Made by a program: the position numbers and the translations under genes
Shown here: in pieces, positions 1 through 34,781 of the stretch
Layout: each line of letters opens with the position of its first letter
Numbering within the stretch: the first letter of the stretch is position 1
From: Thermoprotei archaeon
GTDB taxonomy: Archaea; Thermoproteota; Thermoprotei; Thermofilales; B69-G16
Assembly (NCBI GenBank): GCA_003649235.1
Contig: QMRG01000006.1
Coordinates: 1 to 34,781 of the forward strand
DNA: 34,781 nt
Direction of reading: 5' to 3'
Notes under the pieces: model-generated
Databases searched by the model: none
What the model was told of the DNA's origin: nothing
Seen by the model: only the letters and a program-made list of their open reading frames with translations

Positions 1-1000
1 CTATTGTGAGAGCCTCTCCTTCGCAGTATAGAAAACTTAGATTAACGTTATCTGGAGCACGGCGTTCTCCGCTGGGTCCGTTAAGTATGACGTAAGGCAC
101 TCTATCCATTATGCCTTTAATCAGCATATCTCTCAGTTTTTTCATATGATTTATTTCTTCTTCAAAGTTTGCAAACCTAATCTCGGCCGCTTTAGCAAAA
201 CCTACTACTAAAGGAACGTTTTCAACTCCAGGCCAGTATTCTTGAGTACTCAGTTGTCCATAAATTATCTTCTCCAGCTTTACTCCCTCTTTTAGATATA
301 AGACGCCTACTCCTCTAGGTCCTTTAATTTTATGACTGCTGAGAGTTGCCATATCGAGATCCAGTTTTGTTAAATCTAGAGGTATTCTACCATATGCGTC
401 TACAACATCGCTATGGATTATAGTATCTGGGTTTTTATCACGAATTTTTTCTATGATCTCTCTTAGCTTTTGTATCGTTCCTATCTCATGGTTTACGTAT
501 CCAATACTTACTAGTACAGTATCGTTATCTACAAAACTCTCTAGAATATCCGAGTCTACGAAACCCTCATTATCTACTGGTACCTCTATTACTTTAAAAC
601 CTGCCTTCTCTAGTTCTTTTGCTGGAAATATTACGCTTAAGTGTTCTATTGCGGATACTATTATCTTCTTCCCTAGATGTTTATTTGCTCGAACCCCTCC
701 TAGAACGGCAAGATTGTTAGCCTCGGTGCCACTGTGCGTAAATATTAGATCTTGAGGACTTACGTTCAAAGTTTTGGCTATTAACTCCGAGGCTTTAGAA
801 AAAACCTCATATGCCTCCCATCCTGGTTTATTAGTTATAGATGGATGGCCGTATCCAATATCTCGGAAATAGGGTAGCATAGCCTCTATTACTTCTTTGA
901 GTACTCTCCCTGAATTTTCGCCGTCAAAATAGACTTCTCTCTTAGGCTTTCCATGGAATTTAATTAATTCTTCTACGCTTCTTAATGCACGTCCATCCAT
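1..1000 (-). CDS. NifS-like cysteine desulfurase (class V aminotransferase), 3' end cut by window
   Basis: This gene is missing from the ORF track because it runs off the left edge. I translated it by hand: 333 codons are open from ATG at 1000, with a GGTG ribosome-binding sequence just upstream. Family members use PLP to take sulfur from cysteine for Fe-S clusters or tRNA thiolation. Visible hallmarks are GTEANNLAVLG, the PLP-stacking His in IEHLSV, NHEIGTIQ, the cofactor Asp in HSDVVDAYG, and the Schiff-base Lys in SSHKIKGPRGVG. Two motifs are unusual. The N-terminal YLDNNATT-type motif reads YFDGENSG, and the Gln of the D-x-x-Q motif is Asp. The catalytic Cys loop would lie beyond base 1, so desulfurase activity cannot be confirmed. 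The family assignment is strong and the exact substrate is open. Confidence 0.87.
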   Translation of the reverse strand, partial: MDGRALRSVEELIKFHGKPKREVYFDGENSGRVLKEVIEAMLPYFRDIGYGHPSITNKPGWEAYEVFSKASELIAKTLNVSPQDLIFTHSGTEANNLAVLGGVRANKHLGKKIIVSAIEHLSVIFPAKELEKAGFKVIEVPVDNEGFVDSDILESFVDNDTVLVSIGYVNHEIGTIQKLREIIEKIRDKNPDTIIHSDVVDAYGRIPLDLTKLDLDMATLSSHKIKGPRGVGVLYLKEGVKLEKIIYGQLSTQEYWPGVENVPLVVGFAKAAEIRFANFEEEINHMKKLRDMLIKGIMDRVPYVILNGPSGERRAPDNVNLSFLYCEGEALTI

Positions 1001-1020
1001 GAATTTATCACACCATGTAC

Positions 1021-1040
1021 TATATCACAATGTTATAAAA
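1021..1040 (-). promoter_or_regulatory. TATA box and overlapping inverted repeat upstream of the NifS-like gene
   Basis: On the minus strand CTTTTATAA is a good archaeal TATA box about 35 bases before the ATG. It overlaps an imperfect inverted repeat, TATATCA-CAA-TGTTATA on the plus strand. An operator here would block TBP, which suggests repression. Its right half resembles the site at 3022-3039. Confidence 0.45.
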
Positions 1041-1121
1041 GGTTGCTGTTAGCTATTAACATACTGATTCTCAGGATTTAATTTTAAAATTGACATTAAA
1101 TTAAGAAAGCTATTTTAAAAT

Positions 1122-1391
1122 TTAGCTGAAAAGATCATCCAAGAATTCTTTTATCTTTTCTTCTTCAGGTCCTTTTATTATAGCTATTCTACCTTTAGGA
1201 GATAACATAAGAATACTACCCTTATATTCTCCGCGGATTAAAACTCCTTCTATGTTAACCAGAATTTTAATCTTTTTGAGTATTTTATCAAAAGCTTCGT
1301 CAATAACTTCTCTTCTAAGCTCTACTGTATAGCTTCTAAGAGAAGCACAGCTCACTTTCACTTTCCTAACGTATTTATCTGAAATCCCCAC
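1122..1391 (-). CDS. Small uncharacterised protein, 89 aa
   Basis: I do not recognise this family. The product is small and charged, with a predicted helix (residues 25-42), beta-rich centre (LVNIEGVLIRGEYKGSI) and an acidic C-terminal helix (EEEKIKEFLDDLF). This is a compact alpha/beta layout with no signal peptide or membrane segment and one Cys (Cys15). The start is GTG at 1391, preceded by GGGGCG. It is divergent from sufS and lies upstream of the NifS-like gene on the same strand, 121 bases away. That gap holds a separate promoter for the NifS-like gene. The context suggests a helper in sulfur or Fe-S metabolism, which is inference only. Confidence 0.6.
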   Translation of the reverse strand: MGISDKYVRKVKVSCASLRSYTVELRREVIDEAFDKILKKIKILVNIEGVLIRGEYKGSILMLSPKGRIAIIKGPEEEKIKEFLDDLFS

Positions 1392-1403
1392 TTTCGCCCC
1401 GAC

Positions 1404-1430
1404 ATCACACTATTATTACACTATTATATA
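1404..1430. promoter_or_regulatory. Tandem operator-like motif between the 89-aa gene and sufS
   Basis: Two direct copies of a CACTATTAT core occur here (ATCACACTATTAT and TTACACTATTATATA). The first matches ATCACAATGTTAT upstream of the NifS-like gene at 11 of 13 positions. The second matches AACACTGTTATAT upstream of the HTH gene at 11 of 12 over its core. The 3' end also serves as the probable TATA box of sufS. The DNA is AT-rich, so chance similarity is possible. Confidence 0.4.
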
Positions 1431-1440
1431 TTCATTATAG

Positions 1441-2694
1441 GTGGAGGATATGGCTTTAAACCCTTATAAGTTAAGGAAGGACTTCCCTATCTTAAATAGG
1501 AAAATTAACGGTTATCCTTTAATATATTTTGACAATGCCGCTACTTCTCAAAAACCGATTCAAGTCATTGAAGCCATCAAGAAATTCTACGAGACTCATA
1601 ATGCGAATATTCATAGAGGCATGCATACTCTTAGCCAAGAAGCTTCTGATATGTACGACGAATCCAGAAGTAAGATAGCCAAATTCATCAATGCCGAAGA
1701 AGAAGAAATAATATTTGTTAGAAGTACTACGGAAGCCATAAACTTCGTAGCCTGTACTTGGGCTCTAGAAAATATAGGCGAGGGAGAGGAGATAGTAATT
1801 AGCAGAATGGAACACCATAGCAATATACTGCCCTGGAGAATAGTTTCTAAGATCAAAAAAGCTAGGCTTAAAGTAGCGAATATATCCCCTGTTGGCAGTT
1901 TAGACTATGAAAATCTTCAAGAATTAATCACAGAAAAAACTAAGCTAATAGCAATAGTTCATGTATCCAATGTTCTAGGGACAATAAATGATTTAGAGAA
2001 AATAGTCAAGATGGCTCGTGAAGTCGATGCAAAGCTTCTAGTAGATGGCGCGCAAAGCGTACCGCATATGCCTGTAGATGTTAAGAAAATTGATGCGGAT
2101 TTTCTAGCTTTTAGCGGGCATAAGATGTTAGGTCCTACTGGCATTGGAGTTTTATATATGAAGAAAGAAATAGAGGAAGAGGTAGAACCCTTTTTTGGCG
2201 GTGGGGGAACAATAAGTGATGTAAACTGTAGAGAAGATGAATGTAGCGTTGAATGGGCCTCTATCCCTTTAAGATTTGAAGCTGGTACCCCAAATATAGC
2301 TGGCGTTATAGGCTTAGCAGCGGCAGTTGAATATCTTGATAAGGTAGGCATGGAGGCTATAAGAATTCATGAAGAAAAATTAACGAAAATAGCTCTTGAA
2401 AAACTAAGAGAGATGAAGAGAGTAAAAGTCTACGGGCTGAGAGAAGCTGAAAATAGAGCAGGAATAGTGACTTTTAACGTGGAAGGATTACATCCGCATG
2501 AAGTCGCATCGTTTCTTGATCAATACGGTATAGCCGTGAGAAGCGGACATCATTGCGCTTTGCCATTACATCGGGCTCTAGGAGCTTTCGATGGCACTGT
2601 ACGCGCTAGTTTCTATCTCTATAATACTATAGAGGAAGTAGAGTTTTTCATAGGGGAATTGAAAGAACTCATCTCCAAGTTTAGTATATCTTAA
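1441..2694 (+). CDS. sufS: SufS-type cysteine desulfurase
   Basis: A PLP-dependent group II desulfurase that supplies persulfide sulfur for Fe-S cluster assembly in the cytoplasm. The full domain is present at 417 aa, close to the usual ~405-415. Motifs in order are YFDNAATSQKP, TTEAIN, the PLP-stacking His in SRMEHHSN, the cofactor Asp/Gln in LVDGAQ, the Schiff-base Lys in SGHKMLGP (about residue 228) and the catalytic Cys in RSGHHCALP (about residue 372). The insert CREDEC before FEAGTPN adds two Cys. The track start is GTG 1441. ATG 1450 lies about 22 bases after the TATA-like box and could be a leaderless start. The 3' end overlaps the convergent HTH gene by 14 bases. No SufBCD or SufE is in the window. 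Confidence 0.93.
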   Translation: MEDMALNPYKLRKDFPILNRKINGYPLIYFDNAATSQKPIQVIEAIKKFYETHNANIHRGMHTLSQEASDMYDESRSKIAKFINAEEEEIIFVRSTTEAINFVACTWALENIGEGEEIVISRMEHHSNILPWRIVSKIKKARLKVANISPVGSLDYENLQELITEKTKLIAIVHVSNVLGTINDLEKIVKMAREVDAKLLVDGAQSVPHMPVDVKKIDADFLAFSGHKMLGPTGIGVLYMKKEIEEEVEPFFGGGGTISDVNCREDECSVEWASIPLRFEAGTPNIAGVIGLAAAVEYLDKVGMEAIRIHEEKLTKIALEKLREMKRVKVYGLREAENRAGIVTFNVEGLHPHEVASFLDQYGIAVRSGHHCALPLHRALGAFDGTVRASFYLYNTIEEVEFFIGELKELISKFSIS

Positions 2695-3013
2695 ACTCGC
2701 TGATATCTCTTATCTTTCTACATATCCTACAGAGAGCTCCAGCTAATTCCTCCTCGCTTAAATTCTCTCTGTAAATAGCTTCTGTAAAGTCTTCTATATC
2801 TTTTAGAATTTCTCTATTTTTCTTTAGAATCGTTATAGCTTTAAAACCTCTCTTAGAATTTAGGTAATAGCTTATAGCGGCTTGAGTAGTCCCCATTTTT
2901 TTAGCTGCCTCTACTTGAGTTAAACCGTATTTTGATACCAATATGGAAGCTACGAGAGCTCTAACAGCTGGTATTACATACTTAGTGGCTAATTCACATC
3001 GCGTCCTTACCAT
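2681..3013 (-). CDS. XRE-type HTH transcriptional regulator with Cys motif (COG2522-like)
   Basis: A 110-aa archaeal regulator. An N-terminal CELATKYVIPAVRALVA segment is followed by a helix-turn-helix at about residues 30-55 (LTQVEAAKKMGTTQAAISYY) and a helical C-terminus. Its Cys residues are Cys6 and a C-terminal CRIC (Cys95, Cys98). Three spaced Cys in a small regulator could ligate an Fe-S cluster or metal, but that is inference. It sits among Fe-S genes (NifS-like, SufS, polyferredoxin). A perfect inverted repeat covers its own promoter, which suggests autoregulation. The start is ATG 3013 after a short leader. I am sure of the DNA-binding role; the signal it senses is unknown. Confidence 0.85.
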   Translation of the reverse strand: MVRTRCELATKYVIPAVRALVASILVSKYGLTQVEAAKKMGTTQAAISYYLNSKRGFKAITILKKNREILKDIEDFTEAIYRENLSEEELAGALCRICRKIRDISEFKIY

Positions 3014-3021
3014 ACCATCAT

Positions 3022-3039
3022 TATAACAACACTGTTATA
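3022..3039. promoter_or_regulatory. Perfect inverted repeat at the HTH gene promoter (candidate operator)
   Basis: TATAACA-ACAC-TGTTATA is a 7+4+7 perfect inverted repeat. It begins 9 bases upstream of the HTH start codon and abuts an AT-rich TATA-like stretch. It is the clearest candidate for autoregulation by the HTH product. Confidence 0.5.
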
Positions 3040-3116
3040 TTAATCTATTCTAAACTAGAAATGTACTTACAAACTATGAGGTTATAACTTGTTGCAGTAT
3101 AGCCGGGTTTCCGTGC

Positions 3117-3154
3117 TACCAATCGGTATTACTTAGAACAGTAATGTATTTAAA
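3117..3154 (+). promoter_or_regulatory. Promoter of the polyferredoxin-AOR operon with two inverted repeats
   Basis: A TTTAAA box at 3149-3154 sits 25-26 bases before the GTG start, which fits a leaderless transcript. Immediately upstream are TACC-AATC-GGTA (3117-3128) and ATTAC-TTAGAACA-GTAAT (3128-3145). Because they lie upstream of the TATA box they are better read as protein-binding sites than as a riboswitch. Confidence 0.45.
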
Positions 3155-3176
3155 TGCTTTACAAATGTAGAAGTTT

Positions 3177-3590
3177 GTGGCGTCGAAAAATAAAAGATTG
3201 GATATAGTTGATGTTGATAGATGCGTTGGTTGTTTATCCTGTATGTTTGCTTGTGCTAGGAGGTTTGGAGAAGGAGGCTATGATAGGAGTGCTATAGCTA
3301 TTAGGAGTGCGGCAGGAGTGGAGAGAGGATTTGTAGTTATCGTATGCAGAGCTTGTAAAGATCCTCCTTGTGCTAAAGTATGCCCCGTTGGAGCTTTAAG
3401 CTTGAGGAAAGGAGGGGGAGTATATTTAAACCCGGCTAAGTGTATAGGATGCGGCTTCTGTAGAGAAGCTTGTCCTATAGGAGCTGTAATGTGGGACGAC
3501 GAATTGAACAAACCGATTATATGTACTCAGTGCGGATATTGCGTTAATTATTGCCCTCACGGAGTTATAGAATTAGTGGAGGTGGAATAA
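3177..3590 (+). CDS. Polyferredoxin subunit with four [4Fe-4S] motifs, AOR partner
   Basis: An electron-transfer protein of 137 aa with 16 Cys in four clusters: CVGCLSCMFAC, CRACKDPPCAKVC, CIGCGFCREAC and CTQCGYCVNYC. Three are CxxCxxCxxxC and one is CxxCxxxxCxxxC, enough for four [4Fe-4S] clusters. This arrangement is typical of the HycB/CooF/DmsB-like small subunits that accompany some AOR-family enzymes. The AOR gene begins on the base after its stop codon, so the two are surely coupled. It probably takes electrons from the tungsten enzyme to ferredoxin or another carrier. The leaderless GTG start is supported by the TATA spacing. No signal peptide is seen, so it acts in the cytoplasm. Confidence 0.9.
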   Translation: MASKNKRLDIVDVDRCVGCLSCMFACARRFGEGGYDRSAIAIRSAAGVERGFVVIVCRACKDPPCAKVCPVGALSLRKGGGVYLNPAKCIGCGFCREACPIGAVMWDDELNKPIICTQCGYCVNYCPHGVIELVEVE

Positions 3591-5345
3591 ATGCATCCTA
3601 AAGATACCCTTTCAAACGTGCTGTATATAGACTTAACGAGGAAGACTTACTGGGTAGAAAATAGAAAGGATTTGTTTGAGGAATATATAGGCGGAGCTGG
3701 TGTTGCGATAAATCTGCTAAGAGAAGAATGTCCTAGAGGAACCGACCCTCTGGGACCTGATAACCCAATAGTGTTCGCCGTGGGTCCCTTTACAGGTCTA
3801 TATCCTATAGCTTCTAAAACCGTAGCAATGTTTAAAAGTCCTTTAACCGGAAACCTGGGCGAAAGCCATGCTGGCGGTAGAAGCGCTATAGCCATCAGAA
3901 TGGCCGGCTACGGAGCTATAGTTATTAAAGGAGCTAGCGAAAAGCCTGTTTACATAGCCATTCATGGAGATAAAATATTTTTCAGAGATGCGTCCGCTCT
4001 CTGGGGCATTAAAAGCAGTCTAACTGTAGGTAGGATCATAAGGGAGAGAGAACTCGGAGCGGGAATAAGGACTATTATGAGGATAGGCAGAGCTGGAGAA
4101 AAATTAGTTAGATACGCGTGTGTAGTAACTGAGACTTATAGACATTTCGGCAGGTTAGGCTTGGGAGCTGTTTTTGGAAGCAAAAAGCTTAAAGCTTTAG
4201 TAGTTTCGGGGAGACGGACAATACCCGTTTCAGATAAGAAAGGATATAGAGAAGTGTATAAAGAGCTCTTCGATGCCATGGTTAAATCGCCTGCTATGAG
4301 GAAATATCATGACTTGGGAACCGCCGCTAATGTACTGCCTTTAAACGAACTCGGCGCGCTTCCAGTTAAAAATCTACAAGCTTCTAAATTTGAAAAGGCA
4401 AAAGAAATCTCTGGTGAAAATTTAGCAGAAAAATATCTAGGTCGCAGGCTTGCATGCGCTCATTGTCCGGTAGCTTGCATCCACCTAGCCGCTCTTAGAG
4501 AACCTTACGAAGATGAACCCTACTTCTATAAGACCACTTTCATTTCCTACGACTACGAGTTGATATATTCGCTGGGTAGCATGCTAGGTGTTGAAAACGC
4601 TGAAGATTTACTGAAAATCCTCGATGAAGTTGAGGTACTCGGCTTAGACGGTATAAGTAGCGGCGTTGCACTAGCTTGGGCTACTGAAGCGTTTGAGCGA
4701 GGATTGATAGGTGAAGAGGAAACCTTAGGTTTAAAACTAAGATGGGGAAACGTTGAAACCTATATCAAAGCATTGAGGTATATAGTCGCTCAACCCAATG
4801 AATTTTACCGTGTATTAGCTCGAGGAGTAGATTATGCCTCTAGAATTTATGGAGGTGAAGAATTCGCCTTAGCCTTTGGAGGTAATGAAATGGCGGGCTA
4901 TCATACAGGACCCACTGGCTACTTCGGGTTTTTAGCTGGTTCTAGGCATAGCCACTTGGACATGGGTGGATATAGTATCGATCAGAAAGTCCTTGGTAAG
5001 GAATTCACAATAGAAGAACTTGTAGATAGAGCTTTGAAAGAAGAAGAATGGAGACAAATACTGTCAAGTCTTGTAGTATGCTTCTTCGCTAGAGGTATAT
5101 ATAAGCCGGAGATGGTTGCTAAAGCCTTTAAACCTCTAGGATGGAAATTGAATGTAAAAGATTTAGAGGAGAAAGGGAAGATTATACATAGACTTAAGTA
5201 CGAGTTTAAGTATAGAGAAGGATTTTCGCTGGATAAATTGAAGATTCCAAAGAGAATATTTGAAGTTCCTACGCCTCATGGAATATTGAAAGAGGAAACT
5301 ATAAAAGAAATGATAGAGATATTTAAGAAAAAACTATCCACTTAA
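3591..5345 (+). CDS. aor: Tungsten-type aldehyde:ferredoxin oxidoreductase family protein
   Basis: A 584-aa member of the AOR family, which oxidises aldehydes to carboxylates using tungsten bound to two pterins plus one [4Fe-4S] cluster. The N-terminal domain shows the family landmarks YIGGAGVAINLL, VGPFTG and KSPLTGN-GESHAGG. The cluster Cys are CAHCPVAC (about residues 289-296) with a distal Cys in LVVCFF (about 496), as in characterised AORs. It is slightly shorter than the ~605 aa of Pyrococcus AOR. The aldehyde substrate cannot be assigned from sequence; it could be AOR, FOR, GOR or a WOR type. It directly follows the four-cluster ferredoxin gene, so electrons probably leave through that subunit. 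It is convergent with rtcB, 6 bases apart. Confidence 0.92.
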   Translation: MHPKDTLSNVLYIDLTRKTYWVENRKDLFEEYIGGAGVAINLLREECPRGTDPLGPDNPIVFAVGPFTGLYPIASKTVAMFKSPLTGNLGESHAGGRSAIAIRMAGYGAIVIKGASEKPVYIAIHGDKIFFRDASALWGIKSSLTVGRIIRERELGAGIRTIMRIGRAGEKLVRYACVVTETYRHFGRLGLGAVFGSKKLKALVVSGRRTIPVSDKKGYREVYKELFDAMVKSPAMRKYHDLGTAANVLPLNELGALPVKNLQASKFEKAKEISGENLAEKYLGRRLACAHCPVACIHLAALREPYEDEPYFYKTTFISYDYELIYSLGSMLGVENAEDLLKILDEVEVLGLDGISSGVALAWATEAFERGLIGEEETLGLKLRWGNVETYIKALRYIVAQPNEFYRVLARGVDYASRIYGGEEFALAFGGNEMAGYHTGPTGYFGFLAGSRHSHLDMGGYSIDQKVLGKEFTIEELVDRALKEEEWRQILSSLVVCFFARGIYKPEMVAKAFKPLGWKLNVKDLEEKGKIIHRLKYEFKYREGFSLDKLKIPKRIFEVPTPHGILKEETIKEMIEIFKKKLST

Positions 5346-5351
5346 TTTCTT

Positions 5352-6800
5352 TTATCCTTTTGTCACGCCTATAGGTCTGAGTCTAACCACTAAAGTTGCT
5401 ATACCTACTTCATGACTTACTTTGGCAACTCTATCCACATCTTTGTAAGCGTCAGGAGCCTCCTCGGCAACAACTCTCATACTGGCGGCTCTCACTACAA
5501 TACCATGCTTCTCCAAATCCCTCAATATCTGAGTAGCTCTAAAAGACCTAACCGCTGCCGCTCTGCTACGTAATCTCCCAGCTCCATGTGCTGTAGATCC
5601 AAACGTTATATCCATGGCGGAAGGTTTGCCTAGCAGTATATAAGATGCCGTACCCATGGAACCGGGTATTAGGACTGGTTGGCCTATATTCCTGTACTTC
5701 TTCGGTATTGCTGGATGCCCTGCTGGAAAAGCTCTTGTAGCGCCTTTTCTATGCACGTAGACTTTAGCTCTCCTCCCATCTACTTTATGTTCTTCTAGCT
5801 TTGCTATGTTGTGAGCAACATCATAAATTATATGCATATCTAGGTCATCTGCCATTTTTCTAAAAACGTGTTCAAAAGCTTGTCTCGTCCAATGCATTAT
5901 CATTTGCCTATTGGCCCATGCAAAGTTTGCGGCAGCAGACATTGCAGCAAAGTATTCTTCCGCTTCTTTGCTAGTTACTGGGACGCTCACTAACTCTCTA
6001 TCGGGTAGAGGCATTCTATAGCGTCTTACAGCGTGCTCCATAACTTTTAGATAGTCGCTGCAGACTTGATGGCCTAGTCCTCTACTGCCAGTATGTATCA
6101 TTACTGTTATCTGTCCTTCTTCGTATATTCCCATAAGCTTAGCGGCTTCTCTATTGTATATCTTATCTACGACTTGGATTTCGAGGAAGTGATTTCCGCT
6201 GCCGAGAGTGCCTAGCTGGTTTTTGCCTCTACTTTTCGCTCTATGGGATACCCTATCTGGATCTGCCGTCACCATATGTCCGTTTTCTTCTATATAGTCT
6301 CTATCCTCGGGCCATCCGTAGCCCTGGTCTATAGCCCAGTCTACTCCTTCGGCTAAAACTCTATCGAGCTCACTTATGCTTAAGCTGACCTTACCAGTTG
6401 ATCCTAAACCAGAAGGTACGTAGCGGAATAAGGTGTCTATGAGTTTTCTCAAATGTGGTTTAACATCTTCAAATGTTAAATTAGTTCTAAGTACTCTAAC
6501 TCCACAGTTTATATCGTAACCTACGCCTCCGGGACTTATCACTCCTTCTTCCGCATCGAAAGCTGCTACTCCACCTATCGGGAAACCGTATCCTTGATGA
6601 CCATCAGGTAGCACTATGGAATATTTATATATACCTGGCAAATGGGCAACATTTGCTGCTTGAACTAAGGTTAGATCACTTTTCATTTTGGCCAATAACT
6701 CTTCGTCAGCAAAAATGCGTGCTGGTACTTTCATTCCTCTTTTATATGATTGAGGAATTTCCCATATGTATTTGCCTATTCTTTTTAATGGCACATCCAT
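5352..6800 (-). CDS. rtcB: RNA-splicing ligase RtcB
   Basis: A GTP- and Mn-dependent ligase that joins 2',3'-cyclic phosphate and 5'-OH RNA ends, and seals tRNA exons after intron excision in archaea. At 482 aa it is full length and has no intein. Motifs include GGVGYDINCGVR, GSGNHFLEIQ, HTGSRGLGHQVC, HNIAKLEEH, GSMGTASY and the guanylated-His motif AHGAGR. The start ATG 6800 has a strong GGTGGT 4 bases upstream. It stands alone with a promoter at about 6845-6860 that contains a perfect palindrome. No Archease gene is adjacent. Confidence 0.96.
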   Translation of the reverse strand: MDVPLKRIGKYIWEIPQSYKRGMKVPARIFADEELLAKMKSDLTLVQAANVAHLPGIYKYSIVLPDGHQGYGFPIGGVAAFDAEEGVISPGGVGYDINCGVRVLRTNLTFEDVKPHLRKLIDTLFRYVPSGLGSTGKVSLSISELDRVLAEGVDWAIDQGYGWPEDRDYIEENGHMVTADPDRVSHRAKSRGKNQLGTLGSGNHFLEIQVVDKIYNREAAKLMGIYEEGQITVMIHTGSRGLGHQVCSDYLKVMEHAVRRYRMPLPDRELVSVPVTSKEAEEYFAAMSAAANFAWANRQMIMHWTRQAFEHVFRKMADDLDMHIIYDVAHNIAKLEEHKVDGRRAKVYVHRKGATRAFPAGHPAIPKKYRNIGQPVLIPGSMGTASYILLGKPSAMDITFGSTAHGAGRLRSRAAAVRSFRATQILRDLEKHGIVVRAASMRVVAEEAPDAYKDVDRVAKVSHEVGIATLVVRLRPIGVTKG

Positions 6801-6843
6801 TATACCACCAGTAGTGTAAGGTTTTATTGAGATATTAACATTT

Positions 6844-6860
6844 TTATACTTGAAGTATAA
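6844..6860. promoter_or_regulatory. 17-bp perfect palindrome over the rtcB TATA box
   Basis: TTATACTT-G-AAGTATAA is an 8+1+8 perfect palindrome about 45-60 bases upstream of the rtcB ATG, covering the likely TATA element (AAGTATAAA on the minus strand). A repressor bound here would block TBP. The rest of 6801-7050 is very AT-rich with no other clear feature except the mrp promoter. Confidence 0.4.
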
Positions 6861-7050
6861 TTTTATATTCTAAATATAATATATAGTTAAAAATATTATA
6901 TGAAAAATTTAAAAATCTCTTTATTATATTTAAAAATTTTAAGTTTATATCCTAACTGTTTTACATATTTTTAACGATTACTCGATTTTTGACGTATCTT
7001 AGAGTAATAAACAATTAAATTTAATACCTACCTTCAGGAATTAAGTTACC

Positions 7051-7887
7051 ATGTCAGAAAAAAGCATTGTATCTTTACAGAAAATTCGTGAAGTTATAAA
7101 GGAACGGATGAAGAACATTAAATACAAAATAATGGTTTTAAGCGGAAAAGGAGGAGTAGGTAAGAGCATGGTTACTGCAAATCTCGCTGTAGCGTTATCA
7201 TTGAAAGGCTATGATGTTGCTATTCTAGACGCTGATCTTCATGGTCCTACAATCCCGAAAATGTTTGGTATAGAAAATGAAACAATAACAGGTTTTTCTG
7301 CGGGAATAATTCCTGTTACTACTGGAAATAAGATAAGTATAGTTTCAATTGATTTTATGCTACCTAGTGAAGATACTCCAGTTGTTTGGCGTGGTCCTAT
7401 TAAAACTAAAGCTATAATGGAATTTCTCAGCTCAGTTGTATGGGGTTGTAAAGATTTTTTATTGATAGATCTACCTCCAGGTACTGGTGATGAAGCGTTA
7501 AGTATTGCTCAATTCATACCAAACGTAGATGGAGTTGTTATAGTAACTATTCCATCTCTAGTTTCTCAACACGTAGTTAGGAAAGCCATATCTTTCGCTC
7601 AAAAACTGGATATACCGATATTAGGCATTATTGAAAATATGTCGTATTTTCGATGCCCCCAATGTGGCCAAATTCATTACATATTTGGCGAGAAAGGAGG
7701 AGAAGCTATCGCAGAAGAAATGAACATCGATTTCCTAGGTGCTATTCCTATAGACCGTAGAATCGCCGAATGTTCTGATAGAGGAGAATCGTTTCTAGTT
7801 AAATACCCTGATTCCGAAATTGCTAAAAGTTTTATGAATATTGCTGAACAAATCATCAAGAAAGTAGAAAATAGAAAAAATGGATAA
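7051..7887 (+). CDS. Mrp/NBP35-family Fe-S carrier ATPase
   Basis: A 278-aa P-loop ATPase that binds a [4Fe-4S] cluster and passes it to apoproteins. It has the deviant Walker A SGKGGVGKS (residues 31-39), DADLHGPTIPKMFG, DLPPGTGDEALS, and the cluster-binding CPQC (about 202-205). These are the ApbC/Mrp signature. The N-terminal extension is short with no MIP18 domain. A TATA-like TTTAATA at 7020-7026 precedes the ATG by about 28 bases. It complements the desulfurases upstream: they make sulfur and this carries clusters. Its 3' end is followed 5 bases later by a strong fold with a T-run. Confidence 0.93.
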   Translation: MSEKSIVSLQKIREVIKERMKNIKYKIMVLSGKGGVGKSMVTANLAVALSLKGYDVAILDADLHGPTIPKMFGIENETITGFSAGIIPVTTGNKISIVSIDFMLPSEDTPVVWRGPIKTKAIMEFLSSVVWGCKDFLLIDLPPGTGDEALSIAQFIPNVDGVVIVTIPSLVSQHVVRKAISFAQKLDIPILGIIENMSYFRCPQCGQIHYIFGEKGGEAIAEEMNIDFLGAIPIDRRIAECSDRGESFLVKYPDSEIAKSFMNIAEQIIKKVENRKNG

Positions 7888-7892
7888 ACGCG

Positions 7893-7968
7893 AATAGTAT
7901 AGTCGGCAAAGATATAAGTTTATATTTCTCTTTGCAGCTCTACGGCATTTCCCGTAATACTATTTTTT
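7893..7968 (+). ncRNA. Three-way-junction RNA fold ending in a T-run after mrp (terminator or small RNA)
   Basis: Three helices nest exactly. P1 is AATAGTAT (7893-7900) with ATACTATT (7957-7964). P2 is GCAAAGA (7906-7912) with TCTTTGC (7929-7935), and an inner ATATAA/TTATAT extends it. P3 is TACGG (7941-7945) with CCGTA (7952-7956), stacked directly on P1. Six T follow (7963-7968). It begins 5 bases after the mrp stop codon. It could be an elaborate terminator, a stabilising 3' UTR, or a processed small RNA. It is not a tRNA: no T-loop or anticodon arm fits. Confidence 0.5.
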
Positions 7969-8023
7969 CAGAAGTACAGGCAAAAATCCCATATATACTG
8001 GAGCTCGCAGTTGATATTATATT

Positions 8024-8038
8024 TTATACAATGTATAA
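8024..8038. promoter_or_regulatory. Palindrome at the promoter of the winged-helix gene
   Basis: TTATACA-A-TGTATAA is a 7+1+7 perfect palindrome 37-51 bases before the TTG start. It overlaps the TATA-like region, so autoregulation by the downstream HTH product is plausible. It shares TTATAC/GTATAA half-sites with the rtcB palindrome. Confidence 0.4.
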
Positions 8039-8074
8039 ATTTATAGTATGACAATAATTATAGCGGTGATATAA

Positions 8075-8530
8075 TTGAGGATTAGAGTTAGGCGAAGAAT
8101 TACTATCGAGGAGTTGTGGAAGATTATTAATGAATATGAGTATTCTTTCGGTACTCCCGACAGGCTAAGACGCGAACTCTTAGTTTCACAAGATGAAAAA
8201 CTAAAGGGTAAGTTAGACGAATGGATCAATGCATTAAATGCTCTTAGAGAATATGAGGAAGATGGAGAGGAGAATTTTATTAAAGAAGAAGAAGTAGATC
8301 CTGCTGTAGTTAGAAGGCTATTGACCGATAATATGGTTAAGCTTTTGAAAGAGATTGAAAATGGAGTTGCTTCGATAAGCGAATTAGCTAGGAAAGTTAG
8401 ACGTTCAGTTCCCAATGTGTACAGTGATCTTCAGTTTCTGTATAGAAATGGATTTTTAGGTTTTCAGAAAAGAGGGAAGCATGTAGTACCCTATCTACTA
8501 TTAGAGGAGGTTATAATAGACTTTCGCTAA
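8075..8530 (+). CDS. Winged-helix transcriptional regulator, 151 aa
   Basis: The C-terminal half carries a MarR/HVO_A0114-like winged helix. MVKLLKEIENG leads into SISELARKVRRSVPNVYSDL (recognition helix) and a wing region FLGFQKRGKHVVPYLL. The N-terminal half is helical and charged and may mediate dimerisation or partner binding. The TTG start at 8075 is chosen because GGTGAT lies four bases upstream. A perfect palindrome covers its promoter. A 6-2-6 inverted repeat follows 2 bases after its stop. The next gene has its own TATA box 46 bases on. The target is unknown; autoregulation is an inference from the palindrome. Confidence 0.75.
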   Translation: MRIRVRRRITIEELWKIINEYEYSFGTPDRLRRELLVSQDEKLKGKLDEWINALNALREYEEDGEENFIKEEEVDPAVVRRLLTDNMVKLLKEIENGVASISELARKVRRSVPNVYSDLQFLYRNGFLGFQKRGKHVVPYLLLEEVIIDFR

Positions 8531-8532
8531 TG

Positions 8533-8557
8533 AACGGCAAGCCGTTAGAATTATATG
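8533..8557 (+). promoter_or_regulatory. Inverted repeat and TATA box before the YbjN-like gene
   Basis: AACGGC-AA-GCCGTT (8533-8546) lies between the upstream stop codon and TTATATG (8551-8557). The latter is 20-26 bases before GTG 8577, as expected for a leaderless promoter. With a 2-base centre the repeat suits a protein-binding site better than an RNA hairpin. Confidence 0.4.
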
Positions 8558-8576
8558 TGTGTTAATAGTTTAATCC

Positions 8577-9023
8577 GTGGTTGAAATTGTGAAAAAAGAA
8601 GAAGTTGCTCAAAAGATTAGCGATTTTCTGGGTAAAATGGATTTACGCTATGACTACGATGAAAAAAATAATAATTTCTCGATACATTTTGACGTAAAGT
8701 TTGGAGAGGAAGTTCTTCATTTTCAAGTTTTTGTCTTTTATAATGAAGATTGGATATCTATTGTAGCTCCTTTAATAAGAGAAAGTGATTTACCTAAAGA
8801 AGTAGATAAACTGGAGTTTTATAAGAAGCTACTTAGAGAAACATATTATTTGAATGAAGTTACCTATGGATTAACCGAAAACGACGATATTGTCGTTCAT
8901 GCAGAAAGTGCTACTCAAGCGTTAGATTTTGAGAATTTTAAAGTAGAATTTTACAGCGTGGTATACGGTATAGAACACTTCTTGAATGAAGTCATACCGA
9001 GTGTATTCGCGGCTAGTGAGTAA
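8577..9023 (+). CDS. YbjN/type III chaperone-like small acidic protein, 148 aa
   Basis: An acidic alpha/beta protein: an N-terminal helix, then strands (NNFSIHFDVKFGEEVLHFQVFVF), IVAPL, a central helix (KLEFYKKLLRETYYLNEVTYGL), a strand DIVVHAESA, and a long C-terminal helix. This order resembles the YbjN/CesT-like chaperone fold (for example LLRETYYLNEVTYGLTENDDIVV matching the L..N....G....D..I pattern in shortened form). No catalytic motif is visible. The GTG start at 8577 is supported by a TATA box at the right distance. It lies downstream of the winged-helix regulator. The fold assignment is tentative and the function unknown. Confidence 0.62.
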   Translation: MVEIVKKEEVAQKISDFLGKMDLRYDYDEKNNNFSIHFDVKFGEEVLHFQVFVFYNEDWISIVAPLIRESDLPKEVDKLEFYKKLLRETYYLNEVTYGLTENDDIVVHAESATQALDFENFKVEFYSVVYGIEHFLNEVIPSVFAASE

Positions 9024-9037
9024 AGTCTAACCCTCTA

Positions 9038-9043
9038 TTTTTT
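9038..9043 (+). terminator. T-run terminator after the YbjN-like gene
   Basis: Six consecutive T, 15 bases past the stop codon, in a pyrimidine-rich context (CCCTCTATTTTTT). Archaeal RNA polymerase stops at such runs without needing a hairpin. Confidence 0.45.
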
Positions 9044-9084
9044 ATACTATAATATTCAGTAGTAATTAATAAAGGAGTTGAATC

Positions 9085-9405
9085 ATGAAAAACTTTGAAT
9101 CGAGAAGAGAGAGAATAATTGACGTTTTGAAAAATAGCGATAGACCTTTAAACATAGATGAGATTGCTGCGTTAATAGGTTTAAATCCGCGAGAATCTAA
9201 GTCTCTATATGAAGATTTAAGACACGCCGCTAAAACTCTATACAGGAAGAGTAAAGGGAGAGAATACATAGCCATGATTCCTCCACGATGTATCAATTGT
9301 GGTTTTGTATTCAAAAATTTGAATAAGCTGAGAAAACCCTCTAAGTGTCCTAAATGTAAAAGCGAACGAATAATTCCTCCATCTTTTATGTATGTGGAAG
9401 AATAG
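9085..9405 (+). CDS. HTH / zinc-ribbon regulator (COG3357-like), 106 aa
   Basis: An N-terminal winged-helix segment (RERIIDVLKNSDRPLNIDEI, residues 8-27, then LRHAAKTLYRKSKGREYIA) is followed by a C-terminal zinc ribbon with CINC and CPKC knuckles (about residues 69-72 and 88-91). This layout matches the archaeal family of predicted regulators that fuse an HTH to a Zn ribbon. The ATG start is preceded by AAAGGAG. It lies 17 bases upstream of nreA and may be co-transcribed with it, hinting at a link to nucleic-acid maintenance. That link is inference. Confidence 0.8.
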   Translation: MKNFESRRERIIDVLKNSDRPLNIDEIAALIGLNPRESKSLYEDLRHAAKTLYRKSKGREYIAMIPPRCINCGFVFKNLNKLRKPSKCPKCKSERIIPPSFMYVEE

Positions 9406-9422
9406 TTAGCTGGGGGTCGATC

Positions 9423-10703
9423 TTGCCGGTAAAGATCGATCCTGTTCTCTGTGCTAAGTGTAAGAGTTCTAGGAAGCTATGTGGTAGATCTAGATGCCCC
9501 ATACTTGTTAGATTAACAGCTTCATACAGAATTGCAAGTAAGATTCCACGAAGAGAAGTTTATGGTTCTACACCTCCTTCTGTTCTCATAGGGGAATGGG
9601 GGTATCCTAGTATTAGACTTGGAGTTAATATCCCACTTGTAATTGGGCTTAAAGCTAAGGAGTACGATTTTCCGGAGAATTGGTGGGGAAGGAAGAGTTT
9701 AGAAGATATTATAATGCTTAGATCTTCTATGATCTACTCGAGTTTCCGTGCTAATGCTAAAGTAGATGCCAGACTTTTTAAAAATAAGCTAGTAGCGGAG
9801 CTCCAGAATATAGCTCTTTCACAGTTACCGGTTGATACCGAAGCTTTATTCAAAAAACCTCCAATACTAAGCCTTAAATTTGACGGCATTGTCGCACCTA
9901 TAGGGCCTAGAGCAGACGCGGTTAATATCAAAGTTGTAGGCAATCCCAAGGTGCCTAGAAAAGTCGATTATATAGTTTCTGACATTGATGTCGATGCTAG
10001 AACTGCTTCTGTTGAACTTTATGAATATGGAGTTTCGTTCTATCATATAGTGAGACTTTTTAGCTTAGGATTACTCGGTGAGCGTAGATTTCGGAGAATA
10101 GTTCCGACTCGTTGGGCCATTACGGCTATTGATAAGATTCTGGGTGATAGATTACTGGGCAAGATTAGAGGTTATAAGGAATATGAAAAATATGCTGTTT
10201 TCCATGTAGAATATGTAGGAAATAGATATTTTCTCCTTTTTGTTCCTGGAGGATGGAGTTTTGAAATGTTGGAGATTTGGCTTCCTAGAAGTGTTTGGGT
10301 GAAAAGAGGCGAGGCTTTGATAGTAAGCAATTACGAGTTTTTTGATGGTAGAGCCAGACTTTCGGATGTAGATGGAGGTTATTATGCTATAAGGTTTCCA
10401 GTACTTGAATATTTGTCAAGGATTAGACGTAAAGCCACTGTAGTGGCTTTTAGGGAAATCACGCCAAATTACTATGCGCCTATAGGTTCTTGGCAGATAA
10501 GGGAAAGTATCAGAAATGCTCTTAAATCAAAGCCAGTTCTATTCGATTCCTTAAAGAATGCTTTAAAACATATATCCTCGAGACTCTACGCTGATACCAG
10601 AAAAGTTTACAAGAAATCAACTTTGTTGAGGATGTTAATGGAGCAAGAGAAGATAACCAAGTATTTAAAGGAAAATTTTAAACAATCTAGGCAGACTAGC
10701 TAG
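9423..10703 (+). CDS. nreA: NreA-family DNA repair protein
   Basis: A 426-aa archaeal protein of the Nre family (COG1602), reported to act in repair of DNA damage and to contact PCNA. The N-terminus has a Zn-binding knot CAKC-x6-CGRSRC (Cys10, 13, 20, 25). Family landmarks include the STPPSVLIGEWGYPSIRLG segment, IAPIGPRAD-like VAPIGPRADAV, and RIVPTRWAITAID. Near the C-terminus QEKITKYL fits the PCNA-interacting box pattern (QxxIxxY-hydrophobic). The TTG start is supported by GGGGGT a few bases upstream. The final 39 bases overlap the convergent reductase gene on the other strand. Confidence 0.88.
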   Translation: MPVKIDPVLCAKCKSSRKLCGRSRCPILVRLTASYRIASKIPRREVYGSTPPSVLIGEWGYPSIRLGVNIPLVIGLKAKEYDFPENWWGRKSLEDIIMLRSSMIYSSFRANAKVDARLFKNKLVAELQNIALSQLPVDTEALFKKPPILSLKFDGIVAPIGPRADAVNIKVVGNPKVPRKVDYIVSDIDVDARTASVELYEYGVSFYHIVRLFSLGLLGERRFRRIVPTRWAITAIDKILGDRLLGKIRGYKEYEKYAVFHVEYVGNRYFLLFVPGGWSFEMLEIWLPRSVWVKRGEALIVSNYEFFDGRARLSDVDGGYYAIRFPVLEYLSRIRRKATVVAFREITPNYYAPIGSWQIRESIRNALKSKPVLFDSLKNALKHISSRLYADTRKVYKKSTLLRMLMEQEKITKYLKENFKQSRQTS

Positions 10704-11819
10704 TACTAGCCTTTGTGTGTCCTCAACATCTAGATATAATTTGGCAATTATTTCTCTCATTTTAGGATCTCTAAGTAGTTTACCGGAGGTCATTTTCCCC
10801 TTTTTGAAAAACTTCAAGATGAGCTTCTCTAATCGGAATCTCCTATAGAAGCTCTTTCTAAGCATGGATAGATAATATTTTCCTACTTCATGAAGCGCTA
10901 TGTTTTTTCTTAAGTATGCGGATATGGCTTCAGCGGACATTTCTCCTGCTAGAAGTGCGAATTTTATACCTTCTCCAGTAAGAGGCGATACATGTCCAGC
11001 AGAATCTCCTGCCAGTATTATTCTATTCATAGCTATTCTATCTATAGGACCTGTGAGAGGTACTGGAGCATATCTAGCTTTGGATATTTCCTCTAAATTA
11101 TAGTAACTTAGTATTTTTCTTAGATATTTCCTTAAATCCAGGCCTTTGGTTCGAGAAGCTAAGGCTCCTAGGCCAGCATCTACGTACCCTTTCTTGGGGA
11201 AAATCCAAGCATAGCCGAAAGAAGAAAAGTCACTGCCTAGGAATATAATGTTAATTTTCAAAGATATTTCCATAAATAATTTTTTACTAGAATAAGCTTT
11301 CACTTGCGTTGTAAGGCCCAGCTCGCTGCTTTTGAATCTCCCTCTAACTATACTTCCTATTTTAGAATAAGCACCGTCTGCTGCCACTAGTATTTTAGCC
11401 TTAAAGCTGGCTTCATCTCTACCTGTATGCACTATTACCGTATTTTCCCTCGTTTCGACATTTATCACGGCAGTATTTGTTAAAATCTCTCCGCCCTCCT
11501 TCTCTACTTTATTAGCTAGATATTCAGCTAACTTTGTTCTATTGAGATTGTATCCTACTATATCTTCCAACTCTATCGTCCATTCGGATTCTCTAGTCAC
11601 AATTTTCAATCCTTTAACCGGGTAATCCGCAATAGAAGTCGAGATATTGAATCGATCGAATGCCGCAATTGGCAGGTAGCCAGCACAAAGTTTCTCGTAG
11701 TTAGGCTTTACCTCTTTCTCAAGAACAAGAACTCTAAACCCGTTTTCTGCCAGCTTTTTAGCACTTGAAAGACCAGCTGGGCCAGCTCCTATTATTATTA
11801 CGTCTAGAAGCTCGCCCAT
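10665..11819 (-). CDS. Geranylgeranyl reductase family flavoprotein
   Basis: A 384-aa FAD-dependent reductase. It shows the N-terminal dinucleotide-binding motif GAGPAG (residues 11-16), the family motif YAWIFPKKGYVDAGLG (YxWxFPx7GxG), and the distal FAD motif LAGDSAGHVSPLTGEG. In archaea such enzymes saturate the isoprenoid chains of membrane lipids (digeranylgeranylglycerophospholipid reductase) or of quinones and polyprenols. Which substrate applies cannot be read here. It starts one base after the stop codon of the Cys-rich gene, so the two are in one operon. The C-terminus runs into an antisense overlap with nreA. Confidence 0.9.
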   Translation of the reverse strand: MGELLDVIIIGAGPAGLSSAKKLAENGFRVLVLEKEVKPNYEKLCAGYLPIAAFDRFNISTSIADYPVKGLKIVTRESEWTIELEDIVGYNLNRTKLAEYLANKVEKEGGEILTNTAVINVETRENTVIVHTGRDEASFKAKILVAADGAYSKIGSIVRGRFKSSELGLTTQVKAYSSKKLFMEISLKINIIFLGSDFSSFGYAWIFPKKGYVDAGLGALASRTKGLDLRKYLRKILSYYNLEEISKARYAPVPLTGPIDRIAMNRIILAGDSAGHVSPLTGEGIKFALLAGEMSAEAISAYLRKNIALHEVGKYYLSMLRKSFYRRFRLEKLILKFFKKGKMTSGKLLRDPKMREIIAKLYLDVEDTQRLVLASLPRLFKIFL

Positions 11820-11820
11820 A

Positions 11821-12114
11821 TTATAATCCTTTTATTTCATAGTTTTTAGGACATATACGTCTAGATTCACGACATAGTTTTTCCGCTAACTCAATTTCTT
11901 TCCTCAGTCTGGCTTCCGCACTTGCTCTGCATAGTTCTGATTCCTTATGACAAATTGGGTTTGGACTTTTTATGCAAAGAGTAGATACATAGAGACATAT
12001 TTCTGCAGCTTTTTCATGATCTCCTTTAGCTACTAGTTCCCTAGCCGTTTTACACAATCTGAGAGCTCTATCGCAATAGAGCAAGGCTATTTTTAATATA
12101 GGTCTATTAGCCAT
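11821..12114 (-). CDS. Helical protein with two exact twin-CX6C units
   Basis: A 97-aa all-helical protein with eight Cys at 14, 21, 40, 47, 55, 62, 81 and 88 (counted from ATG 12114). They form four CX6C pairs: CDRALRLC, CLYVSTLC, CHKESELC and CRESRRIC. The first four Cys repeat at an offset of exactly 41 residues, so the protein is an internal duplication of a C-x6-C-x18-C-x6-C helical hairpin. Cys seven apart lie on one helix face, so each hairpin could hold two inter-helix disulfides or bind metal. No signal peptide is seen. The track starts at TTG 12123, but the TATA box fits ATG 12114 better. It is one base upstream of the GGR-family reductase. I do not recognise a named family. Confidence 0.8.
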   Translation of the reverse strand: MANRPILKIALLYCDRALRLCKTARELVAKGDHEKAAEICLYVSTLCIKSPNPICHKESELCRASAEARLRKEIELAEKLCRESRRICPKNYEIKGL

Positions 12115-12140
12115 TTGAATCAATGAGTCTATATCAGTAG

Positions 12141-12148
12141 ATATAAAT
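12141..12148 (-). promoter_or_regulatory. TATA box of the Cys-rich protein / reductase operon
   Basis: ATTTATAT on the minus strand is centred 30 bases before ATG 12114. It predicts a transcript starting near 12118 with almost no leader, after the TTG at 12123. Confidence 0.45.
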
Positions 12149-12153
12149 AAGAA

Positions 12154-13053
12154 TTACTTGGGTTTAGCTTTTAAAACTCGTCTTTTATAGGTTTTATACG
12201 CGATATAAATTAGACCTCCTAGAACTATTAGCGGTATAAGAGCAAATACTATTACTACGAGAGCATATACGGCAGCGTACATAGCTGCTAATCCTTTAGC
12301 TACAGCATCTAAAATATTGAAAGACGGCCATTCAACTTCCACTTTCTCCGGCTCTATAAATTCTACAACTATAGTTGAGTACTCTATTCTGTTTTCTAGA
12401 TATCTAAGTCTGGCGGTAAGTCTTTCAATTTCCTCTCTAACCACTTTAAGCTGCGCTTCTACTTTCAGTATCTCTTCCACAGTAACTGCTTTATCTAATA
12501 ATGCTAATAGACGCTTCTCGACATTTTTCAAATTATTCAATCTAGCAGTTAAATCAATATACTCTTCGGTTACATCTATAGCTCTTACATTTTCATCTTC
12601 AAGCTCTCCAAGTTTTCTCAAATCATTAATTGCTAGATAGAAATTTTCCGTTGGAATTCTAAGCGTTACCACTGCTCTATCTTTGCCTATCTGTAAGTTG
12701 CCTACGTAGCCGTTATATTTTAAAGCTATGCTCTCCGCTTCTCGAGCTTTTTCCTCCGAATCTTCAACTTTTAACCTGAGATAAGCCTCATATACCATCT
12801 TCCTATAAGGCAATGTTTGAGCTTGAACTTCAAATTCTCCAGCAGTACTCTTCTCTTCCGTTTTTTCAGTCGAAGGCATGAAGACGGGCATTTCCGGCTT
12901 TTCAATATCTGAAACTATTAAAGGTTCTCTATGTGTGGGTTTATGCATATAGTAACTCATTACCAGATTTCCCAGAAAGGTTAAAAATACTAGAGAAAAT
13001 ATCCCTATAAGACACACAGCAATTAAGACTAGGATGGTTGATTTTCTTGTCAT
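12154..13053 (-). CDS. DUF4349 membrane protein
   Basis: About 299 aa from the preferred ATG. There is an N-terminal membrane anchor (about residues 6-30), a Pro/Glu-rich linker, and a conserved DUF4349 domain (KYNGYVGNLQIGKDRAVVTL and RIPTENFYLAINDLRKLG). A long heptad coiled coil follows (VEEILKVEAQLKVVREEIER), then a YSTIVVEF strand, a second hydrophobic helix pair (VYALVVIVFALIPLIVLGGL) and a basic tail. Both termini probably face the cytoplasm with the domain outside. The track begins at TTG 13110, straight after the upstream stop, but ATG 13053 gives a standard MTRKS anchor start and an AT-rich TATA-like element about 30 bases upstream. The role is unknown; bacterial relatives are putative lipoproteins. 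Confidence 0.82.
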   Translation of the reverse strand: MTRKSTILVLIAVCLIGIFSLVFLTFLGNLVMSYYMHKPTHREPLIVSDIEKPEMPVFMPSTEKTEEKSTAGEFEVQAQTLPYRKMVYEAYLRLKVEDSEEKAREAESIALKYNGYVGNLQIGKDRAVVTLRIPTENFYLAINDLRKLGELEDENVRAIDVTEEYIDLTARLNNLKNVEKRLLALLDKAVTVEEILKVEAQLKVVREEIERLTARLRYLENRIEYSTIVVEFIEPEKVEVEWPSFNILDAVAKGLAAMYAAVYALVVIVFALIPLIVLGGLIYIAYKTYKRRVLKAKPK

Positions 13054-13110
13054 AGGAGAGAATGCGTATATGTGGAATAAAATATTTCCTATGTTCAAAA
13101 TTTTTAACAA

Positions 13111-13695
13111 TTATGTTTTAAGTTGTCCTAAAATTTTTTTAACTATAAGCTCGTCAAACCCTAGGTTCACTATAGCCGTATAAACCTCGCTTTCCTCTAA
13201 TCCTTTTAATTTCATTTTCTTGACTAAGTAGCTTATAGTTTCCATTTGCTCATAGGGAAAGACTATCCACTTATCAGTCTCCCTAACATAATAGTCGACC
13301 TTAACTTTACACCAAGGCTTTACATATACTACCGCTATTTTTATCGAGTGAGGATTTTCCTTCGATACGTGTCTTCTGACCAACTCAATAGTTTCTCCTG
13401 TATCGGCAACATCATCTACTATTAAGACTTTTTGACTCTCTACATCTACGGATAAGGGTTGCACTATTTCTGGTTTTAGTTCTCGCACATCGATATCCTT
13501 ATAGAATTTCACTCCTACACTAGCTACCTTATCAACTTTTAGTAGATCTGAAATTATTCTCCCTACAACCCATCCTCCTCTGGCAATTGCAATAAGTATA
13601 TCTGGCTTATAGCTCTCTTCTATCTTTCTCCCTAAGTCGAAAATGTCCCAGTAAAACTCGTTCCATGATAATACTAGGAATTTATCTTTCTCCAT
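13111..13695 (-). CDS. Purine-type phosphoribosyltransferase (COG2236-like)
   Basis: A type I phosphoribosyltransferase of 194 aa, cytoplasmic. The PRPP-binding signature is VLIVDDVADTGET, and IAIARGGWVVGRII forms the preceding loop. The Trp/Pro-rich hood (VVYVKPWCKVKVDYYV, WIVFPYEQ) resembles archaeal xanthine/hypoxanthine-guanine enzymes that salvage purine bases. An extra helical C-terminal tail (about 40 aa) with a UBA-like look (TAIVNLGFDELIVKKILG) is present. The base specificity cannot be read from sequence. It is upstream of the DUF4349 gene on the same strand but that gene probably has its own promoter. Confidence 0.87.
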   Translation of the reverse strand: MEKDKFLVLSWNEFYWDIFDLGRKIEESYKPDILIAIARGGWVVGRIISDLLKVDKVASVGVKFYKDIDVRELKPEIVQPLSVDVESQKVLIVDDVADTGETIELVRRHVSKENPHSIKIAVVYVKPWCKVKVDYYVRETDKWIVFPYEQMETISYLVKKMKLKGLEESEVYTAIVNLGFDELIVKKILGQLKT

Positions 13696-13732
13696 ATTTA
13701 AGTGAATGAAGTGAGGGTTAAAAGCTTAACTC

Positions 13733-14854
13733 CTATCCGAGCAAATTAGAGATCTTGTCTATTGCTTTGAGTCCAAAGCCTGTAAGCGGGAGAAGTATTC
13801 TTTCTCCTCTTTCTATGATATTATTCTCTTTCAATTTTTCAAAGGCAGCTAGTGCTGTGGCAGACGTAGGTTCTACAAATAGCCCCCATCTAGCCAACCG
13901 GTATAGCGCTTCAATTATTTCCCTGTTATTTACTACGACTATATCTCCATGAGTCTCTTTTAATCTATAGGCTATCTGATATCTTCTAGGAGGATTGGGG
14001 ACTGCTATTCCATCTGCTAGAATTTTGCTCGGCTTCTCTCCTCTATAGCCTGGATGCAGGATCTCGTAGACTGTTGTGAAACCTTCTGCCTGAACTCCGT
14101 AAATTCGTGGCATTTGTTTAATAGCTCCTATTTCTAATAAGTCTCTAAATCCTTTGTATATGCCTAGAGCCAGTCCACCGCTACCTATGGGAACAATGAG
14201 AGAGTCCACGTCTCCGAATTGTTCGAATGATTCATAGGCTATGGTTTTTAAACCTTCTATAAAAAATGGACTCCATAAGTGGCCAGCATAGAAGCTTTTT
14301 TCAGCAGCTTTTAACGCTTCATTATGTACATGCGCTCTATCTCCACTCACTTGGATAACATCGGCGCCATAGCTTTTTATCTGTAGAACCTTTGGGTGAG
14401 GAGCTTTTTCAGGTACGTAGATACGGCACTTTATGCCCGCCGCTGCCGAGTAGGCAGCGATAGCTGCGCCAGCGTTGCCAGAAGAATCTTCGACTATATC
14501 CTTTATTCCAATACTAGCTAAGTGGGATATCAGTGTTGATGCTCCTCTATCTTTAAACGATCCGGTTGGGTTTAAATATTCTAGTTTAAGCAAGAGTACC
14601 GTGTTTCTGTAATTTTTCTTTATTATAGGCGTCCATCCTTCTCCTATAGAAATTAAGCATTTTCTACTTACTGGTAGTAATTCCCAGTATCTCCACATAG
14701 TATGAATACGGCTTTTTACCTGTTCAAAATAGTCTGTACTTTCCTCAATATGAATTGATATATCTAAGAAGTTTCCGCAGTAACACTTCCATATCTTAGA
14801 TTCTATAGGATATTCTCTTTTACATTTCGAACATAAGAGCTTGAAAGATGCCAT
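13733..14854 (-). CDS. thrC: Threonine synthase
   Basis: A PLP fold II enzyme converting O-phosphohomoserine to threonine. From ATG 14854 it is 373 aa. An N-terminal Zn-ribbon-like CSKC...CYCG (about residues 8-28) is followed by the PLP-Lys motif NPTGSFKDRG, SSGNAGAAIAAY, and the phosphate-binding IGSGGLALG. A C-terminal TSATALAA follows. The track start at 14932 adds 26 residues that run into the neighbouring gene region and lack family character, so I reject it. A CTATAC/GTATAG palindrome sits 4 bases before the ATG. Some archaeal threonine dehydratase-like or cysteate synthase paralogs look similar, but the ribbon plus loop pattern favours ThrC. Confidence 0.9.
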   Translation of the reverse strand: MASFKLLCSKCKREYPIESKIWKCYCGNFLDISIHIEESTDYFEQVKSRIHTMWRYWELLPVSRKCLISIGEGWTPIIKKNYRNTVLLLKLEYLNPTGSFKDRGASTLISHLASIGIKDIVEDSSGNAGAAIAAYSAAAGIKCRIYVPEKAPHPKVLQIKSYGADVIQVSGDRAHVHNEALKAAEKSFYAGHLWSPFFIEGLKTIAYESFEQFGDVDSLIVPIGSGGLALGIYKGFRDLLEIGAIKQMPRIYGVQAEGFTTVYEILHPGYRGEKPSKILADGIAVPNPPRRYQIAYRLKETHGDIVVVNNREIIEALYRLARWGLFVEPTSATALAAFEKLKENNIIERGERILLPLTGFGLKAIDKISNLLG

Positions 14855-14858
14855 AATT

Positions 14859-14872
14859 CTATACACGTATAG
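14859..14872. promoter_or_regulatory. Palindrome just upstream of thrC
   Basis: CTATAC-AC-GTATAG is a 6+2+6 perfect inverted repeat ending five bases before the chosen ATG. Its half-sites resemble those at rtcB and the winged-helix gene. It could be an operator over the transcription start. Confidence 0.35.
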
Positions 14873-14879
14873 AAAGAAA

Positions 14880-15212
14880 TTAATGTTTACATCTTTTATA
14901 GGGGCACGTTTTGACGTATACGAGCGTGCCATTACTCAACAATCTATACGTATAGGCGCAACCATACGTTAGTTTTTCTTCACCTATGTTCCAAGTATTA
15001 ATCATTAAATTCCAAGAAAATGTTCTAATTTCGATTAATCCTATATCGTCGAGTTTTCTGCCTAACTTGAACTTATCAGCTTGAATTTCTGCGCATTTCC
15101 AAGCTTCTACGCTATATCTTAAAACTACAAATCTCGAATTCGTATACAAGAAGAGCATGGAAGATAGGGCAATAACAAATATTAGCACAGTCGCTACTAC
15201 GTCTAATCTCAA
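14880..15212 (-). CDS. Small pilin-like membrane protein, last gene of the leftward pilus operon
   Basis: A 110-aa protein with one N-terminal hydrophobic helix (VVATVLIFVIALSSMLFLY) directly after MRLD, then a hydrophilic beta-type domain with four Cys (AWKCAE, YGCAY, KTCPYKRC). This is the layout of minor pilins or pseudopilins, though there is no clear class III cleavage motif. It starts at TTG overlapping the TGA of the TadC-like gene (TTGA), which signals translational coupling and membership in the pilus operon. The extracellular Cys may form disulfides. Family not recognised. Confidence 0.72.
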   Translation of the reverse strand: MRLDVVATVLIFVIALSSMLFLYTNSRFVVLRYSVEAWKCAEIQADKFKLGRKLDDIGLIEIRTFSWNLMINTWNIGEEKLTYGCAYTYRLLSNGTLVYVKTCPYKRCKH

Positions 15213-16444
15213 ATTCCCACACCGAGTAGATTTGGAGTTATTATAAGTGCTAGATCGAAAGCTATCAACATTAGCGAGGAAATGAACGGCAGGTAGAGAA
15301 ACGAGTATAGAGGATTTCCCTCTCTACTCGATGATGTAGAAATGGAGAGAGAAATTGCATTTAATGCTAGTACGATATCCAGACTTTCCTCTAGTCTCCA
15401 TATAATACTACTGCTGGGAATATAGACTCCAGCATATCCAAAGGTAGGCAGCGAAGAGAAATATCTGAGAATTACGAGTATTATCCCGTAGATCAACGCT
15501 ACTGCTCCAGCTTCGATAAAAGCGTAGACAAGCATTACCAGGGTCTTCGACCTAAGTTTTTTAAATGCCTCATAATACCTATTTACAAAATTTTCAAGCC
15601 TTCGAATATATTCTCCGACTTTACTCCCACTGTATAGAATTAAAAAATAAAGCGCCGTAGTAGAAGCAGCAGCTACACCATACCATTTTTCGCTCAAGAG
15701 ATAGTCCGGATCATCTATCCCTAGACATTTAAATATATTGAAAGGACATGAAGCTGCTTTTCTGACTAAAATTAAAGCTTCTTCCAGTACATCTTTTAAT
15801 TTCCTAATGTCTAAGTACAGTGATAGCGATAGAGGGAGAGAGAGTATTAGAGAAGCTAAAGCTGGCTTATCAAAACCTATGTACTTAAGTATAACATATC
15901 CGACCGGGAGTAGGAATGCTAGAAAAAATTTCTTCTTACAGCGCAAAGGTAAATGCATTTCTAGCGGATAGATAGTTAATCCTGCGAAGCTAACTGGCAA
16001 TGCCAGTAGAGCAAATGCTATAAGTGATACTAAAGCGGCTTCTCCATTGGTGAAAAAAAGCACACTGGCTATGATACTGGGCATTAATGTAGTAAAGACT
16101 GATATAAACTGATAGAATTGAGATATGTTGTAGTCAGCTAATTCAAGACTCACTTCTATATCTTTTAACTCTTGTTCAAAACTTCGTACAAGTATCTCTC
16201 TATCTCCGGAGATTTGAGATTCATAGGCAGCTCTTAAGACTTTTTTAAAGCGATTGCTATAATTATCGCTAGCCTCTTTTTCAAAAATAGAATCTAAGTT
16301 TTTCACGTAATCTAATCTGCCCATGTTTTTTAGCTTATACAGAGTGGTGAGAGGAGGAAGAGGTGAAGATGCTAAAAGTATATAGAGTGGAAGCGCCTCA
16401 TTTTCGCTTTTAATCCATTCAGAAATTTTTAAAAAAATAGGCAT
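15209..16444 (-). CDS. TadC/ArlJ-like pilus membrane platform protein
   Basis: A 411-aa polytopic protein with about seven hydrophobic segments (for example VFTTLMPSIIASVLFF, LVSLIAFALLALPVSFAG, LVMLVYAFIEAGAVALIYG). A large cytoplasmic helical domain precedes them (about residues 25-110: FKKVLRAAYESQISGDREIL, FEQELKDIEVSLE). That is the architecture of T2SSF/TadC/ArlJ platform proteins, which sit under the pilus and transmit work from the ATPase. Primary-sequence identity is weak; the assignment rests on topology and on its position between the pilin and a pilin-like gene with the ATPase upstream. GGTGG lies 8 bases before the ATG. Confidence 0.75.
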   Translation of the reverse strand: MPIFLKISEWIKSENEALPLYILLASSPLPPLTTLYKLKNMGRLDYVKNLDSIFEKEASDNYSNRFKKVLRAAYESQISGDREILVRSFEQELKDIEVSLELADYNISQFYQFISVFTTLMPSIIASVLFFTNGEAALVSLIAFALLALPVSFAGLTIYPLEMHLPLRCKKKFFLAFLLPVGYVILKYIGFDKPALASLILSLPLSLSLYLDIRKLKDVLEEALILVRKAASCPFNIFKCLGIDDPDYLLSEKWYGVAAASTTALYFLILYSGSKVGEYIRRLENFVNRYYEAFKKLRSKTLVMLVYAFIEAGAVALIYGIILVILRYFSSLPTFGYAGVYIPSSSIIWRLEESLDIVLALNAISLSISTSSSREGNPLYSFLYLPFISSLMLIAFDLALIITPNLLGVGI

Positions 16445-16458
16445 TTAAAGACCACCGC

Positions 16459-16851
16459 TCAACCTAAAACTTCTACTGTAATTTTCTGTTCTCCATCAGG
16501 GGTTCTAACTATTCCTGGAATACTCTCGCCTATAGTAAAAACTCCACCTGTTAAATCGATTATTACATTTATTGCTTCTCCTTTAGCTATGGTTACACTC
16601 TGACTTCCAGTAGCGCCGTTAGCTAATACAACGCTAACAGTCCCGCTGAAATCTTCAGTCCCATCGTTGCGTAAAGTCATGTAAAGACTTGAGCCTACAA
16701 CGTATGCTCCGGGTTCCGCGTAGATAAGAGGTTTTTTCACCGCACTACTCGTTGTCGCTATAACATACCAAGACACGAGAGCCGCTGATACTAGGAAAGC
16801 GACTACCACCAGAACTACTACTATTGGCGGAACTCCTCCTTTCCTGTTCAT
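16459..16851 (-). CDS. Class III (PibD-type) prepilin, probable major pilin
   Basis: A 130-aa archaeal pilin. MNRKGG is a short positively charged leader followed by VPPIVVVLVVVAFLVSAALV, the hydrophobic assembly helix; PibD/FlaK-type peptidase would cut after the Gly. The mature domain is a beta-rich, Thr/Ser/Gly-rich sandwich (SLYMTLRNDGTEDFSGTVSV, IIDLTGGVFTIG). The track start at 16896 adds 15 residues before the leader. I chose ATG 16851 because GGTGA sits just upstream and the leader then has canonical length. It is encoded between the secretion ATPase and the TadC-like platform. No prepilin peptidase gene is in the window. Confidence 0.85.
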   Translation of the reverse strand: MNRKGGVPPIVVVLVVVAFLVSAALVSWYVIATTSSAVKKPLIYAEPGAYVVGSSLYMTLRNDGTEDFSGTVSVVLANGATGSQSVTIAKGEAINVIIDLTGGVFTIGESIPGIVRTPDGEQKITVEVLG

Positions 16852-16892
16852 TATTTCACCAAGAATCGAGTTCGGTAAATTATAAAAGCGGA

Positions 16893-18104
16893 TCAAAACT
16901 CAGAACTTTGGACTTTTCTCTTTAAAAGTGAATATGCGGAATCGAAATCTCCTATCATAATTCTTTCAGAGAAGAATCTCCTGAATCTTTCTTCAGACGC
17001 ATGAACTCCTCTTTTATATAATGCAACGAGTTTATCATCGTAGGTTAGGTAAACACCCTCTACTTCTCTATGGATAATGCCTCCCACCACAAACTTTTTC
17101 ATAACTACAATACAATCTACAAGTTGCATTACAGTTTCTACAGTTGCATCTTTGATACTCTGTCTCATTAGTTCGGCCATGCTAAAGATTGCCTTTTTAG
17201 CATTTGGAGAGTGATAAGTAGTAAGCGCAGCTATCCCCAATCTACCTGCTTCAATCCAACTCCAGATTTCTTCTCCTCTTAGCTCTCCTAGTACTAGAAT
17301 ATCCGGTCTCTCATAACGCATGCTTTGTCGAATAAGCATAGTAACTGACGTGTTTGGACCTGCTTTGCTGTAAGCAATATTGCTCATGTTTTTCAAGTAA
17401 ATCTCTTTCACCTGTTCGATTATTGAAATTCTTAGATGGGGAAATATAGAAGTTATTTCGTCTAGTAAGCTCGATAAAAGAGTGGTCTTTCCTGAACCAG
17501 CTGGACCTACAATTACAACGACGCTTGGTTTTAGTATTATCATAAGTAGTCTAGCGGCAAGGATAGGGTCTATAATTTTGCTAAGTCTAGGTATGTTTAC
17601 GACTTTTGTCGCAGTCATTTCGATGTCATCGCTTATTAGAGGAAGCTTGAAATAGAGCCTCCATCCGTCGATTTCAGCTTCAGATTGTGGTTTGGAGTAA
17701 TCTATCCGAGCCCCGGATTTTATAACTAATTTATTGATAGTTTTTTCCGGTTCGAAATTTTTTATGTAGACTTTGTATCTTCTCCCTCTAATAGTGGCCC
17801 ATACTCTGTTTCCTCTAACAAAGATTTCTTGAGTTTCAGGAAATTCTACTATTGGAGCTAAAGCTCCCCATATGGGATTTTTCTCTAGAGGATATATGTA
17901 GATAATATCTTCGTTTAAAATTATTTTTCCACTTTTACAGGTAATTACCTTCATATACTCCTTAATATCTAAGGCATCTCTTGAGAAAAACTCATTCTCA
18001 TCATTTATTCTAATACTCTGTCTTTTTAATTTCATTTTAACTTTTTCTCCTCTTTTTTCCATTTTATCCAATTTTTTCTTTAATAATTGAAAAGAACGTA
18101 ACAT
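16893..18104 (-). CDS. TadA/VirB11-like pilus assembly ATPase
   Basis: A 403-aa hexameric-type secretion ATPase that would power pilin polymerisation from the cytoplasm. The N-terminal domain (about 60-160) has the paired beta strands of this family (VWATIRGRRYKVYI). The catalytic part has Walker A GPAGSGKT (200-207), the Walker B region PDILVLGELRGEE, and a His box reading TTYHSPN where relatives often have T-x-HAN. It is short for the family, lacking a long N-terminal extension. It starts two bases after the parA-like stop codon and overlaps no other gene except the dispensable 5' extension of the pilin ORF. Confidence 0.9.
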   Translation of the reverse strand: MLRSFQLLKKKLDKMEKRGEKVKMKLKRQSIRINDENEFFSRDALDIKEYMKVITCKSGKIILNEDIIYIYPLEKNPIWGALAPIVEFPETQEIFVRGNRVWATIRGRRYKVYIKNFEPEKTINKLVIKSGARIDYSKPQSEAEIDGWRLYFKLPLISDDIEMTATKVVNIPRLSKIIDPILAARLLMIILKPSVVVIVGPAGSGKTTLLSSLLDEITSIFPHLRISIIEQVKEIYLKNMSNIAYSKAGPNTSVTMLIRQSMRYERPDILVLGELRGEEIWSWIEAGRLGIAALTTYHSPNAKKAIFSMAELMRQSIKDATVETVMQLVDCIVVMKKFVVGGIIHREVEGVYLTYDDKLVALYKRGVHASEERFRRFFSERIMIGDFDSAYSLLKRKVQSSEF

Positions 18105-18106
18105 AT

Positions 18107-18859
18107 TTAACGCCTCAAAATGGTGCTTATTTTAAATAAATTTTTTAACGATTTAGTTTTCCTACCAGAGTCTTTAGGTTTAAGAATTTCAAGCGCTAGT
18201 ACGACTAAGCTCTCCTGCGTTTTACGGGAAAGGTTAAGAAGAACCATTGTCAAGTTTTCCGGAGATAGCAGTGGGAGGTAGGGATCGAAAGGTATTATGA
18301 AACATTTGTCGTGAAATTCTTCTATAAGAGTTTTATATTTTTCAACTCCTAAATCTCTGTTTAATACTGGTATCGTCCTACACTTTCCGACATAGGCTTT
18401 ACTTACAGAATGTATAACCACGCTGTTTGGATTATACACTAAAACTGCTACATCACATGCATCAATGAAAGGATCATATTCGCCGTTTTGATATGCTGGA
18501 ATATCAAGAATAGCGATATCGAAAAACGTCTCAATTCGCTTGAAAGAGCTTTCTATAGTTGAAAATGATACTTCAGGTAGGTATCCATTATTTGGTATTA
18601 GATAGAAGCTTAGATTTTTATCTCTAAGCGTTATTTCACACTTCAAAATAGCATCCGTTATAGATCTTTTATGTAAAACATCCCGTAAATATGGTGGAGG
18701 AGGAGTATTTAACACCATATGAGAGCTATTACCTTGAACACCTGTATCTATCAAAATTACTCTCTTTCCTACGCCAGCATAGAGTATGGTTAATAATATT
18801 GACATTGTAGATTTCCCAGTCCCGCCTTTGCATCCCGATGTTAAACAAACCTTTAGCAT
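18107..18859 (-). CDS. ParA/MinD-family ATPase, TadZ/CpaE-like
   Basis: A 250-aa deviant Walker ATPase with KGGTGKST (residues 11-18), LIDTGVQGNSSH (switch I region) and IAILDIPAYQNGEYD (Walker B region). No N-terminal receiver-like domain, as found in bacterial TadZ/CpaE, is present. It is the first gene of the leftward operon and is followed two bases later by the secretion ATPase, so a role in placing or organising the pilus machine, as TadZ does in bacteria, is likely by context. The C-terminus is basic (KDSGRKTKSLKNLF). The ATG is preceded by GAGGAG, and TTATTTA lies about 30 bases upstream. Confidence 0.85.
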   Translation of the reverse strand: MLKVCLTSGCKGGTGKSTMSILLTILYAGVGKRVILIDTGVQGNSSHMVLNTPPPPYLRDVLHKRSITDAILKCEITLRDKNLSFYLIPNNGYLPEVSFSTIESSFKRIETFFDIAILDIPAYQNGEYDPFIDACDVAVLVYNPNSVVIHSVSKAYVGKCRTIPVLNRDLGVEKYKTLIEEFHDKCFIIPFDPYLPLLSPENLTMVLLNLSRKTQESLVVLALEILKPKDSGRKTKSLKNLFKISTILRR

Positions 18860-18946
18860 TCTCCTCTTACGATATGTGAAGAAGAGTAAATAAGCTAGGC
18901 AACTCTGCTCGGCTTAAATCACCTATTTCACAAAATTAACGAGAAT
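18860..18946. promoter_or_regulatory. Divergent promoters of the two pilus operons
   Basis: An 87-base gap separates the leftward operon (TTATTTA on the minus strand about 30 bases before ATG 18859) from the rightward operon (CTTAAATC at about 18911-18919, some 30 bases before ATG 18947). Both promoters would be under one regulator if a site lies between them; no clear palindrome was found. Confidence 0.5.
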
Positions 18947-19936
18947 ATGAGAAAGCTCAGCTTGTTAGTAATAACTTTGCTAGCTATTACATTGTCGTCG
19001 TTGCTGTGGAATGGAGTGAATAAACTAGATAGAGAAAAATCGAAAACTGCGACAATAGAAAATAGTTATAGATCTGACAATAAGTGTCGATTAAGACTAC
19101 GTTTTAAAGGAGAAGGAATTGTCAGCATTAATGACGTCAACTACACGAGTGATATAATTTTGAATTTTACAGCAAATAGTTATGTGAACTTGTTGGCATA
19201 CAATTCGGAAAATTCATCTCATAGATCGTTTTTTGAATATTGGAAGATTAATGATAAGAAAGTTGAAGAAAATCCTCTAACACTATACTGTGAGGATACT
19301 TTTGAGGTAATCTCTGTTTTTAGGGTGAATACCAAAGAGGAGGAAATCTATGGCAAGCCTCTTATCTCGCTCTTAGACTTCGAGAACATAGCCTTAATGA
19401 TCGAAAACGAAGATGATTACGTGTATTTAGAAGATGGATACTTGAAGTTTAAACGTGGGTGCGTGTTTATACCATTAAAAGAGCCTCTGCCGCTCTTTAA
19501 TAATAATTCTAGCTGTTGGATTAAACTCTCTCGAGTAAAAGCTAGAGTATTTTCCACTGCGCGAGGCGAAGAAGGTGTAATGGAAGATTTCATGCTGTTT
19601 CTAGTATTGGATAAGAGAGTTATTCTAGAAAACATTCTCGAAGGCCCCATAGTAGCTATTGGCTATTGGTATTCCGGAATAGGAGGAAAATGCTATGTTG
19701 TAAAGAGGTTCTTCTTCTATGACGGACAAGGAAAGCCCAGGCTAGAATACCTGGCTATTCTTCGTGAAAACAAGTTAAGAGATAATGTTGCGGTTGATGT
19801 ATCAGATATATTATCTCGGAATTTTCTTCCTCTTGAGTTATTCCGTGATAGGTACGTAGTAGGTATCTATATTTTTGGATATGATGAAGGATTTGTGGAT
19901 TTTAGAGATTCAATACTAGAATGCGGAGGTGGCTAG
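18947..19936 (+). CDS. Membrane-anchored surface protein with one InlB-like repeat
   Basis: A 329-aa protein with an N-terminal signal or anchor helix (LSLLVITLLAITLSSLLW) after MRK. The exported part has an Ig-like beta domain at about residues 45-130: a LRLRFKGEGIVSIN strand pair, then FFEYWKINDKKVEENPLTL and the closing EVISVFR strand. This F-x-x-W...V-x-x repeat pattern recurs three times in the next protein. The second half (about 135-329) is another beta-rich domain of unknown type with Cys pairs. It leads the eight-gene rightward operon and overlaps the next gene by 16 bases. Probably a pilus tip, base or S-layer-associated part; unrecognised by family. Confidence 0.75.
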   Translation: MRKLSLLVITLLAITLSSLLWNGVNKLDREKSKTATIENSYRSDNKCRLRLRFKGEGIVSINDVNYTSDIILNFTANSYVNLLAYNSENSSHRSFFEYWKINDKKVEENPLTLYCEDTFEVISVFRVNTKEEEIYGKPLISLLDFENIALMIENEDDYVYLEDGYLKFKRGCVFIPLKEPLPLFNNNSSCWIKLSRVKARVFSTARGEEGVMEDFMLFLVLDKRVILENILEGPIVAIGYWYSGIGGKCYVVKRFFFYDGQGKPRLEYLAILRENKLRDNVAVDVSDILSRNFLPLELFRDRYVVGIYIFGYDEGFVDFRDSILECGGG

Positions 19937-22551
19937 ATATTAGGAAACTCGTGTTTTTAATATTCTCTCTATATGTTCTCTTTATCTTTTCAAGTATTGT
20001 ATCATCCGTAACAAACTTTCATGTTCATGCATATACTCCTAATTACGAAGATCATACAGATATCACGGTTAAAAACATAAAGATAGAGGGGTTAGAGCCT
20101 AACTCAACTTATAAAGTTACTTTTAACTATATAGCACAGGTTCAGTACAGCGTATATAGCGAAAATGGCTATGTGGCAGCTGGATGGTTTAATACTAGAT
20201 TTTTACACCGTAATGGAGTACAGTTGGATAAACGAGAGACAGTAAGCGGCACATTCTCCATGACAGGGTATACTGGTGCTTCAAATTTCCTAATTTTCGA
20301 AGTAGAACTATGGGCCGAAGCTGATGGAGGGGAGCTCTATAGCTATGATGTCGCGGTTATAGATGTAATCGCCGAAGTTGAAATATCTTCTATTGAAAAA
20401 ATTAGTGATGATGGTGGAGATAATGGCGGTGGAGGAGGGGGAGGAGGAGGCAAAAAATCCAAGTATAGTGGCTTGACTGTTAAAGCTGCAGATCAGAAGG
20501 GCCATATTTTGTATCATGTTCCGATAAACGTCTCGGGTTACCGAGAAGGTGTCTACAAGACACCATTTACTATCTTCCGTAAAAGCGTTGTAGATAGCAG
20601 TTTTTCGGTAGTTCTAGTAGCTCCCCAGAAATTAGTTTTTGGAAGTAAAGTTAGATATTTCATAAATTGGAGTCTTAAACCAGCATGGACCTATAGGACT
20701 AAATGGTATCAAAATAATACTATTCGAGTATTCATCCCCGATAATGCTGAGTATATAGCAACTGCCTATTACGGTAAGCGGTATTACTGGTATTGTTTGG
20801 AAGTGAAGTCGAATATTCCTGTTTTGATAAGCTATGAGGGTAATATTGGTCTGGGGAGTAAATACACGAATTTTACGCTATATAGAGAATCTCCAATAGA
20901 TGATGGTTTAACGGTAATTTTAAAGGCTCCTGAGCAGGTTTCCTACAATGGATCTTTATGGTTTTTCGATAAGTGGGTTTATAAAATACCTATATATTCA
21001 AAAGAAAAAGAATTATATGATAATATTGGAGAATTCTCATGTCCGAGTCAAGTTGCGAATAAAGGCGTTGTTATAGCTATTTATAAGCGGACAGTTAAGC
21101 TTACTGTTGAATCTTATCCTATAAAAGGAATTCCTATACAGATCTGGCACGATGATTTGTTTATGGTGGACTACACTGATTTCGTTTTAAGGAATTTGAG
21201 CATAGGTGATATCGTCTCTCTGCGAGCTCCTGAGCATTTCGCTATTAATGATGAAGAATATTATTTTTCTCATTGGCTAGTAAACGGAAAGAGAGTGAGT
21301 AATGAATTAATTGAAGTATTCATGACAGGAGATAAGAGAGTTGTAGCCTATTACTATAAAAAGGAATGGGGAGGAAGGAGGGAAGCTAATTTAAAGGGTG
21401 AATGGCTTATACCAGGCGAATCGATCAATATAACGCTGCCCTATCCTGGAGTTTACACGATTAAAGTTACTCCTTACTATAATATTAGCAAGAGACTCAC
21501 AGCATTGGTGGTTGCTAATAATGCCAGCAAATACGCGTATATTGACCTGGATAATTTAACTTTAACTACTCGAGTCCCCTTTATCTCAAAGAAAGGGTCT
21601 ATGCATGTTTCAATTAGGGAATTGAAGAACTTTCCGGTGATCGCTAGCGGAGAGTATAAAGGTTGGTATTTTCTAGGAGCTTCGGCTTGGACCCCGAGTG
21701 TTGAAAGTTCAGGTATAAATTTAGATACTATAATTTTCGATGAGAAACATTGGGTAACTTACGCCGTTTATAATATAACTGTTACATGGCGTGACTTTGA
21801 TAGCTTTCCGATACGAAAACATTATTTGAAAGTAGAGTCTCTCAACGTTAAAACCTGGTCGAAAATTATAGTTATAACTAGCCTTAATTTTACGCTATGG
21901 TCTTTCTATGATAGAAACGGAGTATATATTGTATGGGAGGCCTACTATAGATATCTGCCTCCTCCCGAGTTGAACTTGTCATTAGAGCCTCCTCATCAAG
22001 ACGTTTGGTTTACGCTAGAGCATGGGAATGACATCGTTATCTCGCAACGTTTAGGTAAGGGACGTAAATACTATGGAGTAGGCAATGGAACCGTTTTTAG
22101 CGACGCTTACCTTCCCTACGATTATATTATCGAGGAATATGGTTTAAATCACTTAGTGTTTAAGGCTAGAGTTAGATGGTCCGGTCCTCTCGGTTCTCCA
22201 GTAAATATTGTTCCGTTTAGCAAAGAAAAGGATATTCATTTAGTCCCTCTATGCCTGAAGCTTCTCGAGATAAAGGAAAAACCGTTACACTTGGTTTTTA
22301 AGTGGACTCTCTTCAATAAAACGCCGTTGCCAGCGTATTCTCGTCTTTTCTGTCCGTGTGTGAGAATAGATGTCTTTACAGAGTGGGATGGCAAACTTTA
22401 CGAAAATGTTGGCGTTAAATCAAAGTACGATTATACAGTATACATTGTAGATTTAGATGTTGATATAACATGGCCTAGGCGTATAACGATATTCTTCATA
22501 CACTCTAGAACTAAAGACTTGGTTCTATTAGTTCCGAGCGTAAAACTATGA
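19921..22551 (+). CDS. Large surface protein with three InlB-like beta repeats and a poly-Gly linker
   Basis: At 876 aa this is the largest product of the operon. An N-terminal hydrophobic helix (about 10-30) is followed by a beta-sandwich domain (about 35-160) that looks carbohydrate-binding-like, then a flexible linker of acidic residues and nine Gly in a row (163-178). Three ~100-aa repeats span about 182-482, each with AP-x...F-x-x-W (FINW, FFDKW, YFSHW) and a closing strand before the next copy. A long beta-rich C-terminal part lacks a membrane anchor. Many NxS/T sequons suggest glycosylation. It resembles an adhesin or pilus-tip protein; the family is not recognised. The 3' end overlaps the next gene by ATGA. 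Confidence 0.8.
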   Translation: MRRWLDIRKLVFLIFSLYVLFIFSSIVSSVTNFHVHAYTPNYEDHTDITVKNIKIEGLEPNSTYKVTFNYIAQVQYSVYSENGYVAAGWFNTRFLHRNGVQLDKRETVSGTFSMTGYTGASNFLIFEVELWAEADGGELYSYDVAVIDVIAEVEISSIEKISDDGGDNGGGGGGGGGKKSKYSGLTVKAADQKGHILYHVPINVSGYREGVYKTPFTIFRKSVVDSSFSVVLVAPQKLVFGSKVRYFINWSLKPAWTYRTKWYQNNTIRVFIPDNAEYIATAYYGKRYYWYCLEVKSNIPVLISYEGNIGLGSKYTNFTLYRESPIDDGLTVILKAPEQVSYNGSLWFFDKWVYKIPIYSKEKELYDNIGEFSCPSQVANKGVVIAIYKRTVKLTVESYPIKGIPIQIWHDDLFMVDYTDFVLRNLSIGDIVSLRAPEHFAINDEEYYFSHWLVNGKRVSNELIEVFMTGDKRVVAYYYKKEWGGRREANLKGEWLIPGESINITLPYPGVYTIKVTPYYNISKRLTALVVANNASKYAYIDLDNLTLTTRVPFISKKGSMHVSIRELKNFPVIASGEYKGWYFLGASAWTPSVESSGINLDTIIFDEKHWVTYAVYNITVTWRDFDSFPIRKHYLKVESLNVKTWSKIIVITSLNFTLWSFYDRNGVYIVWEAYYRYLPPPELNLSLEPPHQDVWFTLEHGNDIVISQRLGKGRKYYGVGNGTVFSDAYLPYDYIIEEYGLNHLVFKARVRWSGPLGSPVNIVPFSKEKDIHLVPLCLKLLEIKEKPLHLVFKWTLFNKTPLPAYSRLFCPCVRIDVFTEWDGKLYENVGVKSKYDYTVYIVDLDVDITWPRRITIFFIHSRTKDLVLLVPSVKL
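20466..21370 (+). repeat. Three tandem InlB-like beta repeats in the large surface protein
   Basis: Each unit has a hydrophobic strand ending in AP (VLVAPQ, ILKAPE, SLRAPE), a short turn, an F/Y-x-x-W core (YFINW, FFDKW, YFSHW) and an A-x-Y or AIY strand (ATAYYG, IAIYK, VAYYYK). The copies are far diverged at the nucleotide level, so this is an old duplication and not a recent one. Confidence 0.65.
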
Positions 22552-23120
22552 ATTCTCAAATGCTCGTAGTATTAGCGTTATTAATATCCTCCATGCTAGC
22601 TTTAGCGCTGGCTACAACTCGCCTAGCTTTTGAAACAGGGAAGATAGATTTCAGAGATGTTGTAGAATTGCGAGAAAGACTGTGCTTTGACAGGTCAGTA
22701 TTCGTTAATTTCAAAGTCTTCGTTTTCAAGGAGAAGCACGTATTGGAAATTTGTGTTGAAAATGGATGTAGAAGAATAACAATAGCCGAGGCGAGAATAA
22801 TTGCTCCCATCAGTTCTTCTCCTTTAATCGAACCGGTAGATTTTAGAGAACGGAGAGAACTTTTTGCTCTATATTCTAACGGGACTCATGCTGGTATCTA
22901 TACTGGAGTTCAGCTGGAATTCACGGATGGAGAATTGATTATAACATACATCGAGCCGGAACGTATAGGCAGTACGCAGAGACTTGTACTTTCGAGAGAA
23001 TTGATAGATGATATCGTTATCTACGTAGAGGATGCAACTATATTGATAGATGGAGAAAAGATTGCCGTGGTCAATGGATTTAAGAAAATAAGAATAAGGA
23101 AAGTTGTTTTGTCACTATAG
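22548..23120 (+). CDS. Pilin-like membrane protein, 190 aa
   Basis: MNSQ is followed straight away by a hydrophobic helix (MLVVLALLISSMLALALA), then a soluble extracellular region rich in beta strands (VNFKVFVFKEKHVLEICVEN, IIAPI, GVQLEFTDGELIITYIEP, IVIYVEDATILIDGEKIAVV). The leader has no Lys/Arg-Gly cleavage site, so it may be an uncleaved pseudopilin-like component. A Cys pair (ICVENGC) is present. It starts inside the stop codon of the large surface protein (ATGA), showing tight coupling. Family not recognised. Confidence 0.75.
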   Translation: MNSQMLVVLALLISSMLALALATTRLAFETGKIDFRDVVELRERLCFDRSVFVNFKVFVFKEKHVLEICVENGCRRITIAEARIIAPISSSPLIEPVDFRERRELFALYSNGTHAGIYTGVQLEFTDGELIITYIEPERIGSTQRLVLSRELIDDIVIYVEDATILIDGEKIAVVNGFKKIRIRKVVLSL

Positions 23121-23154
23121 CTTCCTTAAATCTTTTATTTCACATTTTAGATTG

Positions 23155-23466
23155 ATGAATCTAGATGAAGTTTTGATAGTTGCAGCTTCTGTACTAGCCC
23201 TAGCTCTTACACTACAATTAGGATATTCTATGCTTAACGCTGAAGACTTAGTTTACAAAGAGGAAATATTGTATTTGGTAAATGTTTCTATGTTATCTCT
23301 TAGTCCCGGGTCTAGTTTAAAGTTATGTTTGCCTTATCCTATAGCCTTTAATAGCTCTGATTTAAAAGAATGTGGAGTCCCGGCTTATGGTCGAGTTGGC
23401 GGTTCTTGTTTGGAAATAACAAAGAGTTATGATGGAGTGGCAGAGGTGGGGATATGCGAGCCTTAG
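23155..23466 (+). CDS. Minor pilin-like protein, about 103 aa
   Basis: From ATG 23155 the product begins MNLDEVLIVAASVLALALT, a short leader plus hydrophobic helix, with Glu5 as in type IV pilins. The track start at TTG 23104 adds 17 residues overlapping the upstream gene and breaks that layout. The soluble part has four Cys (KLCLPYP, KECGVP, GSCLEI, GICEP). Its last 20 residues (SCLEI...DG-x-AEVGICE) match the C-terminus of the 24372 product, so the two are paralogs. It overlaps the next gene by 13 bases. Confidence 0.72.
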   Translation: MNLDEVLIVAASVLALALTLQLGYSMLNAEDLVYKEEILYLVNVSMLSLSPGSSLKLCLPYPIAFNSSDLKECGVPAYGRVGGSCLEITKSYDGVAEVGICEP

Positions 23467-23786
23467 AGGCGGTAGCTATTTCAGTGATATTTGTAATTTT
23501 TAGCGCATATTTTCACGTGATCGCTGTTTATAAGCCTCCTTCGCTACACGTGTATTCGGTAAATAGAGCTTTAGCGTGGCTTTTGTTACGTTCGGATTCT
23601 CTGCCGTATACTGGAAAATTGAAAGGGCTTATAGTCGAGTTGATCCCAAGTGTCGTATACTTCGACGATGGAGAATCTATCATTTATTTTAGAGACTCGG
23701 CTAGAGTTTACAGTTTTAGAATTGTTTGGCTCGGTTATAATGGAACGCTTTCACCCAGAGTAGTGGTGGTAGGCGTTGAACCGTAA
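23454..23786 (+). CDS. Minor pilin-like protein, 110 aa
   Basis: The short MRALEAVAISVIFVIFSAYF start is a hydrophobic helix with Glu5, the residue that assembles type IV pilins. After the helix comes AVYKPPSLHVY, the same KPP-x(3-5)-Y feature found after the helix in the 24372 product. The rest is beta-rich (LIVELIPSVVYFDDGESIIY). No Cys occur. It starts within the upstream gene and ends 11 bases into the next, so the operon is translationally coupled. Family unknown. Confidence 0.72.
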   Translation: MRALEAVAISVIFVIFSAYFHVIAVYKPPSLHVYSVNRALAWLLLRSDSLPYTGKLKGLIVELIPSVVYFDDGESIIYFRDSARVYSFRIVWLGYNGTLSPRVVVVGVEP

Positions 23787-24375
23787 AGGGCAGATTCTAC
23801 TCTTAGCCATAATTTTCTTAGCTTCTGTCTTATTATATTCGACGAGCCGTCTGAAGAAGCCAAGTCCAAATTTCCTAGAATACAATGGAGAATTACAATC
23901 AGCAGAACTTATTCACATAGCCAGGTTATACTGGAGTAGCGAAAATAGTACTATAGATCGTCTCTTAACTATTCTCTATAGTTTGTCTAATGAAAATAAA
24001 GTAAGCATGCCGATTGTATCTTATAAGTGCAATTTTACTCTGGTTCCAGGACAACGTGGTTATGCATGGTATTATACAGTATACAATAATTCCGTATCAT
24101 TTCGGGCTTATTGGAGTTGGGAGTTTAAAGGTTTTTACATTAAAAATCTTTATGGAGAAAAATTGCTGTATAAGAGTTATTTACTTATCTATTACCACAA
24201 TTATACAGCTCCGCAATGGGATTCTATGATAATCTATCCATCATTAGACGACGATATGCGAATAGCTGATTTAACCTATTTTGGAGAAGGAATTTGGAGT
24301 ATAGGTTTCCCTGCACGCTATACTGAGTATATTTTTGTTGATGAATACGGACTAAAGGTGGTGGTGAAGGAATGA
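23776..24375 (+). CDS. Class III signal pilin-like protein, 199 aa
   Basis: MNRKGQILLLAIIFLASVLL has a proper class III leader: basic MNRKG, then a hydrophobic helix beginning with Gln, nearly identical to the leader of the major pilin encoded at 16459-16851. This links the two divergent operons to one prepilin peptidase and one machine. The mature part is aromatic-rich (WYYTVYNNSVSFRAYWSWEF) with a KKPSPNFLEY segment after the helix. The start is TTG, whose context (GCGTTGAACCGTAAAGG) overlaps the previous stop codon. Several N-glycosylation sequons occur. Likely a minor pilin. Confidence 0.78.
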   Translation: MNRKGQILLLAIIFLASVLLYSTSRLKKPSPNFLEYNGELQSAELIHIARLYWSSENSTIDRLLTILYSLSNENKVSMPIVSYKCNFTLVPGQRGYAWYYTVYNNSVSFRAYWSWEFKGFYIKNLYGEKLLYKSYLLIYYHNYTAPQWDSMIIYPSLDDDMRIADLTYFGEGIWSIGFPARYTEYIFVDEYGLKVVVKE

Positions 24376-24767
24376 ATGTAGCCTATGCTATTTATCTCTC
24401 AAGTTTTCTATTTTCGCTAATAATAGCGTTTTCAACGATTAGTATTCTTAAACCTCCAACTCAGTATCGAGCTTCAATAGCTCAGCTTGTGTGCGATATA
24501 TGTACGGTATATCGAAACCCAGGCAGTCATGTATTCGGCTTCTATGATTTTAGAGGAGGTGAAGTCGCTATTGGCAATAATGTCATATTGTTGGAAAAGA
24601 GAGAATTATGGATTTTCCCATATTGCGGAAGACAGGAAGATAACATTATCTATCTTCCAATAGAAGTTGATTTTCCATTTAAAGTTAGTGGATTGTCGTG
24701 TCTAAAGCTTGAGAATATAGACGGTAAAGTTTACGTATCTCTCTGTGAGGTGGTGGGGAATGATTGA
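24372..24767 (+). CDS. Minor pilin-like protein with Cys pairs, 131 aa
   Basis: MNVAYAIYLSSFLFSLIIAF is a short leader-helix. It is followed by ILKPPTQY, the shared post-helix KPP feature. The soluble region has Cys in VCDIC, PYCG, SCLKL and SLCE. The C-terminal segment SCLKLENIDGKVYVSLCE aligns with that of the 23155 product. The ATG overlaps the upstream TGA (ATGA). It probably forms disulfides outside the cell. Family unknown; a role in the pilus is inferred from layout and neighbours. Confidence 0.73.
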   Translation: MNVAYAIYLSSFLFSLIIAFSTISILKPPTQYRASIAQLVCDICTVYRNPGSHVFGFYDFRGGEVAIGNNVILLEKRELWIFPYCGRQEDNIIYLPIEVDFPFKVSGLSCLKLENIDGKVYVSLCEVVGND

Positions 24768-25008
24768 TTTCTTAAAAAAGATTTTTCTGAGGATGCTAAC
24801 TAAAGATGATAAGAAAAAAGAGATTTTACTGATAGCTAAAAGGACTAGAGAAATCATCAAAGTTGAAAAGCGTTTTTCTAAACCTTCAGTTAGAACAAGA
24901 TTTCCCGAGATGTTTAAAATGCTAGAACTTAGCCTAAAATATGGCGTACCAGTGAAAAGGATTGAGCAGAATGGGAGATACTTTTGGATAATAGAAGTAG
25001 AAGAGTAA
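24760..25008 (+). CDS. Small basic cytosolic protein at the end of the rightward operon
   Basis: An 82-aa protein from ATG 24760, chosen over GTG 24745 because GGTGGTGGGG precedes it. It has an N-terminal amphipathic helix (MIDFLKKIFLRML), a Lys-rich stretch (KDDKKKEILLIAKRTREIIK), and a C-terminal winged-like segment (MFKMLELSLKYGVPVKRIEQ then FWIIEVEE). No signal or membrane segment is seen. Its start overlaps the preceding stop codon by 8 bases. It could be a regulator or membrane-associated adaptor for the pilus; I do not recognise the family. Confidence 0.7.
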   Translation: MIDFLKKIFLRMLTKDDKKKEILLIAKRTREIIKVEKRFSKPSVRTRFPEMFKMLELSLKYGVPVKRIEQNGRYFWIIEVEE

Positions 25009-25036
25009 TGTAATATTTATTACTATTAGGATTCTT

Positions 25037-25567
25037 TTGATATATGTGACTGTAGAGGAGAGAAAACTGGTTTTTAAAGGTAGTAAAATATCGGTCATAG
25101 TGGAGAAAATTTCTGGAGAAAGAGGAGTATATGAAGCTGAAATAGTAAAGCATCCAGGCGCTGTTGTGATTTTACCTTTGAAAAAAGATAAAATTATTAT
25201 GGTCGAACAGTATAGGCCTGCTGTAGAGGAAAACTTGCTAGAACTACCAGCAGGGACTTTAGAGCCTGGAGAAGATCCTTTCTCTTGTGCAGCTAGAGAG
25301 TTGGAAGAGGAAACCGGTTATAAGCCTGGAAAATTGGAGATATTGGGTAGTTTCTATGCATCCCCTGGTTATAGTAACGAGAAGCTATACGCGTTTATAG
25401 CAGAAGATCTTATTCTTGGCGAAAGAAAGCCTGAAATCGACGAGGATATTAGAGTTTTGGAGATAGGAGAGGACGAGCTTCTACGGATGATTGAACGTGG
25501 TGAAATAAAAGATTCTAAGACTCTTTCAACTTTCTTCCTCTATTATATGAAGAAAATGCTTCCTTGA
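25037..25567 (+). CDS. Nudix hydrolase, ADP-ribose pyrophosphatase-like
   Basis: A cytoplasmic pyrophosphohydrolase of 176 aa. The Nudix box is intact: GTLEPGEDPFSCAARELEEETGY (G-x5-E-x7-RE-x2-EE-x-G), here at about residues 74-96. The upstream VEQYRPAVEENLLELPAG segment is typical of ADP-ribose or nucleoside-diphosphate-sugar pyrophosphatases (NudF type). The TTG start fits a TATA-like AATATTTATT about 25 bases upstream, so it has its own promoter and is not part of the pilus operon. The last 53 bases overlap the convergent flavoprotein gene. Confidence 0.93.
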   Translation: MIYVTVEERKLVFKGSKISVIVEKISGERGVYEAEIVKHPGAVVILPLKKDKIIMVEQYRPAVEENLLELPAGTLEPGEDPFSCAARELEEETGYKPGKLEILGSFYASPGYSNEKLYAFIAEDLILGERKPEIDEDIRVLEIGEDELLRMIERGEIKDSKTLSTFFLYYMKKMLP

Positions 25568-26276
25568 ATTTTTCAAACTTTATCCGTCTCAAATCATAGT
25601 CGTTCTCGTATTTCTTAACTTCAAGCTCGGCTTTTTTCTTAGCTTCTTCAACTCTCTCTGAGGTACTTTTATACCATTCCTCTACTCTATTCTTTTCTAA
25701 TATCTTCGCCATTAGTGCCACAACTCTGCCAACGTTATAAGCGTCCATACAGGCATTAAGATCCTCTAATACATCACCGATCTTATGGAAATAGGCTAGA
25801 GACCATGGAGGTAAGACAAATCCCATCGAGTTTAATGTCGCTTGGATATTGGCTATAGCCTGTATACTCCCACTATCGTTTCCAACTGCTATTACTCCAG
25901 CGACTTTACCCTCGATCCAACTCCTCCCTGTGATGTAAATCATATTTTCGAAAACAGTCAATCTATCAATGAAATTTTTCACTAATCCACTTGGAGCATA
26001 CCAGTAGACCGGCGTGGCTAATATCAATCCCTCGCTCTCCAATACCATCTCGTAGATTTTCCGCATATCATCATCTATGATACAGGGATACCTACACGCT
26101 AGCTGATCGTCACTTACACAACCTATACAAGGTTTTATTTCAAAATCTACAAGGTATATTTTTACGGGTTCGGCGCCTACATCTCTTATTCCTTCAGCGG
26201 CTAGCTCAGCTAGTTTAGAGGTATTTCCGTATTTGCGGGGAGACCCCATGATTATTAGTATTTTTAACTTATGCAT
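25515..26276 (-). CDS. NADPH-dependent FMN reductase / iron-sulfur-flavoprotein-like
   Basis: A 253-aa flavodoxin-fold protein from ATG 26276 (GGTGAT four bases upstream; the track start adds three residues). GSPRKYGNTSKLAELAAEG is the FMN phosphate loop, and TPVYWYAPSGLVKNFIDR is the family's second FMN motif. CIGC-x7-CRYPC places four Cys where Methanosarcina Isf binds a [4Fe-4S] cluster (CxxCxxCx4-7C), though spacing differs. Reduces small acceptors or oxygen species in the cytoplasm by family precedent. It follows the transporter gene by about 26 bases on the same strand, so likely operonic. Confidence 0.87.
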   Translation of the reverse strand: MHKLKILIIMGSPRKYGNTSKLAELAAEGIRDVGAEPVKIYLVDFEIKPCIGCVSDDQLACRYPCIIDDDMRKIYEMVLESEGLILATPVYWYAPSGLVKNFIDRLTVFENMIYITGRSWIEGKVAGVIAVGNDSGSIQAIANIQATLNSMGFVLPPWSLAYFHKIGDVLEDLNACMDAYNVGRVVALMAKILEKNRVEEWYKSTSERVEEAKKKAELEVKKYENDYDLRRIKFEKFKEAFSSYNRGRKLKES

Positions 26277-26302
26277 AGTCATCACCTCTAGATCAGTAGA
26301 AT

Positions 26303-27169
26303 TTAAGATATTGAAACTAGGTAAGTCGATAAGATAACTAGGAGTATTCCTATTAATTGTTTTCTCTGTACTCTTTCTCTTAATACTAGAGTAGCTAAGA
26401 TGAGAGAAAGTATTGGCGTACTTGATGCAAGTACAGAGGCTCTAGAAGCTCCGATGCTTATTATCGAGAGATAGAAGAGTAGAGGTCCTAAACCCATACC
26501 AAGAAAACCTCCAATAATCACGTATTTTAAGAATCTTCCTAATTCTACAACTTGCTCTCTTCTAGAAACAGTATAAGGCGTTGTTATTATGCTTAATATA
26601 GCCGTCCTAGCTAAGTTGAACGTTATTGGAGTAGAGTGGTAAAGCCCCGTCTTCGTAAATACCACGCTTGACCCCCAGAAAAAGGCAGTTAAAAGACTGT
26701 AGAGAACCCCTTTAACTTTAAAAGTTTCTCCATTAGATCCGCGATAGATTAGATATATCCCGGTTATTAAGACAATTATAGAAGTTAGTAAATACACGGT
26801 AACTGGTTCTTCTAAGAAAAATGTTGAGAAGATCGCGGCAAAAAGCGAGAATGAATATGATATAGGATATGCTATAGATAGAGGCGATTCTTTTAATGCT
26901 AAGAAAAAGAAAGTATCTCCAAGTATTAAATCAACGAAAAGAGATAAAAATGCATAAAATAGAATTTCGATCTTGTAGAGCTCATGTAGATTTCCTATAA
27001 TAAAACTGGCAGTGAGAAGTATACAAAAAGTTGGTATAGCTCTTAGTCCATTAGCCAGGAATACATCCATTTTCTTCTTCGAAAAACCTTTTTTATAAAA
27101 AAGTGCTGCTAACGAAAAGAAAAAAGCTGAACCTATACCGCAAAGTACTCCGAGGTATCTTTCAGACAT
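26303..27169 (-). CDS. EamA/DMT-family permease
   Basis: A 288-aa integral membrane protein with about ten hydrophobic helices arranged as two EamA repeats. The first begins LGVLCGIGSAFFFSLAALFY and the second GVLYSLLTAFFWGSSVVFTK, each ending in a P-x-lineage helix (LSIAYPISYSFSLFAA; LASSTPILSLILATLVL) followed by EEPV or RERVQ. Members export or import metabolites; the substrate cannot be told. It starts two bases after the HerA-like stop codon, so they share a transcript. Confidence 0.92.
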   Translation of the reverse strand: MSERYLGVLCGIGSAFFFSLAALFYKKGFSKKKMDVFLANGLRAIPTFCILLTASFIIGNLHELYKIEILFYAFLSLFVDLILGDTFFFLALKESPLSIAYPISYSFSLFAAIFSTFFLEEPVTVYLLTSIIVLITGIYLIYRGSNGETFKVKGVLYSLLTAFFWGSSVVFTKTGLYHSTPITFNLARTAILSIITTPYTVSRREQVVELGRFLKYVIIGGFLGMGLGPLLFYLSIISIGASRASVLASSTPILSLILATLVLRERVQRKQLIGILLVILSTYLVSIS

Positions 27170-27171
27170 GT

Positions 27172-29610
27172 TTAGCTAAAGATTTGTCCAGTATATAAGT
27201 TAACTAGTGGTTGATAATTCCCTTTATCAATTAAAAGGGGAATCCAGAGAATAGCAGAGTGCAGTATTTCAACCTCTCTCTTACTAGGTTTAATATCTAT
27301 TTTCTTGAATTTGTCAACATTAACCTCGTATTTTTCAATTACCTCGGCTAGTTCCCGCTTCATTTCAGCTTTTAAAAACTCGAATTCTCTCTCCAAGTTT
27401 CTAACTTCTTCCTCTAATTGTCGTAATTTCTTCTTTTTAATTCTAATTCTTTCTCTAATTCTCTCAGCTGTGGATAGTTTCGTTAGAGAAGAACGCCTCC
27501 TAAAAACTGAGAATATAACATCAGCTCCTTTTACAGCAAGAAGCTTCTTTAACTCTGCGATCTCCGCATTTAATAACTCTATTTTCTCTTTTTTATTATC
27601 GATCTTACTCTTCAATTTTTCTAGCTTTTTTGTATAAGAAGATTTCTTCTTTTCAAACTCTTTATCCATTAATTCTCTGAGAACTTTTCTGACCTTTAAC
27701 GCAAAAGAAGAAAGAGATTCTCCTGGCTCTGAGTATATTTTTAATCCTTCATAGGTAAATATCGATATTCTATAGTTTGTTACTATGAAATCTTTAGCCA
27801 TTCTTATCAATCTTTTACAGAAACTATTTTTAGAATAAGAATCCGAAAGTTCGAAAAATCTAAAATCTTTCTCCCAGTCAGAAGAGAAATCTGAAACATT
27901 AATGTCTTTTGCCGTTAAACCTAGAATCCTATTTCTTGCAAAATCTTTTAAAGATAGATTGTCTTTAGCTTCAACAAGCAGGATAATTCTATCTTCATGA
28001 CTAATCCGCGGTCTGCTCTTGTTCATAGATATCTTTGCTTCAAAGAATAAAAGTGGATAGTATGCTTTAACACCTTCTAACTCAATTTCTTTCTGAACTG
28101 GTAGGAAATAACTATCTAATACACTTCCTATTTTCGGTGGAAGTGCGAGTAACTCGCCGTGTTCCTCCCCGGCTTTTATCCCAACATGTGGGACTTCTAT
28201 TTTATCCTTAAAATCTTTCATGAAATTCTCTATTTGCATCAGCGTTAGAGGTCCACGCAAGTAGGTTAAAGCCCATCGCGTTTTAAAGAGTATATGTTTA
28301 TTTTCATGGACATTGTGTACTAGAAAAACTCTTTTAGCAAGCGAAGATATTATCCTCGATATCTCTCCTTCCTTAATACTCGTTCCGGCCGTTGAAGAAG
28401 CAAGCTTTAATCCTTCCATTACCCTAGCTTTATCATTTTCCGTCTGTAATCGTCCAATCATCCAGATTCCAGCATTTGTAAGAGCTTTATAGTCTATGTC
28501 TACAGGGTTCTGAGTGGATAAAACCACGCCTACACCGAAAGCTCTTGCCTGTTTAAGTAAAAGCATGAGAAGATGTTTGGAAGGAGGATTTCGAGGATAA
28601 GGTGGTATATATCCATAGACTTCGTCAAAATATACCAGTGTTCTTAATTTAGAAGAACCAGCTTTTCTAAACATCCAACCATAGAGATTTTGAAGCACTA
28701 ATGTTACAGCGAACATTTTCTGTTGCTCGTCTAAATGCGCTAAATAGAAAACTACGGCTCTTGGTTTACCATCGGAAGTCCATAACAACTTATCGAAGTC
28801 GAGAGGCATTCCTTTGATCCAATTTCTGAAAGTAGGTGAGGCTATAACTCTATTCAAAGCGATTACTAGCTCTCGCCTATCTTTTTCAGATATAAACATA
28901 TCTACATCAATAACTCCAATTCGATTGAAAGGAGGATCTAGCACGTACGCTAGAAGCCTGTTGAAATCTACATGCTCTCCTTTACGCCAACAATATTCCA
29001 GTATATGAGATAATAAAATATGCTCATTACTTTTTAGAGGATCCGACTCTCTCCCAGCGAGCTGCAGCAAAGCTGAAACGATATTCTTTATCTTTTCAAG
29101 CAGAACCTCTCCGTGCTCCTCCCAATTTAAATCCTCTGGCATATTGAGATCATGAATTACAGAAATAGGAATACCAGCATCACTTCCAGGAGTTAACACT
29201 ATTACCTCACTGTTCTCTGTAAGCTTCCTCGCCTTATCTATACTCTGCCCATAGCTCTCTATACCCTTGCGCCACATTTTCGCCAATCTTTCTGCATATT
29301 CTTCGGGAGTTAAGCCCTCTTTTCTGGCTTGGATAGGATCAATCCATTTTAAAAATTCCTTCATAGAATAGTTAGAAGGTCTCAGCATTACATTTACAGC
29401 ATCGCCTTTAGGGTCAATAATTACCACTGGTATCCCCTGTAGCAGTAGTTCTTCTATAAGAACCACTGCCGCTCCCGTCTTACCGGATCCTGTCATTCCT
29501 ATTATAATTCCATGCGTCGTCAAATCGTCGGGATCCAGCATATACGGTTTATCTAACTCTTCCAATTTTGAAGGATCTACTAGTCTCCCTACGTATAGTC
29601 CTTTACTCAA
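27172..29610 (-). CDS. HerA/DUF87-like ATPase with long C-terminal coiled coil
   Basis: An 812-aa FtsK/HerA-superfamily ATPase. Walker A is GMTGSGKT (38-45), followed by IIDPKGDAVN; Walker B is LVYFDEVYGYIPP (about 325-337); sensor-like LSTQNPVDIDYKAL and an Arg-rich QTENDKAR segment follow. These pump or translocate DNA or act as helicases. The C-terminal third has a strongly charged coiled coil (about 640-770) that could mediate oligomerisation or partner binding. The HAS-barrel before Walker A is very short. No NurA nuclease is adjacent, so it is not the classical HerA-NurA repair pair. TTG start with GGTG upstream. It leads the transporter-flavoprotein operon. Confidence 0.88.
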   Translation of the reverse strand: MSKGLYVGRLVDPSKLEELDKPYMLDPDDLTTHGIIIGMTGSGKTGAAVVLIEELLLQGIPVVIIDPKGDAVNVMLRPSNYSMKEFLKWIDPIQARKEGLTPEEYAERLAKMWRKGIESYGQSIDKARKLTENSEVIVLTPGSDAGIPISVIHDLNMPEDLNWEEHGEVLLEKIKNIVSALLQLAGRESDPLKSNEHILLSHILEYCWRKGEHVDFNRLLAYVLDPPFNRIGVIDVDMFISEKDRRELVIALNRVIASPTFRNWIKGMPLDFDKLLWTSDGKPRAVVFYLAHLDEQQKMFAVTLVLQNLYGWMFRKAGSSKLRTLVYFDEVYGYIPPYPRNPPSKHLLMLLLKQARAFGVGVVLSTQNPVDIDYKALTNAGIWMIGRLQTENDKARVMEGLKLASSTAGTSIKEGEISRIISSLAKRVFLVHNVHENKHILFKTRWALTYLRGPLTLMQIENFMKDFKDKIEVPHVGIKAGEEHGELLALPPKIGSVLDSYFLPVQKEIELEGVKAYYPLLFFEAKISMNKSRPRISHEDRIILLVEAKDNLSLKDFARNRILGLTAKDINVSDFSSDWEKDFRFFELSDSYSKNSFCKRLIRMAKDFIVTNYRISIFTYEGLKIYSEPGESLSSFALKVRKVLRELMDKEFEKKKSSYTKKLEKLKSKIDNKKEKIELLNAEIAELKKLLAVKGADVIFSVFRRRSSLTKLSTAERIRERIRIKKKKLRQLEEEVRNLEREFEFLKAEMKRELAEVIEKYEVNVDKFKKIDIKPSKREVEILHSAILWIPLLIDKGNYQPLVNLYTGQIFS

Positions 29611-29678
29611 TAGACTACACCTTAAGAGTATAGATTCAGGAAGTTTATATTACTATTGAGTAAGAGAACATCAGCATA

Positions 29679-29790
29679 GGGTGGGACTGTCATCTTTGCT
29701 CCAATCGTCTCTCCTATCATCATATACGGCTTGGGTCGGGGGCCTAGCGCCGCTCATTTTCACGACAGGGGCGCAGTCTCTTCATCCCCT
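29679..29790 (+). ncRNA. GC-rich island with long-range pairing, candidate structured ncRNA
   Basis: A clearly GC-rich stretch in AT-rich DNA that no ORF explains. Its ends pair: GGGACTGT (29683-29690) with GCAGTCTC (29773-29780), two pairs being G-U, plus outer GGG (29679-29681) with CCC (29786-29788). A competing pairing CTGTC/GACAG (29687-29691 with 29764-29768) exists. TTTATATTA at 29644-29652 lies about 30 bases upstream on the plus strand, giving a start near 29675. A minus-strand transcript is also possible (TTAAATAAT at about 29811-29819). It is not a tRNA, 5S, SRP or RNase P RNA that I can recognise. Confidence 0.5.
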
Positions 29791-29980
29791 TACAAATAGA
29801 TAGAATTCTATTATTTAATTTTGTTTATCACAGAGAAAGCTATCAGTAACTCAAAATACTTATTATAGGAATAGTACCAGCTTTATGAGATGGCGAGAAC
29901 TTCAGCTAGCCATTTGTTGATCTATCAAAATTTATAGCTAATACTTATTAATAGCTATCTCAAAAAAAGCAAGAATTTAG
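29791..29980. other. AT-rich upstream region of the PDO gene with inverted repeat around the TATA box
   Basis: With the ncRNA island, this completes the 370-base gap between the HerA-like gene and the PDO gene. ATAGCTA (29934-29940) and TAGCTAT (29952-29958) flank an AT-rich TATA-like ACTTATTAA. A weaker ATGGC/GCCAT pair lies at 29890-29913. I see no ORF in this stretch. Confidence 0.4.
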
Positions 29981-30679
29981 GTGAATGCCGTGGTAGTTGA
30001 GATTGAAGAAGGGTTATTAGAGAAAGTTGGTGAAATATTTAGAAAACTTAAGAAAGATGTAAAGATATACTTCTTCGTAGATACCGAGAATGAATGCAAA
30101 TATTGTGAAGATATCCTTTATATTTTAAAAAGTTTAGCAGGTTTAAGCGATAAAATAACAATAATAGAGAGAGACCACAAGTCAGAAGAAGTAAAGAAAT
30201 ATAATATACCCATGTTTCCTGCAATACTAATTCATGGAGCAGAAGAGTACAACGTTAGGTTTTTTGGAATTCCGGCAGGTTATGAATTCGGAGCTCTAGT
30301 AGAAGATATAGTAGATATTTCTACCAGAGAGCCGGAAGTAGAGCCTAAAATAGCTAAAATAGTGCAAAACATAGAAAAACCCGTTTGGATTAAAGTTTTC
30401 GTCACACCGACCTGCCCCTACTGTCCTATAGCGGCGCGTACAGCGCATAAATTCGCAATACTTAACACTAACATTACTAGTGATGTGATAGAGGCTATGG
30501 AGTTTACCGAGTTAGCTGATAAATATGGAGTATATGCGGTTCCAAAAATTATTATAAATGATAAAGTTGAATTCGAGGGAGCTGTTCCGGATTCATTCTT
30601 TCTAGCTAAGATATTAGAAGCCTTGGATAAAGAGATACCGAAGATTTTAATAGATGAACACCATTCTCATGAAACATAA
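29981..30679 (+). CDS. Protein disulfide oxidoreductase with two thioredoxin folds
   Basis: A 232-aa cytoplasmic PDO, the enzyme that forms and shuffles disulfides in thermophilic archaea. It consists of two thioredoxin folds with redox sites CKYC (Cys39-42) and CPYC (Cys145-148), in the same order as CQYC/CPYC in Pyrococcus PDO. cis-Pro loops are NIPMFPAILI and YAVPKIII. GTG 29981 is the track start; AGGTGA just upstream of GTG 29990 makes that a possible alternative. It overlaps the convergent phosphohexomutase-like gene by 13 bases. A candidate operator surrounds its TATA box. Confidence 0.95.
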   Translation: MNAVVVEIEEGLLEKVGEIFRKLKKDVKIYFFVDTENECKYCEDILYILKSLAGLSDKITIIERDHKSEEVKKYNIPMFPAILIHGAEEYNVRFFGIPAGYEFGALVEDIVDISTREPEVEPKIAKIVQNIEKPVWIKVFVTPTCPYCPIAARTAHKFAILNTNITSDVIEAMEFTELADKYGVYAVPKIIINDKVEFEGAVPDSFFLAKILEALDKEIPKILIDEHHSHET

Positions 30680-32022
30680 CTTCTTTCAAATAAAAGCAGT
30701 TTTACTTGCTCGCCTATCTCGGTCAACTTCTTCTTGCTTCTTATTTTTTCAGATTCTACGGCAAGTCTATTTTCGTCTAACATCTTCACCGTGAACCATT
30801 TATTAGCTACCTTAATTTTAGCCCCGAGAGGAGTAACTATTATATCGTCTATCTCCCTATTTCTAGCTAGTTCAAATACGGCATCGCGAGCCTTATTAGC
30901 TTCAAGTTCTATAGGCACAGAATATTTTTTAGGCTTCTTTAACTCCTTCCTAAGCTCTGACAATGGCTTCTCGGTCTTAGCTATAAGCTCTAAGATTCTA
31001 AGTAATGTTAGTAAACCATCGGGAGAGGGGGAGAATCCTGTGAAGATATATTCACCACAATCGGTTCCTCCCATAGATGCTCTTCTTCTACGGATAGTTC
31101 TAGGTACAGAGTCGGGCATGTATTCAACTCTATAAACTTTTAAACCTGATTGTTCAGCAGCATATTCGATTATCTGAGAAGAAGATGTTGTAGTCACTAT
31201 AGAACCGGTTGCATAGTACTTAATTAATAGAGCAAAAAGTTCATCAGGTTCTAGAGGCACGCCTTCGTCGTCAACTACGAATATTGAACTCGCATCAGCA
31301 CTGAATGTGACCCCTAGGTCTATGCCCATAGCTCTAACTGCAGCGGATAGATTCTTTATAGAATCTATCTTGGGCAGGTTGTAAACTCCTTTAAATACTG
31401 GTGGTTTATGAGCGTTAAGAGAGATAAGGTCTACTCCAAGCTGTGAGAGAAGTTCAGGTAGTACCATGTTTGTAGGTCCATAATTTAAGTCTGCTATTAC
31501 TCTAATGAAAGAGTCAAGTATAGGATCAGCATCGATATAGTTTATTAGAGAAGCTATGTAGATATCATGGATATACTCTGCGTAAGTTACCCATCCTATT
31601 CTCTCAGGACGTGTTCTAATAATTTTACCTTGTCTGACCTTCTCTCTCATATTATCTAATCTATCTGCTGAGTATTCTATTCCGTGAAAATCGAAGATTT
31701 TTAAATTAATATAATTCTCCTCAACATTCGAAACAGAAAACTGAACTCCTGCTTTTGCTCCAAATCTCTTTATAGCGTAGACAAGTTCGGGTGTCGTAGT
31801 GGCGTGAAAATCTATTACTGTAACTCCAGTAGACATTAGTCCAGCAGTAAAAGCTCTTTTAATCATACGAGATGGAGGATAGTAATCTCTAGCAGTTACG
31901 ACAATAGATCTTTCTCCTAAGAAAGTTCCCAATACTGCACCGAATTCTGCAGCTACTTCTGGAGTGAACTCTGTATTTACGTAGCCTCCTATTCTACCTC
32001 TCGAGAGACGTAGCGATGACAA
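30667..32022 (-). CDS. Degenerate phosphohexomutase-family protein (probable pseudoenzyme)
   Basis: A 451-aa member of the PGM/PMM/GlmM superfamily by overall alignment, but key sites are altered. The phosphoserine loop TASHNP reads SVSNVE: Ser98 is kept, while the following His-Asn-Pro is Asn-Val-Glu. The metal loop DGDGDR reads SADASS (241-246). The sugar loop GGEESG reads GGTDCG (318-323). No RPSGTEP phosphate loop is found in the C-terminal domain. It therefore probably lacks mutase activity and may be regulatory, scaffold, or act on another ligand. The TTG start is supported by GGGGGT. It is followed upstream on the same strand, after 125 bases, by a sugar nucleotidyltransferase, the usual partner of such mutases. 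Confidence 0.85.
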   Translation of the reverse strand: MSSLRLSRGRIGGYVNTEFTPEVAAEFGAVLGTFLGERSIVVTARDYYPPSRMIKRAFTAGLMSTGVTVIDFHATTTPELVYAIKRFGAKAGVQFSVSNVEENYINLKIFDFHGIEYSADRLDNMREKVRQGKIIRTRPERIGWVTYAEYIHDIYIASLINYIDADPILDSFIRVIADLNYGPTNMVLPELLSQLGVDLISLNAHKPPVFKGVYNLPKIDSIKNLSAAVRAMGIDLGVTFSADASSIFVVDDEGVPLEPDELFALLIKYYATGSIVTTTSSSQIIEYAAEQSGLKVYRVEYMPDSVPRTIRRRRASMGGTDCGEYIFTGFSPSPDGLLTLLRILELIAKTEKPLSELRKELKKPKKYSVPIELEANKARDAVFELARNREIDDIIVTPLGAKIKVANKWFTVKMLDENRLAVESEKIRSKKKLTEIGEQVKLLLFERSYVS

Positions 32023-32147
32023 TTTAACCCCCGGGGATTGATATACTATCTAACATTTTAATTCTTATATAAATATTATGCAGATAAATATATATAATCA
32101 ATTATTTTCAAAATCTAGAGATTTTTGCTAAAAAAGACTGCTATATT

Positions 32148-33329
32148 CTAGTTAATAGACATCACTTCTTTAAGTTTTTCTTTTGCCAGTATTCTAGTTT
32201 TAGGTTCTATTGCTATATTATCTAAGGTTACTCCTTCTTCAATTACTACATTCTTCCCTATAATAGATTTAATAATCGAGACGTTCTTCCCGATGAGTAC
32301 ATTATCTGCTAAGATCGTAGATACTATTTTAGAGTTTTCACCAATCGAAGCTTCTTCCCAAACCACGCTTCTCTTAATAATTGCAGACTTTCCGACTTTA
32401 CAGTTGTCTCCTAAAACCGTATACGGTCCTACAGTAGCATAGGCTTCTATTATTACTCCATTCCCTATAGCAACTGGCGGTATAATTTTTGCATTAGAGC
32501 GTATTTCGATATCACCCATAGTCCATATACCGTGCAGATATCTTCCTATAGGTTTTATCGGGAAAGTAGAGCCTGAAAGTATATCAATATTAGCGCGAAG
32601 ATATTTAGATGGATTTCCAATGTCAAGCCAATATGACTTACCCATAATCCAACCATATACCGGGTAATTATTTTCGAGAAGATAGGGGAATACGTGTTTC
32701 CCCCAATCTAGCAGATGAGGGTTTTGAGTTATAATATCAAGTATTTCCTCCTTAAACGCGTAAACACCAGCGTTTACCAGATTTCCATGCAGAAATTTTA
32801 TACTGGACTTATGATATGCCAGACTCGTTAAATAAAGCTCATAACTCAACGGTTTCTCCAGGAATAAGACTATTCTATCGTTTCTATCTATCAGTGTAAC
32901 ACCATACTCAAGAGGATTTTCATATTCTTTTAGAGCTACAGTTGCTATTCCCTTATTTTTCCTATGGAATTTCATAAGATTTGAGAGGTTTATATTACTT
33001 AGAATATCGCCCATTGAAACTATAAAGTCGCCTTCAATCTCGTGTCTAGCTTTTCTAACTGCGTCTGCTGTATCTATTGAATTTAAATTTAACACTTTCA
33101 ATTCTATATCTTTGGGAAAATTTCTTTGAACTAAATAATTCCTGATAGATTCGCCTAAGTAGTTTACTAAAACTAGGATTTTAGTAATTCCATGTTTTAT
33201 GAAAACATCAATTACATAATCTATAATGGGTCTATTGCCTATAGGGACTAAAGGTTTAGGACGGAAATAAGTTAATGGTCTAAGTCTAGTGCCTTTCCCT
33301 CCGGCTAAGATAATGCCTACTGTCATCAT
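32148..33329 (-). CDS. Sugar-1-phosphate nucleotidyltransferase with left-handed beta-helix
   Basis: A 393-aa NTP-transferase. The catalytic N-terminal domain has GIILAGGKGTRLRPLT (nucleotide-binding loop), FRPKPLVPIGNRPII and VSMGDIL. Then VNAGVYAFK and WLDIGNP complete the sugar site. The C-terminal hexapeptide repeats (IGNGVIIEAYATVGPYTVLG, IGENSKIVSTILADNVLIG) form a left-handed beta-helix. The overall layout resembles mannose-1-phosphate guanylyltransferase (GMPP) more than RmlA, which lacks the helix; the base and sugar are not certain. It makes activated sugar for glycans. Located upstream of the degenerate mutase and downstream of the JAMM gene on the minus strand. ATG 33329 is taken from the track; 33326 would also work. 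Confidence 0.92.
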   Translation of the reverse strand: MMTVGIILAGGKGTRLRPLTYFRPKPLVPIGNRPIIDYVIDVFIKHGITKILVLVNYLGESIRNYLVQRNFPKDIELKVLNLNSIDTADAVRKARHEIEGDFIVSMGDILSNINLSNLMKFHRKNKGIATVALKEYENPLEYGVTLIDRNDRIVLFLEKPLSYELYLTSLAYHKSSIKFLHGNLVNAGVYAFKEEILDIITQNPHLLDWGKHVFPYLLENNYPVYGWIMGKSYWLDIGNPSKYLRANIDILSGSTFPIKPIGRYLHGIWTMGDIEIRSNAKIIPPVAIGNGVIIEAYATVGPYTVLGDNCKVGKSAIIKRSVVWEEASIGENSKIVSTILADNVLIGKNVSIIKSIIGKNVVIEEGVTLDNIAIEPKTRILAKEKLKEVMSIN

Positions 33330-33557
33330 CTACACTCTCTTTGGCCAATGGAAAATTGATACTGTTTCAGACTGGTAATTGATGTTAGCTTTTTGTAAAA
33401 AGAATGTTGCATCTGCGAATAGCAAGAGTATGAAACCATATTCTCTAAATACATTAGGTAATGTACTCTGATATATTTTCCCAATACGTTTTTCCAAAAT
33501 TCTATCCTCGCTATTTAAGCTACTGTTAATAATAGCCTCGTTATGCTTGAACCCCAA
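33330..33557 (-). CDS. Possible small ORF between the JAMM and nucleotidyltransferase genes
   Basis: A 75-aa ORF that would overlap the JAMM gene by 43 bases and end on the base before the nucleotidyltransferase start. It has no recognisable domain and no clear ribosome-binding site at its TTG start. The packed position fits a coupled gene, but the sequence character is ordinary and unsupported. Listed because the 185-base gap holds nothing else. Confidence 0.25.
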   Translation of the reverse strand: MGFKHNEAIINSSLNSEDRILEKRIGKIYQSTLPNVFREYGFILLLFADATFFLQKANINYQSETVSIFHWPKRV

Positions 33558-33982
33558 TCGTCTATCCTCCAGGCAGCTATATTAATAGCGCTATCCGGTG
33601 TATAAGATACTATTATCCATATTTCTTCTGGACATTCCAGCATTCTATGTCTATCTGCTAAAGAAGGTATAGGGGAACCTTTAGGATGACTGTGGAATAA
33701 CCCTATATATTCTAAATTCCTCTTCTTAGCCTTTAATATGACATCCATCCACTCTATAACATCAAACCAGAACCTATAGCTAGATTCAAGCACGTTTTTA
33801 ATCTTAATAACCTCCGTTATAATAGCAGTCGATTCTTTGATTTTGCCGAACATTACCCCACAGGCTTCCTTAGGGTAGCAAGATTCTACTATACTTATAA
33901 TGTTTTTATAAGCACTCTTGGAAAGTATTACCTTTCTAACTTTTTCTTGTAAACCAATTACGCTATATGATGTTTTAAACAA
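33515..33982 (-). CDS. JAMM/MPN+ domain metalloprotease
   Basis: A 155-aa zinc peptidase of the JAB1/MPN+ family. The zinc and catalytic residues are intact: Glu39 in PKEACG and HSHP-x6-SLAD (His97, His99, Ser107, Asp110). In archaea such enzymes remove ubiquitin-like SAMP modifiers, or release thiocarboxylated carriers. The size fits a stand-alone single-domain enzyme. TTG start with GGTGG five bases upstream. It is divergent, 55 bases, from a PP-loop ATPase gene, a pairing that suggests sulfur-carrier chemistry. Confidence 0.92.
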   Translation of the reverse strand: MFKTSYSVIGLQEKVRKVILSKSAYKNIISIVESCYPKEACGVMFGKIKESTAIITEVIKIKNVLESSYRFWFDVIEWMDVILKAKKRNLEYIGLFHSHPKGSPIPSLADRHRMLECPEEIWIIVSYTPDSAINIAAWRIDDWGSSITRLLLTVA

Positions 33983-34037
33983 ACTTCCACCAATAGTAAA
34001 TATTATCTATAATGTTTATGAAATTCTTTACTAAGAC

Positions 34038-34781
34038 ATGTATACTATACTGGTACGCGCTAAAAAAGATGCTGATGCCGTTAAAGCAATGCTTAAAGTC
34101 TTTTATAGCAACTGGGATATTAGCGTAAAAACGCTTCGTGGAGTTCGGTCTCTCGACATGTTTTATGAGAAACTGTTAGAAAACATCGATAGAGACCGCT
34201 TTAATGTAATTCTAGTAGGTAGAGAGGATGTCGATAAGATAAAGCTTGAATCATCTTTACCATTAAATGTTTGTTTCTCTCTCGTACCTAAAGAGAAGAT
34301 ACGTAACGCCAGACTTCCCACTATTAGAGATGCATTTGAGAGAGGTAGAGCTAAATTTAGAAATACTGTTTACTGGAAAGATGCCTATATTTTTTCAAGG
34401 TCTAAAGGTGTGAAGTTAAAACTAGATCCTTTACCAGCTTATGATAATTTTATGATATTTGGAGAAAAAGGAGTCAAGATGCTTTCAAAGTTTCTCGGAA
34501 AATTGAAAGGCACGATTCTATTAGTAAGGAAACTTGGTGGAGAACATGAAGTTTACTCAGGACCAGATTTAATCGGGAAGCTGAAAATTCCAGACTTTGG
34601 GGAAGTTTCAGGCGATGTTATTAAAAGGCAAGAAGTATCCGTTCATATAGACGATGTTATAAGAGCCAACAGGCATGTACTTAAGTTATTCGAGAAAATT
34701 TCTTTAAATATTTTAACTTCTCTAAAGGATAAATACGACACTGTAATAGTTCCCTGGTCTGGTGGTCGAGATAGTACTGCA
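34038..34781 (+). CDS. PP-loop ATPase-domain protein, 3' end cut by window
   Basis: Missing from the ORF track because it reaches the right edge; translated by hand: 248 codons are open from ATG 34038. About 230 N-terminal residues precede a PP-loop, VPWSGGRDST (SGGxDS-type), which binds ATP and adenylates a substrate. This is the order seen in some archaeal PAPS-reductase-like or tRNA-thiolation enzymes, where an N-terminal accessory domain precedes the catalytic one. The N-terminal part is alpha/beta (ILVRAKKDADAVKAML; NVILVGREDVDKIKL) with no Cys cluster. A TATA-like TTTATG lies about 25 bases before the start. The catalytic C-terminus is outside the window, so the substrate is unknown. 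Confidence 0.75.
   Translation, partial: MYTILVRAKKDADAVKAMLKVFYSNWDISVKTLRGVRSLDMFYEKLLENIDRDRFNVILVGREDVDKIKLESSLPLNVCFSLVPKEKIRNARLPTIRDAFERGRAKFRNTVYWKDAYIFSRSKGVKLKLDPLPAYDNFMIFGEKGVKMLSKFLGKLKGTILLVRKLGGEHEVYSGPDLIGKLKIPDFGEVSGDVIKRQEVSVHIDDVIRANRHVLKLFEKISLNILTSLKDKYDTVIVPWSGGRDSTA

Follow-up and report, generated by a model that had tools for sequence, protein, structure and literature searches.

A duplicated eight-cysteine protein family of archaea with a predicted helical-bundle fold, possible metal layers and a possible PAC2-family partner

Several described systems come to mind when a small archaeal protein with eight cysteines is found encoded immediately beside a GGR flavoenzyme. 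The GGR of Methanosarcina requires a ferredoxin that is encoded in its own locus, and a ferredoxin-like gene is often present in archaeal GGR loci (PMC10821996). Eight cysteines in a helical bundle have been made to work by design in DSD-Fdm, a domain-swapped dimer that holds two [4Fe-4S] clusters 12 Å apart and transfers electrons (reviewed in PMC6696605), while cytosolic disulfides are widespread in thermophilic archaea (PMC3177088). Among the archaeal Pba proteins, PbaB of Pyrococcus activates the 20S proteasome by means of its HbYX tail (PMC3605417), and PbaA assembles with PF0014, a small protein that is co-transcribed with it, into a 10:10 complex (PMC6992696). Here we ask how one locus of a Thermoprotei archaeon compares with these systems, our window being the whole 34,781-nucleotide stretch of DNA that was analysed.

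The gene of interest starts with an ATG at 12114 and ends with a stop at 11823-11821 on the minus strand, at the place given in the original prediction, and its translation is MANRPILKIALLYCDRALRLCKTARELVAKGDHEKAAEICLYVSTLCIKSPNPICHKESELCRASAEARLRKEIELAEKLCRESRRICPKNYEIKGL. In the numbering of our alignment the cysteines of the product are 14, 21, 40, 47, 55, 62, 81 and 88, with no others, and the prediction was correct both about these positions and about the offset of 41 residues that carries the first four onto the last four. By exact count, the probability that all four offsets would be equal for eight cysteines placed at random in 97 residues is 5e-5, a figure that should be read as a post-hoc test. 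The repeat is also visible once the Cys pairs are excluded: across 17 homologues, the half-versus-half mean BLOSUM62 score is then +0.19 at offset 41, the sole positive value among 22 offsets (the next best being -0.29), and the duplication therefore extends beyond the cysteines. The reading frame differs from that of the nearest congener by 12 nonsynonymous and 49 synonymous changes, and is therefore a real gene under purifying selection. Since the ATG of the GGR gene starts 1 nt past the stop of the eight-Cys gene in the window, the two genes are probably co-transcribed in the window's genus, and the position of a possible TATA element (Table 1) suggests a leaderless transcript beginning at the eight-Cys gene.

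Table 1. Coordinates of the eight-Cys gene, its parts and the adjoining elements in the window
Feature	Position	Strand	Basis
Eight-Cys four-helix-bundle (predicted) protein CDS (P0001, 97 aa + stop)	11821..12114	-	Homologues and purifying selection
Helix 1 (predicted), C14-x6-C21, with first hairpin turn, codons 14-34	12013..12075	-	Alignment, AlphaFold2
Helix 2 (predicted), C40-x6-C47, codons 40-47	11974..11997	-	Alignment, AlphaFold2
Helix 3 (predicted), C55-x6-C62, codons 55-62	11929..11952	-	Alignment, AlphaFold2
Helix 4 (predicted), C81-x6-C88, then P89, codons 81-88	11851..11874	-	Alignment, AlphaFold2
GGR-superfamily flavoprotein	10665..11819	-	TIGR02032, 195.6 bits (cut-off 158.8)
Possible TATA element, TTTATAT	12141..12147	-	About 26-33 nt upstream of ATG; consensus inspection only

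As to the wider surroundings, the upstream neighbour (12154-13110, minus strand) encodes a DUF4349 membrane protein (1.1e-53), which is also next to the eight-Cys gene in one relative of the same genus (G002) and is separated from it by two unmatched ORFs in another (G001). A block at 15209-24767 of the window, read from its translations, encodes an ATPase-like protein of secretion type (16893-18104), a ParA/MinD-like protein (18107-18859) and a number of short proteins that have hydrophobic N-terminal segments, and as a whole it resembles a type IV pilus-like system.

The window's genome has a single copy of the eight-Cys gene, and relatives are present in 8 of the 27 genomes of its order, one congener being a Thermofilaceae MAG that was the sole close congener in a contig scan of the genomes. 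Further relatives belong to a second class of the phylum, where they are spread over several families; we would guess this class to be Bathyarchaeia. We distinguish a main subfamily (17 sequences from 16 genomes of the two classes) from a second one, common in the second class, whose members have about 108 residues. The two align with an hhalign probability of 96.8%, which falls to 90.5% when all cysteines are changed to alanine, and 20 shuffled controls that keep the Cys columns reach at most 2.6%; judged by these profile comparisons, the two subfamilies are homologous. All eight cysteines are retained in every aligned homologue and are the sole invariant columns of the 28-sequence alignment, in which identity goes down to 22%. 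Loss of the cysteines in relatives, which the original prediction had named as an outcome that would count against it, is thus not seen among these 28 sequences.

The four C-x6-C pairs are constant in 28/28 sequences and the turn lengths vary, the first hairpin having x18 or x19, the second x17, x18, x19, x21 or x22, and the stretch between hairpins (C47 to C55) x7 or x4. Because of this variation the exact 41-residue repeat is no general rule across the family. In three proteins (L082, L083 and L084) both hairpins have the turn between the inner cysteines lengthened by one residue, x19 in place of x18, as if the halves must match in length. One genome (G428) carries two copies, one with eight cysteines (L086) and one with 12 (L090).

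No Pfam or NCBIfam model matches the window protein above its cut-off, and NCBIfam gave no match for any of ten family members. The window protein scores 12.5-14.2 bits with the TPR models of Pfam, whose cut-offs are 23.5-27.8, and Pfam hints of USP8 and DUF1771 are likewise below cut-off; we set all of these aside. Searches of viral contigs found no relative of the protein, and PHROGs and PADLOC gave no matches for it. What we have, in other words, is a family that lacks a Pfam or NCBIfam model and whose only invariant residues are eight cysteines in what looks like a heptad ladder.

AlphaFold2, given family sequences only as input, places helices at residues 4-29, 33-47, 53-70 and 74-87 of the window protein (pLDDT 89.3, pTM 0.79) and gives four helices for the second subfamily too (pLDDT 87.6, pTM 0.77). 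The eight-Cys protein is predicted to be an up-down-up-down antiparallel four-helix bundle of two duplicated hairpins, in line with the helical hairpins originally proposed. We infer that its cysteines form two layers of four, 14/47/55/88 and 21/40/62/81, each with one cysteine per helix, because cysteines counted from the predicted turns fall at matching heights; one heptad corresponds to a rise of about 10.5 Å. The ladder gains support from the extra cysteines of relatives, since these sit a heptad from core cysteines: in the main subfamily the distance to a core Cys of the same helix is exactly seven residues for 21 of 23, where about 2 would be expected, a count that comes from related sequences and hence reflects fewer independent events. 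Four members (L087-L090) have a complete third layer at 28, 33, 69 and 74, whereas the layer is partial in L085, which has 33 and 69 only, and in L082-L084, which have 69, and the family in this way offers a natural gradation from two to three Cys layers. Most members of the second subfamily have a ninth cysteine in helix 4, which then reads C-x3-C-x2-C.

A bundle lined with cysteines of course raises the suspicion of a minimal copper-storage protein (Csp/DUF326), in which a four-helix bundle of this sort stores Cu(I). The general architecture is the same, with cysteines pointing into a four-helix bundle (PMC6747150), the C-x3-C-x2-C of the second subfamily fits, and one member of that subfamily scores 16.4 bits for DUF326, under the cut-off of 20.4. 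However, hhalign probabilities against 12 Csp/DUF326 sequences are 0.9-3.6%, within or near the range of shuffled controls that keep the cysteines, no Csp chain appears among the listed matches of the sequence and fold searches (Foldseek, VIA), the eight-Cys protein has far fewer cysteines and no copper gene was recognised among its neighbours. Membership of Csp/DUF326 is therefore unsupported by the profile-profile test, and we regard copper storage as very improbable. More generally, the best VIA hits of the fold searches, at Z of about 10-11, below the level advised for helical bundles, are generic bundles (HPt, cytochrome c', BRIL and designed bundles), PDB sequence searches with the family profile returned only weak, chance-level matches to TPR, amoebapore and RFC, and none of the profile, PDB and fold searches established a link, by sequence or by fold, to a known family of metal-binding bundles.

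The same cysteines could also be paired within each hairpin. A disulfide-stapled double hairpin, with C14-C47, C21-C40, C55-C88 and C62-C81 stabilising the protein in a hot, PDO-containing cytosol as a twin-CX6C analogue of CHCH proteins, is a possibility that we rate as real with the odds clearly against it. The pair sums are indeed symmetric about the hairpin turns (14+47=21+40=61 and 55+88=62+81=143), and the same two sums come from 28+33 and 69+74, the extra pairs. A hydrophobic-moment model, which depends on bundle handedness and on the omission of the cysteines and so is not decisive, sets the cysteines of the main subfamily at 50-110 degrees from the hydrophobic face calculated without them, and in one handedness it also allows facing pairs. 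In addition, PDO is encoded in the window's genome and in most genomes with a homologue, and thermophilic archaea widely use cytosolic disulfides (PMC3177088). What sits awkwardly with staples is that the partial layers, 33 with 69 or 69 on its own, contain no hairpin pairs, and that members with nine cysteines exist; such incomplete third layers and odd counts are therefore easier to explain without pairwise disulfides. Nor is the dependence on PDO that was originally proposed supported as a general rule, since four genomes that are each at least 98% complete (G097, G081, G227 and G341) have no PDO above cut-off and keep all eight cysteines. The eight cysteines are kept, too, in genomes whose amino-acid composition looks mesophile-like (G317, G338 and G335) on rough estimates from 2,600-3,700 residues, and some members of the second subfamily occur in genomes of this kind.

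Mainly because the eight cysteines persist both without PDO and in mesophile-like genomes, we favour metal or cluster sites, in a protein that would partner PAC2, over disulfide staples, which are still a serious rival. This argument is not conclusive, since the hosts of the main subfamily mostly look thermophilic, many of them have PDO and cytosolic disulfides are a feature of thermophilic archaea. The metal-binding bundle, offered originally as the alternative to staples, has come out with support at least equal to theirs.

The genomic neighbourhood across the family differs from what the window alone shows. Direct adjacency to GGR is confined to three loci, all of the window's genus (G000-G002), and in three loci of one other family a distant GGR lies two genes away. 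The original idea that coupling to GGR is a clue to function is not supported as a general rule, adjacency being a matter of one genus and the widespread partner being PAC2. One could still picture a helical substitute for ferredoxin, in which two stacked [4Fe-4S] clusters would pass electrons to the adjacent GGR as ferredoxin does for the Methanosarcina enzyme. The probable transcription unit in the window's genus and the GGR two genes away in the other family speak for such a role, as do the ferredoxin-like genes of archaeal GGR loci (PMC10821996) and the electron transfer of DSD-Fdm (PMC6696605). Yet 14 of the 17 main-subfamily loci, and the four second-subfamily loci examined, have no adjacent GGR, and the GGRs of the two lineages are only 25-30% identical. 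We also know of no redox role of PAC2, and on balance we think the ferredoxin-like role unlikely.

A PAC2-family gene (PF09754), in comparison, lies directly downstream in 12 of the 17 main-subfamily loci, across the two classes, and in 11 of these it is on the same strand at -11 to +9 nt from the eight-Cys gene, the twelfth being placed by coordinates. TIGR00162 ('proteasome assembly chaperone family') matches the PAC2 neighbour below its own cut-off. In one locus (L081) the PAC2 match beside the eight-Cys gene (G008:C13:4342-4974) contains an in-frame TAA, which is either a true lesion or a fault of the assembly. No PAC2 gene adjoins the eight-Cys gene in the window's genus, in G003 or at the second copy in G428, and the PAC2 orthologue of the window's genome sits elsewhere, unlinked to the eight-Cys gene. 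In a tree of 59 PAC2 sequences, the linked copies join the orthologues of the window's genus, which are unlinked, in one clade (99/96), and this clade also takes in sequences from G004, G009 and G011, three genomes for which the search turned up no eight-Cys gene. The orthologues of these three (L149, L138 and L151, respectively) are on a long branch, 0.84 as against 0.25 for the window's genus, and this might reflect loss of the partner. An HbYX-like tail, for example WYYV or PFYV, ends six of the nine complete linked PAC2 proteins, and the unlinked orthologue of the window ends in PWYV. To our knowledge, partners of Pba proteasome factors have not been described in Thermoproteota, and its place beside PAC2 genes whose products mostly end in an HbYX-like tail makes the eight-Cys protein a possible partner of archaeal factors of this kind, an idea for which PbaB and PbaA are precedents.

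Other neighbours recur as well. A divergently oriented methyltransferase gene lies beside seven main-subfamily loci and also beside the second subfamily, and this shared neighbour again ties the two subfamilies together; it resembles an archaeal protein-lysine methyltransferase (NF041081, 166 and 140 bits for the two copies scanned, cut-off 200). Near three members of the second subfamily (L091-L093) there is a gene for a zinc- or iron-chelating protein of the CxxCxxCC type (PF03692), together with a long conserved gene that by eye looks like one for an Lhr-type helicase and, in two of the loci, a 4HBT thioesterase.

Our main reading, to which we give a probability of roughly 45%, is that the protein holds Cys4 metal or cluster layers in a bundle whose main partner is the PAC2 protein, and that it came to lie next to GGR by a move in the window's genus. 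A small archaeal protein, probably cytosolic, would fold as an antiparallel four-helix bundle, and two cysteines one heptad apart in each helix would build two stacked layers, with a third (28/33/69/74) in some relatives. Each layer may be a Cys4 metal site, whether [4Fe-4S], Zn(Cys)4 or a thiolate cluster. The main partner would be a PAC2-family, Pba-type ring protein, in most cases with a putative proteasome-binding HbYX-like tail, and the complex of bundle and PAC2 protein could depend on metal or redox state for its stability or gating; in the window's genus the eight-Cys gene would then have moved next to the GGR flavoenzyme. A more daring version, which we think unlikely, puts a stack of two or three [4Fe-4S] clusters in the core of the bundle and makes the protein a natural helical ferredoxin, a subunit that would couple a PAC2-type proteasome activator to the cell's redox or iron state and that one genus would have borrowed as an electron donor for GGR.

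How, then, does the family stand beside the systems that it recalls? Like PF0014 (PMC6992696), the eight-Cys protein is small, unannotated and encoded in the same unit as a PAC2/Pba-family gene, and the two are set apart by description, PF0014 being modelled as alpha/beta with a three-stranded sheet and the eight-Cys protein being predicted as all-helical. The likeness to Csp (PF03860, DUF326), a four-helix bundle with cysteines along its helices, concerns a generic fold and is weak for membership, and the eight-Cys family differs in having only 8-12 cysteines, in strict heptad layers, and a different gene context. The original comparison with eukaryotic twin-CX9C (CHCH) proteins, made with a shorter spacing in mind, stands as far as the antiparallel helical hairpin with two cysteines per helix is concerned, and the paired C-x9-C motif itself is absent, every pair in the 28 sequences being C-x6-C; moreover, the archaeal protein has two tandem hairpins and would reside in the cytosol. 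Like the 2[4Fe-4S] ferredoxins, it has eight cysteines by internal duplication, a proline after the last cysteine in most main-subfamily members and, in one genus, a GGR neighbour, but it is without the CxxCxxCxxxC(P) motif and is predicted to be all-helical, and the window protein has no ferredoxin match in Pfam. In layout there is a likeness to DSD-Fdm, which also has eight cysteines in the core of a helical bundle, and two sites about 10-12 Å apart would be expected here; that one is a designed dimer, whereas the eight-Cys protein is a natural single-chain predicted bundle, so that DSD-Fdm shows that such a layout can work and is no proof that the natural protein does likewise. If its layers do hold metal clusters, the family would be a natural counterpart of the helical bundles designed with eight cysteines and [4Fe-4S] clusters, and would show in a simple way how duplicating a hairpin can make cofactor sites.
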